Origin: a virus
Length of the DNA: 64,000 nt
Strand: one strand, 5' to 3'
IMG/VR virus record: IMGVR_UViG_3300027749_002876
Coordinates: 372,001-436,000 of that record
In this document: piece by piece, positions 1 to 64,000 of the stretch
Position numbering within the stretch: position 1 is the first letter of the stretch
Layout of the letters: each line of letters starts with the position of its first letter
Made by a program: the position numbers and the translations under genes
Notes under the pieces: generated by a model
The model's input: only the letters and a program-made list of their open reading frames with translations
Told to the model about the DNA's origin: nothing
Databases searched by the model: none

Positions 1-2
1 AC

Positions 3-404
3 TATTATACAATTGATACTATTTTACCTAATCAACCAAGTGCTGGAAAATCAACAGTAGTTATACAACAAGTTTTTACTCAAACTGTTGCTCCGGGAAC
101 AAATGTTGAATTTTACACAAGAAGCTCAATTATAGCAAGTGCTCACACATTTGAATATGTGGGTGCAGGAACTAATCCTGCAACAGCATTACCACAGTAT
201 GGTGGTATACCAATTGAAGCAAATGAAGTTGTAGCTACAAATGGAGCAGTCATAACGTTTACAAGTACAGACCAAAAAGGAAATTTTAAAGTAGGTAATG
301 GATTTACAATTAATCAAGCTACTGGAACCATTACTGGTACCGATTTTTACCAAAGTTTATTTGCTCAAATGACACCATTCATATTGGCGTTGGGTAACGA
401 TTAA
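3..404 (+). CDS. Virion structural protein, C-terminal part (5' end outside window)
   Basis: The frame is open from the first bases of the window to the TAA at 402-404, so the gene begins upstream and only its last 133 residues are seen. The end carries the pattern KGNFKVGNGFTINQATGTITG, which I recognise from structural proteins of marine T4-like phages, usually baseplate or fibre-linked. An internal ATG at 159 exists but has no ribosome binding site and the open frame continues upstream of it. The gene is followed 19 nt later by another small structural gene. The exact structural role is not determinable here. Confidence 0.75.
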   Translation, partial: YYTIDTILPNQPSAGKSTVVIQQVFTQTVAPGTNVEFYTRSSIIASAHTFEYVGAGTNPATALPQYGGIPIEANEVVATNGAVITFTSTDQKGNFKVGNGFTINQATGTITGTDFYQSLFAQMTPFILALGND

Positions 405-423
405 GAAAGAATAAAGGAATAAC

Positions 424-762
424 ATGCCAGCAGCATTAAATAATTTTAGAACAACATTAGCAGATATTACAACTACTACAGCCAATGTATACACTCCACC
501 TATAGGTTATTCTACAGTTGTTTTGATGGCACAAATTAGTAATATTGGTGTAGGAACAATACAAATATCAGCCGGGGTATATCGTACTGGTAACTACACA
601 TCACTAGTCAAAGAGGCTAGTGTGCCTATTAATGACGCTAGTACAGTACTAACTGGAAGATTGATTTTAAATTACGGAGATATATTGCAATTTACAAGTA
701 GTGATGATACTAGCGCACAGTTAGTATTGAGTTATTTAGAAACATTGGTTACCGGATCATAA
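424..762 (+). CDS. Small structural protein, beta-rich (112 aa)
   Basis: The protein has no cysteine, is rich in Thr, Ile, Val and Ser, and shows alternating hydrophobic beta-strand patterning without signal peptide or membrane segment. The start is preceded by AAAGGAAT, a good ribosome binding site. It sits between a virion protein and the first long fibre gene, with only 3 nt to the next ATG, so it is probably co-transcribed and a virion component or fibre adaptor. I do not recognise a named family. Confidence 0.7.
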   Translation: MPAALNNFRTTLADITTTTANVYTPPIGYSTVVLMAQISNIGVGTIQISAGVYRTGNYTSLVKEASVPINDASTVLTGRLILNYGDILQFTSSDDTSAQLVLSYLETLVTGS

Positions 763-765
763 AAT

Positions 766-3543
766 ATGGCAATGAATAACTCAAAGCTGTTAAGTGGTCG
801 TGCTCCGGTTACTCCTTATAGTAACCTGTCAAACGACCGCTACCAGTTCTTAGGGCTTAGTCAAGCAGAACCAAGTCTTGGTGCGGGTGCAGATAACTCG
901 GTATTGACAATAAGCACAAGTAATACTAGAGTTTGGAGTAACACCCTAAGTCTAAGTTCACTGACAGTTAATGGTGCAAGCAATCTTGGAAACATAGCCA
1001 ATGTACATATATTTGGTGGAGCCAATGGCCAACTAATTCAAACAGATGGTAGTGGTAATCTAATATTTGCTGATCCTGCAGTTAATACTAGTGCGGCACC
1101 AATGCCCTTCTACGTCCCTGTAGGAGAAACATATTATGTTCCCACTAACTTTCAAGGATTATTTACAGTTCCTATTGAGATTGACGGTGCGTTAGAAGTA
1201 GATGGTATATTAGCTGAAGTTGGTACTGCTATTAACTCACTTAATAGCCAAGTTATATTTGATGATAACGGTGAGTTAACCGGTAATACAGGATTCACAT
1301 TCGATACAGTATCAGGTAATTTATCAGTTCCTGGATCAGGAATATTTACTGGTAGCTTATTGCCTAGCGCAAATATTATATATGATTTAGGTAATACAAC
1401 CAATCGTTGGAACGATTTATATCTATCCGGTACTACAATTTATATTGGCAACAGTACAATTTCTACTGCAGGTGCAAATCTTGTTTTTACTAACGGCAAT
1501 GGTGGACAATTCGTACTAAGTGGAAATGCAAACACAACTAGCTTTTCTAGCGCCAATGGCTCAAGTGTACTAACACTACGTGAAACAGACATAACTTTTA
1601 CTGCTAACGGTAATGCAAATATCTTTAAAATTACTGGTACTGGTGTAAATGTAGCTGGAACATTAAGTTCAACTGGAAACGCCGCAGTCAGTGGTATATT
1701 AACTGACAATTATTATTACGCTAATGGTCAACCATTGGATGTGGGTGGTATACCCGGTGGTTCAAATACAACTATTCAATTCAATAATAACGGTGAATTT
1801 GCTGGAAGTAATAATCTAACATTTAATAGTACAGCCAACTTATTAACATTAAACGGAAATATAGCCGCAAGTAATGCTAATTTGGGTAATATTGTTACTG
1901 CTAACTATCTAGTATCAAATAGCGGATGTGTTCTTATTGGGAACGGAGCTATTGCAGTTATTGGTAACGCAGCCGGCTTTTTTAACTCAGGTATAACAGA
2001 TATTAATTTAGGCTTAGTAGCCAATGTTGTTGTAGGTAGCACTACCGGAAACGTCACAATTCAGGGTAATTTAATAGCTAATAATAATGTTACAGTAATT
2101 GGAAACGTTTCTGGTAATTTGTTAACAGGTACACTGACAACTCAGGCTCAACCAAACATCACAAGTACAGGTACATTAACTAGTTTAAGTGTAAGTGGCA
2201 ATAGTAACGTTGGTAATATTGGTGCTACTGGTGGCGTGTTCACTACTGTAACCGGTACATTAACAACGGCTTCACAACCTAACATCACTAGTGTTGGCAT
2301 ATTATCCGGATTGTCAGTAAGTGGTGGAATTGAAGTTAACGGTAATGTTCAAGCTAATACTAATATTGTAGTTACAGGAAATATATCATCAGGTAATGCT
2401 AACCTAGGTAATCTAGCAACAGCTAACTATTTCTCAGGCACATTAACAACGGCAGCACAACCAAATATCACAAGTACAGGAACATTAACTAGTTTAAGTG
2501 TTACTGGTACTATAAACTCCGGCAATCTAAGTGTTTCAGGCAATGTAGATTCGGGTAACTTAAACAGTTCTTTCTTAAGTATTACGGGAAATATAAACTC
2601 CGGAAATCTAAGTGCTTCTGGTAATATTAACTCTGGTAACCTAAGTGCTTCTGGTAATATTAACTCTGGCAATCTAAGTGTTACTGCTAATGTGATCTCC
2701 GGCAATATAAGTGCTACTGGTAACATAAATTCCGGCAATATAAGTGCTACTGGTAACATAAGTTCCGGTAATGTAAATGCCTCTTTCTTAAGCATTACCG
2801 GTAATATAACTTCGGGTAATTTAAGTGCATCGGGTAATATAGATGCTAGTAACTTTAATGGTTCATTCTTAAGTGTCACCGGGAATATAATCTCCGGTAA
2901 CATAAATTCAGGTAATGCTACATTTGGTAATATTACATCAAATGGCACAGGTGGTAACATTACTGGTGCTAATGTGATATCTGCCAATACATTCTCTGCC
3001 TCAGGTAACATCAGTTCTGCTAATTTAAATGCGTCTTTCTTAAGCATTACTGGAAACATAATCACCGGTAATTTAAGTACTTCGGGTAATATAGATTTTG
3101 GAAATTTAAATGGTTCGTTCCTAAGCATCACTGGTAATATAAATTCTGGTAATATAAGTGCATCGGGCAATATAAATTCTGCTAATTTGACAATTTCAAA
3201 TACAATTGATGCGGTAAACATAAAGGTTACGGATCTATATAGTAAACGTACATCAATTCCAATTACATCTAATACTCTAATTGACGTATTTCCTACTACC
3301 CAATTTAGGTCTGCGAAATATACAATGCGGGCAGGCAATGGAACTGATTTTCAAGCACTAGAAGTTCTTTTAGTTCACAATAGCATAAATAGTATTATAA
3401 CTGTTTATGGTAGTTTATCAACCTCGTCAACTGATTTGGTAGCTTTTGACACAGATATTAGTGCAGGAAATGTAAACGTATATGCGACAGCGGTTGGCGC
3501 AAATACAAATTTAAACTTAATGGGAACATATGTCCCGGATTAA
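766..3543 (+). CDS. Long repetitive tail fibre protein (925 aa)
   Basis: The N-terminus (residues 1-45, with RAPVTPYSNLSNDRYQFLG and SQAEPSLG) matches the fibre or baseplate-attachment end common in marine T4-like phages. Residues about 60-580 are Gly/Asn/Ser/Thr-rich beta-helix-like repeats. Residues about 580-810 are short degenerate units of the form GNINSGNLSASG. The last 95 residues (from RSAKYTMRAG) form a non-repetitive C-terminal domain that reappears in the 1575-aa fibre. Two in-frame ATGs lie at the start (766 and 772). Long antisense open frames over this gene are composition artefacts. Confidence 0.85.
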   Translation: MAMNNSKLLSGRAPVTPYSNLSNDRYQFLGLSQAEPSLGAGADNSVLTISTSNTRVWSNTLSLSSLTVNGASNLGNIANVHIFGGANGQLIQTDGSGNLIFADPAVNTSAAPMPFYVPVGETYYVPTNFQGLFTVPIEIDGALEVDGILAEVGTAINSLNSQVIFDDNGELTGNTGFTFDTVSGNLSVPGSGIFTGSLLPSANIIYDLGNTTNRWNDLYLSGTTIYIGNSTISTAGANLVFTNGNGGQFVLSGNANTTSFSSANGSSVLTLRETDITFTANGNANIFKITGTGVNVAGTLSSTGNAAVSGILTDNYYYANGQPLDVGGIPGGSNTTIQFNNNGEFAGSNNLTFNSTANLLTLNGNIAASNANLGNIVTANYLVSNSGCVLIGNGAIAVIGNAAGFFNSGITDINLGLVANVVVGSTTGNVTIQGNLIANNNVTVIGNVSGNLLTGTLTTQAQPNITSTGTLTSLSVSGNSNVGNIGATGGVFTTVTGTLTTASQPNITSVGILSGLSVSGGIEVNGNVQANTNIVVTGNISSGNANLGNLATANYFSGTLTTAAQPNITSTGTLTSLSVTGTINSGNLSVSGNVDSGNLNSSFLSITGNINSGNLSASGNINSGNLSASGNINSGNLSVTANVISGNISATGNINSGNISATGNISSGNVNASFLSITGNITSGNLSASGNIDASNFNGSFLSVTGNIISGNINSGNATFGNITSNGTGGNITGANVISANTFSASGNISSANLNASFLSITGNIITGNLSTSGNIDFGNLNGSFLSITGNINSGNISASGNINSANLTISNTIDAVNIKVTDLYSKRTSIPITSNTLIDVFPTTQFRSAKYTMRAGNGTDFQALEVLLVHNSINSIITVYGSLSTSSTDLVAFDTDISAGNVNVYATAVGANTNLNLMGTYVPD
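2509..3200 (+). repeat. Tandem short-unit coding repeat (GNINSGNLSASG type)
   Basis: About 230 residues of the 925-aa fibre consist of near-identical units of 10-12 residues (Gly-Asn-Ile-x-Ser-Gly-Asn-Leu-Ser-x-[ST]-Gly). The DNA units are similar enough to align by eye, so slippage or recombination could change repeat number. The unit period suggests a beta-solenoid or triple beta-helix shaft. Confidence 0.75.
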
Positions 3544-3555
3544 AAAGGAAATAAA

Positions 3556-6500
3556 ATGACTACAAAAAATTTCGTTGTTAAGAATGGTATTACAACAGGT
3601 AATATCGTTTTAGACGCCGCATCAGGTAATGTAACAGCTAACAACATATCGGTGTCTGGTAATGCAACGGTTGGTAATTTGATTACAACAGGAGCAGGTG
3701 GCGGTAATATTACCGGCGCTAACTTAATTTCTGCTAACTATTTTACAGGTACGTTAACAACTGCGGCACAACCAAATATCACTTCAGTTGGCACATTAGC
3801 AAGCCTATCAGTAGCTGCTAATGCCAATATTGGTAACATTGGTACAGGTGGATTAATTACTGCTACAGGTAATCTTAACGCAGGCAATTTAAATACAGGC
3901 GGTGTTGTATCTGCTACGGGCAATATTACTGGTGCTAATTTGATTACCGGTGGTTTAATTACTGCTACTGGCAATATTACTGGTGCTAATTTAGTTACAG
4001 GTGGTGTATTATCTGTAACAAGTAATGCTAATATTGGTAATATTGGCACAGCTGGTTTAATTACTGCTACTGGCAACATTACTGGTGGAAACTTAGTCAC
4101 TTCCAATGCAGTAAGTGCCGGTACATTAACAGTTTCTGGAGTAAGTAGTTTAGGTGCTATTGGTAATGTTAGAGTTACCGGTGGTACTAGTGGTCAAGTT
4201 GTGTCAACTGATGGTGCAGGTAATCTATCATTTATCTCAATCAGTTCTTCTGCACTTACAAATGGTAATAGTAATGTAACTGTATTAGCTAATGGCAATG
4301 TCACAATTTCAAGTACAGGAAATGCAAACGTATTAGTTGTTGATGGAGCTGGGGCTAATATAACAGGCACATTAACTGCTACTGGTAATATAACTTCTCC
4401 GTACTTCATTGGTAACGTTGTTGGTAACGTTTCTGGTAATATCTCAGGTAGTATTACTATCCCCGGTTCTAATACAGGTGTTGTATTCAATGACGCAGGT
4501 AATGCTAATACAAGTACAGCATTCACGTTTAATAAAGGTAGTAATCTAGTAACTATTACTAGTAACGCTAACGTAGGTAATTTAAATTCAAGCGGTTTTG
4601 TAACAAGTGCTAACTTAAGTGTATCAGGTAACGCTAACGTAGGTAATTTAGGTGTAACAGCATTAGTCGCAACTGGAGCAGGTAGCTTTGGTGCCAATGT
4701 TAATATGAACGGCTTTTTCTTAAGTAACATTGGATATGCAGTTTCAAATACAGATGCCGCATCTAAATTGTATGTTGATACAATGGTATCAAGTGGTATC
4801 AGTTATCACCAACCAGTCAATGTCGCAACTACAACTACATTAGCAGTTGCTACAGGCGGTACAACCGCATACAATTCACCTAATGGAGCTGCAAATGGTA
4901 TTGGTGCTTATATTAGTACAACTGGTACATTCTTATTAATTGACAGCGCAAACGTTCAAACAGTTGGTACACGTATCTTAGTTAAGAATGAAGCTAATGC
5001 AACATGGAATGGTGTTTATACATATTCTAATACGACAGCTATCGTTCGTTCTACTGATACTGACGAATATGGACCAGACAGCACAGAACAATTAAGTATC
5101 AATGATTACTTCTTTACACTAGGCGGTGTAGTTAATGAGGGTGTTGCTTTTGTAGTTAGTGCCCCAGCCGGAGTAATCACATTTGGTACTAGTAATATTA
5201 CATTCGCTGTATTCAGTACAAGTCAAATTTATGATGCTGGTACAGGTATTAATATTGTTGGTACTACAATTAGTGCTAACGCAAGTCAAACACAAATTAC
5301 AGCAATTGGTACATTGACAACATTATCAGTTTCTGGTAACGCTACAGTTGGTAACTTAACAACAGGTGGTTCAGGTGGTAACGTTACTGGTGCTAATGTA
5401 ATTGCAGCCAACACATTCAGTGCTACTGCTAACATTACCGGTGGTAATATCATTAGTGGTGGTATTGTTTCTGCTACAGGTAATGGTACATTTGGTAACA
5501 TTAGTACAGGTATAATTACTGCTACAGGTAACATCACTGGTGCTAATTTAATTGGCCCTCATGCTAATGGTAACAGTAATATTGCTATTACTGCTAATAG
5601 TAACATAGCAATGACAGTTGCAGGCACTGCAAACGTACTAGTAGTAACATCAACTGGTGCTAACATAACTGGTACATTAAGTGCAAGTGGTAATGCTAAC
5701 GTTGGTAACTTGGGTACAGGTGGATTGATTACTGCAACTGGTAATATAACTGGTGCTAATTTAATTACAGGTGGATTAGTTTCTGCTACAGGAAATATTA
5801 CTGGTGCTAATTTAATTGGCCCACATGCTAATGGTAACAGTAATGTTAATATTGCAACTGCAAACGGAAATGTAACTATTACTGCTGTAGGTAATACAAT
5901 AGTAACAGTTACAGGTACTGGTGCTAACATAGCCGGCACATTAAGTGTAACCGGTAACGCTAACATTGGCAACATAGGTACAGGTGGCTTAATTACTGCA
6001 ACAGGAAATATTACTGGTGCTAATTTAATAACAGGTGGCATTGTAAGTGCTACCGGTAATGGTACATTTGGTAACATTAGTACAGCCGGTACATTAACTG
6101 TTACAGGTAATGCTGTCGTTGGTAACTTAACAACTTCAGGTGGTTCAGGTGGTAACATTACTAATGCTAACGTGATTTCTGCGAACACATTCAGTGCTAG
6201 CGGTAATGTCACTGCTGGTAATTTGACTGTATCTGGATTAACTAGTTTAGGTGCAGTTGGTAATGTAGCAATCACTGGCGGTACTAGTGGACAAGTACTA
6301 AGTACAAATGGTTCAGGTGGATTGTCATTTATAACAATTGGCACAGCTGGCGTATCAAATGGTAATAGTAATGTTAGTATTGCAACAGCCGGAGGTAATG
6401 TAACTACAAGCGTAGCTGGTAATGCTAACATATTAGTTGTTACTGGAACAGGTGCTAATATAGCCGGTACATTAAGTGTATCAGGTAATGCTAACGTTGC

Positions 6501-8283
6501 TAACTTAGGTACAGCATTAATCACTGCTACTGGTAACATCACTGGTGCTAACTTAGTTACAGGTGGTGTATTGTCTGTTACAGGTAATGCTAACGTTGCT
6601 AACTTAGGTACAGCATTAATCACTGCTACTGGTAACATTACTGGTGCTAACTTAGTTACAGGTGGTTTACTATCTGTAACGGGTAACGCTACTGTTGGTA
6701 ATTTGATAACTGCAGGTGGTTCTGGTGGTAATATTAGTAATGCCAACGTAATCTCTGCTAACACATTCAATGGTACTACATTAAGTATAACAGGTAATGG
6801 TACATTTGGTAACATTAGTGCAGGAGCTGGTACAGGTGGTAACATCACTGGTGCTAACTTAGTTTCTGCTAACTTCTTTACTGGTACATTAACAACAGCG
6901 GCTCAACCAAATATCACAAGTACTGGTACATTAACAAGTTTAAGTGTTTCTGGCACAAGCAATTTAGGTGCAGTTGGTAATGTAACAATTACCGGTGGCT
7001 CAAATGGACAAGTTCTAACTACAAACGGTTCAGGTGGATTGTCATTCGTATCAATCAGTTCATCAAGTATCAGTAATGGAAATAGTAACGTAAATATTCC
7101 ATCAGCAAACGGCAATGTTAATATTAGTGCAGTTGGTACTGCAAACGTTGTTGTTGTAACTGCTACTGGTGCTAACGTCACAGGTACACTGAGTGTATCA
7201 GGTAATGCAACTGTTGGTAATTTAATAGGCCCACATGCTAACGGAAATAGCAATGTTAATATTGCAACTGCAAACGGCAATGTAACTATTGCGTCTGCAG
7301 GTAATACAACAATGACTGTTACTGGTACTGGCGCAAACATCACAGGTACATTGAGTGTATCAGGTAATGCTACAGTTGGTAACATAGTTGCAAGTGGTGG
7401 CGGTGGTGGTAACATCACAGGTGCTAACTTAGTTTCTGCCAACTACTTCACTGGTACATTAACAACAGGTGCACAACCTAATATCACAAGTACTGGTACA
7501 TTAACAAGTTTAAGTGTATCTGGCACAAGTAATTTAGGTGCTGTAGGTAATGTAACAATCACTGGTGGTACTAGTGGTCAAGTACTAAGTACAAATGGTT
7601 CAGGTGGATTGTCATTTATTTCAATCAGTTCATCAGGTATCAGCAACGGAAATAGTAATGTCAATATCGCTACTGCAAATGGTAATGTAACTATTGCTTC
7701 TGCAGGTAATACAACAATGACTGTTACTGGTACTGGTGCAAACATCACAGGTACATTGAGTGTATCAGGTAATGCTACTGTTGGTAATTTAATTTCAAGT
7801 GGTGCAGGTGGTGGTAACATCACAGGTGCTAACTTAGTTTCTGCTAACTACTTTACTGGTACATTAACTACAGGTGCACAACCTAATATCACAAGTACTG
7901 GTACACTAACAAGTTTGGTTGTAACAGGTAATGTTACAACTGGTAACGTTCTATTGAATGGTGGACTACAGAGTAATAGGTCAAATGTATCAGCAACAAC
8001 AAATACTGTTATTGACCAATTTGCAACAACAACTTATAGAACTGCTAAATATATCATCAGTGCTTCAAGTGCAAATGGATATCAGTCAATTGAAGCACTA
8101 TTAGTACAAGATGGAACAAACAGTTACATAACAATTTATGGATCAGTTTGTTCTAACGCAGTAGCAGACATTGTTGATATTAGCAGTAATATTAATGGTG
8201 TGTCAGGAAACGTGTCATTATATGCAACTAGTTCAGGTGGAACCGCAACAGTTAACTTAATAACAACTTACCTACTAACATAA
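3556..8283 (+). CDS. Giant repetitive tail fibre protein (1575 aa)
   Basis: It begins MTTKNFVVKNGITTGNIVLD, a start shared with the 341-aa fibre at 8334. Most of the protein is repeats such as NITGANL, GTLTTAAQPNITS and SVSGNA, consistent with a trimeric beta-helical shaft. A non-repetitive module at residues about 395-590 (nt 4735-5320) holds ASKLYVDTM, GTRILVKNEANATWNGVYTY and STDTDEYGPDS. This module is repeated almost unchanged in the 888-aa and 1789-aa fibres. The C-terminal 90 residues (RTAKYIISAS onward) are a domain shared with the 925-aa fibre. The ribosome binding site is AAAGGAA. Confidence 0.85.
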   Translation: MTTKNFVVKNGITTGNIVLDAASGNVTANNISVSGNATVGNLITTGAGGGNITGANLISANYFTGTLTTAAQPNITSVGTLASLSVAANANIGNIGTGGLITATGNLNAGNLNTGGVVSATGNITGANLITGGLITATGNITGANLVTGGVLSVTSNANIGNIGTAGLITATGNITGGNLVTSNAVSAGTLTVSGVSSLGAIGNVRVTGGTSGQVVSTDGAGNLSFISISSSALTNGNSNVTVLANGNVTISSTGNANVLVVDGAGANITGTLTATGNITSPYFIGNVVGNVSGNISGSITIPGSNTGVVFNDAGNANTSTAFTFNKGSNLVTITSNANVGNLNSSGFVTSANLSVSGNANVGNLGVTALVATGAGSFGANVNMNGFFLSNIGYAVSNTDAASKLYVDTMVSSGISYHQPVNVATTTTLAVATGGTTAYNSPNGAANGIGAYISTTGTFLLIDSANVQTVGTRILVKNEANATWNGVYTYSNTTAIVRSTDTDEYGPDSTEQLSINDYFFTLGGVVNEGVAFVVSAPAGVITFGTSNITFAVFSTSQIYDAGTGINIVGTTISANASQTQITAIGTLTTLSVSGNATVGNLTTGGSGGNVTGANVIAANTFSATANITGGNIISGGIVSATGNGTFGNISTGIITATGNITGANLIGPHANGNSNIAITANSNIAMTVAGTANVLVVTSTGANITGTLSASGNANVGNLGTGGLITATGNITGANLITGGLVSATGNITGANLIGPHANGNSNVNIATANGNVTITAVGNTIVTVTGTGANIAGTLSVTGNANIGNIGTGGLITATGNITGANLITGGIVSATGNGTFGNISTAGTLTVTGNAVVGNLTTSGGSGGNITNANVISANTFSASGNVTAGNLTVSGLTSLGAVGNVAITGGTSGQVLSTNGSGGLSFITIGTAGVSNGNSNVSIATAGGNVTTSVAGNANILVVTGTGANIAGTLSVSGNANVANLGTALITATGNITGANLVTGGVLSVTGNANVANLGTALITATGNITGANLVTGGLLSVTGNATVGNLITAGGSGGNISNANVISANTFNGTTLSITGNGTFGNISAGAGTGGNITGANLVSANFFTGTLTTAAQPNITSTGTLTSLSVSGTSNLGAVGNVTITGGSNGQVLTTNGSGGLSFVSISSSSISNGNSNVNIPSANGNVNISAVGTANVVVVTATGANVTGTLSVSGNATVGNLIGPHANGNSNVNIATANGNVTIASAGNTTMTVTGTGANITGTLSVSGNATVGNIVASGGGGGNITGANLVSANYFTGTLTTGAQPNITSTGTLTSLSVSGTSNLGAVGNVTITGGTSGQVLSTNGSGGLSFISISSSGISNGNSNVNIATANGNVTIASAGNTTMTVTGTGANITGTLSVSGNATVGNLISSGAGGGNITGANLVSANYFTGTLTTGAQPNITSTGTLTSLVVTGNVTTGNVLLNGGLQSNRSNVSATTNTVIDQFATTTYRTAKYIISASSANGYQSIEALLVQDGTNSYITIYGSVCSNAVADIVDISSNINGVSGNVSLYATSSGGTATVNLITTYLLT
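4735..5320 (+). repeat. Fibre non-repetitive module, copy 1
   Basis: This segment encodes the LYVDTM / GTRILVKNEANATWNGVYTY / DEYGPDS / NDYFF module. It recurs at about 12150-12740 and 17210-17790 with high nucleotide similarity, and more distantly at 25310-25760. Such shared blocks could serve as recombination points between fibre genes. Confidence 0.8.
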
Positions 8284-8333
8284 TATGCATTAATTTGCAT
8301 CTTACAATTTAATACAACAGGGAATATGGAACT

Positions 8334-9359
8334 GTGGCGACAACTGGTTATACAAAGAACTTTGTAGTAAAGAACGGCATTACAACCGGTCCTATTACAC
8401 TCGATGCTTCATCTGGCAATATTGCTGGATCAAACGTATCAATAACGGCCAACTTGTCTGTCACAGGTGTAAGTAACTTAGGTGCACCCGGTAATGTTAA
8501 AATATCCGGCGGTACTAATGGTTACGTACTAAGCACAGATGGTTCTTCAAATCTATCTTGGGTAGCACAATCAGCTGGTGGTGGCTCATCTATCAGTAAT
8601 GGTACAAGTAATGTTAGTATTGCAACATCCGGTGGTAATGTAACAATCAGTACAGCCGGTAATGCCAACATAATGACCGTCACTGGCACAGGTGCAAACA
8701 TTGCAGGTACACTAAGTGTTTCTGGTACAACTAATTTAGGTAATGTAGGTAACGTAACAATCACTGGCGGTACTAATGGATATCTGTTAAGTACTAATGG
8801 TTCAGGTGGACTAAGTTGGGTAGCATCATCATCCGGATCTAATATAGTACTTGACTCATTCACTGGTAATGGTGTACAAACAGTCTTTACATTAACCAAT
8901 GCACCTACATCAGAAGATTATACTATTATCAATATTGATGGTGTAAGTCAATTACATTCAGCATATTCAGTTGCAAATGCAAACGTTACATTAAGTAGTG
9001 CGCCGGCTAGTGGTGCCGCTATTGAGGTAATGACATTTAATCTTGGTGGAGTTGCAAGTGCATCAGGTTACACTTATGTAGAAGCTACTGGAAATACTAC
9101 AGCAGTCGCAAACACAAAATACATCGTTAACACTAACAGTGCTAACATAACTATTACACTTCCAAGCAGTCCTACATTAGGAACTGAAGTTGGTATCATT
9201 GATGGTACTGGTAATGCCAGTGTACATGCTATTACAGTTAGTAGAAATGGTGCAAATATTCAAGGAGCAGCCTCAAATATGACAGTCACCACAGCCCGTT
9301 CAGCATTTACATTGGTATATTATAATGCTTCTCAGGGCTGGGTATTAACAAACGTATAA
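8334..9359 (+). CDS. Short tail fibre-family protein (341 aa), GTG start
   Basis: The start is GTG at 8334, giving MATTGYTKNFVVKNGITTG, which matches the start of the neighbouring 1575-aa fibre. No ATG in frame lies nearby; AGGGA at 8319-8323 may be the ribosome binding site. The N-terminal 170 residues are fibre repeats. The C-terminal half (VLDSFTGNGVQTVFTLTNAPTSEDY onward) is non-repetitive and partly resembles the end of the 888-aa fibre (VDNFTGNGVQTIFTLS). It may be a fibre tip or a short fibre assembled beside the long ones. Confidence 0.75.
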   Translation: MATTGYTKNFVVKNGITTGPITLDASSGNIAGSNVSITANLSVTGVSNLGAPGNVKISGGTNGYVLSTDGSSNLSWVAQSAGGGSSISNGTSNVSIATSGGNVTISTAGNANIMTVTGTGANIAGTLSVSGTTNLGNVGNVTITGGTNGYLLSTNGSGGLSWVASSSGSNIVLDSFTGNGVQTVFTLTNAPTSEDYTIINIDGVSQLHSAYSVANANVTLSSAPASGAAIEVMTFNLGGVASASGYTYVEATGNTTAVANTKYIVNTNSANITITLPSSPTLGTEVGIIDGTGNASVHAITVSRNGANIQGAASNMTVTTARSAFTLVYYNASQGWVLTNV

Positions 9360-9369
9360 GGTATAGAAA

Positions 9370-11196
9370 ATGGCAGATTATTATCAGTTAAAAAATCAAA
9401 ATATTTTTAACCCACCAGCAAATACAGATATGGGCAATGCAAATAGCCAGTTCAATAGTATGTATGTCCAAAATGCCTTAGTTTTAGGTAATGTTAGTGT
9501 GACTGGTAGTACAATTGTTGCACCACGTGTAAGTAGTATTGCTTATCCGGGTGACGACACAGCCGCCGATACCGCAGGTGGACAAACAATTACATTAACT
9601 GGTTCTGGATTTGTCGCCGGGGCAAGTGTATTAATTAATGGTAGTGCAGTGGGAGTAGTATCTGTAGTAAGTTCAACTAGTATTACATTTACTAGTCCAG
9701 CAAATAGTACTGGTAGCTATGTTATATATGTTATAAATCCAGATGGTAGCACAGCAATTTCTATTCCAGGCATTCAATACAGTGGAACACCAAATTGGAC
9801 AACCGCAGCCGGCACTTTAGGTAATGTATATGAAACTGCTAGTTTCAATCAAACAGTTACAGCAACAGGTGATGCACCTATTACTTATAGTGTTTTTAGT
9901 GGTTCATTACCACCAGGAGCAACATTTAACAGTAACGGAACAATAACTGGTATAAGTCAGGCATTAGCAAGTCCCACCACATATACATTTACGGTTAGAG
10001 CAACTGATGCCCAATTACAAGATACCAATCGTAGTTTTAGTTTAACTATTACGCCAGACGTAGTTACATGGAGTTCACCTGCACCTAACTCAACTAGCAC
10101 CTTATCATTAAATGTGGCAATGAGCAATGTAACAATGGTTGCAACTAGTGCTGCAGGATTTGGTATAGTATATACAGCAAATACTCTTCCGACTGGTCTT
10201 AGTATCACCGGTGCCAATATTAGCGGGACACCAACTGTGTCCGCTAATTCATCAAGTTTACTTACTGCCACAGCCAATAGCAGTGGCAAAACAAGTAGTC
10301 AAGTGATTAATTGGGTTGTGCAAAATTCTGTCACACCTACTGTAAATTATCTAGTGGTTGGTGGCGGCGGAGGTGGCGGTGGCGGAATTGGCGGTGGCGG
10401 TGGCGCCGGCGGCTTTAGAACGGGCTCCTCTTTTGCAGTTAGCGGCTCATTTACTGTAACAGTAGGTACAGGCGGCGCCGGCGGCCCTCCCGGTGCTCAG
10501 GGCGGTTCAGGAGGAACTGGAACCGGCGGTCCTGGTGTTAGTGGAACAAGTTCTGTTTTCAGCACAATTACAGCAGCCGGCGGTGGATTTGGAACTAGTG
10601 AAAACTACCCCCCTCCTACAGCAGGAAGTGGTGGTTCGGGTGGCGGTGGCGGAACAAACAACGGCCCCGGTGGATCTGGAAATACTCCAAGCACCTCACC
10701 ATCACAAGGTAATAATGGTGGTTTAGGTGGCAATAACTATGACAAAGGTGGCGCAGGCGGAGGTGGTGCTAGTGCAGTAGGTGCAGATGCAAATAATAGT
10801 ACCAGAGCAGCTGGCAATGGTGGTAACGGTACAGCATCATCTATCTCCGGTACTTCTGTAACTTATGCAGGTGGTGGTGGCGGTGGCTCACACCCGGCTG
10901 GATTATCAGCAGGTACCGGCGGTACAGGTGGTGGTGGTAACGGTGGTTATGCCGATGCTGTGGGTGCACCGGGTACTACTAACACCGGTGGCGGTGGTGG
11001 TGGTGGTGGCCATATAGGTAATATTCAGCAACAAAAAGCAGGTGGAGCAGGAGGTTCTGGAATAGTAATTATTGCGTACCCATCTAATTATCCAGACTTT
11101 ACATCAATTGGAGTAGGGTTAACTTATGCAAAAACAACTGTAGGTGGAAATAAAATTTACACATTTACTGCTGGTACAGGAACAATTACTGTCTAA
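9370..11196 (+). CDS. Fibre/tip protein: IPT-like + Ig-like + glycine-rich domain (608 aa)
   Basis: The N-terminal 45 residues are an attachment segment. Residues about 55-135 look like an IPT/TIG fold (GGQTITLTGSGF, GSYVIYVINPDGS). Residues about 140-230 look like a putative Ig/cadherin-like domain (SGSLPPGATFNSNGTITG). From about residue 330 to 560 the chain is extremely glycine-rich (YLVVGGGGGGGGG and similar), the poly-Gly tip domain seen in many phage fibres. The last 40 residues return to ordinary beta sequence (GGSGIVIIAYP). It probably acts at the fibre tip in surface binding. Confidence 0.75.
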   Translation: MADYYQLKNQNIFNPPANTDMGNANSQFNSMYVQNALVLGNVSVTGSTIVAPRVSSIAYPGDDTAADTAGGQTITLTGSGFVAGASVLINGSAVGVVSVVSSTSITFTSPANSTGSYVIYVINPDGSTAISIPGIQYSGTPNWTTAAGTLGNVYETASFNQTVTATGDAPITYSVFSGSLPPGATFNSNGTITGISQALASPTTYTFTVRATDAQLQDTNRSFSLTITPDVVTWSSPAPNSTSTLSLNVAMSNVTMVATSAAGFGIVYTANTLPTGLSITGANISGTPTVSANSSSLLTATANSSGKTSSQVINWVVQNSVTPTVNYLVVGGGGGGGGGIGGGGGAGGFRTGSSFAVSGSFTVTVGTGGAGGPPGAQGGSGGTGTGGPGVSGTSSVFSTITAAGGGFGTSENYPPPTAGSGGSGGGGGTNNGPGGSGNTPSTSPSQGNNGGLGGNNYDKGGAGGGGASAVGADANNSTRAAGNGGNGTASSISGTSVTYAGGGGGGSHPAGLSAGTGGTGGGGNGGYADAVGAPGTTNTGGGGGGGGHIGNIQQQKAGGAGGSGIVIIAYPSNYPDFTSIGVGLTYAKTTVGGNKIYTFTAGTGTITV

Positions 11197-11205
11197 GGAA
11201 TACAC

Positions 11206-11280
11206 ATGGTACATTATACATTTTTAGACAAAAAAATTGTTATTAAAACATTACCAACAAGTGCATTCCCGACATATTGA
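11206..11280 (+). CDS. Tiny ORF, 24 aa
   Basis: An ATG follows TAAGGAATACAC, so a ribosome binding site (AAGGAA) lies at suitable spacing after the stop of the preceding gene. The 24-residue product (MVHYTFLDKK and on) resembles nothing I know. It may be a real small protein, a remnant of a fibre-associated gene, or chance. Confidence 0.35.
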   Translation: MVHYTFLDKKIVIKTLPTSAFPTY

Positions 11281-11287
11281 TATGAGC

Positions 11288-11293
11288 TAAATA
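11288..11293 (+). promoter_or_regulatory. TAAATA box (T4-type late promoter candidate)
   Basis: CTAAATAC lies 20 nt before the ATG of the 888-aa fibre, whose own ribosome binding site (AAGGACAAG) sits between. Confidence 0.55.
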
Positions 11294-11313
11294 CATAATA
11301 AGGACAAGATATA

Positions 11314-13980
11314 ATGGCATTGACAGTAATTAAACCATCAGGAATAGATACATCTGGTAACTACACAGTTACCGGTATGAACGTTTCTGCCAATATTTCT
11401 GTTGCCAACTTGTCTGCTACTACTTCAGCAAATCTAGGTAATGTTGGCAATATAACTATCACCGGCGGTTCTAGTGGTCAAGTATTAAGTACAAACGGTT
11501 CAGGTGGATTATCATTTATATCAGTAAGTTCATCAGGTATCAGTAATGGTAATAGTAACGTTAACATAGCAACAGCAAATGGCAATGTAACTATCACTAG
11601 TGCTGGTAATACAACAATGACTATTACTGGTACCGGGGCTAATGTATCAGGGACATTAAGTATATCAGGTAATAGTAATTTGGGTAATAGCGCAGTAGCT
11701 AATTACTTCACTGGTAACTTGTATGGTACTGCTAATCTAGCAACATATGCTACAACAGCAAATAGTGTAGCCGGTGCCAATGTTTCTGGTCAAGTATCTA
11801 ACAGTTTAGTAGCTGGTACAGTCTACACTAACGCACAACCAAATATTACAAGTATTGGTACACTAACTAGTCTATCAGTATCCGGTAATGCTACAATTGG
11901 TGGCAATCTAATTACATCTGGTGCTGGTGGCGGTAATATTACTGGTGCTAATGTAGTTTCAGCAAATCTCTTTACAGGTACATTAACAACTCAATCTCAA
12001 CCAAATATCACAAGTGTTGGTACATTGACTAGCATAAGTGTTTCTGGTAACGCCAATGTAGGTAACATTGGTACAACTAACTTAGTTGCTACTGGCACAG
12101 GATCATTTGGCGCTAATGTCAACATGAATACATATTGGATAAACAACGTTGGTTATCCAAATTTAACTACTGATGTTGCTACAAAAGCATATGTTGATAC
12201 AATGATATCAAGTGGTATAGCGTATCATCAACCAGTCAATGTCGCAACTACAACTACATTAGCAATTGCTACTAGTGGTACAACATCATATGTTTCACCA
12301 AATGGTGCAGCCAATGGTATAGGTGCTTATATCAGCACGACTGGTACATATTTAAATATTGACAGTGCCAATGTACAAACAGTTGGCACTCGTATCTTAG
12401 TTAAAGATGAAGCTAATGCTACATGGAACGGAGTTTACACCTACGCCAATACAACAGCTATTATTCGTTCTACTGACACTGACGAATATGGCCCAGATAG
12501 CACAGCACAACTAAGTATCAATGATTATTTCTTTACTCAAGGTGGTACTGTTAATAAAGGTGTTGCTTTTATAGTTAGCGCACCTACTGGTACAATAACA
12601 TTTGGTACTAGTAATATTACATTTGCTCAGTTTAGTACAAGTCAAGTTTACACTGCTGGTACTGGTATCGCAATTACAGGTACTGTTATCAGTGCTAACG
12701 CAAGTCAAACACAAGTCACCGCAGTTGGTACACTAACAACATTAAGTGTATCCGGTAATGCTAACATAGGCAACATTGGTGCAACATCTGGTATATTCAC
12801 CAACGTATCAGGCAATGGCTCTACATTAAGTTCAATTACAGGTGGTAATGTTACTGGTCAAGTGGGCAATGCATTAGTAGCTGGTACTGTGTATACTAAC
12901 GCTCAACCAAATATCACAAGTGTTGGTACACTAACAACATTAAGTGTTTCTGGTAATGCTACTGTTGGTAATATAATTGCGAGTAGCGGCGGTGGTGGTG
13001 GTAACATCACGGGTGCTAATTTAGTTTCTGCTAACTTCTTTACCGGTACATTAACAACAGCCGCACAGCCAAATATAACAAGCACAGGTACATTAGCAAG
13101 TTTAAGTGTAACAGGTAATGCCAACATAGGTAACATTGGTACAGGTGGATTGATTACTGCTACAGGAAACTTAAATGCAGGTAATATAATCACAGGTGGT
13201 ATCGTATCTGCTACAGGCAATGGTTCGTTTGGTAATGTCAATGGTGGTAATTTAATAACGGCAAACTACACAACAGCAGTAATTACAACAGGTGCTCAGC
13301 CAAATATAACAAGTATAGGTACATTAACATCATTATCAGTTTCTGGTACAAGCAATCTAGGTGCCGTAGGTAATGTAACTATCACAGGCGGCACTAATGG
13401 ATATGTATTAAGCACAAATGGATCTGGCACTCTATCTTGGGTAGCACAATCAAGTGGTGGTGGCGCATCTATTAGCAACGGCACAAGTAATGTTAATATC
13501 GCAACGTCTGGTGGCAATGTAACAACTAGCGTAAATGGTAACGCTAACATATTAGTAGTAACTGGTACTGGTGCAAACGTCAATGGTACATTAAAAGTAA
13601 CCGGACAAAGTAATTTAGGCGCAGTCGCTAATGTAGTTATTACAGGTGGCACAGCAAATTATGCACTTACAACAGATGGTGCAGGTAATCTAAGTTGGGC
13701 AGCGATGCCAGGCGGAGCAAACGTAACAGTAGATAACTTCACTGGTAATGGAGTGCAAACAATATTTACTTTAAGCACTACTCCAATTGGTATAAATCAA
13801 ACAAGTGTTAACTACAATGGTGCAACAGTATTACGTACGGGTTATACACTAGCTAACGCAAACATAACATTCAGTAGCGCACCTGCAAATGGCAGCTTGA
13901 TAGAAGTAACAACAATCAACTTAACCTCCGGTGGCTCATCAGCCGCCGCAGTAGGCTATTCATTAATATTCGGAGGATAA
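11314..13980 (+). CDS. Repetitive tail fibre protein (888 aa)
   Basis: It starts MALTVIKPSGIDTSGNYTVTG, related to the start of the 1789-aa fibre (MAITKLQPFNLDTTANYTF), so the two are probably paralogues attached the same way. Repeats fill most of the chain. The shared LYVDTM / NGVYTY / DEYGPDS module occupies residues about 280-475. The C-terminus (NFTGNGVQTIFTLS onward) resembles that of the 341-aa protein. It is preceded by a TAAATA box and AAGGACAAG, and followed immediately by another structural gene 1 nt after its stop. Confidence 0.85.
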   Translation: MALTVIKPSGIDTSGNYTVTGMNVSANISVANLSATTSANLGNVGNITITGGSSGQVLSTNGSGGLSFISVSSSGISNGNSNVNIATANGNVTITSAGNTTMTITGTGANVSGTLSISGNSNLGNSAVANYFTGNLYGTANLATYATTANSVAGANVSGQVSNSLVAGTVYTNAQPNITSIGTLTSLSVSGNATIGGNLITSGAGGGNITGANVVSANLFTGTLTTQSQPNITSVGTLTSISVSGNANVGNIGTTNLVATGTGSFGANVNMNTYWINNVGYPNLTTDVATKAYVDTMISSGIAYHQPVNVATTTTLAIATSGTTSYVSPNGAANGIGAYISTTGTYLNIDSANVQTVGTRILVKDEANATWNGVYTYANTTAIIRSTDTDEYGPDSTAQLSINDYFFTQGGTVNKGVAFIVSAPTGTITFGTSNITFAQFSTSQVYTAGTGIAITGTVISANASQTQVTAVGTLTTLSVSGNANIGNIGATSGIFTNVSGNGSTLSSITGGNVTGQVGNALVAGTVYTNAQPNITSVGTLTTLSVSGNATVGNIIASSGGGGGNITGANLVSANFFTGTLTTAAQPNITSTGTLASLSVTGNANIGNIGTGGLITATGNLNAGNIITGGIVSATGNGSFGNVNGGNLITANYTTAVITTGAQPNITSIGTLTSLSVSGTSNLGAVGNVTITGGTNGYVLSTNGSGTLSWVAQSSGGGASISNGTSNVNIATSGGNVTTSVNGNANILVVTGTGANVNGTLKVTGQSNLGAVANVVITGGTANYALTTDGAGNLSWAAMPGGANVTVDNFTGNGVQTIFTLSTTPIGINQTSVNYNGATVLRTGYTLANANITFSSAPANGSLIEVTTINLTSGGSSAAAVGYSLIFGG
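12150..12740 (+). repeat. Fibre non-repetitive module, copy 2
   Basis: Second copy of the LYVDTM / NGVYTY / DEYGPDS module, in the 888-aa fibre. It shares long near-identical DNA stretches with the copy at 4735. Confidence 0.8.
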
Positions 13981-13981
13981 C

Positions 13982-14353
13982 ATGGCAGCACCAAATATAA
14001 TCAGTGCAACAACAATCAATGGTAAAACAACGGGTGCAAACCTAACAACAACCGCGGCAACCACAGTATTAAACAATGCTGTTGGTAGTGGTAAATGTTT
14101 AAAAGTAAACGTATTAAACGTATCAAACTACGGAGCTAGTACAGCCAATGTAACAGTTGGTTATTATAATGCAGCCAACGTTGGTGGAACATTGTTTCAA
14201 ATTACAGGTAATGTAAGTGTCCCTGCAAATAGTACATTAAACGTTATTGATAAAACAAGTCAGTATTACTTAGAAGAAAACAGTAGTTTAGGAGCCACAG
14301 CCGGGACAGCTAACACATTGTGTGTTACTTGCAGTTATGAGGATATAAGCTAA
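13982..14353 (+). CDS. Small virion protein (123 aa)
   Basis: The protein is beta-rich, with the pattern LKVNVLNVSNYG, ANVTVGYYNAANVGG and NVIDKTSQYYLEENSSL. This is of the same general kind as the 112-aa protein at 424 and resembles small structural proteins next to fibre genes in T4-like phages. The start lies 1 nt after the upstream stop and the stop 1 nt before the next ATG, so it is translated within a packed operon. The exact role is unknown. Confidence 0.7.
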   Translation: MAAPNIISATTINGKTTGANLTTTAATTVLNNAVGSGKCLKVNVLNVSNYGASTANVTVGYYNAANVGGTLFQITGNVSVPANSTLNVIDKTSQYYLEENSSLGATAGTANTLCVTCSYEDIS

Positions 14354-14354
14354 C

Positions 14355-15584
14355 ATGGTTAAAAGATATTATGGTGGTATAATATCTGCTACACAAGCTG
14401 TAGCCAATTCCACATCAGCCTCTGGTGTTTTTAATGCTAGTCAACAAATGCAAGCTAAACAAGCAGGTAACTGGCCAATAACAATAACCGTACCGGGTGC
14501 ACCTACAATAGGTACAGCAACAGCTACTAGCTCAACAACAGCAACAGTAGCATTTACCGCTCCCGCAAGTAATGGCGGTTCAACTATAACAAGTTATACA
14601 GCAACAAGTAGTCCAGGCGGAATCACTGGTACATTAAGTCAAGCCGGATCCGGTACTATTGCTGTTACTGGTTTAACAACTGGAACAACTTATACATTTA
14701 CAGTAACAGCTACTAATAGTATTGGTACAGGCCCAGCAAGTGCGGCTTCTAACAGTATAGCTCCTTCTATGCCAGATTGGTACTTAGTACAAGCCGGCGG
14801 TGGTGGAGGGGGTAATAATGACGGTGCTGGAGCAGGCGGTGCTGGCGGGCTTGTAATTTACAATAATTTCACCTTTACTGCTACAAGTTATTCAGTATCA
14901 GTAGGCGCCGGTGGCGCAACTCACGCGGTTGGTAATGATTCAACCTTTACACACGCGGGCGGAACATCTACTGCTAAAGGTGGTGGTAAAGGCGGTAATA
15001 ACTCTGAAGATGGCAATGATGCTTTGACAAACGGAGGTTCTGCTGGTTCTGCTGGTTCAACAGGAGCCCCATTTCCTGTAGGGTCTGTAACGCAAGCTAA
15101 TCCTAGTGGCGGTGGTATTGGATATGGCAACCTCGCAGGAACTCAGGGCAGAAGCCCGTATAGACCCGGTGGCGGTGGTGGTGCTGGTGCGGCAGGTCAA
15201 GCTGGTACTGCGAATGCAAATGGTTCTGGTAATGGTGGCGCAGGTTATGAGTGGCCCGCATCTTCTGGCACTTACTACGGTGGTGGTGGTGGTGGCGGAC
15301 AACATTCTTCTGCAAGTGCTTCTGGTGCAGGCGGAATAGGTGGCGGCGGTGCTGGTGGAACTACTGGCAATGGCGCCGGTGGTTCTCCAAATACAGGTGG
15401 CGGTGGCGGCGGATCAGGCAACGCCGCGTATTTAGGTGGCGCAGGTGGTTCAGGCGTTGTAGTTATTTCTTGCCCAGCAACCTTTACTGTTTCTCAATCT
15501 GGATTGACAATGTCCACGGTAACAGTTGGCACTAAAAAAGTAACAACCATTACTGCTGGTAGCGGTTCATTTATTTTGTCATAG
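14355..15584 (+). CDS. FN3 + glycine-rich fibre tip protein (409 aa)
   Basis: Residues 1-45 include the motif NASQQMQAKQAG, which recurs in the 26-residue ORF just downstream. Residues about 48-135 form a fibronectin type III domain (PGAPTIGTATATSSTTATVAF, TGTTYTFTVTATNSIGTG). From residue 140 the chain is glycine-rich (QAGGGGGGNNDGAGAGG), ending in GGSGVVVISCP, the same ending style as the 608-aa protein. It probably decorates a fibre tip. Confidence 0.75.
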   Translation: MVKRYYGGIISATQAVANSTSASGVFNASQQMQAKQAGNWPITITVPGAPTIGTATATSSTTATVAFTAPASNGGSTITSYTATSSPGGITGTLSQAGSGTIAVTGLTTGTTYTFTVTATNSIGTGPASAASNSIAPSMPDWYLVQAGGGGGGNNDGAGAGGAGGLVIYNNFTFTATSYSVSVGAGGATHAVGNDSTFTHAGGTSTAKGGGKGGNNSEDGNDALTNGGSAGSAGSTGAPFPVGSVTQANPSGGGIGYGNLAGTQGRSPYRPGGGGGAGAAGQAGTANANGSGNGGAGYEWPASSGTYYGGGGGGGQHSSASASGAGGIGGGGAGGTTGNGAGGSPNTGGGGGGSGNAAYLGGAGGSGVVVISCPATFTVSQSGLTMSTVTVGTKKVTTITAGSGSFILS

Positions 15585-15592
15585 GATAAACA

Positions 15593-15673
15593 ATGCCTAG
15601 TTATTTAGGAATTTGGACACGCCCACAACAAATGCAAGCTAAATCTGCTGGCACAGGTACAGTCACTGTCTAA
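15593..15673 (+). CDS. Tiny ORF (26 aa), possible remnant of a fibre-tip gene
   Basis: ATG follows AGGATAAACA. The product contains TRPQQMQAKSAGTGTVTV, which resembles the N-terminal segment SQQMQAKQAG of the preceding 409-aa protein. It may be the anchoring segment of a deleted gene or a genuine peptide. The stop is 14 nt before a TAAAT sequence and 48 nt before the next gene. Confidence 0.4.
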   Translation: MPSYLGIWTRPQQMQAKSAGTGTVTV

Positions 15674-15687
15674 GAGATAAATTGGAT

Positions 15688-15693
15688 TAAATA
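15688..15693 (+). promoter_or_regulatory. TAAATA box (late promoter candidate)
   Basis: ATTAAATAC lies 28 nt before the ATG of the largest fibre gene. Confidence 0.5.
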
Positions 15694-15721
15694 CATAGAT
15701 AAACAATAAGAGAATTACTAC

Positions 15722-18700
15722 ATGGCAATTACAAAATTACAACCGTTCAACTTAGATACAACTGCTAATTATACCTTTGCCAACGTTACCGCAACCAATG
15801 CTAATTTAGGCAACGCGGCTACAGCTAACTTCTTTATTGGCTCAGGTAACAATCTAAGTAACATTCAAGGTGCTAATGTTACTGGAGCAGTATCAAGTGC
15901 GACAACAGCCGCAACTGTAACAACAAACGCACAACCAAATATCACAAGTACAGGTACATTAACTAGTTTAAGTGTATCTGGTAATGCTAATATAGGTAAT
16001 CTGTCTGTCTCTGGTGTAGTTAATAGCAATTTAATTCCAGTTGGAAACGGCGTTCAAAGTTTAGGTAACGCAACTAATCAATGGAGCAATTTATTTCTAA
16101 CAGGCAATACAATTTATTTAGGTAATGCTACTATTAGTTCTAATGCTACTACTATTGTATTGACAAACCCAGGCGGTGGACAAACAGTATTTGCAGGTAA
16201 TACAGGAAACAGTGACATATCTGGACAAACATTAAGTATAACAGGTAATGCTAGATTAGGTAATATCATATCAAGTGGTGGTAACATCACTGGTGCTAAT
16301 GTAATCTCTGCTAATCTATTTACAGGTACATTAACAACAGGACCTCAGCCAAACATCACAAGTACTGGTACATTAAGTAGTTTAAGTGTATCTGGTACAA
16401 GTAATTTAGGTGCAGTTGGAAATGTAACTATTACTGGTGGTTCAAGTGGACAAGTATTAAGTACAAATGGATCTGGTGGGTTGTCATTTATATCAGTTAG
16501 CTCAGCCGGTGTATCGAACGGTAATAGTAACGTTAATATAGCAACAGCCAATGGCAATGTAACTATTACTAGTGCTAGTAATACAACGATGACTATTACT
16601 GGTACTGGGGCTAATGTATCAGGGACATTAAGTGTTTCTGGTAATGCAACAATTGGTAATATCATATTAAGTGGTACTGGTGGAAATATAACAGGTGCTA
16701 ATGTAATCTCTGCTAATCTATTTACAGGTACATTAACAACAGCCGCACAGCCAAACATCACATCAGTTGGGACACTAGCAAGTTTAAGTGTTACCGGTAA
16801 CGGTGTATTTGGTAATGTTAATGCAGGTAACTTACTGACAGCAAACTATTCAACTGCGGTAATAACAACAGGTGCTCAGCCAAATATCACAAGTACTGGT
16901 ACATTAAGTAGTTTAAGTGTATCTGGCAATGCAAACATTGGTAACATTGGTACAGCTGGATTAATAACAGCAACCGGTAACTTAAATGCAGGTAACATTA
17001 TTACTGGTGGTGTTGTAAGTGCTACTGGTAACGGTACATTTGGTAATGTATCTGCAACTAATCACACTGGTACAACAGTAAGTGTAACCGGTAATGTTAC
17101 TGGTGGTAACTTAACTACAGGTGGTATCGTAAGTTCAACTGGTACAGGTGATAGTGCATTCAGTGGTAATATCAATATGAACGGCAAGTGGGTAGGAAAC
17201 ATTGGTTATGCAGTTGCTAATACAGATGCCGCATCTAAGTTATATGTTGATACAATGATATCAAGTGGTATCAGTTATCACGCACCAGTCAATGTCGCTA
17301 CAACAACAACATTAGCAATTGCTACAGGTGGTACAGTAACTTATAACAACGGTACTGCTGGTGTTGGTGCAAACTTAGTTACTACAGGTACATATTTAAA
17401 TATTGATAGTGCAAACGTTCAAACAGTTGGAACACGTATTCTTGTTAAGAACGAAGCTAACGCGGCATGGAACGGGGTTTATACATACGCAAATACAACA
17501 ACGATTGTTCGCTCTACTGACACAGATGAATACGGTCCAGATAGTACAACACAGTTAAGTGTTAATGATTACTTCTTTACAACCGGCGGTGTAGTCAATG
17601 AGGGTGTAGCATTCATTGTAAGTGCCCCAACAGGAACTATTACATTTGGCACATCATTAATTACATTCAGTACATTCAGTACAAGTCAAGTATATGATGC
17701 TGGTACAGGTATTGCTATCACTGGTACTACCATCAGCGCAAATGCAAGTCAAACACAAATCACAGCAGTTGGTACACTAACAAGTCTATCAATCTCTGGC
17801 AACGCAAACATTGGCAATATTGGTACTGGTATTATTACTGCTACTGGTAATGCTAACGTAGGTAATATTGGTGCGGCAGCAGGTGTGTTTACAACTGTTG
17901 CAGGTTCATTGGTAACGGCAGCACAACCTAACATTACTTCTCTTGGAACTATAACATCATTATCAATTTCTGGCAATGCAAACATTGGCAACATTGGTAC
18001 AGCTGGTTTAATTACAGCTACTGGTAATATTCAAGGTGGTAACTTAGTAACAGGTGGTGTTCTATCTGTTACTGGTAATGCTAACGTTGGTAATATAGGA
18101 GCAGCCGCAGGCGTATTTACAACAGTAGCCGGTTCATTAACTACTGCGGCTCAACCAAACATTACAAGTACCGGTACTTTAACTAGTGTTTCTGTTTCTG
18201 GTAATGCAAACATTGGCAACATTGGTACAGGTGGACTAATCACTGCTACCGGTAACTTGAATGCAGGTAATATTATTACAGGTGGCATAGTATCTGCTAC
18301 CGGTAATGTTACAGCAAACTTCTTTATTGGTAATGGTTCAGCATTAACTGGATTAAGTACAGCAGGTGTATCAAATGGTAACAGTAATGTTAATATCCCA
18401 AGTGCTAATGGTAACGTTAACCTTTCATCTGCAGGCATAGCAAACGTATTAGTAGTTACTGGTACAGGCTCAAACATAGCCGGTACATTAAGTGTATCAG
18501 GCAACGCTACAATAGGTAATATTGTATCAAGTGGTACAGGTGGTAACATTTCTGGTGCTAACGTAATAAGTGCCAACATACTTGTTTCTAACATAGCAAC
18601 TGGTACAGCTCCATTCACTGTAACAAGTACGACAGTAGTCCCCAACTTATATGTAGCACGTGCTAACGTAAGTGACTATGATGTTGTTACAGCATCTACT

Positions 18701-21091
18701 ACTGGTAATTATTATTTAGGTATGTGGACTGCTACTAGTGGTAACTTACAAAACTATGCAAACTCTGTGTTTGTAGCTAATGTAAGTAACGGAGCTATTA
18801 CAGCGACAACATTTGTTGGTGCACTAAGTGGTGCGGCAACTAGTGCTACAACAGCAGGTACAGTAACAACTGCGGCTCAACCTAATATTACGAGTGTTGG
18901 TACACTAACATCATTGGGTGTTAACGGTACTATTACAGCAGTTGCATTGACAGCTAATACAGGTGTTATTACTGGTAATGCTAACGGTATCTCAAGTGTT
19001 CAGGCAGCTAACATTGTTGGTACTACATTAGGTGCAACAGTTGTTACTTCAAGTTTAACAGCAGTTGGTACACTAACAAGTTTATCAATCTCTGGCAACG
19101 CAAACATTGGTAACATTGGTACAACATTAATCACTGCTACAGGTAATATCACTGGTGCTAACTTAGTAACAGGTGGTATACTAACAGTTACAGGTAATGC
19201 TACTGTTGGTAACTTGATTACTGCAGGTGGCTCTGGTGGTAACATTAGTAACGCTAACGTAATTTCTGCTAACTATTTCACTGGTACATTAACTACTGCG
19301 GCTCAACCCAACGTTACAAGCTTAGGCACATTAAGTACATTAAGTGTATCAGGTAATGCAACAGTTGGTAATTTAATAGGACCATATGCTAGTGGTAATA
19401 GTAATATTTCTATTACGTCTAATGCAAATATAACAATGTTTGTTGCAGGTAATGCAACAGCAAGGGCAGTATTTACTACAACTGGTGCAAATATAGCAGG
19501 TACATTAAGCGTATCAGGTAATGCAACAGTTGGTAATTTAATAGGCCCACTAGCTAATGGTAACAGTAATGTAAATATAGCTACAGCGAACGGAAATGTA
19601 ACTGTTACTGCTGTGGGTAACACAACAATGACTATCACTGGTACTGGTGCTAATATAGCAGGTACATTAAGCGTATCAGGAAACGGAACATTTGGTAACA
19701 TAAATGCAGGAAACTTATTAACAGCAAGTTATACAACTGCTGTATTAACTACAGGTGCTCAGCCAAATATCACATCAGTGGGTACATTAGCAAGCTTAAG
19801 TGTATCAGGAAACGGAACATTTGGTAATTTAATAGGTTCATATGCTAATGGTAACAGTAATGTAAATATTCCATCAAGTAACGGCAATGTTAATATTAGT
19901 GCAGTAGGTGTTGCTAACGTATTGGTAGTTACTGGTACTGGCGCTAATGTTAATGGTACACTAAGCGTATCAGGTAATGCCGCGTTCGCTAATCTTACAT
20001 CAAATGGAACCGGTGGCAATATCACTGGTGCTAATGTAATCTCTGCTAATACTGTAAGCGTATCAGGTAATGCTACTATTGGTAATATTATATCAAGTGG
20101 AAGTGGTGGTAACATGACCGGTGGTAATGTAATTTCTGCTAATACATTCAGTGCAAGTGGTAATATTACTGCTAACTTCTATATTGGTAATGGTAGTCAG
20201 TTAACTGGATTAAGCACAGCAGGTGTATCAAATGGTAATAGTAATGTAAATATTGCAACTGCAAACGGCAATGTAACTATTGCGTCTGCAGGCAACACAA
20301 CACTAACAATAACTGGTACTGGTGCTAATGTAGCAGGTACATTAAGTGTATCTGGTAATGCTACCGTTGGTAACATAAATGCAGGAAACTTATTAACAGC
20401 AAGTTATACAACTGCTGTATTAACAACAGGTGCTCAACCAAATATAACAAGTATTGGTACGTTAACCAGTGTTTCTGTATCAGGTAATGCTAACATTGGT
20501 AATTTAAATTCTGCTGGTAGAATAACAGGTGTAGATAATTTAATTGTTGGATCTAGTGGTGGCGAAGGTGGTCAAATAGTATTAGGTTATGTTGGTATTA
20601 ATAATATTACCGGTCAAGCAAATAGTACTTGGAATTTAGATGTTGATGGTTCAAACAACTATAGGTTATTCAGTCAAAATGCAACGGGTGTAGTAAGTGG
20701 CATAGCAATGACTGGCTATTCTGCAAACAACAATATATTGTTTGGAAATTCAATTGCCGCACCTAATGTTAACTTTACTGCATACAAAGAAACAGTAGTT
20801 GCAGGCGGTAACACAAGTACAAGTATTAGTCCTAACGTAGCTGCAGGTACTATTTTTAACTATACAGCTAATAGTAATTTTACTTTTAGCACATTAACTA
20901 ATGCAGTTGCAGGTAGTTCAGCAGTGGTAATTATTACACAAGATGCTACTGGAAGTAGATTGTTAACAAGTACTATGAAGTTTGCTGGTAATAGTAAAAC
21001 TTTAAGTACTGCGGCATCTAGTATTGATATTATTACTGTGTTCTATGATGGTGCTACTTACTATGCCACATTGACTAAAGGATACGCATAA
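15722..21091 (+). CDS. Giant repetitive tail fibre protein (1789 aa)
   Basis: This is the longest gene in the window. Its N-terminus is paralogous to that of the 888-aa fibre. The body is hundreds of SVSGNA / GNITGANVISANT / TTAAQPNITS-type repeats. The shared non-repetitive module is at residues about 495-690 (nt 17210-17790). The C-terminal 170 residues (DNLIVGSSGGEGGQIVLGYVG onward) are non-repetitive and probably form the distal knob or a folding domain. Its stop overlaps the start of the next gene (TAATG), so the two are translationally coupled. Confidence 0.85.
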   Translation: MAITKLQPFNLDTTANYTFANVTATNANLGNAATANFFIGSGNNLSNIQGANVTGAVSSATTAATVTTNAQPNITSTGTLTSLSVSGNANIGNLSVSGVVNSNLIPVGNGVQSLGNATNQWSNLFLTGNTIYLGNATISSNATTIVLTNPGGGQTVFAGNTGNSDISGQTLSITGNARLGNIISSGGNITGANVISANLFTGTLTTGPQPNITSTGTLSSLSVSGTSNLGAVGNVTITGGSSGQVLSTNGSGGLSFISVSSAGVSNGNSNVNIATANGNVTITSASNTTMTITGTGANVSGTLSVSGNATIGNIILSGTGGNITGANVISANLFTGTLTTAAQPNITSVGTLASLSVTGNGVFGNVNAGNLLTANYSTAVITTGAQPNITSTGTLSSLSVSGNANIGNIGTAGLITATGNLNAGNIITGGVVSATGNGTFGNVSATNHTGTTVSVTGNVTGGNLTTGGIVSSTGTGDSAFSGNINMNGKWVGNIGYAVANTDAASKLYVDTMISSGISYHAPVNVATTTTLAIATGGTVTYNNGTAGVGANLVTTGTYLNIDSANVQTVGTRILVKNEANAAWNGVYTYANTTTIVRSTDTDEYGPDSTTQLSVNDYFFTTGGVVNEGVAFIVSAPTGTITFGTSLITFSTFSTSQVYDAGTGIAITGTTISANASQTQITAVGTLTSLSISGNANIGNIGTGIITATGNANVGNIGAAAGVFTTVAGSLVTAAQPNITSLGTITSLSISGNANIGNIGTAGLITATGNIQGGNLVTGGVLSVTGNANVGNIGAAAGVFTTVAGSLTTAAQPNITSTGTLTSVSVSGNANIGNIGTGGLITATGNLNAGNIITGGIVSATGNVTANFFIGNGSALTGLSTAGVSNGNSNVNIPSANGNVNLSSAGIANVLVVTGTGSNIAGTLSVSGNATIGNIVSSGTGGNISGANVISANILVSNIATGTAPFTVTSTTVVPNLYVARANVSDYDVVTASTTGNYYLGMWTATSGNLQNYANSVFVANVSNGAITATTFVGALSGAATSATTAGTVTTAAQPNITSVGTLTSLGVNGTITAVALTANTGVITGNANGISSVQAANIVGTTLGATVVTSSLTAVGTLTSLSISGNANIGNIGTTLITATGNITGANLVTGGILTVTGNATVGNLITAGGSGGNISNANVISANYFTGTLTTAAQPNVTSLGTLSTLSVSGNATVGNLIGPYASGNSNISITSNANITMFVAGNATARAVFTTTGANIAGTLSVSGNATVGNLIGPLANGNSNVNIATANGNVTVTAVGNTTMTITGTGANIAGTLSVSGNGTFGNINAGNLLTASYTTAVLTTGAQPNITSVGTLASLSVSGNGTFGNLIGSYANGNSNVNIPSSNGNVNISAVGVANVLVVTGTGANVNGTLSVSGNAAFANLTSNGTGGNITGANVISANTVSVSGNATIGNIISSGSGGNMTGGNVISANTFSASGNITANFYIGNGSQLTGLSTAGVSNGNSNVNIATANGNVTIASAGNTTLTITGTGANVAGTLSVSGNATVGNINAGNLLTASYTTAVLTTGAQPNITSIGTLTSVSVSGNANIGNLNSAGRITGVDNLIVGSSGGEGGQIVLGYVGINNITGQANSTWNLDVDGSNNYRLFSQNATGVVSGIAMTGYSANNNILFGNSIAAPNVNFTAYKETVVAGGNTSTSISPNVAAGTIFNYTANSNFTFSTLTNAVAGSSAVVIITQDATGSRLLTSTMKFAGNSKTLSTAASSIDIITVFYDGATYYATLTKGYA
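17210..17790 (+). repeat. Fibre non-repetitive module, copy 3
   Basis: Third copy of the LYVDTM / NGVYTY / DEYGPDS module, in the 1789-aa fibre. Confidence 0.8.
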
Positions 21092-23088
21092 TGTTTAATG
21101 CCGCAGTTGGCGGATATATGTACGGTAGTTCATCCGCTGGAGGTACTGCCAACTATATTGAAGATGTGTTTAGCACATATCTTTACCAAACTAACGACTC
21201 TACACAAACAATTACTAACGGCATCAATTTATCTGCAAATGGTGGTTTGATGTGGTTTAAAACAAGAACGGATGGTACTCAATCTCATTCATGGGTTGAT
21301 AGTGCGCGTGGGAATAACGCTATTTATTCAGACCGAACTGTTGCTCAAGATGCTCTTAGAGTTAATGGTGGTGGGGCGGGTTCTATTACATTAAACACTA
21401 ATGGATTTACTTTTAGCGGTTCGGTTTTTGATAACTATGGAAATATAAATAGCGGAACTACAGGCCCTATGGTTTCATGGACATTCCGCAAGCAACCAAA
21501 GTTCTTTGATGTTGTGACATATACCGGCACGGGCGCAAATACAACTATTGCCCACAGTCTTGGAGCTGTCCCCGGTTGTATTATGGTAAAACGCACAGAT
21601 ACAACAGCAGATTGGGCTGTGTACCACAGTAGTTTAGCCAATACAGAATATCTTGTTTTAAATACTACAGCCGCCAAAGCAACGGGCGCAACATGGTGGA
21701 ACAGCACAACCCCAACAAGCTCAGTCTTTAGCGTAGGTACTAATTCAACTGTCAATGCTTCTGGCGGTACTTACGTCGCTTACCTATTTGCCGACAACGC
21801 AGGAGGCTTTGGTCTGACTGGTTCAGACAATGTGATTTCGTGTGGGTCTTATACGGGTAGCGATTCAACAGCTACAACTGTTACCCTTGGGTATGAACCC
21901 CAATGGATAATGATTAAAAGAGCCACAGGTGCTACAAGTGCTTACACAGGATGGGCTATTTTTGACAATATGCGTGGTATGCCGGTTTCTGGAAACGACA
22001 ATACACTATTAGCAAACACTTCCGATGCAGAAAATCCAGCTACAGCAAATGGCGCTTTTGTTTCTCCAACTGCAACAGGTTTTACATTAAATGTACCGAG
22101 TTCAAATTTAACCAACACTACAGAAACATTCATCTACATAGCCATACGCCGTGGCCCAATGAAAGTGCCTACAGTGGGTACGAGTGTGTTTAGTCCTCAA
22201 TACAATGCTTCAGGTGCAACGGGCACCGCAATTACAACTAACTTCCCAGTTGATATGCAGATGCAGGCGTATCCGCCCGGAGATGGTTTTAACTCTTCTG
22301 TTAACGACCGTTTGCGTGGGGTTAGTACAACTGCAACCCAATCAACAAAACAGTTGGTTACATCTGCAACTACCGCTGAAGATTCTCCAAATAGTACAAT
22401 GACAAACTTTTGGAATAGCACGGGATTTTTAAAGCCACAATATTACAACGGCGTACCGTACATAAGTTGGAACTTTCAACGCGCCCCCAGCTTCTTTGAT
22501 GAGGTTTGCTATACAGGAAACGGCCCGGGTACTCAGGCTGTTAGCCATAACCTTGGTGTAGTACCAGAATTGGTTATTACCAAAGTCCGAAGTGCCAATA
22601 TTGGGTGGACGGTGTTCCAAGGAAGCACTACTTCTATGACTGGATTTTTGCAACTTAACACCAATAGTGCCGCAGGCGGAGATACGTTAAATTTAAGCTC
22701 TACAACCATCACGGTTAACAGCACCATTGGTAATGGCATGAATGCCAATGGGTCTACATACGTCACCTATCTTTTTGCAACCTGCGCTGGGGTATCCAAA
22801 GTAGGAAGATATACAGGCACAGGAGCAACACAAACCATCTCTTGCGGGTTTGCAGGCGGTGCCAGATTTGTTTTAGTAAAGCGCACTGACTCAACCGGTG
22901 ATTGGTATGTCTGGGACACAGCTCGTGGTATGGTTTCTGGTACTGACCCATCATTGCTTTTGAACAGCACAGCCGCTGAAGTTAACGCAAACAGCATCTA
23001 CACCGCAACAGGTGGCTTTCAAATTGTCAGCACAGCAGCCGGTATTAATGCTTCCGGCGGTACTTATATCTTCTTAGCAATTGCTTAA
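21091..23088 (+). CDS. Receptor-binding / fibre-associated protein with internal duplication (665 aa)
   Basis: The protein has two similar halves. Each has a WNFQRAPSFFDEV or WTFRKQPKFFDVV segment, then YTG(T/N)G, HSLGAVPG or HNLGVVPE, a KRTD or KVRS segment, W.VY or WTVF, and a final ASGGTYVAYLFA-type strand. This is the architecture of a phage fibre family often listed under DUF7483. Base composition differs from the flanking fibres (more GC-rich codons and few repeats), suggesting separate acquisition. Its start overlaps the 1789-aa gene stop by 1 nt. It may be the adhesin carried by the giant fibre. Confidence 0.7.
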   Translation: MFNAAVGGYMYGSSSAGGTANYIEDVFSTYLYQTNDSTQTITNGINLSANGGLMWFKTRTDGTQSHSWVDSARGNNAIYSDRTVAQDALRVNGGGAGSITLNTNGFTFSGSVFDNYGNINSGTTGPMVSWTFRKQPKFFDVVTYTGTGANTTIAHSLGAVPGCIMVKRTDTTADWAVYHSSLANTEYLVLNTTAAKATGATWWNSTTPTSSVFSVGTNSTVNASGGTYVAYLFADNAGGFGLTGSDNVISCGSYTGSDSTATTVTLGYEPQWIMIKRATGATSAYTGWAIFDNMRGMPVSGNDNTLLANTSDAENPATANGAFVSPTATGFTLNVPSSNLTNTTETFIYIAIRRGPMKVPTVGTSVFSPQYNASGATGTAITTNFPVDMQMQAYPPGDGFNSSVNDRLRGVSTTATQSTKQLVTSATTAEDSPNSTMTNFWNSTGFLKPQYYNGVPYISWNFQRAPSFFDEVCYTGNGPGTQAVSHNLGVVPELVITKVRSANIGWTVFQGSTTSMTGFLQLNTNSAAGGDTLNLSSTTITVNSTIGNGMNANGSTYVTYLFATCAGVSKVGRYTGTGATQTISCGFAGGARFVLVKRTDSTGDWYVWDTARGMVSGTDPSLLLNSTAAEVNANSIYTATGGFQIVSTAAGINASGGTYIFLAIA

Positions 23089-23097
23089 AGGAAAATC

Positions 23098-23544
23098 ATG
23101 CAAATACGAATTAGAGAAACAGGAACAGTAATGTACGAAAATGAATTTCGTACATATATAAGAGACAACAACGGCCCTACTTGGGAGTTAACAACAACAC
23201 AGATTATAGAAAGTTTGGATGCCGATGTAGTTTTAGAAGGACCACAAGCACAACCAACACGCTATCAAATAGCATTTGCTGATGGTGTTCAAGAGATCAA
23301 TGGTCAATGGTTCACAAAATACAGTGTTGCTGATATGGGACAAGAAGCAAAAGATGCTTTAGATGCTAGCCAATCTAAATCTGTACGTGATAATCGTAAT
23401 CAATTGTTAAAAGATTGTGATTGGACACAATTAGCTGACAGCACCGCAGATAAAACTGCATGGGCTATATATCGTCAATCGTTACGTGATGTACCATCAC
23501 AATCAGGATTTCCTTGGGAAATCATTTGGCCTACACAACCTTAA
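23098..23544 (+). CDS. Tail fibre assembly chaperone-like protein (148 aa)
   Basis: The C-terminal part (residues about 95-148: RNQLLKDCDWTQLADST, WAIYRQSLRDVPSQ, GFPWEIIWP) matches the phage tail assembly chaperone family often found at the end of fibre genes or next to them. It lies 9 nt behind the 665-aa adhesin-like gene with the ribosome binding site AAAGGAAAA. It probably helps fold or attach that fibre. It could alternatively be a small virion protein. Confidence 0.7.
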   Translation: MQIRIRETGTVMYENEFRTYIRDNNGPTWELTTTQIIESLDADVVLEGPQAQPTRYQIAFADGVQEINGQWFTKYSVADMGQEAKDALDASQSKSVRDNRNQLLKDCDWTQLADSTADKTAWAIYRQSLRDVPSQSGFPWEIIWPTQP

Positions 23545-23552
23545 AAACGATT

Positions 23553-23669
23553 ATGACAACACTAACAGGAATAACCATAACAGCTGGTCCCAGTCAAGGA
23601 GTATTAATAACAGGTGGTACCGGTGCTACGTATCCTTTCGAAGTTAAAGTTAATAATTGGACTAGATAG
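23553..23669 (+). CDS. Tiny ORF (38 aa) ending in a terminator
   Basis: ATG at 23553 starts a 38-residue, Gly/Thr-rich product (MTTLTGITITAGPSQGVLIT and on). Its last codons lie inside the 12-bp terminator stem. The ribosome binding site is weak. The composition fits a structural peptide; there is no family match that I know. Confidence 0.4.
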   Translation: MTTLTGITITAGPSQGVLITGGTGATYPFEVKVNNWTR

Positions 23670-23683
23670 TCCAATTATTTTGT
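23652..23683 (+). terminator. Rho-independent terminator
   Basis: A perfect 12-bp stem (AATAATTGGACT with AGTCCAATTATT), a 4-nt loop and a following TT-rich tract close the adhesin/chaperone transcript. The stem overlaps the stop codon of the 38-aa ORF. Confidence 0.75.
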
Positions 23684-23769
23684 GCTATATCGGGGCAAAA
23701 ATGTCATCGTAACACTCAAATTTTCCTGTTATTTTAATAATCCTAAACACAATAAGATTAAAAAAATGA

Positions 23770-23775
23770 TAAATA
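23770..23775 (+). promoter_or_regulatory. TAAATA box (late promoter candidate)
   Basis: GATAAATAAT lies 45 nt upstream of the 1068-aa fibre ATG and just after a terminator, a sensible place for a new late promoter. Confidence 0.5.
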
Positions 23776-23820
23776 ATAGTAATATGTGGTAGAAAACTAC
23801 TTGAAACACCAGGAAGAAAA

Positions 23821-26800
23821 ATGAGTTTAATATTAAAACAAGAACCAGCAAATACTATATCAACTCCACCAGCCGGAAAAAGTACGCTATTTATTACTGA
23901 TACCAGCACGATGGCAGTTAAAAACCCAAGTGGGGATGTAACATATTTCCCAACTGTTCAGGGTTCAAATACACAGGTCTTTTTCAATGACAACGGTAGT
24001 ATTAACGGCAATGCTAGCTTAGTCTTTAATAAGACTACTGGCACAATGACTGTTGCTAATTTATCAGTAACCGGTACATTGAATGCAGGAGATATCAGCG
24101 TTTCATCTATTGCTAACGGTACAAGTAATGTTGATATCATTGGTATAAGCGGCAATGTAACAACAAGCGTAGCTGGTGTCGCAAATGTATTAGTTGTAAC
24201 TAGTACTGGGGCAAACATTACAGGTACACTAAGTGCTAGTGGTAACGTTACAGCACCAAACTTTATTGGTAACATTACTGGTAATATTTCAGGAAATGCT
24301 GTAACAGCAGGTACAGTAACAACTAATGCACAACCTAACATTACAAGTACAGGCACATTAACAAGTTTAAGTTCTAGTGGTAACATCACTGGTGGTAACT
24401 TAGTAACTGCTGGTAACGTAAACGCATCTATTATTGTAAATGGTGGCACAGGCGTCTATATGGCTGCTGGTCCTGCAGGATACATTAATTTCTTCACTAC
24501 TGGTGGCGACAAAGCCACTATCACTGATGCTGGTAACATCGCAGCCAGTAACTTGATTGCAAATAGCACAATTTTTGCAGTAACGGCTAATATTTCCGGT
24601 AACGTAAATGCAGGTAATGTAGCAGCCACAACATTCACTGGAGCATTATCAGGTGCGGCTACAAGTGCTACTACAGCAGGTACCGTTACAACTGCGGCTC
24701 AACCTAACATCACATCAGTTGGTACATTAACAAGTGTTTCTTCCTCAGGTAATGTAACAGGTGCTAATTTAATAACAGGTGGTATTGTAAGTGCTACAGG
24801 TAATGTTACTGCTAGCTTCTTTATTGGTAACGGTAGTCAGTTAACTGGATTAAATTCAGCAGGGGTATCAAATGGTAATAGTAATGTAAATATAGCTACT
24901 GCTAATGGTAATGTAACTATTGCCGCAGTTGGTAATACAACAATGACTATTACTGGTACTGGTGCAAATATATCAGGTACACTAAGTGCAACCAGTAATA
25001 TTACTGGTGGCAATTTAATAGTCAACAATCTAACTTCTACCCGTGTCCCGTATGTAGGTACAAGTAAACAACTCACTGATACTGCCAGTTTGGTATGGGA
25101 CAATCCAAATCAAGTATTAAAAGTAGGTGCAGGTGCTACTGAAATTGGCGGAGATGCGGGTTTTGGTTATCTCTCTACAAAAAATATAACTGCATCAGGT
25201 AATGCCAACATCGGCAATATTGGTACAGCAATATTAGTTGCAACTGGAACAGGTAGTTTTGGTGGCAATGTTAACTTAAATAGCTTTAACATTATAAGTC
25301 TCGCAACACCAGTTAATGATACTGATGCGGCAACAAAAGCATATGTAGATACAGTAGCACAAGGTCTTGATACTAAGGCTAGCGTTGTAGCCGCAACTAC
25401 AGTTAATATTACATTAACCGGCGCACAAACTATTGATGGTATATCTATTGTAGCCGGTAATAGAGTATTAGTTAAAAATCAATCAGCTCCTGCAGAAAAC
25501 GGGTTATATTTATGTGCCGCAGGTTCATGGACACGAACACCAGATATGGATAACTGGACAGAAGTTCCAGGAGCATATGTATTTGTTGAAACAGGAACCA
25601 CACAAGCAGACACTGGTTGGGTATGTACTTCAAATGCAGGCGGTACAATTGGTGTAACCGCAATGACTTGGGCACAGTTCAGTGGCGCAGGTAGTTACAC
25701 AGCAGGAACAGGACTAACATTAACTGGTACTGTTTTTAGTGCAAATGCAAGTCAAACACAAATTACAGCAGTTGGTACACTAACTAGTTTATCAGTAAGT
25801 GGTAATATCAATGCTGGTAACGTAACTGCCACCACGTTCACCGGTGCATTGACAGGTCTTGCGTCTAGTGCTACTATAGCGGCATCAGCAAACAGTGTAG
25901 CCGGCGCTAATGTATCCGGCGCAGTAGCATTCGCAACTACAGCCAATGCAGTAGCAGGTGGTAATGTCTCAGGTGCAGTCGCATTTGCAACAACTGCTAA
26001 TAGTGTAGCAGGTGCTAACGTATCTGGTACAGTGTCTAGTGCTACAAGTTCTACAACAGCCGGTACCGTAACAACTGCGGCTCAAGGTAACATTACATCA
26101 GTTGGTACATTAACAAGTTTAAGTGTATCAGGTAATATCACTGCCGGTAATATAAGTGCTACAAATCATACTGGTACAACATCAAATATTACTGGTCAAT
26201 ACATAACTACACTAGCTACAGGTACAGCACCGTTTGTTGTTACATCTACTACACAAGTTGCTAACTTAAATGTTGCTTCTGCGGGTCTTGCTACATTCGC
26301 AACAACAGCCAATGCAGTAGCAGGTGGTAATGTTTCAGGTGCAGTCGCATTTGCAACAACAGCCAATGCAGTAGCAGGTGGTAATGTTTCAGGTGCAGTC
26401 GCATTTGCAACAACAGCCAATAGTGTAGCAGGTGCAAATGTATCGGGTACTGTATCTAGTGCCACAAATGCAACCACAGCAGGTACAGTAACTACTGCGG
26501 CACAAGGTAACATTACAAGTGTTGGTACACTAAGTTCATTAAGTGTAAGTGGTCAAATAACAAATGCTAACATCACAACCGGCGGTTCTGGTACAGCAGG
26601 TAACTTAACAGGTAACTGGACATTAAGTTCAGGATCAAGACTACAAGCAACTTATGCTGACTTGGCAGAAAAATATGTTGCTGACGCAGAGTACACACCC
26701 GGTACAGTATTAATATTTGGTGGTGATAAAGAAGTCACACTAGCTAATCTATTTGACAGTACACGTGTAGCAGGGGTTGTAACAACAAATCCAGCTTATA

Positions 26801-27027
26801 TTATGAATAGTGCATGTGAAGGTGAACATGTTGTTAACATTGCTCTGCAAGGTCGTGTGCCAGTTAAAGTACAAGGTCCTGTTTACAAAGGTGACTTACT
26901 AGTATCAAGTACTAATGGACATGCTACTGCTAATAATATAGCACGTGCGGGTACTATCATTGGTAAATCACTAGAAAACTTCAATGGTGAATCGGGTATC
27001 ATTGAAGTAGCGGTAGGACGATTCTAA
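23821..27027 (+). CDS. Repetitive tail fibre protein with C-terminal autoproteolytic/chaperone-like domain (1068 aa)
   Basis: N-terminal residues 1-45 (MSLILKQEPANTISTPPAGK) differ from the other fibres. Repeats follow, then a divergent copy of the AATKAYVDTV / NRVLVKNQ.APAENGLY module at residues about 500-645. The C-terminal 140 residues (QATYADLAEKYVADAEYTPG, RVAGVVTTNPAYIMN, LQGRVPVKVQGPVYKGDLL) resemble the C-terminal domain found on many T4-like fibres and often linked to the peptidase G2/IMC class. That domain may assist trimerisation and be cleaved. The ribosome binding site is AGGAAG. Confidence 0.8.
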   Translation: MSLILKQEPANTISTPPAGKSTLFITDTSTMAVKNPSGDVTYFPTVQGSNTQVFFNDNGSINGNASLVFNKTTGTMTVANLSVTGTLNAGDISVSSIANGTSNVDIIGISGNVTTSVAGVANVLVVTSTGANITGTLSASGNVTAPNFIGNITGNISGNAVTAGTVTTNAQPNITSTGTLTSLSSSGNITGGNLVTAGNVNASIIVNGGTGVYMAAGPAGYINFFTTGGDKATITDAGNIAASNLIANSTIFAVTANISGNVNAGNVAATTFTGALSGAATSATTAGTVTTAAQPNITSVGTLTSVSSSGNVTGANLITGGIVSATGNVTASFFIGNGSQLTGLNSAGVSNGNSNVNIATANGNVTIAAVGNTTMTITGTGANISGTLSATSNITGGNLIVNNLTSTRVPYVGTSKQLTDTASLVWDNPNQVLKVGAGATEIGGDAGFGYLSTKNITASGNANIGNIGTAILVATGTGSFGGNVNLNSFNIISLATPVNDTDAATKAYVDTVAQGLDTKASVVAATTVNITLTGAQTIDGISIVAGNRVLVKNQSAPAENGLYLCAAGSWTRTPDMDNWTEVPGAYVFVETGTTQADTGWVCTSNAGGTIGVTAMTWAQFSGAGSYTAGTGLTLTGTVFSANASQTQITAVGTLTSLSVSGNINAGNVTATTFTGALTGLASSATIAASANSVAGANVSGAVAFATTANAVAGGNVSGAVAFATTANSVAGANVSGTVSSATSSTTAGTVTTAAQGNITSVGTLTSLSVSGNITAGNISATNHTGTTSNITGQYITTLATGTAPFVVTSTTQVANLNVASAGLATFATTANAVAGGNVSGAVAFATTANAVAGGNVSGAVAFATTANSVAGANVSGTVSSATNATTAGTVTTAAQGNITSVGTLSSLSVSGQITNANITTGGSGTAGNLTGNWTLSSGSRLQATYADLAEKYVADAEYTPGTVLIFGGDKEVTLANLFDSTRVAGVVTTNPAYIMNSACEGEHVVNIALQGRVPVKVQGPVYKGDLLVSSTNGHATANNIARAGTIIGKSLENFNGESGIIEVAVGRF
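26287..26448 (+). repeat. 54-bp tandem coding repeat
   Basis: Three consecutive 54-bp units encode FATTANAVAGGNVSGAVA-type segments. The 39 nt from GCAACAACAGCC onward are identical in units 26287-26340 and 26341-26394, and the third unit is diverged. Further related copies lie at about 25920-26030. Confidence 0.75.
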
Positions 27028-27038
27028 TACAATTTCAT

Positions 27039-27067
27039 ACTGTACTTGTTGTAATGATAAGTACAGT
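27039..27067. other. Hairpin in the junction before the RNR operon
   Basis: A 9-bp perfect inverted repeat (ACTGTACTT / AAGTACAGT) with an 11-nt loop lies between the last fibre stop and the next ATG (27071). There is no T tract, so it may be a weak terminator, a processing site or an operator. Confidence 0.4.
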
Positions 27068-27070
27068 GTG

Positions 27071-27514
27071 ATGAACGTATTTCAATTAAACTATGACACC
27101 AGACTCCAGTACTGGTATAATTTAAGACAAACTCTCCAAAATTCTAATATACAAACCCAATGTGTAGAAATAGACAAGTGGTGGCAATACGCACCATTGG
27201 TAACACATTACCTACATCCACATGAAATTGAATCATGGCCCGGTCCATGGGAATTAATTAACGATAACGAATATTGTCATTTGGCTAGAGGTTTGGGAAT
27301 GATATATACTCTATTACTATTGGGTATCACAGACATTGACTTTTGCTTAGGAAAAGACGATAATAGTGAAGACGTGGCATTAGTCATGGTCGACAACGCA
27401 AAATATCTGCTCAATTACTGGCCTGATACGGTCATAAGTAATAAACTAAAAGATTTTAAAATAGTACAAAAATTAGATTTACAAATAATAATTAAAAAAA
27501 TAGGCAACATATGA
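27071..27514 (+). CDS. Conserved phage protein of unknown function (147 aa)
   Basis: I chose ATG at 27071; a GTG one codon earlier also exists. The protein is Trp/Tyr-rich at its N-terminus (YDTRLQYWYNLRQTLQ) with a central block EYCHLARGLGMIYTLLLLGI and acidic segment GKDDNSEDVALV. No catalytic signature is clear to me. Its stop overlaps the nrdA start (ATGA), so it is the first gene of the RNR operon and translationally coupled to it. Confidence 0.65.
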   Translation: MNVFQLNYDTRLQYWYNLRQTLQNSNIQTQCVEIDKWWQYAPLVTHYLHPHEIESWPGPWELINDNEYCHLARGLGMIYTLLLLGITDIDFCLGKDDNSEDVALVMVDNAKYLLNYWPDTVISNKLKDFKIVQKLDLQIIIKKIGNI

Positions 27515-28983
27515 AAATTAACGTCACCAAACGCTCTGGTATAAAAGAGCCGCTTACTCTGGAAAAATGGCAAGCGCAAGTAGCAAAAGTATGTAAGGGA
27601 ATAGCAGACGTTAGCCCTTCAATGATAGAAATAAAATCACAACTACACTTCTATGATGGCATCACCACTACCGAAATTGATGAGATTACACTACGTGCTA
27701 TCGTTGACTTGATTGATGTAGAAAATAATACTGATATAGGTCATACAAACTATCAATACGTAGCAGGTAAACAACGTGTCAGTATGTTGAGGAAGGATGT
27801 ATATGGTAGCTATAATGTGCCGCATCTCTATGAAATAGTTAAAAAGAATGTAGAGACCGGTCTTTATACTGATGAACTATTGTCATGGTATAATGAAGAA
27901 GATTGGAACAAGATGAATGACATGTTGGATCATTCTAAAGACGAAAGTTATAGTTATGCCGCCATTGAACAATTGATTGAAAAATACTTAGTAAAGAATC
28001 GTAGTACGAAAGAAATATATGAAACGCCACAAATTAGATACATGGTTGCAGCCGCAACAGTCTTCCATAGTGAAGAACCAAACAGTGCAAGAATGCGATA
28101 CATTAAAGAATACTATACAGCAGCCAGTGACGGATTATTCACACTTGCAACCCCCGTACTTGCCGGCTTGGGAACGCCTACTAAACAATTTAGTAGTTGC
28201 GTTCTTATTCGCTCGGATGATGATTTGGACAGTATTTTCGCATCCGGGGAAATGATGGCAAAGTATGCCAGCAAACGTGCTGGTATTGGTTTAGAAATTG
28301 GTAGACTACGTTCATTGGGTAGTCCTATTCGTGGTGGCGAAATAATGCACACCGGCATGATACCATTCTTAAAGAAATGGTTCGGAGACTTAAGAAGTTG
28401 CAGTCAAGGAGGTATTCGTAATGCAAGTGCTACTGTATTTTATCCCATTTGGCATCATCAGTTTGATGACCTTATCGTACTTAAAAACAATCAAGGAACC
28501 GATGAAACACGTGTCAGGTTCATGGACTATGGGGTTGTTCTTAGTGCATTCTTCTGGAGAAGATTTAAAAATAAAGAACAAATAACATTCTTTGATCCAA
28601 ATGAAGTGCCAGACTTATATCAAGCATTCTATAGTAATACTGAATTATTTGAAGAACTATATGTTAAATATGAAAAACGTAAAGACTTAAGAAAGAAAAC
28701 AATGAGTGCTGAAGAAGTATTCAAGAGTGGCATTCTTAAAGAACGAACAGATACAGGGCGTATCTACTTAGTGTTCGTTGACAATGTTATGAGTCAAGGA
28801 CCATTTGATCCTGAATATCATACAATTTATCAATCCAACCTTTGCTTAGAGGTACTTTTGCCGACAAAGAGTTTTAAGAAGATCGATCCGACTAGAAAAT
28901 TGATTCGGGTTAAAAAGTCCAATGTTGATGAGTTTATGAAAACTAAACCCACAGACATAGTTAAGATTAGGAAGATAAAATAG
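27511..28983 (+). CDS. nrdA: Ribonucleotide reductase class Ia large subunit, N-terminal fragment (NrdA-a, 490 aa)
   Basis: Class Ia RNR alpha subunit reduces NDPs to dNDPs. Residues 1-95 form the ATP-cone (VTKRSGIKEPLTLEKW). The first redox-active cysteine is in KQFSSCVLI, and the catalytic Asn-x-Cys-x-Glu triad is in YQSNLCLEVLLPT near residue 445. The fragment ends 40 residues later at TAG (28981-28983), before the second redox cysteine, the radical-transfer tyrosines and the C-terminal Cys pair. Those are in the second fragment at 29784. A GIY-YIG endonuclease gene separates the two. The enzyme could be active only if both pieces associate, as known for phage Aeh1 split NrdA, or if an intron is spliced. 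Confidence 0.92.
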   Translation: MKINVTKRSGIKEPLTLEKWQAQVAKVCKGIADVSPSMIEIKSQLHFYDGITTTEIDEITLRAIVDLIDVENNTDIGHTNYQYVAGKQRVSMLRKDVYGSYNVPHLYEIVKKNVETGLYTDELLSWYNEEDWNKMNDMLDHSKDESYSYAAIEQLIEKYLVKNRSTKEIYETPQIRYMVAAATVFHSEEPNSARMRYIKEYYTAASDGLFTLATPVLAGLGTPTKQFSSCVLIRSDDDLDSIFASGEMMAKYASKRAGIGLEIGRLRSLGSPIRGGEIMHTGMIPFLKKWFGDLRSCSQGGIRNASATVFYPIWHHQFDDLIVLKNNQGTDETRVRFMDYGVVLSAFFWRRFKNKEQITFFDPNEVPDLYQAFYSNTELFEELYVKYEKRKDLRKKTMSAEEVFKSGILKERTDTGRIYLVFVDNVMSQGPFDPEYHTIYQSNLCLEVLLPTKSFKKIDPTRKLIRVKKSNVDEFMKTKPTDIVKIRKIK

Positions 28984-29004
28984 TAGGTAATAGTATTTCA
29001 AGCA

Positions 29005-29010
29005 TAAATA
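29005..29010 (+). promoter_or_regulatory. TAAATA box before GIY-YIG gene
   Basis: CATAAATA lies 21 nt before the endonuclease ATG, with AGAGGA as ribosome binding site between. Late expression of intron or intergenic endonucleases is known in T4. Confidence 0.55.
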
Positions 29011-29031
29011 AGACTAGAGGAAATAATTTTT

Positions 29032-29787
29032 ATGAAGAAATATATTGTCTATTGTCACACATTAAATGGCAAGAAATACATAGGATATACAGGTAAAACA
29101 ATGGAAGAACGATTACAGGATCATATCGGCGAAGCATTAGAAGGAAGTGATAGACATTTCCATCGTGCTATCAATAAGTATGGATATGAGAACATCGTTT
29201 CAGATGTGTTAGCAGAAGTATACACCAAAGATGAAGCCAAAAAGTTAGAAGAAACATTCGTTGAAAAGTTAGATACCTTCAAAAACGGATACAATATGAC
29301 TCGGGGCGGAGATGGTGGAAATACCCTTGAAAAATATACAGAAGAAAAGATGATAGAGCACCGTAAGTTAAAGTCGTTTAATTCAACCGGAATGAATAAT
29401 AGTAATGCTAAACCCAGTATTACCAAAGAGATGCTAATAGATGTAGTGTATCAGTTTTGTATAGAAAACAATAAGCAAGGAGGTTACTTGCTTAGAAAAG
29501 AAATTGAAGCAGTCCTTAAGGAAAAGTTAGGTGTTAGTCAAATGATTTTAAAAAATAGGATTGACAATGGATTTAAACAACTAGTAGAAGAAGTAAACAA
29601 AAAGTTAGATGTGCTAGTTAAGTATGATCCTTACTATAGAAGCGAAGACCATCGCAAACAATTATCATCAGCAACCTCAAGACATCGCTGGGCAACAAAC
29701 GGCATTAAAAATATTAAACTTAATGAAAAAGATTTAGAAAAGTTCCTGAAAGAGAACATGACATACAAAAAAGGCAGAACATTATGA
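29032..29787 (+). CDS. GIY-YIG homing endonuclease inserted in nrdA (251 aa)
   Basis: The N-terminal catalytic module contains YIVYCHTLNGKKYIGYTGKT (the GIY-YIG-type strands) followed by Arg in MEERLQDH, then Glu in KKLEETFVEKLDTFKNGYN. The C-terminal half is Lys-rich and probably binds DNA. The gene fills nearly all of the roughly 800-nt insertion between the nrdA halves and its stop overlaps the nrdA-b start (ATGA). It has its own TAAATA box and ribosome binding site. It would cleave uninterrupted nrdA alleles to spread itself. Confidence 0.88.
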   Translation: MKKYIVYCHTLNGKKYIGYTGKTMEERLQDHIGEALEGSDRHFHRAINKYGYENIVSDVLAEVYTKDEAKKLEETFVEKLDTFKNGYNMTRGGDGGNTLEKYTEEKMIEHRKLKSFNSTGMNNSNAKPSITKEMLIDVVYQFCIENNKQGGYLLRKEIEAVLKEKLGVSQMILKNRIDNGFKQLVEEVNKKLDVLVKYDPYYRSEDHRKQLSSATSRHRWATNGIKNIKLNEKDLEKFLKENMTYKKGRTL

Positions 29788-30800
29788 ACAAACTATACGA
29801 AGAAATAGAATATCTACCTGAAGAATTAGATGACGAATATGATTATTATGAGGTTGACGAAGTTGAGGGGAGGGTGGCCCTCTGTACTCTCGGGTCAATA
29901 AATTGGGGTGCGTTCCGTAACCCAGAAGACATGCGCCGTGCTTGCCGCATATTGCATCGTAGCCTCAATAACATTCTTGACTATCAAGACTTTCTATCCA
30001 TTCAATCTAAACTATCAAACGATGAAATCAGACCTCTTGGAATTGGAATCACTAATCTTGCCTACTGGCACGCCAAGCGAAGTCTCAAGTACGGAGAAAA
30101 AGACGCATTGGCTGAAGTCAAGACGTGGATGGAACACTTATCCTTCTATTTAACTGAAGCAAGTGTGGAACTAGCACAAGAGCGTGGTCGTTGTGAACAT
30201 AGCGATAAAACACGTTATGGGCAAGGCATCTTTCCCTGGGAACTACGTGCTAAAGGTGTAAACGAATTAACTAACTTTGATCCAGAACTTAATTGGGAAG
30301 GACTACGTGCTATGATGCGTAGTTATGGTGTCCGTAATGCTACACAAATGGCCGTTGCTCCTGTAGAATCTAGTTCAGTGGTAATTAACAGTACCAATGG
30401 TATTGAGTTGCCAATGAGTTTGATAAGTGTTAAAGAAAGCAAGGCAGGAAGTTTTGTACAAGTTGTTCCCGAATATCATAAGTTGAAAAACAAATATCAA
30501 TTGATGTGGGATCAAAAAGATTGTGATGGTTACTTAAAAACAGCGGCAGTGATTGCAGCCTATGTTGACCAAAGTATAAGTACTAACACATTCTATAACC
30601 CTGCACATTTCCCTGAACGTAAAGTTCCAACAACATTGATTGCTAAGAACTTAATGCAAGCTCATTATTGGGGACTAAAGACATTCTACTATAGCTTGAT
30701 TAACAAAGCAGGTAGTAAGAGCCAAGATGAAACTGTATTAGATTTGCCAAGTGGCTTTAATGATATGGATGAAGAAGATTGCGAAGCTTGTAAATTATAA
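29784..30800 (+). CDS. nrdA: Ribonucleotide reductase large subunit, C-terminal fragment (NrdA-b, 338 aa)
   Basis: The fragment begins with an acidic stretch (MNKLYEEIEYLPEELDDEYDY), then GRVALCTLGSINWG, which holds the second redox-active cysteine. Radical-transfer tyrosines are in LKTFYYSLINKAG. The C-terminal tail EDCEACKL has the Cys-x-x-Cys pair that receives electrons from glutaredoxin. Together with NrdA-a it supplies every recognised catalytic residue. The start is coupled to the endonuclease stop (ATGA overlap), with only a weak ribosome binding site of its own. Confidence 0.92.
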   Translation: MNKLYEEIEYLPEELDDEYDYYEVDEVEGRVALCTLGSINWGAFRNPEDMRRACRILHRSLNNILDYQDFLSIQSKLSNDEIRPLGIGITNLAYWHAKRSLKYGEKDALAEVKTWMEHLSFYLTEASVELAQERGRCEHSDKTRYGQGIFPWELRAKGVNELTNFDPELNWEGLRAMMRSYGVRNATQMAVAPVESSSVVINSTNGIELPMSLISVKESKAGSFVQVVPEYHKLKNKYQLMWDQKDCDGYLKTAAVIAAYVDQSISTNTFYNPAHFPERKVPTTLIAKNLMQAHYWGLKTFYYSLINKAGSKSQDETVLDLPSGFNDMDEEDCEACKL

Positions 30801-30809
30801 AGGAAAAAA

Positions 30810-31886
30810 ATGATTAAAAATATATTAATAGGATTATTGATTAGTATAGCATTAGTAGCTAAGGCAGAAGATGCACCAACCACATTATCAAACTCAGGAA
30901 CTATAAGCCCTTATAAGGCCGAGCGTGGTGGAATATTCTTAGCACCAGATTTACTTCTTGTAATTCCAGGAAACACTAAGCTTGACATAAGCACACAACC
31001 GTGGGTAGATTCTTCAAATAACACAATTGTTATTTCAAAGATGCCATACGTTAGTGGTACCAAGTATGCTAAAGATTATGCAAAAGAAGGAAGTGTATTC
31101 ACTATAACTAGTGATAAAAAGTACCGTTATTTTAAAGGTAATGGATTACCATCAACTGTAATGGGAGAGTATCCGGTACAACAAGGAACTGAAGCATACA
31201 AGTATTACAGTGTTGCACCCGGTGGACATGATTTTAGAACAGGCATTCCTGGATCAGACTACTCAAGCGCCGCGGCAATTGGCATTAGTCCTTATAGACT
31301 AGTTGTTCAACTACCAAAACATCCAAAACCTAGTGCTACTCCAAATCCAATTGCTTCATTGCCAATTGGTGTAACACTAACCGGTACTGTGTGGCATTTT
31401 GAATTAGCAAATGCCAGTGGCACTGCATGGTATAATCCAACTTCATTATTACCAATTGACCAATGCTGGGGACATCCTTATGCTCAACAATATCACTTGC
31501 ATGGTTATTCATGGAAGTGTTTCCCTAATCAAGGAACAGAAGGACATTCACCATTGTTTGGTTATGCATTTGATGGCTTTGGCATCTATGGCCCTAGAGG
31601 CGATGATGGTAAAATGGTTACCAATGAGCAACTAGATGAATGTCACGGACATACTCATCCAGTACTATGGGATGGCAAAATGAAAAACATCTATCACTAT
31701 CACTTGAACAATGAATTTCCATATAGCATCGGTTGCTTCAGGGGTAAAGTTGACTATGCCAAAGCATTAGGGTCGCCTGATATGAATGCACATGGTAAAA
31801 TGGTTCATGGCACACCGAGCCATAAACACAAAGAAGATGAAAGTCTCCCACATATTATGATTATTCCAAGGAAACCGTTTCAATGA
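30810..31886 (+). CDS. Secreted YHYH-domain protein (358 aa)
   Basis: Residues 1-19 are a signal peptide (MIKNILIGLLISIALVAKA). The C-terminal half contains LDECHGHTHPVLWDGKMKN, YHYHLNNEFPYSIGCF and GYAFDGFGIYGPRG, the conserved blocks of the YHYH family, whose function is unknown and which is rich in possible metal-binding His. It sits between nrdA-b and nrdB and overlaps the nrdB start by 4 nt (ATGA), an unexpected position for a secreted protein. It may be an accessory gene captured within the RNR operon. Confidence 0.8.
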   Translation: MIKNILIGLLISIALVAKAEDAPTTLSNSGTISPYKAERGGIFLAPDLLLVIPGNTKLDISTQPWVDSSNNTIVISKMPYVSGTKYAKDYAKEGSVFTITSDKKYRYFKGNGLPSTVMGEYPVQQGTEAYKYYSVAPGGHDFRTGIPGSDYSSAAAIGISPYRLVVQLPKHPKPSATPNPIASLPIGVTLTGTVWHFELANASGTAWYNPTSLLPIDQCWGHPYAQQYHLHGYSWKCFPNQGTEGHSPLFGYAFDGFGIYGPRGDDGKMVTNEQLDECHGHTHPVLWDGKMKNIYHYHLNNEFPYSIGCFRGKVDYAKALGSPDMNAHGKMVHGTPSHKHKEDESLPHIMIIPRKPFQ

Positions 31887-32983
31887 GCAAACAACAATAT
31901 AACTTACACACAAAGACAGATTATTTGAATAGAAAAATGTTTTTGGACCCGGAAGGTCCCGTAACCATTCAAAGATTTGAAGAAGTAAAATATAAAAAGA
32001 TTGTAGACTTTGAAACAACCGCACGTGGTTTCTTCTGGGTTCCAGAAGAAGTCAGTCTTACTAAAGATGCCAATGATTTCAAAGATTCAAGCGATGCAGT
32101 TAAACATATCTTTACCAGTAATCTATTACGTCAAACAGCATTAGATAGTTTACAAGGGCGCGGCCCTAGTCAAGTGTTTGCACCTGTCATATCATTACCA
32201 GAACTTGAAGCATTAGTTTACAACTGGACGTTCTTTGAAACTAACATTCACAGTCGTAGTTATAGTCACATCATTCGTAACATTTACAATGTACCTAAAG
32301 ATGTATTCAATACTATACATGATACAAAAGAGATTGTAGACATGGCAAGCAGTGTCGGTCGTTACTATGATGAATTGCACAAAGTAAATTGTCGTAAAGA
32401 GTTGGGTGAAAATATTAATGAAAAAGAACATATCAAAGCAATTTATATGGCACTACATGCTAGTTATGCATTAGAAGCATTTAGATTTATGGTAAGTTTT
32501 GCTACTAGTTTAGCAATGGTTGAGAACAAAATCTTTATTGGTAATGGCAATATTATCAGTTTAATTCTCCAAGATGAACTTCTTCATAAAGGTTGGACTG
32601 CTTACCTTATTAATCAGGTAGTTAAAGAAGATAGTCGTTTTGCACAAGTTAAATTGGAGTGCGAAGCTGAAGTTTATCAACTCTACTTGGATGTTATTCG
32701 TGAAGAAAAAGAGTGGGCAGACTATCTGTTTAAGATGGGTCCAGTTATTGGCTTGAATGCAACAGTGTTAAAAGACTTTGTTGATTATACTGCTGTGGGT
32801 GCATTAAAAGAAATTGGTATACGATATAATAATCCTGCACCAAAGAGTACACCTATTCCTTGGTTTAATAAACATAGTGATACAAGTAAAAAACAATCTG
32901 CATTGCAAGAAACCGAATCAACAAATTATGTTATAGGTGTAATGAGTGAATCATTAAACTATGATGACTTGCCTAATATATAA
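31883..32983 (+). CDS. nrdB: Ribonucleotide reductase class Ia small subunit (366 aa)
   Basis: This subunit carries the diiron-tyrosyl radical cofactor. Visible ligands are Glu and His in FFETNIHSRSY with the radical Tyr at its end, Glu in ASYALEAFRF, and Glu/His in QDELLHKGW. The first Asp ligand region precedes SLPELEALV. The C-terminus SLNYDDLPNI fits the tail that docks into NrdA. The length is usual. The gene follows the YHYH gene by overlap and precedes glutaredoxin by 11 nt. Confidence 0.93.
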   Translation: MSKQQYNLHTKTDYLNRKMFLDPEGPVTIQRFEEVKYKKIVDFETTARGFFWVPEEVSLTKDANDFKDSSDAVKHIFTSNLLRQTALDSLQGRGPSQVFAPVISLPELEALVYNWTFFETNIHSRSYSHIIRNIYNVPKDVFNTIHDTKEIVDMASSVGRYYDELHKVNCRKELGENINEKEHIKAIYMALHASYALEAFRFMVSFATSLAMVENKIFIGNGNIISLILQDELLHKGWTAYLINQVVKEDSRFAQVKLECEAEVYQLYLDVIREEKEWADYLFKMGPVIGLNATVLKDFVDYTAVGALKEIGIRYNNPAPKSTPIPWFNKHSDTSKKQSALQETESTNYVIGVMSESLNYDDLPNI

Positions 32984-32994
32984 GGAGAATAAAA

Positions 32995-33225
32995 ATGAAA
33001 GCAGTTATTTGGTCCCGTTACCATTGTCCTTATTGCGACCAAGCAAAGGCATTACTAACACAAAAGGGTATTCCGTTTGAAGAAAAGAAAATTGGGGACG
33101 GATACACTAAAGAAGAATTATTAGAAGCAGTACCAACTGCCAGAACAGTACCACAAATCTTTTTAGATGATGAATTGATTGGTGGATTTACAGAATTAAA
33201 ACAAAAATTAACAGAAAGTATCTAA
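32995..33225 (+). CDS. grx: Glutaredoxin (76 aa)
   Basis: A small thioredoxin-fold protein with active site CPYC at residues 11-14, the cis-Pro segment ARTVPQIF and the C-terminal GG(F)TEL motif. It would reduce the Cys pair of NrdA-b. The ribosome binding site is AAGGAG. The stop overlaps the next ATG (TAATG). Confidence 0.92.
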   Translation: MKAVIWSRYHCPYCDQAKALLTQKGIPFEEKKIGDGYTKEELLEAVPTARTVPQIFLDDELIGGFTELKQKLTESI

Positions 33226-33530
33226 TGCAAATAGCAATCCAACCAAACTCAGTATATACATTTAAACTTAACTCAGGGGAAGAACTGATAGCGAAAGTGA
33301 TTCAAGCAGGTAGTGAATTCATTAAAATTGAAGAGCCAGTATCTATTGCCCCTACACAACAAGGTATGCAAATGATTCCTAGTGTATTCACTGCAAATCC
33401 GAAGGGTGAATTTAAGCTAAATACTAGTAGTATTGCTCTTTATGCTGAAACGGATGACAGTATAAAAGACAAATATTTAGAAGCAACAACTGGTATTAAG
33501 ATACCTAGTAAAAAAATCGTATTGGGGTAA
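33225..33530 (+). CDS. Small Sm-like/beta-barrel phage protein (101 aa)
   Basis: The segment VYTFKLNSGEELIAKVIQ, followed by a hydrophobic strand and SVFTANPKGEFKLN, resembles small Sm-like beta-barrel proteins that are frequent in T4-like cyanophages. The role is unknown; RNA binding is possible but unproven. It is translationally coupled to glutaredoxin. Confidence 0.6.
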   Translation: MQIAIQPNSVYTFKLNSGEELIAKVIQAGSEFIKIEEPVSIAPTQQGMQMIPSVFTANPKGEFKLNTSSIALYAETDDSIKDKYLEATTGIKIPSKKIVLG

Positions 33531-33531
33531 A

Positions 33532-33816
33532 ATGGCAAAACTAAGTCGTGTAGGTGACAAGAATCAAGAGGGCGGCGCCATCGTAAGAGGTGCTGGTACT
33601 GTCTTTGCCAATGGAATCCAAGTTGGTATACACGTTAGTACAATTACTCCGCATGCTCCTTGGAGTAAAAAAGGTCATCCACCACACAAAGCCGCTACAA
33701 CTACAAGTGCTAGTCCAACAGTATTTGCTGAAGGTAGTGCGGTACTTAGAGTAGGGTCAGGAAACAGTTGCGGTCACAGTATCGTTGATGGTAGTCCTGA
33801 TGTATTTTGTCCATGA
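33532..33816 (+). CDS. PAAR-repeat spike-tip protein (94 aa)
   Basis: PAAR features are visible throughout: MAKLSRVGDKNQEGG, GHPPHKAATTTSASPTVFAEG, VLRVGSGNSCGHSIVDGSPDVF. His and Cys residues are positioned to bind a metal at the apex. Such proteins cap the central spike of myovirus baseplates (like T4 gp5.4) and pierce the outer membrane. The stop overlaps the next ATG (ATGA). Confidence 0.92.
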   Translation: MAKLSRVGDKNQEGGAIVRGAGTVFANGIQVGIHVSTITPHAPWSKKGHPPHKAATTTSASPTVFAEGSAVLRVGSGNSCGHSIVDGSPDVFCP

Positions 33817-35057
33817 GCGATTCAGGAAAACAAAGCCCACTTGGTGTTAATACACTAAGTTCATTACTACAAAATAAAGGGTTTAACATAAACCCTATCA
33901 TGGTTGAATATACCGGTGTTAGTACTAGTAAAACATCTGCTACAAACTTAGGTATAATTGTTAATAATTCATGTTTACGATTACTTACATATGCTATCAA
34001 TGATGCATATGGTAGGGGACAAGTTAACACATCAACATACAATAATCTAATTACAATTGGTTCTACAACCATACCTGCATTAGGTAATAGCAAAGCACCT
34101 ACATTTAATTGGACGGGTTATCCCAACTGGGCTAGTGATTATACTAAAACCAATGAAGTAACACGTTGGGGTTATGTAAGATTGTTTGCACTTCAAGGTT
34201 ATAATGAATTTAATTATAACAATGGCTTACCAGAATATAAAGATTATCTGTCAGCCTTTATGGCGGCAAGTAGTTTTGTTGAGAATTCTAACAAAGCTAT
34301 TATGTCAATGACAAATTCGCAAGACTTTTTAGATGGCACGTATAGTAATATGAATGATTTGATTAGTGCTGATATTGCTGGAATAAGTTTAGCAACATCA
34401 GCATTTGGTCGTGATTTAATTACCAGTGGCAAAGCAATCAACTTATCAACGATATCAACATTTGGTTTACCATCTAATTTATTATCAACATTACAACAAT
34501 ATAATTGTATAACAAAAGATGTGAGTTTAGCTATATTAGCATCTGGACTACAATTAGATGAATTAAGTCAATTGTTATCTAATATCAATTCTGCCACAAA
34601 AGAACAACAACGTAGACTATATGGTGCATTTAATCTTATAGTAGGCGATAGCCTTAATGATGTATTAGTAACATTGAATTGTAAAACACGTGGAGTAGAA
34701 TCGTTAGCAGATTTGTTAAATCCAAAAAAGTTATTTCCTAATAGTTATCAAACACTAACTGTTCCTGTTTACAATACAACTAGGGCTCCTACTAATAGTA
34801 AGACATATTATCCTATATACAGTAACGGGTCTACCAATGGTAATCTTAATAGTCCTTTAGTATCAAATCAAATTGGTACACAAACACCTACCGGAACACC
34901 ACCTATAGCAGAATCTATAATAACTCAACCAGAAACTGCTGTTATACAAAATGCAGTTGCCACAACCATTGCTGATGTAAATGCCGGTGGTGGAGATGGC
35001 GGTGGTGGAGATGGAGGCGGCGGTGGCGGTGGTGGTGGTGGCGGAGGTGCAATGTAA
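33813..35057 (+). CDS. Baseplate/virion structural protein with poly-Gly tail (414 aa)
   Basis: I chose ATG 33813, overlapping the PAAR stop; a TTG two codons earlier would also fit. The middle part (NWASDYTKTNEVTRWGYVRLFALQGYNEFNYNNG) looks like virion proteins of uncultured T4-like phages. The C-terminal 25 residues are nearly all Gly with two Asp. Its location behind PAAR and overlap with the next structural gene suggest a baseplate component. Confidence 0.65.
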   Translation: MSDSGKQSPLGVNTLSSLLQNKGFNINPIMVEYTGVSTSKTSATNLGIIVNNSCLRLLTYAINDAYGRGQVNTSTYNNLITIGSTTIPALGNSKAPTFNWTGYPNWASDYTKTNEVTRWGYVRLFALQGYNEFNYNNGLPEYKDYLSAFMAASSFVENSNKAIMSMTNSQDFLDGTYSNMNDLISADIAGISLATSAFGRDLITSGKAINLSTISTFGLPSNLLSTLQQYNCITKDVSLAILASGLQLDELSQLLSNINSATKEQQRRLYGAFNLIVGDSLNDVLVTLNCKTRGVESLADLLNPKKLFPNSYQTLTVPVYNTTRAPTNSKTYYPIYSNGSTNGNLNSPLVSNQIGTQTPTGTPPIAESIITQPETAVIQNAVATTIADVNAGGGDGGGGDGGGGGGGGGGGGAM

Positions 35058-36676
35058 TGGCAATACTTTCTCAAAATCTTAGAATAGTATCAGAACGTGA
35101 AGATTCAATTGATTCTATTGGTGCAGCCTATGCACCTCCTACTAGTGGAACAACTAAAGTTATAGATGATACTATAACAGTACCCACAAATAATAAAAAT
35201 GTACAACAATTTCCCATAGGATTTGGATCATATCTAGATGGTATATTGCCACCAAATTTAGCAACAGCAGCCGGCGCATTTAGTGTATCAATGCAACAAG
35301 TTAAAAATATATCTTCTATCCCAATAGAAAAGTTTGCACAAGTTGTAACTAATATTGAGACCATTAATGGTCTACAAGTAAATGGAACTAGTGTTCCGGT
35401 AGATAATACATTAGTAAGTGGATCATTACCATTGGTAGCATTAGGTAGTGGGCCATATGGAACGTATACCATGAGTGACTTCTTTGGGTGTATGACTGGA
35501 CTACCTTATATAGGTATAGATATTCTTGGATTAATTAATGCATTGGAAACACCCGTATTGTATAACATATACAAACAATTATATTTGGCAGTGACTTGGG
35601 AGGGTGCAACTGCAACTTGGAATGGTAGTTCATTCACCTATACAAATAGAGGTGGAGGATATACCAATGCACCTACTGTAACAGTAGGTGGTAATCCTGC
35701 AATTGCTACAATAGGTACCGATTCTACCAATATAGTTACATTTGGTAGAATAATATCAATAAGTTATTCTGGCATAGCAAGCACGGTAGTAATAGACCCT
35801 CCACCCGGGGGTGGATGGCCTACAATGAATACAGTTGTGCAAGGTTACATTGACGCTGCCAATGCAGAAATATTAGCAATACAAACTAGTAAACAAAGAT
35901 TAGCTGAACAGATGAATACTAATTGGAATCTTACTGGAACTCAATTAACTATTGAACAACGTGCATTAAGTACTGCTTTACCAGTACCAGTACCAACAAT
36001 TGCCCCAATTACAGATTTAGCACAATTTCCTACTACACAATATGCATTTACTGATTCAGTTCCACAATTTGCATTGAATACAGATCCACATATGCAAGCA
36101 CAGAGTATTGAAGCAATAGCTAACACATGCTTACCCGGTGGACAAAGTATAGTGGGTATGATGCGTGAATCACGAAATCAAGCTAGATTGACACAAATTG
36201 GCATTTCATTAGACAATAATATCAGTGATTCAATTACAGTAGTAGAAAACAAAACGTTATTAGCAAATGGCTCAATTAATAATTCACCTCCTGCAAAATT
36301 AAGTCAAGTTGATTGTAATACTGGAAATGAAGTTACCACCAACCCATATGGTTTTTATAATCCAGAGAATAATAATTACTATGTTACTAACCCTGCTTAT
36401 TTGGGAGCAGGTGGCGCAGTCAATGTTGGTAATAATAATGGCTGGACAGGTTCCGGACAAGTTGGTGGTGGATCTACGCCAGCGTTGCCTTCTGCGGTAG
36501 ATGTTGGTAATGCTACTGCACTAGGATCATTTGCAGGTTCTCCTTATACAAATATCATACCTGCAAATTTAAATGTATTATACACATCTAAGAATTTGTT
36601 ACCATCTACCTACACTATCCCAGAAGCAATTGATGAAGTTATTCGTTGTAATTGTGACTGCTGGGATATGATTTAA
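35057..36676 (+). CDS. Virion structural protein (539 aa)
   Basis: No signal peptide or enzyme motif is seen. A segment at residues about 190-240 (TYTNRGGGYTNAPTVTVGGNPA) is a beta-repeat typical of phage structural proteins. A helical stretch (AAGAFSVSMQQVKNISSIPIE) lies nearer the N-terminus. The C-terminal IRCNCDCWDMI holds three Cys. The start overlaps the preceding gene by 1 nt. It probably belongs with the PAAR and poly-Gly proteins in baseplate or tail-tip assembly. Confidence 0.65.
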   Translation: MAILSQNLRIVSEREDSIDSIGAAYAPPTSGTTKVIDDTITVPTNNKNVQQFPIGFGSYLDGILPPNLATAAGAFSVSMQQVKNISSIPIEKFAQVVTNIETINGLQVNGTSVPVDNTLVSGSLPLVALGSGPYGTYTMSDFFGCMTGLPYIGIDILGLINALETPVLYNIYKQLYLAVTWEGATATWNGSSFTYTNRGGGYTNAPTVTVGGNPAIATIGTDSTNIVTFGRIISISYSGIASTVVIDPPPGGGWPTMNTVVQGYIDAANAEILAIQTSKQRLAEQMNTNWNLTGTQLTIEQRALSTALPVPVPTIAPITDLAQFPTTQYAFTDSVPQFALNTDPHMQAQSIEAIANTCLPGGQSIVGMMRESRNQARLTQIGISLDNNISDSITVVENKTLLANGSINNSPPAKLSQVDCNTGNEVTTNPYGFYNPENNNYYVTNPAYLGAGGAVNVGNNNGWTGSGQVGGGSTPALPSAVDVGNATALGSFAGSPYTNIIPANLNVLYTSKNLLPSTYTIPEAIDEVIRCNCDCWDMI

Positions 36677-36686
36677 AGTATCAACT

Positions 36687-37271
36687 ATGAATTTAAATTT
36701 TATTAAACCTATAGCCGCCTTTACCATGATTGTGATTACTTGTATGACATATGAGTTTGTGGATACTAGAGTAGTAGAAGAACCAGAAGTAGTAGCTAAA
36801 GTCATAGATCCAAAACAATTAGCATGTATGGCTAAGAATATATTTTATGAAGCAGGCAATGAAAGTATAATGGGTCAAGCCGCAGTAGCCAGAGTGGTAC
36901 TTAATAGAGTAAATCATGGCTTTGCTAAAACACCTTGCGCTGTAGTATATCAATCAAATGTTGTAGAGAAAATAGTAGATGATGAATCTGTTAAAGTAAA
37001 ACAATGTCAATTTAGTTGGGTTTGTGAAGGTAAAGGTGAACCAAACATAAACAGTCTAAAATATAAACAAGCCCAACAAGTAGCATATGATATTATGGCT
37101 AATGACGCATACAGTGATGTTGTACCCAAATCAGCATTGTTCTTTCATAACTTAACAGTTGACCCATTATGGCCTTATAAACAAGTAGCAAAGATTGGCA
37201 ATCATATATTTTATAGTAGAGTCAAAAAGTCTACCCAAAATAATAGTACTAAAACAGAAAATAACATATAA
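36687..37271 (+). CDS. SleB/CwlJ-like cell-wall hydrolase (194 aa)
   Basis: Residues 7-25 (IAAFTMIVITCMTYEFV) form a signal anchor. Residues about 48-185 are a Hydrolase_2 (SleB) domain: KQLACMAKNIFYEAGNESIMGQ carries the catalytic Glu, and VARVVLNRVNH, CQFSWVCEG and FFHNLTVDPLW follow. It probably cleaves peptidoglycan as an endolysin delivered through its N-terminal anchor, or as a virion-associated lysin. Confidence 0.85.
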   Translation: MNLNFIKPIAAFTMIVITCMTYEFVDTRVVEEPEVVAKVIDPKQLACMAKNIFYEAGNESIMGQAAVARVVLNRVNHGFAKTPCAVVYQSNVVEKIVDDESVKVKQCQFSWVCEGKGEPNINSLKYKQAQQVAYDIMANDAYSDVVPKSALFFHNLTVDPLWPYKQVAKIGNHIFYSRVKKSTQNNSTKTENNI

Positions 37272-37277
37272 TAGCTA

Positions 37278-37754
37278 ATGAGTGACAAACCAAATTCAGC
37301 AAACGGTGTCAGTAGTTATGATTCAACTAGTAGTGGTTCACTAATACATTTCTTTAATCGTAATGTAACACCATATGCTACTGAAAGTTCAGGACCTAAA
37401 TTTGATTTAGTCCCTGTAGAAAAGCATAAAGATATTATGCTCAATGTTGCAAGGTTGCATGCCAAGCAAGAGTATGATAGAATCATGGAACTAGTTGAAG
37501 TATTACAGAAGCAAGCTGAACAGATTAAGCATAGACTTGATTTGACTGATATGGTTCATGCCGCTAAATATGATTTTCAATTATCAAATGGAAATATATA
37601 TTGGTTACTATTTGACACACGTAAACAGTACACTAGATTAAGTATTCATGGTCCCAATGATTGGTCTACTGGTAAGCCAGTTGACTATGAATACATTTGC
37701 AAAGTTAAATGGTTAGGCGATCACACTTGGATAGAGGTAGAAGATGATAAGTAG
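37278..37754 (+). CDS. DUF2452-like conserved protein (158 aa)
   Basis: The core block LVPVEKHKDIMLNVARLHAKQ, EYDRIMELVEVLQKQAEQIK, LTDMVHAAKYDF is characteristic of a family of unknown function (I place it as DUF2452) found in phages and bacteria. It holds a coiled-coil-like helix at residues about 60-95. It overlaps the next gene by 11 nt. Confidence 0.65.
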   Translation: MSDKPNSANGVSSYDSTSSGSLIHFFNRNVTPYATESSGPKFDLVPVEKHKDIMLNVARLHAKQEYDRIMELVEVLQKQAEQIKHRLDLTDMVHAAKYDFQLSNGNIYWLLFDTRKQYTRLSIHGPNDWSTGKPVDYEYICKVKWLGDHTWIEVEDDK

Positions 37755-38310
37755 TAGTCCAGATAGAAATACATTTCAATTAGAAAATTATGTTAAACGA
37801 CAAGAAGAAGCAGGTAAATTACCTTCTCCTGAATATTTAGAAATGTTCAAAACTTGGCGTGAACAAGATGAAGCTAATATTGTAGATCCATTATGGCAAA
37901 AAGATAACATGGAGTATGATTTACGCAGTACTCAATGGATTATTGATAAAGTTAAAGGTGATGAAGTATATGCACAACACTTGTATGCCTCAATGTGTAA
38001 CAATGATTTTACTAAAAATGATGTATGGCCTATATTAACCGAGAAACGTTGGAGTTGTAGTTGGAGACATGCAGGTGGCATCATTGCTGATATGCAAGGT
38101 AAGGGTGATTACATTGACTGGTACTGTAGTGGTATCAGAGATAGTAAGATACTAGATGATGATGAATTTCGTGCTCTTACTAAAGAACAACAAGAATCGT
38201 ATATTCAAGGTAAAAAGTTTGTACCAGAAAGCTGTGTAACTGATGAGATACGAGAAGATTTATTGAAATTAGGTTGGATAGTAGCAGATGAAGAACTTGA
38301 AGCATACTAA
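37744..38310 (+). CDS. Conserved phage protein of unknown function (188 aa)
   Basis: The block RWSCSWRHAGGIIADMQ, GDYIDWYCSG and the acidic C-terminus are well-formed globular sequence that I recall from T4-like phage genomes, without a known role. It starts inside the preceding gene and ends just before a TAAATA box, so it is the last gene of its operon. Confidence 0.6.
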   Translation: MISSSPDRNTFQLENYVKRQEEAGKLPSPEYLEMFKTWREQDEANIVDPLWQKDNMEYDLRSTQWIIDKVKGDEVYAQHLYASMCNNDFTKNDVWPILTEKRWSCSWRHAGGIIADMQGKGDYIDWYCSGIRDSKILDDDEFRALTKEQQESYIQGKKFVPESCVTDEIREDLLKLGWIVADEELEAY

Positions 38311-38313
38311 ATA
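38308..38313 (+). promoter_or_regulatory. TAAATA box (late promoter candidate)
   Basis: CTAAATAC overlaps the stop of the 188-aa gene and lies 24 nt before the ATG of the 38-aa gene, with AAGGAG between. Confidence 0.5.
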
Positions 38314-38337
38314 CAATACATACAAGGAGTATATATC

Positions 38338-38454
38338 ATGTTAGAAACATTATTTTGGTTAGCACTAGGTGCTTTTATTGGTTGGAATTTCCCTCAACCT
38401 CAGTTTGCAAAGAATATTCAAGCAAAAATATTGACTATGTTCAAAAAGGATTAA
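38338..38454 (+). CDS. Small single-span membrane protein (38 aa)
   Basis: The ATG has an ideal AAGGAG site 7 nt upstream and a TAAATA box. The product MLETLFWLALGAFIGWNF has one membrane segment followed by a basic tail (KNIQAKILTMFKKD). The function is unknown; a lysis or membrane-modifying role is possible. Confidence 0.6.
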   Translation: MLETLFWLALGAFIGWNFPQPQFAKNIQAKILTMFKKD

Positions 38455-38481
38455 TAACCCTCACAAACGGGCGCACCTAGA

Positions 38482-38487
38482 TAAATA
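38482..38487 (+). promoter_or_regulatory. TAAATA box, 5 nt before ATG
   Basis: GATAAATAGTTATATG: the box ends 5 nt before the HNH gene ATG, placing a T4-type late start site at the A of the ATG. Confidence 0.6.
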
Positions 38488-38492
38488 GTTAT

Positions 38493-39098
38493 ATGAAAAA
38501 TAAATATGGCTTATTAATATCTTGTTCGCATTGTGGAATTGAGTTTGTAACTAAACCTAGATTTTTAGAGTTTTGTTCAACTCCTTGCAAAAATCCGATA
38601 AATCGTGTAGGTAATATACCTTGGAACAAGGGTATAAAAATGACACCTGACCAAAAGTCTAAACTAAACACAGAAGGTCTTAAAAAGGGTCATGGTTGGA
38701 ATAAGGGGAAAGATAATCTGACACAAAAAGAAAAATGGACCGGTTCATCAAACCCAAACTGGGAAGGTAAATTAAACAATCAAAGGCCTAAAAAACAGAT
38801 AAATGATGAATTAGTTAAATACAAGAGAGAATGTAGGAAGGCAACTCGCCGGTCTCTATATAGACTTAGAAAGCAAAATTTAATGCCAGTGACTGGTAAA
38901 AAGAAAACAGATATTCAAGTAGATCACATCATACCCTTTAAACAGGGATATGAACTTAAAATTGATCCTATGATTATAGGACATCTATGTAATTTAAGAT
39001 TTATAACAGGTGAGGAAAACAGAAAGAAATGGGATACGTTTCAATCTGAAGAAATAGTTAATAATATAATGGAGAACTTTAATGGCATATTCAGATAA
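38493..39098 (+). CDS. HNH homing endonuclease beside iscU (201 aa)
   Basis: The N-terminus has a Cys4-type zinc knuckle (SCSHCG and CSTPCKN). NUMOD-like DNA-binding motifs follow (IPWNKGIKMTP, HGWNKGK). An HNH core ends the chain: DIQVDHIIPFKQGYELKIDP, HLCNLRFITGEENRKKW. It has no Shine-Dalgarno but a TAAATA box directly upstream. Its 3' end overlaps the beginning of iscU by 17 nt, suggesting the endonuclease entered at the 5' edge of iscU. Confidence 0.85.
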   Translation: MKNKYGLLISCSHCGIEFVTKPRFLEFCSTPCKNPINRVGNIPWNKGIKMTPDQKSKLNTEGLKKGHGWNKGKDNLTQKEKWTGSSNPNWEGKLNNQRPKKQINDELVKYKRECRKATRRSLYRLRKQNLMPVTGKKKTDIQVDHIIPFKQGYELKIDPMIIGHLCNLRFITGEENRKKWDTFQSEEIVNNIMENFNGIFR

Positions 39099-39198
39099 AG
39101 TGTTGGATCACTATAATAACCCCCGCAATGCGGGAACTTTTGATAAGGAGGACACGCACGTTGGGACTGGTATGGTAGGAGCCCCGGCGTGTGGTTAG
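39082..39198 (+). CDS. iscU: IscU N-terminal fragment (38 aa) ending at an in-frame TAG
   Basis: MAYSDKVLDHYNNPRNAGTF and GTGMVGAPACG match the N-terminus of IscU, the scaffold for Fe-S cluster assembly, including the first cluster-ligand Cys (ACG). The stop TAG (39196-39198) interrupts the frame. The remainder continues in the same frame from 39205 with the Asp-Val that normally follows ACG, so 9 extra nt (39196-39204) separate the parts. This segment is more GC-rich than the phage average (for example around 39181-39195), as expected for a recent host-derived gene. Translation starts after GGAG inside the HNH gene. Confidence 0.85.
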   Translation: MAYSDKVLDHYNNPRNAGTFDKEDTHVGTGMVGAPACG

Positions 39199-39210
39199 TT
39201 AGGAGATGTA

Positions 39211-39471
39211 ATGAAACTCCAAATAAAAGTAGATAAATTAACAGGGATAATAACAGATGCCAAATTTAAAACGTATGGGTGCGGGTCGGCAATTGCTAGC
39301 TCAAGTCTTGTCACTGAGTGGGTCAAAGGTAAGACATTGGATGAAGCTGCCGAACTCCGAAACTCTCAAATCGCAGAAGAACTTGCACTCCCCCCAGTCA
39401 AAATCCATTGCTCAATCCTTGCGGAAGACGCCATCAAAGCCGCAGTAAATGATTATAAACAGAGGCACTAA
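39211..39471 (+). CDS. iscU: IscU C-terminal part (86 aa)
   Basis: MKLQIKVDKLTG, KTYGCGSAIASSSLVTEWVKG and LPPVKIHCSILAEDAIKAA are IscU blocks and contain the second and third ligand Cys. The LPPVK motif recognised by HscA is intact. The 9-nt insertion upstream brings a TTAGGAG sequence about 6 nt before this ATG, so the fragment has its own ribosome binding site. The Asp that normally follows the first Cys (D39 in E. coli IscU) lies just upstream of the ATG and would be missing from the product. The stop overlaps the next ATG. Confidence 0.88.
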   Translation: MKLQIKVDKLTGIITDAKFKTYGCGSAIASSSLVTEWVKGKTLDEAAELRNSQIAEELALPPVKIHCSILAEDAIKAAVNDYKQRH

Positions 39472-39776
39472 TGTCAAATGATACAGCAAAATACATAAAC
39501 AGCCGCCGCCGTCATAAAAATGATGTTGCAATTGCAAGACAAGTTCGTATTGCTAAACAACATGGTGTAAGTTTTTATGATAAATCAATTAAAGAACCAC
39601 ATCGTTTAGCAAAACATCATGTTATGGATTGTGGCAATCCACAATGCCCACTATGTGGCAATCCACGTAGGACACATAAAGATACACTAACAGCACAAGA
39701 GAAACGATTGTACCAAGATACTGAAAAAGCTACAGATAAACATAGCAATGGTTTAATAAAACAAATTGAAGATTGA
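39471..39776 (+). CDS. Small protein with CxxC-type zinc-binding motif (101 aa)
   Basis: Residues about 54-67 (DCGNPQCPLCGNPRR) hold three Cys in a zinc-ribbon-like spacing; the remaining chain is basic and hydrophilic. The start overlaps the IscU stop and the stop lies 33 nt before rubrerythrin. It may bind metal or nucleic acid and belongs to the iron/redox gene group by position only. Confidence 0.6.
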   Translation: MSNDTAKYINSRRRHKNDVAIARQVRIAKQHGVSFYDKSIKEPHRLAKHHVMDCGNPQCPLCGNPRRTHKDTLTAQEKRLYQDTEKATDKHSNGLIKQIED

Positions 39777-39808
39777 CATCTTTGATATACACACATAAAG
39801 GAATAAAA

Positions 39809-40276
39809 ATGTCAGAAACTATTAATAGCCTACACAGTGCATATTCTGGTGAAAGTCAAGCGCATACTAAGTATCGCTACTTTGCTAAAATCGCACGTGC
39901 AGAAGGATATGAAGATATCGCAAAACACTTTGAACATACAGCAGACCAAGAGTTGTTGCATTCATGGGGTCACCTAGAACTAATCATTGGTAAACCAGAT
40001 ACACGTAAATGTTTAGAGTTAGCAATTGAAGGTGAAACATATGAGTTTACGGAGATGTATCCTCACTTCCGTGAAGTTGCTGAATTTGAAGGTAACTTAC
40101 AGGCCGCAAATGAAGCAACGCATCAGATTGAAGAATCACAGCGCCATGCTAGTGAATTCAAAGAAGTATTGAAGAAAGCAGAAAAGCGTTTTGCGGCACT
40201 GGCTAAAGTTGAACAACGTCATGCTGAAGCATATCAAGCTAAGTTAGATGAATTAAATCAAGTGGAGGCAAGATAA
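39809..40276 (+). CDS. Rubrerythrin-type diiron protein (155 aa)
   Basis: The ferritin-like four-helix domain carries diiron Glu/His motifs SGESQAHTKYRYFA, EHTADQELLHSWGH and EGNLQAANEATHQIEESQRH. Rubrerythrins reduce hydrogen peroxide. The usual C-terminal rubredoxin domain is absent; it is encoded instead as a separate ORF overlapping the stop. I chose ATG 39809 because it has AAAGGAAT upstream. The longer 12-residue N-terminal extension from 39773 is unlikely. Confidence 0.9.
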   Translation: MSETINSLHSAYSGESQAHTKYRYFAKIARAEGYEDIAKHFEHTADQELLHSWGHLELIIGKPDTRKCLELAIEGETYEFTEMYPHFREVAEFEGNLQAANEATHQIEESQRHASEFKEVLKKAEKRFAALAKVEQRHAEAYQAKLDELNQVEAR

Positions 40277-40404
40277 TGGATCATATTTGCGTAATTTGTG
40301 GCCATGTACACGATGAAGAAACAGAAGGTAAATGGGATGATTTACCAGAAGATTTTCCTTGCCCAGAGTGCGGTGGTTTTAAGGTCGATTACGAAACTAT
40401 TTAA
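40276..40404 (+). CDS. Free-standing rubredoxin (42 aa)
   Basis: MDHICVICGHVHDEET and FPCPECGGFKVDY give the two CxxCG iron-binding knuckles of rubredoxin (Cys 5, 8 and the CPECG pair). The start overlaps the rubrerythrin stop (TAATG), so both are translated together. It would pass electrons to rubrerythrin. In most rubrerythrins this domain is fused; here it is split off cleanly at the domain boundary. Confidence 0.88.
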   Translation: MDHICVICGHVHDEETEGKWDDLPEDFPCPECGGFKVDYETI

Positions 40405-40410
40405 CACCTA

Positions 40411-40950
40411 ATGCAACTGCATCAGTTACATGATTCCTCTAACACTTTTGTAATGAAGTTATTAGGGGAATCCTTTTCTAATATAACCAATCTTAATATT
40501 GTAAAAAATTACCATCCAGATTATCGTAATGATCCTGCCAACATTTTCTATATATTGAGTGATGTAAATGGTCGATATCATAGAGGATGTTATTATGTAT
40601 TAGAAGATGCAGGAGAATTCTTATGTAGTGCTGGTTGGAATGAATATGATTTAGATCAAACGATTGCACTTGCGCTTACTAGAGCCTATATAAACCCCAA
40701 ATATCGAGCTAATTATTATATGGGGGAATATATCTTACCTAAAATCATAGAGAACACTACACCATATAAACATTTATATATTACTGCCGATTCATACAAC
40801 AGTGCTATCTATCAATTTTTTGTAAGGGCTAGTGAAGGTAAAAGAACAGCAATATTCAATGATTGGCCTGATATCTATAGAAAGTTTAAACCATTGGGAA
40901 AAAAGAATATATACTATACTGAACAATTTGTAGCGGAATATCAAAGATGA
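40411..40950 (+). CDS. GNAT-like acetyltransferase (179 aa)
   Basis: The pattern of strands HRGCYYVLEDAGEFLCSAGW, then LALTRAYINPKYRANYYMGE (acetyl-CoA-loop-like Arg/Gly region) and TADSYNSAIYQFFVRA, fits a GNAT fold. The substrate is unknown. It overlaps the PP-loop gene by 4 nt (ATGA), implying joint function. It has no clear ribosome binding site and may be reached from the rubredoxin gene 6 nt upstream. The family call is tentative. Confidence 0.55.
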   Translation: MQLHQLHDSSNTFVMKLLGESFSNITNLNIVKNYHPDYRNDPANIFYILSDVNGRYHRGCYYVLEDAGEFLCSAGWNEYDLDQTIALALTRAYINPKYRANYYMGEYILPKIIENTTPYKHLYITADSYNSAIYQFFVRASEGKRTAIFNDWPDIYRKFKPLGKKNIYYTEQFVAEYQR

Positions 40951-41870
40951 ATTTTACACATAATAATCATTTAAAATACTATATAGGTGATCGTTTATTT
41001 GGAGACAGGATCAATTCAATTGATTCTTATAAGGTAACTGTAGGATCAATTGACAATGATTATTATAGAACCAGTAATTACTTATCCGAATTACATCGTA
41101 TTGCTGATTTAGTATATAAAAATTTTAATAGTGATTTTGGTATATTTTTAAGTGGCGGAACCGATAGTGAAATAGTAGTTCGTAATTTTGTTGATATTGG
41201 AATAAAACCAAAGTGTTTTACTATCAGATTTGAGAACGATTTAAATCTTGCTGATGTAATAGAAGCAATTGCAATTGCAAATGAATTAGATGTTCCTCTC
41301 TACATAATTGATGTAAATGTTAAAGAATTTGCATATAGTGGGAAAGCAAAAGAATTTGCAGACACAATTCAATGTAGTCAATTGGCATATTTGATTGTAT
41401 TTCAAGAAATAATTAATTTGGGAATGCCTTCTATAATGGGAGGAGAGTTGATGTTACGTAGAGGATTTAATCCAAATAGTTTTTGGCATTATTGTTTTCG
41501 TGAAAATGAAGATGGTAGTGCAATTAGATGTAGTAAGTTATATAACATCCCTATTGTTAATGAATGGTTTAGTTATACCCCTGAAATAATGCTATATTAT
41601 CTGGAAGATCCAGATATAAACACATTGGTTAACACTCAGTATAATTATAAATTGAGTTCAGTAAGTAGCAAAAATAAAATATTAAATAAACTTATACCTA
41701 ATATTAGACCAAAAACTAAAACACATGGTTATGAAAAGTTAATGGGATTGAATAATGAATTTTATAGACAATTAGGAAATTCACACATTACTAGATTAGA
41801 ACCATCTTTAGATGGGATTGAATATAATAATATTATTAAAATATTAAGAGGAATAAATGACCATAATTAA
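40947..41870 (+). CDS. PP-loop ATPase, asparagine synthetase C-terminal type (307 aa)
   Basis: Residues about 65-80 contain FGIFLSGGTDSEIVV, the SGGxDS pyrophosphatase loop that binds ATP. KCFTIRFENDLNLADVIEAIAIANEL and IMGGELML follow, as in the synthetase domain of asparagine-synthetase-like enzymes. No glutaminase domain is present. It probably adenylates a carboxylate for amide formation. It is flanked and overlapped by two GNAT-like genes and followed by a desaturase. Confidence 0.78.
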   Translation: MNFTHNNHLKYYIGDRLFGDRINSIDSYKVTVGSIDNDYYRTSNYLSELHRIADLVYKNFNSDFGIFLSGGTDSEIVVRNFVDIGIKPKCFTIRFENDLNLADVIEAIAIANELDVPLYIIDVNVKEFAYSGKAKEFADTIQCSQLAYLIVFQEIINLGMPSIMGGELMLRRGFNPNSFWHYCFRENEDGSAIRCSKLYNIPIVNEWFSYTPEIMLYYLEDPDINTLVNTQYNYKLSSVSSKNKILNKLIPNIRPKTKTHGYEKLMGLNNEFYRQLGNSHITRLEPSLDGIEYNNIIKILRGINDHN

Positions 41871-42408
41871 ATTAACAAATGAACATAGTTCTGATGTTAT
41901 AAATTTTTTAAAGTCTATTGATACCAATGAGTATTATATAGAAGATTTTTGTCATACGTACTTAAAGGATCTACAAGCATTTCATTCATATGGGGTGTTC
42001 TCTAATACTGGCAAATTATTAACAATAATGGCGTATTATGAATCTATTGATGAGGCTAGTTGGTTTTTAACTAGAGTATATGGATTTCATAGAGAAGCAA
42101 ATAGTAAGTTGCTTGATACATTAATATCAGTAAACGAACAAATTGGCATTTATAAATGGTATATCAAAACACCTAATAGAATAAAAAATAAAGATACTAT
42201 TTGGAAATACATTGCTAGTAGAGAAGTTCAATCAAGATATATTATAACAGATGAGTATATTGTTGGAGAAAATCAAAAATGTAAATATACCTTAGTTTGG
42301 CAAGTTCTATATGATAGAATATTAGATAAAAATGAAACAGTAGTAAAATGTGTTTTCCTAAAACCGAAATTTCGTGGCAAATTAGTTAATGCCGGCGGAA
42401 TATATTGA
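41857..42408 (+). CDS. Possible acyltransferase (GNAT-like), 183 aa
   Basis: The start lies 14 nt inside the PP-loop gene. The chain has alternating strand/helix pattern (LLTIMAYYESIDEASWFLTRVY, LLDTLISVNEQIGIYKWYIKTPNR) that resembles GNAT-like phage proteins but lacks a clear acetyl-CoA loop. The assignment is weak; the coupling to the PP-loop gene is firm. Confidence 0.45.
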   Translation: MTIIKLTNEHSSDVINFLKSIDTNEYYIEDFCHTYLKDLQAFHSYGVFSNTGKLLTIMAYYESIDEASWFLTRVYGFHREANSKLLDTLISVNEQIGIYKWYIKTPNRIKNKDTIWKYIASREVQSRYIITDEYIVGENQKCKYTLVWQVLYDRILDKNETVVKCVFLKPKFRGKLVNAGGIY

Positions 42409-42412
42409 TTGA

Positions 42413-42418
42413 TAAATA
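42413..42418 (+). promoter_or_regulatory. TAAATA box, 5 nt before ATG
   Basis: GATAAATAATGTTATG: the box ends 5 nt before the desaturase ATG at 42424. This argues against the TTG at 42409 as start. Confidence 0.6.
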
Positions 42419-42423
42419 ATGTT

Positions 42424-43221
42424 ATGTTTAAAAATATTTCTAAATATGTATGGTTTGATTTTTTACCCACATTAATTTTTGGACTTATTGCAGTTTGGTT
42501 ACTAATTGCAAATATCATTCCTACTTACTATTTGTTCTTTACTCTTTTTAGTTGGATATTATTTGCTGGCTTGGGTGTTGCAGTAGGATATCACCGAATC
42601 TTTTCACACCAAACTCATCCTAAATTACCTCTTTGGAAAGAAAACATATTATTGTTTTGTGGAGCAATGAGTGGTCAAGGATCAAGTATTACATGGACCG
42701 CAATTCATATAGGAAATCATCATCCGTATAGTGATACCGATAGAGATTTACATTCCCCTACAAAAAGTATATTCAATGCATTCATTGGATGGTCATTAAA
42801 ACTCACCGAAACAAACGGACCCAATTTAGTTAATTTAAAATATGCAGTAAAACAACTTAGGAAACCAAATCATATATGGTTCCATAAACACTATCGAATT
42901 ATATATTGGACAATCCCTTTAATATTATTATTGATAGATTGGAAATTAGCATTAATGTTATCATTATTACCATCATCACTTGCATTAATACAAGACAATA
43001 TTGTTAATGTATTTGGTCACCGTAAAGGCTTTATAGGATACAGAAACTTTAATAATAAAGATTACTCTCAAAATAACTTTATTCTTGGTTTCTTAGCTTG
43101 GGGACAGGGTTGGCATAATAATCACCATCATGATCCTAAATCATATGATTTTGGTACTGGAGTTAGTGGCAAATGGTGGGAATTTGATCCATGCAGAATA
43201 TTTTTACCATTCTTAAAATAA
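42424..43221 (+). CDS. Fatty acid desaturase (membrane-bound, acyl-CoA/acyl-lipid type), 265 aa
   Basis: The three His boxes are present: HRIFSH near residue 57, HIGNHH near residue 95 and HNNHHHDP near residue 238. They bind the diiron centre. Hydrophobic membrane spans lie at residues about 13-52, 65-80 and 155-185. The enzyme would introduce double bonds into host fatty acids during infection. Host-like desaturases are uncommon in phages. I chose ATG 42424 over a TTG start that would overlap a promoter-like box. Confidence 0.88.
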   Translation: MFKNISKYVWFDFLPTLIFGLIAVWLLIANIIPTYYLFFTLFSWILFAGLGVAVGYHRIFSHQTHPKLPLWKENILLFCGAMSGQGSSITWTAIHIGNHHPYSDTDRDLHSPTKSIFNAFIGWSLKLTETNGPNLVNLKYAVKQLRKPNHIWFHKHYRIIYWTIPLILLLIDWKLALMLSLLPSSLALIQDNIVNVFGHRKGFIGYRNFNNKDYSQNNFILGFLAWGQGWHNNHHHDPKSYDFGTGVSGKWWEFDPCRIFLPFLK

Positions 43222-43222
43222 T

Positions 43223-43924
43223 TTAATATTTAGAACTTAAATATTCAAATCTATTAGCTATTTCATCATAATTAAGAATGAGGCTTTTTAAATCCTTATG
43301 TTGGTCAGTAGTAGTTACCTTATAATTAAAACCTAACTCTATCTGTCCTAAAATTAATTGGTCAAAATCTATTATTGTCCCTCGCCCAATTGATATTAGA
43401 TAATCTTGTGTTTTCTCTGTATTTTTTAAATCAAAGAAAAATCGGTCAAATTGTGACAAACTAATTGACATTTTTTGTGAGTCAAATTCCTCATTATAAT
43501 TTTTAAATTGATAGGTAAGAATTCTACTTAAAAGTTGTTCTAGTTTGTTTTTTCTCCTAGTACATAAAAAATGTCGATCATTCAATAAATCAAATAAAAT
43601 AACTGACATTTCTATCGGATATCCATGCATGGTTACGGTTGAGTTAAGTTTATTATCATATGATTTAAATTTTAATATTCTATCCTCTAATAAAATGCGA
43701 TGTTTAAATAGTTCCTCCCAAGAATTTTCATATATTTTATTAAATATTTCTATTTGATTGTTAGGAGGAAGTCTTTTTGCTATTAAGTCATCAGTAATAT
43801 AACTTGCAAAAGTATCAAAAAACTCTCCAAAATTGTAATATCCTTGCTGTTCTAATATATTGGCAAGAAGCTTGGTTCCTGACCTAGGAAATCCAAAAAT
43901 AACAAAACTTGTATTAGTCAACAT
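43223..43924 (-). CDS. Sulfotransferase-like protein (233 aa)
   Basis: The N-terminus FVIFGFPRSGTKLLANIL is the PAPS-binding P-loop of sulfotransferases. A second element (FLCTRRKNKLEQLLSRI) fits the 3'-phosphate-binding region. I chose ATG 43924 because TATAAATA lies 5 nt upstream; the longer frame from 43996 would run through that promoter. It is convergent with the desaturase gene (1 nt apart). The acceptor substrate is unknown. Confidence 0.75.
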   Translation of the reverse strand: MLTNTSFVIFGFPRSGTKLLANILEQQGYYNFGEFFDTFASYITDDLIAKRLPPNNQIEIFNKIYENSWEELFKHRILLEDRILKFKSYDNKLNSTVTMHGYPIEMSVILFDLLNDRHFLCTRRKNKLEQLLSRILTYQFKNYNEEFDSQKMSISLSQFDRFFFDLKNTEKTQDYLISIGRGTIIDFDQLILGQIELGFNYKVTTTDQHKDLKSLILNYDEIANRFEYLSSKY

Positions 43925-43929
43925 ACCCG

Positions 43930-43937
43930 TATTTATA
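43930..43937 (-). promoter_or_regulatory. TATAAATA late promoter box, 5 nt before ATG
   Basis: An exact TATAAATA reads on the minus strand, followed by CGGGT and ATG of the sulfotransferase-like gene. No ribosome binding site fits in the gap. Confidence 0.7.
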
Positions 43938-43970
43938 TAACTACATTGTGCAAAAATATTAAATTTATGA

Positions 43971-43976
43971 TAAATA
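43971..43976 (+). promoter_or_regulatory. TAAATA box (late promoter candidate)
   Basis: GATAAATACAG is 18 nt before ATG 43995, with GAGGA as ribosome binding site. It is divergent from the minus-strand TATAAATA. Confidence 0.55.
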
Positions 43977-43994
43977 CAGTTGAGGACAACTAAC

Positions 43995-44315
43995 ATGACT
44001 ACATATTATTTATTTGAAACACGACAGACTAAACCAGCTGACGCTATTTGGTGGCCTAACCAATACGTAGTTGAATCAGACATACGTTGGAACACACTGA
44101 ACAGTATCGTAACTTATTGTAAATACACATTAGAAGATGTAAATACCAAAAAGTTTGCATTGTATTTTAACACAGAGGAACAATATTTAACATATCGTAC
44201 CGCAATGGCTGCATTAAGTAGTACTCCAGGGAGAACTGCATATAACGCTGAACATAATATTGTCACAACTATCTTACATGACGGATTCGTAGAAGTAGAT
44301 CCTGCAACTCTTTAA
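43995..44315 (+). CDS. Conserved hypothetical protein (106 aa)
   Basis: The product MTTYYLFETRQTKPADAIWW, then a helix rich in aromatic residues (YCKYTLEDVNTKKFALYFNTEEQYLTYR), is globular without known motif. I chose ATG 43995 over TTG 43980 because GAGG lies between them. It is followed by a sigma70 promoter rather than another co-directional coding gene. Confidence 0.6.
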   Translation: MTTYYLFETRQTKPADAIWWPNQYVVESDIRWNTLNSIVTYCKYTLEDVNTKKFALYFNTEEQYLTYRTAMAALSSTPGRTAYNAEHNIVTTILHDGFVEVDPATL

Positions 44316-44353
44316 TTAAAAACATACTTTGGGAAAACAACTACAAAAAACTG

Positions 44354-44382
44354 TTGACAATAATTTAAAATCCTGCTATAAT
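44354..44382 (+). promoter_or_regulatory. Sigma70 promoter TTGACA-N17-TATAAT
   Basis: Both hexamers are exact consensus with 17-nt spacing. The predicted start is near 44389, upstream of a short ORF and strong terminator. Confidence 0.85.
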
Positions 44383-44417
44383 ACATATTAGTTGAAGAAC
44401 AGGACTAAATAAAAACT

Positions 44418-44555
44418 ATGATGAATAAACCTTGTAACATGCTGAAACATATCGGACAGTGGCTAACGTTAGCCAGTGCATCCTTTGTGCCAGCATATCC
44501 ATCAAGTATTCGTGGCTCAAATGATAACCAAGAGATAAGCCCGGGGACTAGGTAA
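44418..44555 (+). CDS. Short ORF (45 aa) in a promoter-terminator unit
   Basis: MMNKPCNMLKHIGQWLTLAS has a weakly hydrophobic middle and no recognisable family. A perfect 16-nt palindrome (TGGCTAACGTTAGCCA, 44460-44475) lies within it. No Shine-Dalgarno is visible. The transcript between the sigma70 promoter and the terminator is about 230 nt, so this could equally be a small regulatory RNA. Confidence 0.4.
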   Translation: MMNKPCNMLKHIGQWLTLASASFVPAYPSSIRGSNDNQEISPGTR

Positions 44556-44583
44556 CAAGTTAACATCATAACTACTTTTATCT

Positions 44584-44620
44584 AACCCCTGGGAACTAAG
44601 AAATCTCAGGGGTTTTTGCT
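44584..44620 (+). terminator. Strong rho-independent terminator
   Basis: An 11-bp stem (AACCCCTGGGA with TCTCAGGGGTT, one G-U), a 9-nt loop and TTTTTGCTTTT. Confidence 0.88.
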
Positions 44621-44634
44621 TTTACAGAGAGGAT

Positions 44635-44663
44635 TTGACAATAAATGGATAAAGAGATACAAT
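44635..44663 (+). promoter_or_regulatory. Sigma70-like promoter TTGACA-N17-TACAAT
   Basis: It is directly downstream of the terminator. The -10 lies inside the first codons of the following 55-aa ORF, so it may instead serve the downstream tRNA transcript. Confidence 0.6.
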
Positions 44664-44812
44664 ACAAAACTACTGAAACAAAGCGTGATTGGTTTAGCAA
44701 TCATGTTCTGACGAAGGAGCAAGTAGCACAGTTGATACAAAATAAGATCGACCGTGCTAAAGTCTATCAAGAGGCTGTTAAGAAAGTCAACCGACTAACT
44801 TATACTGATTGA
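44645..44812 (+). CDS. Small hydrophilic protein (55 aa)
   Basis: MDKEIQYKTTETKRDWFSNH and VLTKEQVAQLIQNKIDRAKV look like a real helical protein. AGAGAGGA lies upstream. The overlap with a sigma70-like promoter means either the ORF is read from further upstream or the promoter is spurious. The function is unknown. Confidence 0.5.
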   Translation: MDKEIQYKTTETKRDWFSNHVLTKEQVAQLIQNKIDRAKVYQEAVKKVNRLTYTD

Positions 44813-45044
44813 TGACAGCGTGAATAGGCAACGAGAGCCGGAATACAGCGTTAAATGTATCGAATGGGCGGACAGTACACATGAAAGCATGGAGACAACA
44901 TGTTAGTAAGACTACTGGGTAGGGTATTAACCCTACCATGTCGTGTAGAGATACACGGCATTCTAAAATATACCTAGTGAAAAACAATATTAGCTGAAAA
45001 CGCTAGACCCATTAGATCAGGGAGTACTAGGTGTGTTTTAGAAT
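44813..45044 (+). ncRNA. Structured tRNA leader region
   Basis: No gene is seen. Hairpins include GGTAGGGT/ACCCTACC (44918-44937, 4-nt loop), extended by ACATG/CATGT, and CGTGT/ACACG (44943-44956), before the 21-bp stem starting at 44958. It is probably the processed 5' leader of the tRNA-Arg/Lys transcript. Confidence 0.45.
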
Positions 45045-45046
45045 GC
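44958..45046 (+). other. 21-bp stem ending at tRNA-Arg(ACG) 5' end
   Basis: 44958-44978 pairs with 45026-45046 over 21 bp, with two G-U pairs. The 47-nt loop holds a TAGC/GCTA hairpin and a CCC/GGG pair. The 3' strand ends 1 nt into the tRNA. It is a likely pre-tRNA processing structure. Confidence 0.6.
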
Positions 45047-45121
45047 GACCGTAACTCAGATGGATAGAGTACTAGGCTACGAACTTAGGAGTCGGGAATT
45101 CGAATTTCTCCGGTCGCACCA
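45045..45121 (+). tRNA. tRNA-Arg(ACG)
   Basis: The acceptor GCGACCG/CGGTCGC, anticodon loop CTACGAA and encoded CCA are visible. The anticodon ACG would need host A-to-I editing to read all CGN partners. Confidence 0.9.
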
Positions 45122-45127
45122 ATATAT

Positions 45128-45204
45128 GGAAGCATAACTCAGTTGGCTAGAGTAACGGACTTTTAATCCGTGAGTCGAGGGTTCGAATCCCTCTGCTTCC
45201 ACCA
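45128..45204 (+). tRNA. tRNA-Lys(TTT)
   Basis: The acceptor GGAAGCA/TGCTTCC, anticodon loop CTTTTAA, TTCGAAT T-loop and encoded CCA are visible. Confidence 0.95.
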
Positions 45205-45205
45205 G

Positions 45206-45213
45206 TATAAATA
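45206..45213 (+). promoter_or_regulatory. TATAAATA late promoter box, 4 nt before ATG
   Basis: An exact TATAAATA starts 2 nt after the tRNA-Lys CCA and ends 4 nt before ATG 45218. Confidence 0.7.
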
Positions 45214-45217
45214 CTGC

Positions 45218-45403
45218 ATGATAATTCAAACCATATCAGCAGTAAACGATATTACCAATCATCAATATCGCACAACAGTTTATAAAACATTAGAAGATCC
45301 TGCAACTAATAAGCAATACTTAGAGGTTGTACAGTATCTATACGATAAAGTAGGTAAATTAGAGCCTACACATTATAATAATCAAATAGATAAAAAAGCC
45401 TAA
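45218..45403 (+). CDS. Small protein between tRNAs (61 aa)
   Basis: I chose ATG 45218, after TATAAATA. The product MIIQTISAVNDITNHQYRTT, then LEVVQYLYDKVGKLEP, is globular with no known family. There is no Shine-Dalgarno; translation would be leaderless. The longer frame runs through tRNA-Lys and is not credible. Confidence 0.55.
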   Translation: MIIQTISAVNDITNHQYRTTVYKTLEDPATNKQYLEVVQYLYDKVGKLEPTHYNNQIDKKA

Positions 45404-45493
45404 GGAAACGTGGCAGAGTCCGGCCTATTGCAACAGTCTTGAAAACTGTCGATCCGAAAGGGTCCGTGAGTTCGAATCTCACCGTTTCTACCA
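45404..45493 (+). tRNA. tRNA-Ser(TGA)
   Basis: A type II tRNA with long variable arm (CGATCCGAAAGGGTCCG), anticodon loop CTTGAAA and encoded CCA. Confidence 0.93.
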
Positions 45494-45494
45494 T

Positions 45495-45571
45495 GGTGCT
45501 TGTCGTCAAGCGGTTAAGACCTCGGATTGTGATTCCGATATACGTGGGTTCGAATCCCATCAAGCACCCCA
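45495..45571 (+). tRNA. tRNA-His(GTG)
   Basis: The anticodon loop is TTGTGAT. The extra G-1 (45495) opposite discriminator C is encoded, as in bacterial tRNA-His. The encoded CCA overlaps the next spacer. Confidence 0.93.
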
Positions 45572-45572
45572 A

Positions 45573-45647
45573 GGATGTATAGCACAGCGGTAGTGCAATT
45601 CCTTCATACGGAATAGGTCAGTAGTTCAAATCTACTTACATCCACCA
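45573..45647 (+). tRNA. tRNA with CAT anticodon (probably Ile2, reading ATA)
   Basis: The acceptor GGATGTA/TACATCC, anticodon loop TTCATAC and CCA are visible. The window has two other CAT tRNAs that look like elongator and initiator Met, so this one is probably the lysidine-modified Ile2 type. That is inference. Confidence 0.8.
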
Positions 45648-45651
45648 TTAC

Positions 45652-45728
45652 AGCCTCATAGCTCAGTTGGTTAGAGCAATGTGTTGATAACGCATAGGTC
45701 CTCTGTTCGAGTCAGAGTGAGGCTACCA
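45652..45728 (+). tRNA. tRNA-Ile(GAT)
   Basis: The acceptor AGCCTCA/TGAGGCT, anticodon loop TTGATAA and CCA are visible. Confidence 0.94.
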
Positions 45729-45733
45729 TTTAT

Positions 45734-45808
45734 ACCCCCTTCGCCAAGCGGTAAGGCCTCGGATTTTGATTCCGACATTCGGTGGTTCGAATCCATCAGG
45801 GGGTGCCA
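45734..45808 (+). tRNA. tRNA-Gln(TTG)
   Basis: The acceptor ACCCCCT/AGGGGGT, anticodon loop TTTTGAT and CCA are visible. Confidence 0.92.
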
Positions 45809-45812
45809 GTGA

Positions 45813-45818
45813 TAAATA
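45813..45818 (+). promoter_or_regulatory. TAAATA box, 4 nt before ATG
   Basis: GATAAATATAGAATG: it follows tRNA-Gln and ends 4 nt before the ATG at 45823. Confidence 0.6.
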
Positions 45819-45822
45819 TAGA

Positions 45823-46377
45823 ATGATTTATTATAAACCATTAGAAATAGATTATTTTGCTACCATTATAAATAAATGTTTAGCATACGTAAAAACAGTC
45901 GATAGAGCCTATACTAGATCGTTGGCAAATACTAATTGGTATTATCTTGATTTAGAAATGTTAATGAAGGTATGCCCCGAACTTCAATTGGCATTTCAAA
46001 AACATGACTTAAAAATTATAATGGCAGCAGTCTATGTAATGTATTTACCTAAACACAGTAGACCTCATATTGACGCTTACCCTTCACACGCCAGAGTAAA
46101 TTTACCATTACTAAATTGTCAAGACACATATACTAATTTTTATACTAGTGACACTGAATCTCCAAGATATGTTAATCCAGATGGTGGTGGGAGATTCTGT
46201 TTCATGGCTGATAAGTATGAAAATCTAGTATTAGTTGATAGAGTAGAAATAAAACAAGCGACGGTGTTAAGAACAAAAGTATTGCATAGTGTGTATTTAC
46301 CCATAGATAATCCTGTGCCTAGAATTACACTATCATTAGCTTTTGACAAAGACCCTATTTATTTACTTGAAAATTAA
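45823..46377 (+). CDS. Putative 2OG-Fe(II) oxygenase-like protein (184 aa)
   Basis: The start MIYYKPLEIDYFATIINKCL was chosen because the longer frame enters tRNA-Gln. A jelly-roll-like core has an HxD pair in SRPHIDAYPSHARVN, and a distal His followed by Arg in VLHSVYLPIDNPVPRITLSL, the spacing of Fe(II)/2OG enzymes. A hydroxylase acting on protein or tRNA is possible. It has its own TAAATA box. The family assignment rests on motif spacing only. Confidence 0.6.
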   Translation: MIYYKPLEIDYFATIINKCLAYVKTVDRAYTRSLANTNWYYLDLEMLMKVCPELQLAFQKHDLKIIMAAVYVMYLPKHSRPHIDAYPSHARVNLPLLNCQDTYTNFYTSDTESPRYVNPDGGGRFCFMADKYENLVLVDRVEIKQATVLRTKVLHSVYLPIDNPVPRITLSLAFDKDPIYLLEN

Positions 46378-46380
46378 CTG

Positions 46381-46541
46381 TTTATGGGATAGACGATAGG
46401 TTTAAGTCCCTGTCAATCTAATCACAGTGGGGTTAACTGTGATGACACTATAGTATGATTGACGGGTAGTATAAACTTGCCTATACGAGACAATCTAATG
46501 AGGCTTATTAACAATAAGATAGTTAGGCTCCCACCTTTATT
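46381..46541 (+). ncRNA. Structured gene-free stretch before tRNA-Arg(TCG)
   Basis: There is no ORF. A nested structure pairs CCC-GTCAATC (46408-46418, one bulge) with GATTGAC-GGG (46457-46466) around an inner 8-bp hairpin ATCACAGT/ACTGTGAT (46421-46443). Two more hairpins follow: GTATA/TATAC (46469-46486) and CTTATT/AATAAG (46504-46518). Confidence 0.45.
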
Positions 46542-46616
46542 GGGTCCTTAGTTCAATGGATAGAATACGATGCTTCGAACTTCGGGATGTGGGTTCAATT
46601 CCTGCAGGACCCGCCA
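46542..46616 (+). tRNA. tRNA-Arg(TCG)
   Basis: The acceptor GGGTCCT/AGGACCC, anticodon loop CTTCGAA and CCA are visible. The anticodon stem has one T-T mismatch. Confidence 0.88.
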
Positions 46617-46625
46617 ACAAGTGAT

Positions 46626-46631
46626 TAAATA
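46626..46631 (+). promoter_or_regulatory. TAAATA box (late promoter candidate)
   Basis: ATTAAATACA lies 33 nt before the ATG of the HNH gene, which also has AAAAGGAG. Confidence 0.5.
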
Positions 46632-46664
46632 CAATTAGTGATAATAACAGAAAAGGAGTACTAC

Positions 46665-47225
46665 ATGGCTGTTCTAGCACTAGATATCTCGGGAGTTCCC
46701 CGGCAATGGATATCAAATGATGACGCAATTACCTATAAAGCAAAAGATGCCATTGCATGGTCAATGGGGAACATTGTGGCTAGATATCGAGGTGGCACAC
46801 AAAATGACGGCACATTAAGTTACTTAGAAGCTAGTAGCATTATTGCCATCAAAGGTCATGGATTCAATCCATATAAACACTCATGTGTAGCACTAACTAA
46901 TAAAACATTGTTCGGTCGTGATAGACATGTATGTGCTTATTGCGGTGAACAGTTTCCCAATTATCATCTATTAAGTCGTGACCACATTGTCCCTAGAAGT
47001 AAGGGTGGTGAAAACACTTGGATGAACGTGGTTACCAGTTGTAAAACTTGTAACAGTAAAAAAGGACATAAGAGTTTAAAAGAAGTACGTATGGAATTAT
47101 TATACGCACCTTATGTCCCAAATCACTACGAAAATATGATACTACAACATAGAACTATACTTGCTGACCAAATGGAATATTTGTTAGCAGGTGTTCCAAA
47201 ACATAGTAGAATATTATTAAGTTAG
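46665..47225 (+). CDS. HNH endonuclease (186 aa)
   Basis: The HNH core RHVCAYCGEQFPNYHLLSRD, HIVPRSKGGENTWMN, VTSCKTCNSKKGHKS has two CxxC zinc-binding pairs and the catalytic His. The N-terminal 90 residues (MAVLALDISGVPRQWIS) are typical of a conserved HNH group in bacteria and phages. The start was chosen at 46665 because of the strong site AAAAGGAG. It is probably a free-standing homing endonuclease among the tRNAs. Confidence 0.88.
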   Translation: MAVLALDISGVPRQWISNDDAITYKAKDAIAWSMGNIVARYRGGTQNDGTLSYLEASSIIAIKGHGFNPYKHSCVALTNKTLFGRDRHVCAYCGEQFPNYHLLSRDHIVPRSKGGENTWMNVVTSCKTCNSKKGHKSLKEVRMELLYAPYVPNHYENMILQHRTILADQMEYLLAGVPKHSRILLS

Positions 47226-47254
47226 TGTACAATATTATTAAATAAAATACATAT

Positions 47255-47330
47255 TCCTTGATAGCTCAGTCGGTAGAGCAAAGCACTGTTAATGCTTGGG
47301 TCACACGTTCGAACCGTGTTCAAGGAGCCA
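47255..47330 (+). tRNA. tRNA-Asn(GTT)
   Basis: The acceptor TCCTTGA/TCAAGGA, anticodon loop CTGTTAA and CCA are visible. Confidence 0.94.
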
Positions 47331-47337
47331 AATTTCC

Positions 47338-47411
47338 GCCCTACTAGTACAATGGTAGTACACTGGTTTTGTAATCCTGTGATGGCAGTTCAATTCTGTC
47401 GTGGGGCACCA
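47338..47411 (+). tRNA. tRNA-Thr(TGT)
   Basis: The acceptor GCCCTAC/GTGGGGC, anticodon loop TTTGTAA and CCA are visible. The anticodon stem has two T-T mismatches, so stability or function is somewhat uncertain. Confidence 0.8.
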
Positions 47412-47439
47412 AATAAATGCTGTTTTTAGAGTTGAGGAC

Positions 47440-47445
47440 TAAATA
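47440..47445 (+). promoter_or_regulatory. TAAATA box (late promoter candidate)
   Basis: ACTAAATACT lies 23 nt before the ATG of the second HNH gene. Confidence 0.5.
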
Positions 47446-47468
47446 CTAGTATACAAGAAAGTTCAACT

Positions 47469-48068
47469 ATGAAAATGAGCAAATCACAAGCAGGTAAATT
47501 AGGCGCAGAAGTTTCTGCACTAATTACAGCAAAAAAAAAGCAAGCAAATATAGAAGCATATCTGTCTAACCCAAAAAAATGTGGGCATTGTAATGCACTC
47601 ATTAATTATGAGGGTAGATATAAAAAATTTTGTAATTCATCTTGCTCTGCATCACATAATAATACAAAAAGATTAATTGTTTCAACTAATAGTTGTCCTC
47701 AATGTAGTAAGCTAATTGGAAAAAATAGTAAATATTGTTCGGTTCGTTGTCAGCAAGATTTTCAATCAGCAGAAACTATTAGAAAATGGATTGCAAGGGA
47801 AACAATAACGGGATTATCTGCTGTTCGCCGGCATATCAAAGAACAACAGGATAGTAAATGTGCTGAATGCGGTATCGCTGAGTGGAATGGAAAAAATATA
47901 ACATTAGAGCTTGAGCATAGAGACGGAAACAGTGATAATAATACTCCTGAAAATTTATGTTTATTATGCCCAAATTGTCATAGCCAAACCCCAACATACA
48001 AAGCAAAAAATAAAGGTAAGGGTAGACATTCGCGCCGAGAGCGATACAAAAACGGTCAAAGTTATTGA
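47469..48068 (+). CDS. HNH endonuclease with zinc knuckles (199 aa)
   Basis: Two zinc-knuckle units (KKCGHCN...KFCNSSC and NSCPQCS...KYCSVRC) precede an HNH core: SKCAECGIAEWNGK, LELEHRDGNSDNNTPENL, CPNCHSQTPTYKAKNK. This arrangement is common in phage HNH homing endonucleases. It is flanked by tRNA-Thr and tRNA-Arg and has its own TAAATA box. Confidence 0.87.
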   Translation: MKMSKSQAGKLGAEVSALITAKKKQANIEAYLSNPKKCGHCNALINYEGRYKKFCNSSCSASHNNTKRLIVSTNSCPQCSKLIGKNSKYCSVRCQQDFQSAETIRKWIARETITGLSAVRRHIKEQQDSKCAECGIAEWNGKNITLELEHRDGNSDNNTPENLCLLCPNCHSQTPTYKAKNKGKGRHSRRERYKNGQSY

Positions 48069-48079
48069 CAACAAAGTAG

Positions 48080-48154
48080 CTGGCGTTAGTATAATGGATA
48101 ATACAATCGGCTTCTACCCGATGAATGTGGGTTCGATTCCTGCACGCCGGACCA
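48080..48154 (+). tRNA. tRNA-Arg(TCT), copy 1
   Basis: The acceptor CTGGCGT/ACGCCGG, anticodon loop CTTCTAC and CCA are visible. The D arm is identical to that of the second Arg(TCT) copy at 50158, so they are paralogues. Confidence 0.92.
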
Positions 48155-48736
48155 TCATTGAATTAGAAGTTGCCAGTCACTATGACTATAATGGTAATCT
48201 TCTAATATTTCTAACATTCGTGAAAAAACTATTAAGGCTCTTTTATGATTTACCAGTTCAGTATGATGAATGTTTATTTTTTTCTCAACAAAAGATTTTA
48301 ATATATTATCACCCTCTTTTTTTAATTTGATTTTTTTTGCAACAATGTTCAATTTTGTTATTAGAGCGTTACAATCTACTATAGCAGTATTGGTTTGATT
48401 TTGTGCATGATGTATGTCAAACTTCATTTGTAAAATTAAATCGTCAAATTCTGGATTTATCTGTTGACTGTATTGTGATACCATATTTGAAAGTCTTGCA
48501 TAAACTTCAGCATCAAGATTGGTATCATCATAATGATCTCCGGTACTATCATAGTGTTCACGTTTAACAGGATCACTTAATGTTTCATATGCTAATTTGA
48601 TTCGTTTAAATTTTTCTATATCACCACCTTTATCGGGATGATGTGTTTGTGCTAGTATTCTATATTTTTGTTTGATATCATCGGGAGTACAATTTTTGGG
48701 TAATTCTAGTTCATCGTATAAGGTGTTGTTTTCCAT
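48155..48736 (-). CDS. J-domain (DnaJ-like) protein (193 aa)
   Basis: Residues 1-65 form a J domain: LYDELELPKNCTPDDIKQKY, the HPD motif in THHPDKGGD, then FKRIKLAYETLSDPVKREHY. The rest is helical with no Gly/Phe or zinc region. It would recruit the host DnaK (Hsp70), as phage J-proteins do. It is transcribed opposite to its neighbours from a TAAATA box 5 nt before ATG; its stop abuts tRNA-Arg(TCT). Confidence 0.85.
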   Translation of the reverse strand: MENNTLYDELELPKNCTPDDIKQKYRILAQTHHPDKGGDIEKFKRIKLAYETLSDPVKREHYDSTGDHYDDTNLDAEVYARLSNMVSQYSQQINPEFDDLILQMKFDIHHAQNQTNTAIVDCNALITKLNIVAKKIKLKKEGDNILKSFVEKKINIHHTELVNHKRALIVFSRMLEILEDYHYSHSDWQLLIQ

Positions 48737-48741
48737 ACGAC

Positions 48742-48747
48742 TATTTA
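48742..48747 (-). promoter_or_regulatory. TAAATA box, 5 nt before ATG (minus)
   Basis: On the minus strand, GATAAATAGTCGTATG leads into the J-domain gene. Confidence 0.6.
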
Positions 48748-48748
48748 T

Positions 48749-48804
48749 CTGGGGTTAGCCTTCTAAGCAATCAATACAGGTTCTATTTTTGTACTATAGA
48801 CCAA
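48749..48804 (+). pseudogene. Decayed tRNA-Arg(TCT) copy lacking the D arm
   Basis: CTGGGGTTAG, then CCTTCTAAGCAATCAATACAG and a degraded T arm and GACCA, align to the intact tRNA at 50158. About 20 nt (D arm and 5' anticodon strand) are deleted. About 8 of the last 45 positions are changed. The adjacent sigma70 promoter is also a diverged copy of that at 50262. Confidence 0.8.
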
Positions 48805-48807
48805 AAT

Positions 48808-48836
48808 TTGACAATAAATTCAATCGGTACTATAAT
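48808..48836 (+). promoter_or_regulatory. Sigma70 promoter TTGACA-N17-TATAAT
   Basis: It has exact consensus hexamers. The stretch TTGACAATAAAT and downstream GTATAGATTG are shared with the promoter at 50262. Confidence 0.8.
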
Positions 48837-48908
48837 ATATGTATAGATTGATTTAGCAGGTATGTTTATAATAAAACCCGCTGATTATTTGTATAAAAAA
48901 CACATCAT

Positions 48909-48914
48909 TAAATA
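48909..48914 (+). promoter_or_regulatory. TAAATA box (late promoter candidate)
   Basis: ATTAAATACGGAG lies 11 nt before the lipoprotein ATG, and the GGAG directly after it serves as ribosome binding site. Confidence 0.5.
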
Positions 48915-48925
48915 CGGAGTTTTCC

Positions 48926-50104
48926 ATGAGAATTAATTCTATTGCTAGTACGATATTAGCAATCATACTTGTAGGATGCGGTGGCGGAGGTGGTCAACCA
49001 ACTACACCTATCATTGAAGCATATCCTCAAATTATAGATAACAATATAAAAAACAAGTTTGCTATTAAAAGTGTAAACATGGTTTTAAATAGTGATAGCC
49101 TGTTAGGACTACCCGGATGGACTAACATTGATGACCATATTAAAAACATTAAAGCATTGGGTGCTAATGATGTTAAAGTAACGATTAGTGCAGGGTATTA
49201 CGATACCCCATCTTCTAATAGTCCTAATTCAAATATTAACTTTAATCCAAGTGACAATGATTTGCTAACATTCTTTCGAAAGCTTAAAGCGGCAGGTTTA
49301 ACTATAACAGTTTACCCTTTTGTACATAAAAATACAAACGTTACCAATTTGTTAAGTACTGTTCATTCATCACCTTCTAATTTTGACGAATGGATATCTA
49401 ACCATACTAGTAGTATGTCAAGAATAGCAAATATAGCACAGCAAGGATCTGTGGATAGATTTGTAATTATAGGAGATGAGGTTCAACATCTAACGTATGA
49501 TGTTAAAAATCAAAATGGTTGGTTAAATCTCATTACAGAAATACGCAAGGTATATAAAGGACAATTAACCACTGTAATATATTCAAATGGAATGTACTAC
49601 AATGGAAAAAATCAGGTTGATATGGTTGGTGAGACTATATTAAGTAAATTGGATATTATTGGTGTAGGATGGTTTCCTAAATACTTAACTAATTCAAATA
49701 ATCCAACAGTTGCTGATTTGATTGCAGGTTGGAAAAATAATACAAATGGTGTAGACACTATTAAGTTTTTTGAATTAGTTAATCAAAAATATAAAAAACC
49801 AATTTGGATAGCTGATATGGCAATTCACAGTTTTGACGGAGACAATATTGATCCTGATAATATATACAACAACCTAATTAATTTAGTAACGGACGAACAG
49901 GAGCAAGCCGATGAATATGAAGCACTATTTACGGTATTGAGTTACAACATGGGCAATTGGTTTTTGGGAATGAGCATTGACAGTTATAACAATTTTCCTA
50001 GCAATTATACATTGCCAAGGCATTTAAATTCACCGTATAGTGAAGATATACGAGGTAAGATCGCTGAGGGTGTTGTCCGTAAATGGTATCGTCAGAAGAT
50101 GTAG
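48926..50104 (+). CDS. Lipoprotein with glycosidase-like TIM-barrel (392 aa)
   Basis: Residues 1-18 form a lipoprotein signal ending in the lipobox LVGC, followed by a Gly-rich linker. Residues about 45-390 look like a GH113-type TIM barrel: ALGANDVKVTISAG, RFVIIGDEVQHLTYD with a candidate acid/base Glu, ITEIRKVYKGQLTTVIYSNG, KLDIIGVGWFPKY, KPIWIADMAIHSFDG. It would be a membrane-anchored enzyme or binding protein of the host envelope, perhaps acting on surface polysaccharide or blocking superinfection. The family placement is by pattern memory and not verified. Confidence 0.7.
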   Translation: MRINSIASTILAIILVGCGGGGGQPTTPIIEAYPQIIDNNIKNKFAIKSVNMVLNSDSLLGLPGWTNIDDHIKNIKALGANDVKVTISAGYYDTPSSNSPNSNINFNPSDNDLLTFFRKLKAAGLTITVYPFVHKNTNVTNLLSTVHSSPSNFDEWISNHTSSMSRIANIAQQGSVDRFVIIGDEVQHLTYDVKNQNGWLNLITEIRKVYKGQLTTVIYSNGMYYNGKNQVDMVGETILSKLDIIGVGWFPKYLTNSNNPTVADLIAGWKNNTNGVDTIKFFELVNQKYKKPIWIADMAIHSFDGDNIDPDNIYNNLINLVTDEQEQADEYEALFTVLSYNMGNWFLGMSIDSYNNFPSNYTLPRHLNSPYSEDIRGKIAEGVVRKWYRQKM

Positions 50105-50107
50105 GGC

Positions 50108-50136
50108 TTGACACTAAATGAGTATTCTGCTATAAT
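50108..50136 (+). promoter_or_regulatory. Sigma70 promoter TTGACA-N17-TATAAT
   Basis: It has exact consensus hexamers, 21 nt before tRNA-Arg(TCT) copy 2. Confidence 0.88.
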
Positions 50137-50157
50137 ATAGACAAGCCAAAAATCTAT

Positions 50158-50232
50158 CTGGGGTTAGTATAATGGATAATACAGCTGCCTTCTAAGCAGT
50201 CAATACAGGTTCGATTCCTGTACCCCGGACCA
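50158..50232 (+). tRNA. tRNA-Arg(TCT), copy 2
   Basis: The acceptor CTGGGGT/ACCCCGG, anticodon loop CTTCTAA and CCA are visible. It has its own sigma70 promoter. Confidence 0.93.
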
Positions 50233-50261
50233 AATGTTGTTTATTTACAACAACTAATAGT

Positions 50262-50290
50262 TTGACAATAAATCCAAATAGTGCTATACT
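50262..50290 (+). promoter_or_regulatory. Sigma70 promoter TTGACA-N17-TATACT
   Basis: First of two tandem promoters ahead of the large structured RNA region. Confidence 0.75.
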
Positions 50291-50343
50291 CTATGTATAG
50301 ATTGATTGAACAAGTTCTTGGACACAGAGACACAAAAAAGAAT

Positions 50344-50372
50344 TTGACAATAAATGGTGATTGTGATACAAT
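50344..50372 (+). promoter_or_regulatory. Sigma70 promoter TTGACA-N17-TACAAT
   Basis: Second tandem promoter. The predicted start is near 50379. Confidence 0.75.
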
Positions 50373-50434
50373 CATAGCATGAGTTGAAAAAGTCATCGTA
50401 CTAATCAACAAAGTTCTTTAAAAAGTTAAGTTAT

Positions 50435-50468
50435 CATATAGCCCTGTACAAGTTACAGGGACTATATG
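50435..50468 (+). other. 14-bp hairpin after a boxA-like element
   Basis: CATATAGCCCTGTA pairs with TACAGGG-CTATATG (one bulged A) around a 5-nt loop. The order boxA-like then hairpin resembles a nut-type antitermination site. Confidence 0.5.
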
Positions 50469-50698
50469 TAAACATATTAAGGGTTACCTGATCCGTTAGG
50501 ATGTACGAAGGTTATAAGGGTATCGACGGATACACGCCGAGACATACATCAGGAAGCGTATGATAACGAAAGTTATGAACGTGACGGGCAGTTAGGCAGT
50601 AATGACGAAGTTCAGAGTTCCCGGTGTACAAGCCGGGGTACAGGAGACGGTCCTGGACAGACGAATGTAGTTCCCATAATGTGTTTTCATATAGTGTG

Positions 50699-50822
50699 TT
50701 ATTAGTTTTGCTGATGTAAGCCATGGGGGAAACGTCAACCCTGAGTAACTATGTATATAAACGGTAGTGTGGCCACCAATTCCGTTGAGACATAGCAAAC
50801 AGTGCGTCAGCAAAACTAATAA
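50699..50822 (+). other. 16-bp stem ending 6 nt before tRNA-Glu
   Basis: TTATTAGTTTTGCTGA pairs perfectly with TCAGCAAAACTAATAA, extendable by wobble pairs, around a 92-nt loop. Confidence 0.6.
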
Positions 50823-50828
50823 TATTTG

Positions 50829-50904
50829 GCTCGGTTCATCTAGCGGCCTAGGATAGTGCCCTTTCACGGCATTCACACGGGTTCGAATCCCGTACCGAGC
50901 TCCA
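50829..50904 (+). tRNA. tRNA-Glu(TTC)
   Basis: The acceptor GCTCGGT/ACCGAGC, anticodon loop CTTTCAC and encoded CCA are visible. Confidence 0.93.
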
Positions 50905-51110
50905 GTATCCCGTTACTATTTTCGTTAAAATAGCGTTTGATTAGCGACAGAGATCCGGTGGCAGAAAACCGTTAGCGTGAGGATTAAAAATACCCTCGCA
51001 GGCTCTGATAGGCAGAATCTCAACTGCACACAGACTTTGAATAAATGAGATGGACAGAGTAACCGCTCAATTAAGGGCTGGCGTGGAAACAAGTAGCTTA
51101 TACTAATTTT

Positions 51111-51195
51111 GGAGATGAAGCATCAATGGTGATGCAGTGGATTGTAAATCCGCCGCCTTATGGCACGACTGGTTCAATCCCAGTAATCTCCACCA
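51111..51195 (+). tRNA. tRNA-Tyr(GTA)
   Basis: A type II tRNA with a long variable arm, anticodon loop TTGTAAA, acceptor GGAGAT/ATCTCC and CCA. Confidence 0.92.
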
Positions 51196-51200
51196 ATATT

Positions 51201-51275
51201 GGTCTCAAAGTGTTCACGGACGCATACATGCCTGTCACGCATGAGGAGCGGGATCGTTACCCGCTGGGACCGCCA
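51201..51275 (+). tRNA. tRNA-Asp(GTC)
   Basis: The acceptor GGTCTCA/TGGGACC, anticodon loop CTGTCAC and CCA are visible. The T loop ATCGTTA is atypical, lacking the usual TTC start. Confidence 0.85.
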
Positions 51276-51281
51276 AAATAT

Positions 51282-51310
51282 TTGACAACAAAAACTATTT
51301 GATATATAAT
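51282..51310 (+). promoter_or_regulatory. Sigma70 promoter TTGACA-N17-TATAAT
   Basis: Exact hexamers between tRNA-Asp and tRNA-Leu(TAA); it restarts transcription of the cluster. Confidence 0.85.
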
Positions 51311-51327
51311 ACAGATTGTTTATAAAT

Positions 51328-51412
51328 GCGGGCATGGGGAAATTGGTTAGACCCAATAGACTTAAAATCTATCGCCTTGTGCATCCCGGTTCGAGTCCGG
51401 GTGCCCGCACCA
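51328..51412 (+). tRNA. tRNA-Leu(TAA)
   Basis: A type II tRNA with acceptor GCGGGCA/TGCCCGC, anticodon loop CTTAAAA and CCA. Confidence 0.94.
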
Positions 51413-51421
51413 AAGAATGAT

Positions 51422-51498
51422 GCCCCTTTAATTAAATCAGGTTATAATGCCGGCCTCATAAGCCGTTTTTCTGGGTTCAAATCCCAGCGGGGGTACCA
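51422..51498 (+). tRNA. tRNA-Met(CAT), elongator type
   Basis: The anticodon loop is CTCATAA with a 4-bp CGGC/GCCG stem, T arm CTGGG/CCCAG and CCA. The acceptor GCCCCTT/CGGGGGT is imperfect, with wobble pairs at 1-72 and 6-67 and a T-C mismatch at 7-66. Confidence 0.8.
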
Positions 51499-51506
51499 TG
51501 TATTTA

Positions 51507-51595
51507 GGAGAGTTGGGTGAGTGGTTAAACCAGCAGATTGCTAATCTGTCACTGTGAATAACGGTGCGTGGGTTCGAATCCCACACTCTCCGCCA
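51507..51595 (+). tRNA. tRNA-Ser(GCT)
   Basis: A type II tRNA with acceptor GGAGAGT/ACTCTCC, anticodon loop TTGCTAA and CCA. Its 3' half overlaps the antisense end of the minus-strand gene at 51549. Confidence 0.93.
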
Positions 51596-52157
51596 AACTT
51601 TTTAGTAATTCTTCAATGCTAATATTTAAGAATGATAACCCGAAAATAATTCGTGTGGTTTTGATATTTTCCACACTGTGAAAGTTTCTGCTATTCATTA
51701 GATACCAAGTACCAGTATTAAAAAAATATTCTTGTTGTGCAGATACCTCTTTATATGTAAGTACATTTCCTCCTACAGTATCACTTGCTAAATCTTCTTT
51801 ATCATAAAAGATAGTGCTAACATTATCTCCACCTAACTCAATATAAAAATTTATACTTGCTGTTCGCACTCTATCAGAGTGTGGTGGATATGATGCAAAT
51901 TCTATAGGATTTATATTATGTATAACACCAATTGTTGCATATAGTTTATGCTTAAACAATGGCTGGAATTCTTGTGTAGCTATGAGATTAATACTGTCGT
52001 TAGAAAAAAAATCACCAGCGGCACAGTTAATATCAGGACCTTGTATTGAACTGTGCCAATTTCTAGAACTAACATTTATTGGTCGATCTAGAGCGACTGA
52101 TTTAACTAAGTTAATTAAGTTATCAGATGGTTTAGGTAATTGCAAAGTATAAATCAT
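51549..52157 (-). CDS. Putative 2OG-Fe(II) oxygenase-like protein (202 aa)
   Basis: The core has HxD in YPPHSDRVRTASINFYIEL and a distal His plus Arg in WYLMNSRNFHSVENIKTTR, consistent with Fe(II)/2-oxoglutarate binding. The last 13-15 codons run antisense through tRNA-Ser(GCT), producing the SVGFEPT string familiar from antisense tRNA-Ser. The natural stop may therefore have been lost when the gene and tRNA came together. It is transcribed from TATAAATA at 52184-52191. Confidence 0.65.
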   Translation of the reverse strand: MIYTLQLPKPSDNLINLVKSVALDRPINVSSRNWHSSIQGPDINCAAGDFFSNDSINLIATQEFQPLFKHKLYATIGVIHNINPIEFASYPPHSDRVRTASINFYIELGGDNVSTIFYDKEDLASDTVGGNVLTYKEVSAQQEYFFNTGTWYLMNSRNFHSVENIKTTRIIFGLSFLNISIEELLKSLAESVGFEPTHRYSQ

Positions 52158-52162
52158 TTAAT

Positions 52163-52184
52163 ACAGTCTTATGTTTAAGACTGT
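52163..52184 (-). other. Hairpin in the 5' leader of the 51549-52157 gene
   Basis: ACAGTCTTA and TAAGACTGT form a 9-bp stem (11 with flanking AT pairs) and 4-nt loop between the TATAAATA box and ATG. It is possibly a leader structure controlling translation or mRNA stability. Confidence 0.5.
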
Positions 52185-52191
52185 ATTTATA
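52184..52191 (-). promoter_or_regulatory. TATAAATA late promoter box (minus)
   Basis: An exact TATAAATA on the minus strand, 26 nt before the ATG at 52157. Most of the leader is a hairpin. Confidence 0.7.
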
Positions 52192-52388
52192 CCGAACGTT
52201 CCGGGTGTCTTCGGATAGTGTGACCCACACGATGAGAAGTACAGTGACATGTACGGGTGGTAGTCTTTAAACCTAAAGGCCGCTAGCAATGCGAGAACGG
52301 TCCCTGTCGGGAAGCGGGTGGAAGGAGTGTGTGATGGGTATGATAGCGTCATATCTTGATACTCTATAATTACCGCCGGGGGATGCAG
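52192..52388 (+). ncRNA. Gene-free, relatively GC-rich structured stretch
   Basis: I see no supportable ORF. Short self-complementary segments include CTTTA/TAAAG, GGTCCC/GGGA and GGGT/ACCC. The region lies between the divergent TATAAATA and the stem before tRNA-Cys. It could be the leader of the tRNA-Cys/Gly transcript. Confidence 0.35.
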
Positions 52389-52475
52389 AGCATATTGAAA
52401 TACATTAAAGATAGGGTCGTATCGGTTCATTGAACCTTAGTACATACCAAGGTAGTTAGTGTGTTTCAATATGCT
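52389..52475 (+). other. 20-bp stem ending 5 nt before tRNA-Cys
   Basis: 52389-52408 pairs with 52456-52475 over 20 bp (12 perfect outer pairs, then 8 including two G-U). The 47-nt loop contains a GGTTC/GAACC hairpin. Confidence 0.6.
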
Positions 52476-52480
52476 TTTAT

Positions 52481-52556
52481 GTAGGTGTGTACCGAATGGT
52501 TAGGTAGCGGATTGCAAATCCGTGCTATGCAGGTTCGATCCCTGTCACCTACTCCA
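52481..52556 (+). tRNA. tRNA-Cys(GCA)
   Basis: The acceptor GTAGGTG/CACCTAC, anticodon loop TTGCAAA and CCA are visible. Confidence 0.93.
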
Positions 52557-52564
52557 GAATATAT

Positions 52565-52638
52565 GCGGGGTTGGCATATTGGTTGTGTCCTAGCCTTCCA
52601 AGCTAGTCAAAGGAGTTCGATTCTCCTACCCCGCTCCA
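52565..52638 (+). tRNA. tRNA-Gly(TCC)
   Basis: The acceptor GCGGGGT/ACCCCGC, anticodon loop CTTCCAA and CCA are visible. Confidence 0.94.
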
Positions 52639-52641
52639 AAA

Positions 52642-53202
52642 TTATCGTATAATAAGGTTAGAAAAAAGTTTAACGATATCATCCCATGCTATACGTCTGT
52701 CATTAGTTCGAAGGCTGTAACATTTTCTTGGTCCAATTCCAATTGCTCGGTGTATTGTAGAAGCATTTACTAAGTATGCCTTATTGTTGTTTGTATCATA
52801 CTGTTTGCTAGGAGTAAGTATAGGTTTGTATTTTGTAACTACTCCCCAGTTATCTTTATTTAAAGCCCCACCAGTAATTCCATCTACTTCAACCTCATCA
52901 TGGTCATAAAATTCTAGTACACCTGTACCACCGTCTATCCAATTAATGCCAAACATAAAATCTTCAGGAACTATTGCATCTGAATGCAATGCTCCTTTGA
53001 AATCTGTTTTTTTAAAATAACTTAGTTTACACCAATTTAAACCCAAAAGATTAATATATTCTGGTTTAAAAATATGATCGATTCTATCTAGTCTCATATA
53101 ATTAAATGGTAAATGGTCATCATCAAATCCCTTAAAGGAAGGCAATGTTACCTCACTGAATGCCGGTAAGTTTAACTCATATAGTTGTTCGGATGTAATC
53201 AT
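52642..53202 (-). CDS. Putative 2OG-Fe(II) oxygenase-like protein (186 aa)
   Basis: HxD occurs in FKGALHSDAIVPEDF, then the strand FGINWIDGGTGVLEFYDHDE, a distal His in VNASTIHRAIGIGPRKCYSLR and following Arg. This layout matches small Fe(II)/2OG oxygenase-like phage proteins and is the third such gene in this region, though sequence similarity between them is low. It is expressed from a TAAATA box 5 nt before the ATG; its stop lies 4 nt from tRNA-Gly. Confidence 0.62.
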   Translation of the reverse strand: MITSEQLYELNLPAFSEVTLPSFKGFDDDHLPFNYMRLDRIDHIFKPEYINLLGLNWCKLSYFKKTDFKGALHSDAIVPEDFMFGINWIDGGTGVLEFYDHDEVEVDGITGGALNKDNWGVVTKYKPILTPSKQYDTNNNKAYLVNASTIHRAIGIGPRKCYSLRTNDRRIAWDDIVKLFSNLIIR

Positions 53203-53207
53203 ATATA

Positions 53208-53213
53208 TATTTA
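53208..53213 (-). promoter_or_regulatory. TAAATA box, 5 nt before ATG (minus)
   Basis: On the minus strand, ACTAAATATATATATG leads into the 186-aa gene. Confidence 0.6.
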
Positions 53214-53230
53214 GTTGTTGACCAATAGTA

Positions 53231-53259
53231 TTGACAGATAAATAGTTTTTTGTTATAAT
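53231..53259 (+). promoter_or_regulatory. Sigma70 promoter TTGACA-N17-TATAAT
   Basis: Exact hexamers directly before tRNA-Leu(TAG). Confidence 0.85.
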
Positions 53260-53267
53260 AGTAAAAT

Positions 53268-53344
53268 GCCCTGGTGGTGAAATTGGTAGACACAGCGGTC
53301 TTAGAAGCCGTAAGCTGAGAGTTCGAGTCTCTCCTAGGGCACCA
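53268..53344 (+). tRNA. tRNA-Leu(TAG)
   Basis: The acceptor GCCCTGG/CTAGGGC, anticodon loop CTTAGAA and CCA are visible. The variable region is short for a Leu tRNA (GTAAGCTGA). Confidence 0.9.
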
Positions 53345-53422
53345 AACTAAAACATATTAAACAGATGGATACAAGCTGTAGGTATACAGTGGTAACAGAA
53401 TGGTTAGTATGTTTTAGTTTGG
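53342..53422 (+). other. 19-bp stem joining tRNA-Leu 3' end to tRNA-Ala 5' end
   Basis: 53342-53360 pairs with 53404-53422 (15 perfect outer pairs, then 4 including one G-U). The stem begins with the CCA of tRNA-Leu and ends on the first two G of tRNA-Ala. The 43-nt loop holds a CTGTA/TACAG hairpin. Confidence 0.6.
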
Positions 53423-53494
53423 GGGATTGATGTAATGGGAGCCTGGGACCTTTGCAAGGTCTTCGTAACAGTTCGATTCTGTTATCCTCCACCA
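53421..53494 (+). tRNA. tRNA-Ala(TGC)
   Basis: The acceptor GGGGGAT/ATCCTCC, anticodon loop TTTGCAA and CCA are visible. Confidence 0.92.
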
Positions 53495-53500
53495 AGATAG

Positions 53501-53575
53501 CGCGGGGTAGAGAAGTAGTAACTCATCAGGCTCATAACCTGAAGATCGGCGGTGCGAATCCGTCCCCCGCATCCA
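53501..53575 (+). tRNA. tRNA-fMet(CAT), initiator
   Basis: CGCGGGG opens with C1 opposite A72 (CCCCGCA), the bacterial initiator signature. The anticodon loop is CTCATAA, and CCA is encoded. Only two of the usual three G-C pairs are in the anticodon stem. Confidence 0.88.
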
Positions 53576-53579
53576 GTTA

Positions 53580-53656
53580 CGGAGTGTAGCGCAGTCTGGT
53601 AGCGCACCTGGTTTGGGACCAGGGGGTCCAAAGTTCGAATCTTTGTACTCCGACCA
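53580..53656 (+). tRNA. tRNA-Pro(TGG)
   Basis: The acceptor CGGAGTG/TACTCCG (one wobble), anticodon loop TTTGGGA and CCA are visible. Confidence 0.93.
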
Positions 53657-53678
53657 TAGTTTTTTAAAAGGAAATGTT

Positions 53679-53846
53679 ATGACATGTAGAGGATATGATT
53701 CACGGGCAGTTAAACTTCCCAAAGCAGTTAAACGTGCGGCAACACTTATTCGTGATGCACATGTACGTGGAGCTTTTATTCGTAGTTTTGTAGAGATTGA
53801 AAAAAGCAATTCACGTACAAGTTCTCGTAAGGATAATAGCAAATGA
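53679..53846 (+). CDS. Small basic protein (55 aa)
   Basis: ATG 53679 follows AAAAGGAAATGTT. The product MTCRGYDSRAVKLPKAVKRA, then IRDAHVRGAFIRSFVEIEKS, is basic and helical and could bind nucleic acid. Its stop overlaps the next start (ATGA). The family is unknown to me. Confidence 0.6.
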   Translation: MTCRGYDSRAVKLPKAVKRAATLIRDAHVRGAFIRSFVEIEKSNSRTSSRKDNSK

Positions 53847-54022
53847 CTAAAGGTAGCTTGCCAAGACCATACAGTGTTGATTTAAATACATTTGACAACA
53901 ACTGGAACAATATTTTTCGCAAGCCTGATCCAAGAACTATTGAGGATCAACAGAATGAAGATGAAGCGTTTGAAAAAATTGCTAATCAAACAGAAGTTAA
54001 AGATAGTAACCAAGGTGGTTAA
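53843..54022 (+). CDS. Small conserved phage protein (59 aa)
   Basis: MTKGSLPRPYSVDLNTFDNN, WNNIFRKPDPRTIEDQQNED matches a short protein type I recall from T4-like marine phages (pattern PRPxSVD...F..NWDNIF). It is coupled to the 55-aa gene by a 4-nt overlap and ends 5 nt before tRNA-Val. Its function is unknown. Confidence 0.65.
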   Translation: MTKGSLPRPYSVDLNTFDNNWNNIFRKPDPRTIEDQQNEDEAFEKIANQTEVKDSNQGG

Positions 54023-54027
54023 ATATC

Positions 54028-54103
54028 GGGTCGTTAGCTCAGTTGGTAGAGCGTCTGCCTTACACGCAGAATGTCGGGAGTTCGAGTCTCTCACGACCCA
54101 CCA
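54028..54103 (+). tRNA. tRNA-Val(TAC)
   Basis: The acceptor GGGTCGT/ACGACCC, anticodon loop CTTACAC and CCA are visible. Confidence 0.95.
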
Positions 54104-54118
54104 AACAAAGGAGTAATT

Positions 54119-54259
54119 ATGAGCAAAAGTGAAGATGTAATCAACAGAGCATACGGTCACATTGTGAAAGAAGTTAATCCTACAATTAGTTTTGATATAC
54201 TTGTATTTCGTGGTTTCAAATACTATTGGTACAAGTTGATTAGAAAAGTAACAAGATAA
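54119..54259 (+). CDS. Small hypothetical protein (46 aa)
   Basis: ATG 54119 follows AAAGGAGTAATT, a strong site. The product MSKSEDVINRAYGHIVKEVN ends with an aromatic/basic helix (GFKYYWYKLIRKVTR). The longer frame enters tRNA-Val and is not credible. Its function is unknown. Confidence 0.6.
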   Translation: MSKSEDVINRAYGHIVKEVNPTISFDILVFRGFKYYWYKLIRKVTR

Positions 54260-54284
54260 CCAAGTTTAACAATAGAAAGATGAT

Positions 54285-54506
54285 ATGACTGAAAGCAGAG
54301 CAAGATATACAAGTGAAGAAGCCGCACTCATGGTCGGTAGTCGATTTGATTTAGTTCTTATTGCCTCACAACGTGTAAGAGAATTAAAGCGTGGGCATAA
54401 ATCATTGCTCAATACAAAAGCAGGACCCACTGTAACTGCATTAATGGAAATTGAAGCTGGACTAGTTGGACGAGAATATCTCAAACGTATTAGAAAAAAT
54501 TTATAA
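54285..54506 (+). CDS. rpoZ: RNA polymerase omega subunit homologue (73 aa)
   Basis: YTSEEAALMVGSRFDLVLIA, SQRVRELKRG and PTVTALMEIEAGLVGREYL match RpoZ at the conserved core (RFDLVL, TV.AL.EI..G). Omega wraps the beta-prime C-terminus of bacterial RNA polymerase and helps assembly. The phage version is short at the C-terminus. It lies between tRNA-Val and tRNA-Trp with no clear ribosome binding site. It might modify host polymerase during infection. Confidence 0.85.
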   Translation: MTESRARYTSEEAALMVGSRFDLVLIASQRVRELKRGHKSLLNTKAGPTVTALMEIEAGLVGREYLKRIRKNL

Positions 54507-54511
54507 ACAAT

Positions 54512-54585
54512 GTCTCTCTAGTATAATGGCAGTACTGCGGTCTCCAAAACCGTTAGTGGGGGTTCGAGTCCCTCGGGGGATGCCA
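54512..54585 (+). tRNA. tRNA-Trp(CCA)
   Basis: The anticodon loop CTCCAAA, acceptor GTCTCTC/GGGGGAT (with wobbles) and CCA are visible. Confidence 0.9.
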
Positions 54586-54630
54586 AATAAGTAGTATAAT
54601 TGATATTTTTTAAAAAAAATATAGGTCCAC

Positions 54631-55275
54631 TTATTTTTTATTAATAGAAGAAACTTGTGCTGTTCTAATTATATGACCGACAGGATCAACGGATTTACAC
54701 TTATCTCCGTGCCATCTTTTAAGATTGCCATTTGATACTATAAATCCGCAATGTTGACATGTGTATTTAGGGGGCGACATTCCTTTGTTAGTTGTTTTGC
54801 CTTTTCGGTAAGCAGATAGTTTTGCTCTTTTTTGGTCTGATCCGATTTTGCCGGTATTTGATATAGCAATATTTTTTTTGTGTTCTTCTGATTTAGGACG
54901 ACCTTTTCCTGCTATGGACATTTTATTTCTTGTTTTTTCAGTTAATATATTAACCCTACGAAATATTTCTACGTTTGAATTCGGGTCATGATATTTGCCA
55001 TTTAATAACAACGGGTTCCCCCATTCTTGTTTAATTGTAATTTGTTCTTGTTGCCAGCACTTGACAGAATCTATATTTCTATATATAATCTCTATTATAA
55101 ATGCCTCTTTTCCGTACTGTTTTATATCTTTCTTTATACGAGTAGAAGATGTAAAATATATTATCCAAAGGTCATGTTCTGGAGTAATTCCAAGTGTTTG
55201 GTTTTTATAGCGGTACCCGTAGTAAAATTCGCTAGTAATTTTGTTAGTTATTTTGTAAACATAAGCGTCAATCAT
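54631..55275 (-). CDS. GIY-YIG homing endonuclease with NUMOD3 motif (214 aa)
   Basis: The N-terminal DAYVYKITNKITSEFYYGYRYK is the GIY-YIG-type core; IKKDIKQYGKEAF and CWQQEQITIKQEWGNPLLLNG follow with candidate catalytic residues. The middle has NUMOD3-like units (GKGRPKSEEHKKNIAISNTG). The C-terminus has a zinc-finger-like YTCQHCGF...HGDKC. It is probably a mobile free-standing endonuclease. The TAAATA box is at 55294-55299 with AAGGA between. Confidence 0.82.
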   Translation of the reverse strand: MIDAYVYKITNKITSEFYYGYRYKNQTLGITPEHDLWIIYFTSSTRIKKDIKQYGKEAFIIEIIYRNIDSVKCWQQEQITIKQEWGNPLLLNGKYHDPNSNVEIFRRVNILTEKTRNKMSIAGKGRPKSEEHKKNIAISNTGKIGSDQKRAKLSAYRKGKTTNKGMSPPKYTCQHCGFIVSNGNLKRWHGDKCKSVDPVGHIIRTAQVSSINKK

Positions 55276-55293
55276 ATATTGTCCTTGTTTATC

Positions 55294-55299
55294 TATTTA
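55294..55299 (-). promoter_or_regulatory. TAAATA box (minus)
   Basis: On the minus strand, GATAAATAGATAAACAAGGA precedes the GIY-YIG ATG by 18 nt. Confidence 0.5.
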
Positions 55300-55317
55300 T
55301 CATTTAGGAGATGTTTT

Positions 55318-55902
55318 ATGCCAAAAGTTTTTCTTTATTCTGACCCACATTTTGGGCACGCCGGCGTTTGTAAATTTACACGTAATGATGGTATTACAAA
55401 ATTAAGGCCATGGACTGATCCAGATGAAATGGATGAAGAATTAGTCCGACGATACAATGAAGTGGTAGGCCCCAAAGACAAGTGCTATTTTTTGGGAGAT
55501 GTAGTTATCAATCGCAAAGCATTATCTACCGTAGGCCGCTTAAATGGCGACAAAGTATTGATTCGTGGTAACCACGATATCTTCCGTGATGATGAGTATA
55601 GATTATACTTCCGTGAATTGCGCGCCTATCATGTTATGAATGGAATGATATTAAGTCATATACCTATTCATACTGAATCCTTAGGTCGTTTTGGAACTAA
55701 CATTCACGGTCACTTACACGCCAATCGTGTAATGATGGAACCTGTGGGCAAGTATGGCATTCCTATAATTGATGCTAGATATCATTGTGTATGCGTTGAG
55801 CATACAGATTACACACCTATACTGTTTGAAGATGTTATCAAACGTATTGAAAGTGAAGGTGGTAGTGTAGGTTTCAAAAACGGCAACGGACCTACAATGT
55901 AA
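55318..55902 (+). CDS. Calcineurin-like metallophosphoesterase (194 aa)
   Basis: Metal-binding motifs run in order: SDPHFGHAG (D-x-H), FLGDVV (GD), VLIRGNHD (GNHD), LSHIPIH and INIHGHLH-type GTNIHGHLHA (GHxH). It would hydrolyse phosphoesters; substrates could be nucleotides or nucleic-acid ends. ATG 55318 follows TTAGGAG; the longer upstream frame overlaps the divergent promoter and is spurious. A strong terminator follows. Confidence 0.9.
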   Translation: MPKVFLYSDPHFGHAGVCKFTRNDGITKLRPWTDPDEMDEELVRRYNEVVGPKDKCYFLGDVVINRKALSTVGRLNGDKVLIRGNHDIFRDDEYRLYFRELRAYHVMNGMILSHIPIHTESLGRFGTNIHGHLHANRVMMEPVGKYGIPIIDARYHCVCVEHTDYTPILFEDVIKRIESEGGSVGFKNGNGPTM

Positions 55903-55930
55903 AATAGGACCTTCGGGTCCTATTTTTATT
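55901..55930. terminator. Bidirectional rho-independent terminator
   Basis: An 11-bp stem (AAAATAGGACC with GGTCCTATTTT) closed by a TTCG tetraloop, T-rich on both strands. It separates the convergent metallophosphoesterase and methyltransferase-like genes. Confidence 0.9.
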
Positions 55931-56522
55931 TACAGCCTATAATCATATAACGATTATATCCATTTTCTTTATATTGTACATGTTTTTGTCCGGAATACAA
56001 TAATTTATTTAGATTAAACTTATTAATTAACTCATCTAAACTACTAGTGGTTTGTTTTATATACCAGGGAAATTTAGGATCCGATATATCGGTAGTTTGA
56101 ATACATACTAAACTATTATTAGGAACTGTATCATACCATTTATTACTATCCATCTGGTCTATACTACAGTTTATAAAAATAGAGTCATTACAATTACTAA
56201 AATCATAATCATTAACATCCTGTATATGATTATGTACATTTGGTTTCTCATACTGCCACATATCACATACACGATTAGCCGTAGTAATTGCTTCTGGATT
56301 TATATCATAACCGTATACCGTATTATAAAATTCAGGTTTGCGAGTAATTAACATAAATGCTAGTAAGTTATCCCAACATCCTAATACATGTAACGTAGGA
56401 TCTTTAACGAATTCGCTATACATTACAATTTCTAATTCCTCACATAACCATAACTTACTTTTTATTAAGCCATGATAAAAGGATTCATGTGTATCAAATT
56501 TATTTGAATTTGTCATTTTCAT
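55926..56522 (-). CDS. Class I SAM methyltransferase-like protein (198 aa)
   Basis: Residues about 45-85 have LHVLGCWDNLLAFMLI then VYGYDINPEAITTANRV, resembling motif I (degenerate) and the acidic end of strand 2 in class I methyltransferases. Later strands follow (DSIFINCSIDQM, NSLVCIQTTD). The glycine-rich loop is weak, so it may not be active. It overlaps the PP-loop gene end by 23 nt, so the pair is probably functional together. Confidence 0.6.
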   Translation of the reverse strand: MKMTNSNKFDTHESFYHGLIKSKLWLCEELEIVMYSEFVKDPTLHVLGCWDNLLAFMLITRKPEFYNTVYGYDINPEAITTANRVCDMWQYEKPNVHNHIQDVNDYDFSNCNDSIFINCSIDQMDSNKWYDTVPNNSLVCIQTTDISDPKFPWYIKQTTSSLDELINKFNLNKLLYSGQKHVQYKENGYNRYMIIGCK

Positions 56523-57405
56523 TAACCAATGTATCTAAAAGGGTTTTTATGGTATTATTCCATTTAATTTGATGCCAAGTAGGCTTTAATTTTTTAATTA
56601 AATCTATTCTATATATAGATAGATTAAAGGTTTGTGTTTTAAGCTGTTCCCAGCCGTGACTTTTTATTCTTTTTTCTAATTTTGGGTACATTATTTGATA
56701 CATCCGAGATTTAAAACTAGAAATAGTATCACCTTCCATTGGATTATCTAAATGTATTTGTATAAGTTTAATGGAAGAATCTAAACTGTAACTTATCATA
56801 TTTCCTATTCCATTAATACCTTTATCAAGCATAAATCTTTCATAACTTGCAAACTCTAATCTAAATGGGGACAGTACCGGATTCTCATTATGAGTTTGTG
56901 CCCAAGGCCAATCCCCTCCTATTATAGGGAAATAACTACATTGTTCAATTAACCATAAATGTGTGGCTACGTGAGGTTCTATGATATAATAAGGAGTCAA
57001 ATATTTTAAATGATCACCATTTTGAAAAAACTTATCAGCATTCAATTCAACCAGTTTATGACTTATACCATTCTCCCTACAAAATTTTTCAGCATAATAT
57101 ATATCATGTGTATTGATTATCATACCATCTACTTTTATAATTAAAGTAATTGCTATTACAGGTATACTGTTTTTAATACATGACAATAATACCAATTCAC
57201 TATCCAACCCACCACTATACAATACTTCCACATATTTGGTTTGTCTAATAGATAAATGGTCATTAAATATATCAGTAATACTTCGATTACTATTAAACGG
57301 AACATCTAATATTTCTGTAGTGAAATTATGGATAGTATCACTTAATTCTAAGGTACATTTTTTAAACCCATTCAATCCAACATTCCATTCAATAATATTT
57401 TTCAT
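56500..57405 (-). CDS. PP-loop ATPase, asparagine synthetase-like (301 aa)
   Basis: YVEVLYSGGLDSELVLLS is the SGGxDS ATP-pyrophosphatase loop. Conserved neighbours include YYAEKFCRENGISHKLVEL and FPIIGGDWPWAQ. There is no glutaminase domain. It is a distant paralogue of the protein at 40947. I chose ATG 57405 because a TAAATA box ends 5 nt before it; the nine extra upstream codons would overlap the box. Confidence 0.78.
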   Translation of the reverse strand: MKNIIEWNVGLNGFKKCTLELSDTIHNFTTEILDVPFNSNRSITDIFNDHLSIRQTKYVEVLYSGGLDSELVLLSCIKNSIPVIAITLIIKVDGMIINTHDIYYAEKFCRENGISHKLVELNADKFFQNGDHLKYLTPYYIIEPHVATHLWLIEQCSYFPIIGGDWPWAQTHNENPVLSPFRLEFASYERFMLDKGINGIGNMISYSLDSSIKLIQIHLDNPMEGDTISSFKSRMYQIMYPKLEKRIKSHGWEQLKTQTFNLSIYRIDLIKKLKPTWHQIKWNNTIKTLLDTLVNENDKFK

Positions 57406-57410
57406 GTCAA

Positions 57411-57416
57411 TATTTA
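57411..57416 (-). promoter_or_regulatory. TAAATA box, 5 nt before ATG (minus)
   Basis: On the minus strand, GCTAAATATTGACATG leads into the PP-loop gene. Confidence 0.6.
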
Positions 57417-57448
57417 GCGTAAATAATAGCATATTATTAAATTTGTGC

Positions 57449-57454
57449 TAAATA
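57449..57454 (+). promoter_or_regulatory. TAAATA box (late promoter candidate)
   Basis: GCTAAATACG lies 25 nt before ATG 57480, with CAAGGA between. It is divergent from the minus box at 57411. Confidence 0.55.
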
Positions 57455-57479
57455 CGATTAACACACCCCAAGGATTAAA

Positions 57480-57929
57480 ATGCTCCACTTCATAACAGAC
57501 TTAACACACAAACTATTAAATTTTATTAAAGATGATCCAGTTAGACCAGAAATTTCTACCGATTTTAGAGTAAGTAATGGTAGAATGGTTGCGGCATTAT
57601 CTAGTAATGATGATGATCCGGATGCAATGGTATGTGTTAGTTTCCATGATTTTGTTCCAGCCGGAGTAGATGATTTATCTAATGTATCAGAGGTTCCAAC
57701 TACCGCTGTATTCTATACTATCTGGAGTTATAAAGCCGGTAAAGGCCGTGATTTATTAATACAAGCGGTAAAAGGTATTCAGGAGCAATATCCTAGTGTA
57801 AATAGATTTGTGACATTAAGTCCTAAAACAGAAATGGCTAGAAGATTTCATTTAAAAAATGGTGCTATTATATTCCGTGAAAATATAGAAACCATTAACT
57901 ATGAATATACTAAAACAATAAGTGAATAA
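57480..57929 (+). CDS. GNAT-like conserved phage protein (149 aa)
   Basis: The blocks RPEISTDFRVSNGR, TTAVFYTIWSYKAGKGRDLL (acetyl-CoA-loop-like GKGRDLL) and RFVTLSPKTEMARRFHLKNGA are typical of a small GNAT-like family widespread in T4-like phages. The substrate is unknown. The ribosome binding site is AAGGA. Confidence 0.7.
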   Translation: MLHFITDLTHKLLNFIKDDPVRPEISTDFRVSNGRMVAALSSNDDDPDAMVCVSFHDFVPAGVDDLSNVSEVPTTAVFYTIWSYKAGKGRDLLIQAVKGIQEQYPSVNRFVTLSPKTEMARRFHLKNGAIIFRENIETINYEYTKTISE

Positions 57930-57933
57930 TATT

Positions 57934-58212
57934 ATGGCAAAAGAAGTTAAAATGGTTAATACTAGTGAAGAAGTAGAGCAAATAGAAAAAAGCGCATTAT
58001 TATCATGTGATTTTATATATGATACATTATTACCATTATTAGAAGAATTTGAAAATAATAATGATGATCCAGAATATATTCCCGGTGTCGCTACTCATGG
58101 ATTATTTATAGCATTAATACAAGAGTTGGCTGATTTAGGATATACTCAAAGAGACTTAAACAAAGAAATCAAAACCTACATGAATACAAGTATAGGGGAA
58201 GTAGTACACTAA
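57934..58212 (+). CDS. Conserved phage protein (92 aa)
   Basis: I chose ATG 57934, 4 nt after the upstream stop; a GTG at 57922 would overlap. The chain is acidic and helical (TSEEVEQIEKSALLSCDFIY, GLFIALIQELADLGYTQRDL). No function is known to me. Confidence 0.6.
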   Translation: MAKEVKMVNTSEEVEQIEKSALLSCDFIYDTLLPLLEEFENNNDDPEYIPGVATHGLFIALIQELADLGYTQRDLNKEIKTYMNTSIGEVVH

Positions 58213-58248
58213 AGTACTACATATTTAAGAAACAAAAGTACTCATTTT

Positions 58249-58317
58249 AGCACCTCAGGTGCTTCAAAATCGCTAGACTATTCAGGAACATATACTGATA
58301 CACTTCTAGCGATTTTT
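58249..58317 (+). terminator. Hairpin pair with T tract (probable terminator)
   Basis: AGCACC/GGTGCT (58249-58263) is followed by a 12-bp stem between 58266-58277 and 58305-58316, with a 27-nt loop and trailing Ts. The long loop makes it atypical; a small structured RNA is possible. Confidence 0.55.
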
Positions 58318-58325
58318 GCCAATAT

Positions 58326-58354
58326 TTGACAATAAATGGGTTATAGTGTATAAT
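58326..58354 (+). promoter_or_regulatory. Sigma70 promoter TTGACA-N17-TATAAT
   Basis: Exact hexamers; the -10 ends 6 nt before ATG 58361, so +1 would fall on the ATG. Confidence 0.85.
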
Positions 58355-58360
58355 TCATCT

Positions 58361-58699
58361 ATGAACTCAAAAATCGTCCGCAAACGTAGAACTGATAGAA
58401 ATCAAGTGATTTACTATATCCAAGATACAGTAACACTTGAGTACTACATTGGTTTAACCGCACTTTGTTTTAATGGCAATGTACGTAGAACACTAGTCCG
58501 TCGTATGCAAAAGCACATGCAACGGGCTATGACAGAAAACAAAAACTGGGGTTTGAGTCGTGCCTTACGTGAGCATGGTGCTGAACGTTTTGTATTTGGC
58601 ACATTAGAAGTTGTCCGTGGTAAGCGTCCTGCTCACGCACGTGAGACAGAATTGATTAACACATTGCAACCAGCATTGAACACATTTGGAGTAAAGTAA
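58361..58699 (+). CDS. GIY-YIG domain protein (112 aa)
   Basis: QVIYYIQDTVTLEYYIGLTA is the GIY-YIG-type core, followed by Arg/His-rich RRTLVRRMQKHMQRAM and a C-terminal Glu in ARETELINTLQPALN. It is only the catalytic module, without DNA-binding tail. It is leaderless by promoter position. It might be a nicking enzyme or degrade host DNA rather than home. Confidence 0.75.
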   Translation: MNSKIVRKRRTDRNQVIYYIQDTVTLEYYIGLTALCFNGNVRRTLVRRMQKHMQRAMTENKNWGLSRALREHGAERFVFGTLEVVRGKRPAHARETELINTLQPALNTFGVK

Positions 58700-58926
58700 T
58701 GAACGAAAGAATTAAAGAACTTATTGAGCAGGCTGAAGATTATTCGGCAGAGCAACATGCCCCCTATTCACACCATGAACGTGTGTTGAGGTACGAAGTT
58801 TTTAAGGAGAAGTTTGCCGAATTGATTGTTAAGGAATGTATGAATGTTTTAGATCCGGGTGGTCATCAATTGATAGCACGTTTTCACACAAGACAATGGT
58901 TGTCAGAACATTTTGGAGTAGAATGA
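58699..58926 (+). CDS. Conserved small phage protein (75 aa)
   Basis: MNERIKELIEQAEDYSAEQH...FAELIVKECMNVLD...WLSEHFGVE follows a pattern very common among T4-like phage small proteins of unknown function. It is coupled at both ends by 1- and 4-nt overlaps. Confidence 0.7.
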   Translation: MNERIKELIEQAEDYSAEQHAPYSHHERVLRYEVFKEKFAELIVKECMNVLDPGGHQLIARFHTRQWLSEHFGVE

Positions 58927-59150
58927 AAGTAAACGATATATTACAATGGACTGGTGCAGTATTTATTATTGCTGGCCATATCTGTAACGCAATTGGACCT
59001 GATGCACACCCCTACAACATTGTAGCATTTACATTAGGTACAATTATGTTTTTAACATGGACAATCCGTGTAAAGAATAACCCGCAATTGGTAGTAAACG
59101 TAGTAGCAATAGTTACTTGTTTAATTGGTTTAGTTAATGCATGGAGATAA
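58923..59150 (+). CDS. Small membrane protein, three spans (75 aa)
   Basis: I chose ATG 58923 (ATGA overlap with upstream stop). Membrane segments are near residues 9-24 (GAVFIIAGHICNAIG), 31-46 (IVAFTLGTIMFLTW) and 54-72 (LVVNVVAIVTCLIGLVNAW). Its function is unknown; a holin-like role is possible but unsupported. Confidence 0.65.
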   Translation: MKVNDILQWTGAVFIIAGHICNAIGPDAHPYNIVAFTLGTIMFLTWTIRVKNNPQLVVNVVAIVTCLIGLVNAWR

Positions 59151-59153
59151 AGA

Positions 59154-59309
59154 ATGAGTTGGATACTATATATAATTTTAGGAACCTCAATGCCTGTTTT
59201 AAATCAGGTAAATCGGTATACGGATGAAACAGTTTGTAAACAAGCTATTAAAGAATTAACGGATAAAAATGTAAGGGCCGTATGTTTGCCCAGACAGGAG
59301 ATAAAATGA
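59154..59309 (+). CDS. Small protein with N-terminal hydrophobic segment (51 aa)
   Basis: ATG 59154 follows GGAGATAAAGA. Residues 3-16 are hydrophobic (WILYIILGTSMPVL) like a signal anchor; two Cys follow at residues 28 and 44. Its stop overlaps the next ATG (ATGA). Its function is unknown. Confidence 0.55.
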   Translation: MSWILYIILGTSMPVLNQVNRYTDETVCKQAIKELTDKNVRAVCLPRQEIK

Positions 59310-59614
59310 ACAAATTGATTAGAGACGGAATGGTCGCTGTATTGTATAGTCCTGACTATGGTTCGGGCTGGTATACATGGAACCAAGACTATCCTGAAAT
59401 ATTGTTTGACCCTGCTATCGTCAAGTTGGTAGAAGAAAACAAATGGGATGAATTGAAAACATATATTACACTAAAATATCCTAAACTATATACCGGTGGT
59501 ATTGTGGACTTGAAAGTAGCATTGATACCCGAAGGCGCAATGTTTAGAATAAATGAATATGACGGTGCCGAATCCATTGAATTAAAAGATGATGCAGATT
59601 GGTTTGTAGCGTGA
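59306..59614 (+). CDS. Conserved hypothetical protein (102 aa)
   Basis: MNKLIRDGMVAVLYSPDYGS, WYTWNQDYPEILFDPAIVKL and NEYDGAESIELKDDADW form a compact globular protein known to me only as a recurrent hypothetical in phages and bacteria. ATG 59306 has CAGGAG upstream and overlaps the preceding stop. It ends in a GTGA overlap with the next ORF. Confidence 0.65.
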   Translation: MNKLIRDGMVAVLYSPDYGSGWYTWNQDYPEILFDPAIVKLVEENKWDELKTYITLKYPKLYTGGIVDLKVALIPEGAMFRINEYDGAESIELKDDADWFVA

Positions 59615-59724
59615 GGTATATTACTAATAAGTATAAGTCGGTCATTCTTCCATACGAAGAAGGTATGTTAGAATGGCTACACGAAACCTATCCACATAGT
59701 CTTTATTATATTGTAGAGGTGTAA
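59611..59724 (+). CDS. Short GTG-start ORF (37 aa)
   Basis: GTG overlaps the preceding stop (GTGA). The product MRYITNKYKSVILPYEEGML, then EWLHETYPHSLYYIVEV, is well-formed small globular sequence. It is probably genuine because of the coupling, but is unrecognised. Confidence 0.5.
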   Translation: MRYITNKYKSVILPYEEGMLEWLHETYPHSLYYIVEV

Positions 59725-59727
59725 ATG

Positions 59728-59735
59728 TATAAATA
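59728..59735 (+). promoter_or_regulatory. TATAAATA late promoter box, 5 nt before ATG
   Basis: An exact TATAAATA, then TCTTT and ATG 59741. Confidence 0.68.
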
Positions 59736-59740
59736 TCTTT

Positions 59741-59968
59741 ATGGACTTTTGGGATATTTTACACTTGCACAAACAAAAAATATTTGCTATAATAGCAATA
59801 TTATTTGGATTATATTGGATGCATGTTCCTGAAGAAGAAGAACCACCTCAGCCAATCATCACTCTTAAGTATAGGTGTGAATTAATTGTAAAAAATTTAC
59901 ACGATTTTCCAAAAAATGTAAGTGACAGTTGTGAAAAACTTTTGAAAGAAGAAAATGAAATTGAATGA
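59741..59968 (+). CDS. Small membrane-anchored protein (75 aa)
   Basis: Residues 12-27 (KIFAIIAILFGLYWM) form one membrane span, followed by an acidic linker (EEEEPP) and a helical tail with two Cys. It overlaps the next gene by 14 nt. It is leaderless by promoter position. Its function is unknown. Confidence 0.6.
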   Translation: MDFWDILHLHKQKIFAIIAILFGLYWMHVPEEEEPPQPIITLKYRCELIVKNLHDFPKNVSDSCEKLLKEENEIE

Positions 59969-60479
59969 AGTTAATGAAGTATTGGATCACAAAATTACCG
60001 GTGGTAGTGAGTATCAATGGAATTGCTATCCAGATGGTAGATATTTAGATTACGAAAGTGATTTTGCACATGCATCGGTAATTTATAGTACTGTTGACCA
60101 AACAATTTATCAGGCTGAAGTTTCCGTTAAACGTGAAGCTTGGGACGAAGATAAAAAACCCTATCGTTGGTTGAATCCTGATTATAAAGATGCTTTATAT
60201 AAAGAATCAGAGAAACGACAAGTAGATACTGACATTGCTTGGGACGATATTAAGTTTATTGATTTAGAAATGGAAGAAGATTTCCTTGAGAAGGCTAAGG
60301 CTCTTTGTAACGGAGAAGAATGTGATACCCGTGTTCAGTTTCCAATTGATATAGATGATGAACTAATATTAAAATTATCTATGGAAGCACATAAACGTGA
60401 TATTACACTAAATAAGATGATAGAGATTATTTTACAAGAAGTAATCGACCGTCACCGTGTCAACGGAACATTAGCCTGA
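59955..60479 (+). CDS. Conserved phage protein with ribbon-helix-helix-like end (174 aa)
   Basis: The N-terminal part (EYQWNCYPDGRYLDYES, ASVIYSTVDQTIYQAEVSV) is beta-rich. The C-terminal 45 residues (IDIDDELILKLSMEAHKRDI, TLNKMIEIILQEVIDRH) read as a ribbon-helix-helix fold, which often binds DNA. I recall related proteins in T4-like phages. The precise role is unknown. Confidence 0.62.
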   Translation: MKLNEVNEVLDHKITGGSEYQWNCYPDGRYLDYESDFAHASVIYSTVDQTIYQAEVSVKREAWDEDKKPYRWLNPDYKDALYKESEKRQVDTDIAWDDIKFIDLEMEEDFLEKAKALCNGEECDTRVQFPIDIDDELILKLSMEAHKRDITLNKMIEIILQEVIDRHRVNGTLA

Positions 60480-60509
60480 CACGTTATATAAGTGTAACAG
60501 GAGATAGTT

Positions 60510-60815
60510 ATGAAAAAAGTTCTATTAGCATTGTCATTATTAGCAGTTACGGGAACAGCAATGGCGCAACATTATCATGGCCATGGTATACGTCACGGTG
60601 GTTATTATCGAGGCGGACCTGGATTTGGTTGGTGGGTAGCACCAGTAGTCACAGGTGTAATCGGTTATGAAATTGCAAAACAGCAACAGGTAATTGTACA
60701 ACAACCAGTTGTTGTACAAAATCCTCAACCTGCACAAGGACAAGTTTGTACACCTTGGACAGAGACACAAAACTCAGATGGCACAATCACTCGCACACGA
60801 ACCTGTAATCAGTGA
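60510..60815 (+). CDS. Secreted small protein (101 aa)
   Basis: The signal peptide MKKVLLALSLLAVTGTAMA is cleaved before QHYHGHG. The mature part has a His/Gly-rich start, a hydrophobic segment (FGWWVAPVVTGVIGYEI), a Gln/Val stretch and a C-terminal pair of Cys. It resembles small periplasmic bacterial proteins. The ribosome binding site is CAGGAG. Its function is unknown. Confidence 0.65.
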   Translation: MKKVLLALSLLAVTGTAMAQHYHGHGIRHGGYYRGGPGFGWWVAPVVTGVIGYEIAKQQQVIVQQPVVVQNPQPAQGQVCTPWTETQNSDGTITRTRTCNQ

Positions 60816-60824
60816 CCAAATTAT

Positions 60825-60853
60825 TTGCTATTGTATCGTTCATAGTGTATAAT
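60825..60853 (+). promoter_or_regulatory. Sigma70 promoter TTGCTA-N17-TATAAT
   Basis: The -10 ends 5 nt before ATG 60859, giving a transcript starting at or next to the ATG. Confidence 0.7.
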
Positions 60854-60858
60854 ATATT

Positions 60859-61146
60859 ATGAACGATATTTTTTATGGTATTTTTTCGTGGATAAAAGAT
60901 GACTTTAAGTCTAACAGAATTCGCTTTGTTATTGAGCTTCTTGCATGGGCTATTAGTATTGGTTGCAGTATTACTATGGCACTCACAGTACCCAATCCAC
61001 CGCTTCTTACTCTTTATCCTGTTTGGATCACTGGCTGTGCTTTGTATGCTTGGGCTAGTTGGACTAGGAAATCTTTTGGCATGCTGGCTAACTATCTATT
61101 GTTGACCACAATTGATAGTATTGGATTATTAAGGATGGTTATATGA
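60859..61146 (+). CDS. Small membrane protein conserved in T4-like phages (95 aa)
   Basis: FVIELLAWAISIGCSITMAL, LYPVWITGCALYAWASW and SFGMLANYLLLTTIDSIGLL are three membrane segments of a protein I recall as common in marine T4-like phages. Its function is unknown. It overlaps the next gene by 4 nt. Confidence 0.72.
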   Translation: MNDIFYGIFSWIKDDFKSNRIRFVIELLAWAISIGCSITMALTVPNPPLLTLYPVWITGCALYAWASWTRKSFGMLANYLLLTTIDSIGLLRMVI

Positions 61147-61454
61147 CACAAACACAATGGGTATTAGTGGAAACGGTAAACACATTCCGTCAACGTTACA
61201 TGGTTGAAGTTCCTATCGGTACTGATAACTACGGCAAAGACAAAATTGACTGGGCCTTAGATACAGTTACTATGGAAGAGGCAAAAGAATTTAGCCAAGA
61301 ACATATCGGCGAACTGATTGTAAGCCATCGTGTTGTTACTAAAGATGAAGCATTATTTTTGTGCGATAAAGATAATGACTACACCAAATCTTGGAATGAA
61401 GAACAAAAAATAAATACTTTTTTTACACTTTGGAAAGAAGAAGATGTTATCTAA
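61143..61454 (+). CDS. Conserved hypothetical protein (103 aa)
   Basis: TQWVLVETVNTFRQRYMVEV, TVTMEEAKEFSQEHIGELIV and SHRVVTKDEAL form a small alpha/beta protein that recurs in T4-like phages without known role. It overlaps neighbours on both sides. Confidence 0.65.
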   Translation: MTQTQWVLVETVNTFRQRYMVEVPIGTDNYGKDKIDWALDTVTMEEAKEFSQEHIGELIVSHRVVTKDEALFLCDKDNDYTKSWNEEQKINTFFTLWKEEDVI

Positions 61455-61815
61455 AATAGAAAAATATAAAAAATACTTTGCGTTTGAGGGTAAAGCCTCA
61501 CGCAGTGAATATTGGGGTGTGTACTTAATTGGTGTATTGCTAATTATGTTAGTGGGTTTATTAGCAACAGTAGTTGCACTAATTAGCACGCCATTCACAC
61601 TGTTACTGATTGGCTTTATTGGGTGGATATCCGCATTGGCAATAGTTTGTGTAGGTAGTGTACTAGCATTTTGGATGTGGATTGCAACCGCTATTAGACG
61701 TTGCAATGACGCCGGTGTAAATCCTTGGTTTGCTATTACACTATTATTACCCACACCTTTAAATCTTATACCATTCGTTGTGTTTGGTTGCTTACCCTCA
61801 GAGGAAATTAAATGA
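61444..61815 (+). CDS. DUF805-like membrane protein (123 aa)
   Basis: FAFEGKASRSEYWGVYLIG at the start and ATAIRRCNDAGVNPW near residue 80 are hallmarks of the DUF805 family, with hydrophobic spans between and after them. The inner-membrane role is unknown. Overlapping starts and stops show operon coupling. Confidence 0.8.
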   Translation: MLSKIEKYKKYFAFEGKASRSEYWGVYLIGVLLIMLVGLLATVVALISTPFTLLLIGFIGWISALAIVCVGSVLAFWMWIATAIRRCNDAGVNPWFAITLLLPTPLNLIPFVVFGCLPSEEIK

Positions 61816-62102
61816 ATATTCAAGAAACTTGGACTGATAGTGATTGGACTAAATTCAGTGAATGGCTAAATGGGATGCTACGTCTAGGTCCTGCTACCGT
61901 TACGTTTACCAAAGCCGATGGCACTGACCGTGTAATGCAATGTACACTAGAAGAAGATAAATTACCTAAAGTTGAAATCAAAGAAGGTGCAAAAACTCGT
62001 AAAGAATCAACTACAAGTATGCGTGTGTTTGATTTAGAAAAGAATGAGTGGCGCAGTTTCACTCTTAAAAAAGTAAAACAAGTTAATATCTCTATACCAT
62101 GA
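61812..62102 (+). CDS. DUF2693-like conserved protein (96 aa)
   Basis: TVTFTKADGTDRVMQCTLEE, then MRVFDLEKNEWRSFTLKKV, is the pattern of a T4-like phage family (placed as DUF2693) that resembles a small SH3-like barrel. Coupled at both ends. Confidence 0.72.
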   Translation: MNIQETWTDSDWTKFSEWLNGMLRLGPATVTFTKADGTDRVMQCTLEEDKLPKVEIKEGAKTRKESTTSMRVFDLEKNEWRSFTLKKVKQVNISIP

Positions 62103-63427
62103 ATGACTTTGAGCAAGGTAACATTCACTATATGGCTAAAGAATATTATGAAGCCACAGAATGTTATAAAAGATTTTTACAACAAGAGCCAGAAAATTAT
62201 GTAGCATTACATAATCTTGGTATCGCTCTTTGTCAACTAGGACAGGATCAAGAAGCATTAGAATGTTTTGAATTACCTTGTAAACATGATTATGCAGAGA
62301 GTTGGCTTAGTCGCGGTACCGCCTTGCGTAATCTGGGTAGATACAAAGAAGCATTAATTACCTTTGCACATACATTTGCATTGGATCCTAAACATCCCAC
62401 TGCATACAGTAACTACGGGAATACATTACGTGAGTTTGGATTACCTGAACTTGCTGTACCATTCTTAAAAATAGCACAAGAACTAAAACCAAATGATGTA
62501 AACTATGAATTGAATGAATCAGTGTGTCATTTGATGAAAGGTGATTTAGTTGAAGGTTGGAAAAAATACAATGCTCGTTGGTATTATCAAAGTGATATCA
62601 GTTTTAAACCTAATTTACCCGGTCCCGAATATGATGGTTCACAAGACATTGTGAATAAAAGAGTATTGGTATATTATGAACAAGGGTTTGGTGATAGCAT
62701 ACAATTTATTCGTTTCATTAACGTATTAAAACAAAAAGGTGCTATCGTTTTATTGATAACTAAACCTCAATTGTATGATTTGTTTAAGTTTAATTTTCCT
62801 GATTTGTTAGTATTAAATGCAGATGAACACTTACCTGTATATAATTTTCATGTAGCACTGATGGATCTTCCCAAATGCTTTGGTACTACAATTAATACTA
62901 TACCTAGTCCATCTGCATATTTGGATGTAGATGAAGGAATGAAACAAACATGGAAACAACTATTAGGCCCTAAAACAAAGAAACGTATTGGGTTACTATC
63001 TAGTCCAAATAAGGTTGCATTCATATCTCGTTTTCGTAGGATAGAGTTAGAAAAGTTATTGTCAATTGTAAGTGATGAATATGAATTCGTTAGTCTATCA
63101 TATGAAGTAGATGAACAAATATTAGAATTGTTAGCAAAATACAATGTTAAAACATTCCATGAAAATATATCAGGCTTCTACAATACAGCAGGATTGATTA
63201 GCCAATTAGATTTAGTGATATCAATTGATACCGTTATACCACACTTATCCGGAGCACTTGGTATACCCACATGGGTGATGTTAACTGATTACGGTTGTGA
63301 TTGGCGATGGTTTATGAACCGAAATGATAGCCCATTCTACAGTTGTATGAGGTTGTTCCGTCAAACAAATGGTACATGGGATACTGTACTAGAATCTATA
63401 AAACTAGAACTACAAAATTTTAGTTGA
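62099..63427 (+). CDS. TPR-glycosyltransferase fusion (442 aa)
   Basis: Residues about 1-155 are tetratricopeptide repeats (NYVALHNLGIALCQLGQDQE, AYSNYGNTLREFGLPELAV). Residues about 185-440 are a GT-B-type glycosyltransferase-like domain: RVLVYYEQGFGDSIQFIRFI, KRIGLLSSPNKV, DLVISIDTVIPHLSGALGIP, CDWRWFMNRNDSPFY, RLFRQTNGTW. This arrangement is known in bacterial TPR-glycosyltransferases related to O-GlcNAc-type enzymes. It may glycosylate phage or host surface proteins. Confidence 0.85.
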   Translation: MNDFEQGNIHYMAKEYYEATECYKRFLQQEPENYVALHNLGIALCQLGQDQEALECFELPCKHDYAESWLSRGTALRNLGRYKEALITFAHTFALDPKHPTAYSNYGNTLREFGLPELAVPFLKIAQELKPNDVNYELNESVCHLMKGDLVEGWKKYNARWYYQSDISFKPNLPGPEYDGSQDIVNKRVLVYYEQGFGDSIQFIRFINVLKQKGAIVLLITKPQLYDLFKFNFPDLLVLNADEHLPVYNFHVALMDLPKCFGTTINTIPSPSAYLDVDEGMKQTWKQLLGPKTKKRIGLLSSPNKVAFISRFRRIELEKLLSIVSDEYEFVSLSYEVDEQILELLAKYNVKTFHENISGFYNTAGLISQLDLVISIDTVIPHLSGALGIPTWVMLTDYGCDWRWFMNRNDSPFYSCMRLFRQTNGTWDTVLESIKLELQNFS

Positions 63428-63453
63428 CATAAATACGTTTCCTATGCTATAAT
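63424..63453 (+). promoter_or_regulatory. Sigma70 promoter TTGACA-N18-TATAAT
   Basis: It overlaps the stop of the glycosyltransferase gene; the -10 ends 7 nt before ATG 63461. Confidence 0.8.
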
Positions 63454-63460
63454 ATGCATT

Positions 63461-63619
63461 ATGAAACGAAAAATCTTATCTTTTACTGTTGAACAGCCCA
63501 AACATCGGGCCCACAAAGTGTTGTTTTCTAGCAACACTCCGTTCAAACCTAAGGTCGTACAGTCCAAAAAAGGTCTGTACATTCGTAAACCCAAACATCC
63601 AAAACTCAACGAAATTTGA
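63461..63619 (+). CDS. Small basic protein (52 aa)
   Basis: MKRKILSFTVEQPKHRAHKV, then KPKVVQSKKGLYIRKPKHPK, is strongly basic and may bind nucleic acid. There is no Shine-Dalgarno, but a sigma70 -10 lies just upstream. The next promoter's TTGACA overlaps its stop. Confidence 0.55.
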   Translation: MKRKILSFTVEQPKHRAHKVLFSSNTPFKPKVVQSKKGLYIRKPKHPKLNEI

Positions 63620-63644
63620 CAACAAATGGTGTTGGGTATATAAT
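63616..63644 (+). promoter_or_regulatory. Sigma70 promoter TTGACA-N17-TATAAT
   Basis: Exact hexamers, 29 nt before the next ATG, which has AAAAGGAG. Confidence 0.85.
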
Positions 63645-63673
63645 AGAGTCTTATTCAGTCAAAAGGAGTTCAA

Positions 63674-63949
63674 ATGAACATCAAGCAAATTAATACTGCT
63701 ATCATGCAGGGTGACTTCACTAACGAAGAATTGAATAGCATCGGTGATGCAATGCGTTTTGCCCGTGCCCAACTAGTAGTACGAAACAAATCGGCATTGA
63801 CGATCGGTTCCAATGTGAAATTCACAAGTTCAACCCGTGGTACAATCTCCGGTGTTGTAAAGAAAATCAATCGTAAATTTATTATTGTAGATCAGCCGGG
63901 TCAGTTCCGTAGTTGGAAAGTGCCCGCTAACATGTTGGAGGTATTGTAA
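63674..63949 (+). CDS. Conserved T4-like phage protein (91 aa)
   Basis: The N-terminal helix pair (MNIKQINTAIMQGDFTNEEL, DAMRFARAQL) is followed by a beta-barrel-like part (IGSNVKFTSSTRGTISGVVK, KFIIVDQPGQFRSWKVP). I recall it from many T4-like cyanophages; its function is unknown. Its stop overlaps the next start. Confidence 0.72.
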   Translation: MNIKQINTAIMQGDFTNEELNSIGDAMRFARAQLVVRNKSALTIGSNVKFTSSTRGTISGVVKKINRKFIIVDQPGQFRSWKVPANMLEVL

Positions 63950-64000
63950 TGAGCAAGATGGCTAATCTGTATATGGAGATTGAGGAAATGCTTGACAAAG
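63949..64000 (+). CDS. Start of a further gene (partial, runs off the window)
   Basis: ATG overlaps the preceding stop (TAATG). The visible part MSKMANLYMEIEEMLDK is a helical start; nothing more can be said. Confidence 0.55.
   Translation, partial: MSKMANLYMEIEEMLDK

Follow-up and report, generated by a model that had tools for sequence, protein, structure and literature searches.

Structured RNA modules in a tRNA array of a giant bacterial virus and their putative rRNA-operon-like leader

In a tRNA array (about 26 genes) of a giant virus of bacteria, we identified a locus built from separable modules (M1, M2, tRNA-Glu and M3), each of which occurs independently in other phages. The locus, at 50379-51110, is part of a window of 64,000 nucleotides corresponding to G000:C1:372001-436000, taken from a 524,565-bp IMG/VR virus record; positions refer to this window unless a record is named. 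Dozens of related viruses share its conserved RNA, and another module, R2, follows in the same array. In our reading, which we hold to be fairly probable, the locus is a modular phage non-coding RNA (ncRNA) operon of a class outside Rfam, with M1 acting in trans, most likely as a structural or scaffold RNA. What we observed is homology, a structure that covaries, promoter and boxA-like sequences whose distances are kept, and the independence of the modules from each other. We file M1, M3 and R2 as new RNA families of an already known kind, the structured phage RNAs of tRNA islands; a description of these three was not found in the literature searched, largely from outside subscription journals.

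Arrangement of the locus

The initial annotation had described about 730 nt of highly structured, gene-free ncRNA with a tRNA-Glu inside, led by two tandem sigma70 promoters and ending at a tRNA-Tyr. Structured ncRNA with a tRNA is indeed what we found, but not as one molecule: M1 is also found as a free-standing unit or joined to R2, and both M3 and R2 can be present where M1 is not. Both promoters were recovered (Table 1), and tRNA-Glu was identified by ARAGORN as well as Rfam. The tRNA-Tyr gene was detected by Rfam only; ARAGORN missed it and detected its ortholog in a second copy of the locus (copy B, see below). No plausible gene was found in 50379-51110, which contains short mechanical ORFs only, and no reading frame stays open across the M1 relatives. 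The claim of high structure also held: the predicted fold of the locus amounts to -216.4 kcal/mol (z = -3.9, with none of 20 dinucleotide shuffles as low). Taken alone, this score is raised by the included tRNA, and covariation among the relatives supersedes it.

Table 1 Features at and around the locus, in window positions.
Feature	Position	Strand	Remark
Upstream sigma70-type promoter, TTGACA-17-TATACT	50262-50290	+	11/12 consensus match
Kept block between both promoters, GGACACAGAGACACAAAAAAGAA	50320-50342	+	identical in copy B
Downstream sigma70-type promoter, TTGACA-17-TACAAT	50344-50372	+	11/12 consensus match
boxA-like site, GTTCTTTAAAA	50413-50423	+	about 67-68 nt upstream of M1 motif
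M1 structured module	50461-50696	+	covariation, ~63 relatives, covariance-model matches
M1 closing stem P1, ~19 bp, A/U-rich	50461-50479 with 50677-50695	+	
M1 helix P2, 5' strand, CCTGATCCGTTA	50487-50498	+	pairs with 50582-50596
M1 helix P2, 3' strand, TGACGGGCAGTTAGG	50582-50596	+	partner of 50487-50498
M1 hairpin, near-invariant 7-nt loop AGACGGU	50641-50655	+	covarying stem
M2 hairpin module, ~18-bp closing stem (50699-50716 with 50805-50822)	50699-50822	+	
tRNA-Glu(UUC), in linker	50829-50904	+	ARAGORN and Rfam
M3 structured module, conserved 3' hairpins GGACAGRGUAAC..CUCA and GGGC..GUAGC	50905-51106	+	
tRNA-Tyr(GUA), flush with M3 end	51111-51192	+	Rfam RF00005, 35.4 bits (gathering 29)
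R2 structured module, same array, between tRNA-Ser and tRNA-Cys, 1 kb downstream	52185-52480	+	

The block between the promoters has a core, ACAGAGACAC, that is found at the same position in some relatives. A boxA-like site lies 62-71 nt upstream in nearly all array-type M1 relatives with their own leader, and the distances of the promoters and of the boxA-like site to M1, as well as the 17-bp promoter spacers, are kept in most full-length array relatives; the boxA-like match itself is short (11 nt). Perfect sigma70 promoters (TTGACA-17-TATAAT, 12/12) are present in the window at 48808, 50108, 51282 and 53231 (+), i.e., four in 6.2 kb, and three of them lie directly upstream of tRNA genes. Between tRNA-Leu and tRNA-Ala, at 53345-53420, we noticed a hairpin module (AAACTAAAACATA...TATGTTTTAGTTT) whose style resembles that of the other closed-stem modules.

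Copy B is located at 121119-121812 of the record. The first part of the record, from position 1 up to about 152 kb, runs collinear but inverted relative to the region at about 399-512 kb, with a DNA identity of roughly 73-91%; many genes, both ribonucleotide reductase genes among them, are present twice in inverted order, and the final 4.1 kb match 172924-177012 at 99.6% identity. Judging from G000:C1:1-177012 versus 399000-524565, the 524-kb record probably combines two related phages in a chimera joined via this 4.1-kb stretch, and the phage of the window probably measures ~347.5 kb, with related records of 342-364 kb. Copy B is best taken as an ortholog from a co-occurring relative, and the idea of two paralogous copies in one genome was rejected in view of the probable chimeric assembly. 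Between the window and copy B, identity is 97.9% for M1, 91.7% for M2, 86.3% for M3, 68.6% for tRNA-Tyr and 50% for tRNA-Glu. The comparison of M1 with tRNA-Glu indicates that the RNA, and not the tRNA in its slot, is held constant.

Structure and settings of the modules

The M1 motif was located by exact-pattern scans of IMG/VR in ~63 loci, to which the covariance model adds more. This model, R1, found M1 in 34 of 48 records, three of them short and truncated, and many of the 34 had been missed by the pattern. Its match in the window (G000:C1:422461-422696, 171.9 bits, E 2.4e-44) concerns a sequence that was in the seed; independent, non-seed matches were obtained in G014, G019-G025 and others. 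Searching 50,697 GenBank phages by blastn gave tRNA-Glu as the only match and none for M1, M3 or R2, and exact M1 patterns had no match in GTDB genomes.

Covariation in relatives, which the initial annotation had named as a check, was assessed for M1 in 18 aligned sequences, drawn from a collection filtered at 95% identity. Over P1, P2 and the AGACGGU hairpin, 93.7% of the cells were paired, compared to 34-44% for slid partners, and double changes were found in 60 cells versus 19.4±3.4 after shuffling (0/500). In P2, 100% of the cells are paired, with both-side changes at two pairs and A-U to G-C exchanges among the free-standing forms. RNAalifold pairs CCURRUCCGUUA with UGACGGGnAGUYAGG, a helix absent from the single-sequence fold. 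The class is marked by the helices P1 and P2 together with the invariant CCURRUCCGUUAGG and UGACGGG..AGG. Two further hairpins (P3 and P4) form again from differing sequences, and P4 frequently has a GNRA-type loop, as judged by folding only and outside the covariation count. M1 also contains repeated GACGG motifs. A kissing interaction between AUCCGUU and the AGACGGU loop was superseded, as CCGUUA pairs within P2, and a long-range pairing of M1 with M3 (GUUAC/GUAAC) was rejected, the GUCAC variant in M1 of the L028/L046 type being uncompensated in M3.

By exact-pattern scans, the M3 motif was located in at least 120 and the R2 motif in at least 119 IMG/VR contig stretches, with same-strand tRNAs in the loci of 153 of 156 M3 hits and 121 of 127 R2 hits. 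The 3' hairpins of M3 reached a covariation score of 0.451 versus 0.195±0.019 (27 diverse sequences). For R2, RNAalifold gave 32 pairs over 60 non-redundant sequences, without a slid control; pairing reached 96.6%, and 18 of the pairs showed double changes. We regard M1, M3 and R2 as genuine structured RNAs, the control being somewhat weaker for R2. M2 is optional among the relatives and is absent or swapped for other hairpin modules in L134, L275 and L303. Other structured-looking modules, 'CACATCGCCTGGACACTTCC...GCACTAGGTCCTGCAACCGTGGC' and 'TCAAGCACCGATAAGGTATCGTG...GGTGCTTGA', recur in the arrays (L134:7800-9600, L059, L159, L046 and L303), and the tRNA array of a related phage harbors a group I intron (L022:6439-6638, 57.5 bits).

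M1 was found in three settings. In tRNA arrays, one or more promoters are followed by the boxA-like GTTCTTTAAAA, M1, optional hairpin modules and then usually tRNA-Glu(UUC), which lies downstream in about 30 of the 32 M1 loci having a leader and a downstream tRNA, a count uncorrected for relatedness. Other tRNAs can take its place, namely Asp in L043, Leu in L024, Ser in L032 and Tyr in others. In seven loci, e.g., L016 and L044, M1 is fused into the 3' arm of R2. All nine R2-carrying records larger than 300 kb also have M1, and this co-occurrence and the fusion suggest that M1 and R2 work together. The third setting, encountered in about 16 loci, is a free-standing gene of ~200 nt without a tRNA in the flanks examined, led by a perfect promoter (TTGACA-17-TATAAT) that lies 51-52 nt before the motif; the one in L274 (L274:4272-4481) has protein genes on both sides. 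R2 and M3 motifs are absent from fifteen records with free-standing M1, the largest of 207.8 kb. Having a gene and a perfect promoter to itself, with no tRNA close by, M1 is therefore an RNA in its own right. In L274, a second perfect promoter (TTGACA-17-TATAAT) points toward the next protein gene and overlaps the 3' strand of the stem that closes free-standing M1 (L274:4458-4486).

Relation to GOLLD, ROOL, tmRNA and rRNA operons

GOLLD and ROOL are RNAs of phage tRNA islands and form cages that exceed a ribosome in size; the GOLLD cage is a homo-14-mer. The initial annotation had proposed that the locus might belong to one of these families or else form a new class, and the second proposal fits our results. 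At the gathering score, tRNAs were the only Rfam 15 matches in the whole window, and in the relatives scanned and in free-standing M1 no Rfam 15 family covered M1, M3 or R2. Neither GOLLD (RF02032) nor ROOL matched within 50100-52700 at E<=5, GOLLD had no match in the entire record at E<=1, and ROOL (RF03087) had none in 48 records (G000 and 47 related) at E<=0.01, in a search without a positive-control match. Membership was defined as at least 150 bits for RF02032 and at least 99.1 bits for RF03087. Genuine GOLLD RNAs, with 204-213 bits, do occur in three of the 47 module-carrying phage records, where the GOLLD and M1 models match at separate coordinates; the GOLLD model gives matches in L016, G018 and G027. 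GOLLD and the modules are thus neighbors but distinct RNAs.

A divergent member of GOLLD or ROOL consequently appears very unlikely to us, and the covariance models have already largely refuted such membership. The resemblance lies in the setting and general plan. All are found in or near phage tRNA islands, ROOL likewise being a large phage ncRNA, and GOLLD consists of a 5' domain, a linker sometimes holding a tRNA and a conserved 3' domain (PMC12286853), an order resembling M1/M2, tRNA-Glu and M3 in the window. These parts, however, occur independently elsewhere, down to the free-standing M1 gene, and differ from GOLLD in helices and size, M1 measuring ~235 nt compared to 833 nt for the solved GOLLD structure and 574 positions for the ROOL model. 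The GOLLD in L016 is, like array-type M1, preceded by a boxA-like sequence, GCTCTTTAAAA. Among the true GOLLDs of this phage group, those at L016:8986-9452 (-) and L272:1501-1965 both contain a tRNA-like sequence within the part matched by the GOLLD model.

A tmRNA at the locus was rejected as well, with a best score of 16.7 bits near 51168 versus a gathering score of 47 and no ARAGORN tmRNA in the window. Elsewhere in the record, at G000:C1:288571-288865 (-), we found a permuted two-piece tmRNA gene (98.9 bits to RF04321; ARAGORN tag ANDSQFSIAA). It is likewise a structured RNA of these phages, but lies at another locus and lacks similarity to the modules. L118 contains another permuted tmRNA, whose weak similarity to betaproteobacterial tmRNA hints at the host group.

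The leader resembles a different system. Tandem promoters and a boxA-like site at a kept distance would, judged from the sequence, make the locus an rRNA-operon-like expression unit. In E. coli rrnB, boxA reads TGCTCTTTAACA in the leader and TGCTCTTTAAAA in the spacer, and tRNA-Glu(UUC) is located between 16S and 23S; by the match of boxA and of the tRNA-Glu(UUC) position, the layout of the locus resembles an rRNA operon, with a second structured RNA following the tRNA in both. The phage RNAs, however, have no rRNA homology and comprise only ~200 nt each. The strikingly rrn-like order and short look-alikes prompted the idea that the modules are remnants or mimics of phage-carried ribosomal RNA, which we consider extremely improbable. 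Local alignments of M1, M2, M3 and R2 to E. coli 16S and 23S stayed within the range of dinucleotide shuffles. A single exception among 14 comparisons, that of free-standing M1 with 16S, scored above all 60 shuffles, approximately as multiple testing allows, and no Rfam rRNA model matched. With this control, rRNA ancestry was rejected, and the rRNA reading is effectively refuted at the sequence level.

Proposed expression and function

In the expression scheme that we propose, the two tandem sigma70 promoters would start a long untranslated transcript containing, in this order, M1 (~235 nt), M2, tRNA-Glu(UUC), M3 (~200 nt), tRNA-Tyr, tRNA-Asp and further tRNAs. boxA and Nus factors are reported to let untranslated rRNA escape Rho (PMC4807359, PMC10250234). 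By analogy with rRNA operons, the boxA-like site probably recruits host Nus factors, which would permit read-through of the untranslated structured RNA. The enzymes of tRNA maturation would then free the tRNAs and the RNA modules separately, and a double-strand RNase may possibly cut the long closing stems. Once released, M1 would act in trans, most likely as a folded structural or scaffold RNA, alone or with R2 or a protein, while M3 and R2 would serve as partner RNAs in the arrays carrying them. Transcription, antitermination, processing and a function in trans are thus what we infer. The structural role leans on the analogy to GOLLD and ROOL, which could fail, M1 being much smaller.

An alternative would be that M1, M2 and M3 are structured spacers that merely aid the transcription, protection or processing of tRNAs. 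This fits M3 and R2, which lie flush between tRNAs at tight distances and nearly always have same-strand tRNAs in their loci, and it fits the tRNA-Glu that usually follows leader-bearing M1. The free-standing M1 loci, with promoters of their own and no tRNA in the flanks examined, disfavor a mere spacer role. M1 is, moreover, conserved far better than the tRNA it precedes, and that tRNA is changeable. We therefore regard the spacer explanation as unlikely. A serious rival, even if we give it a low probability, is that M1 is a trans-acting small regulatory RNA, either of the antisense type or a protein sponge. Its ~200-nt free-standing form with a perfect promoter just upstream resembles an sRNA gene, and the GACGG repeats and the near-invariant AGACGGU loop are candidate binding sites. 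The conserved multi-helix architecture, however, exceeds that of typical sRNAs, and the fusion to R2 and the rrn-like leader better fit a structural RNA, the role that we favor for M1.

Going further, we can tentatively picture a multi-part RNA machine of huge phages consisting of M1, R2, M3 and sometimes GOLLD. An rrn-like, boxA-led operon would supply the parts, tRNA processing would cut them, and they would form a particle of RNA or of RNA and protein acting in trans on translation or the phage tRNA pool. This is a speculative picture that we consider rather doubtful.

The analysis adds three further structured families, M1, M3 and R2, absent from Rfam 15, to those of phage tRNA islands, and the tandem promoters and boxA-like site offer a candidate logic for their expression. 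The occurrence of M1 alone, in fusion with R2 and together with a tRNA and M3 provides natural experiments. With ~200 nt, free-standing M1 has a size amenable to probing, pull-down and cryo-EM, making it easier to test what purpose the ornate RNAs of phages serve.
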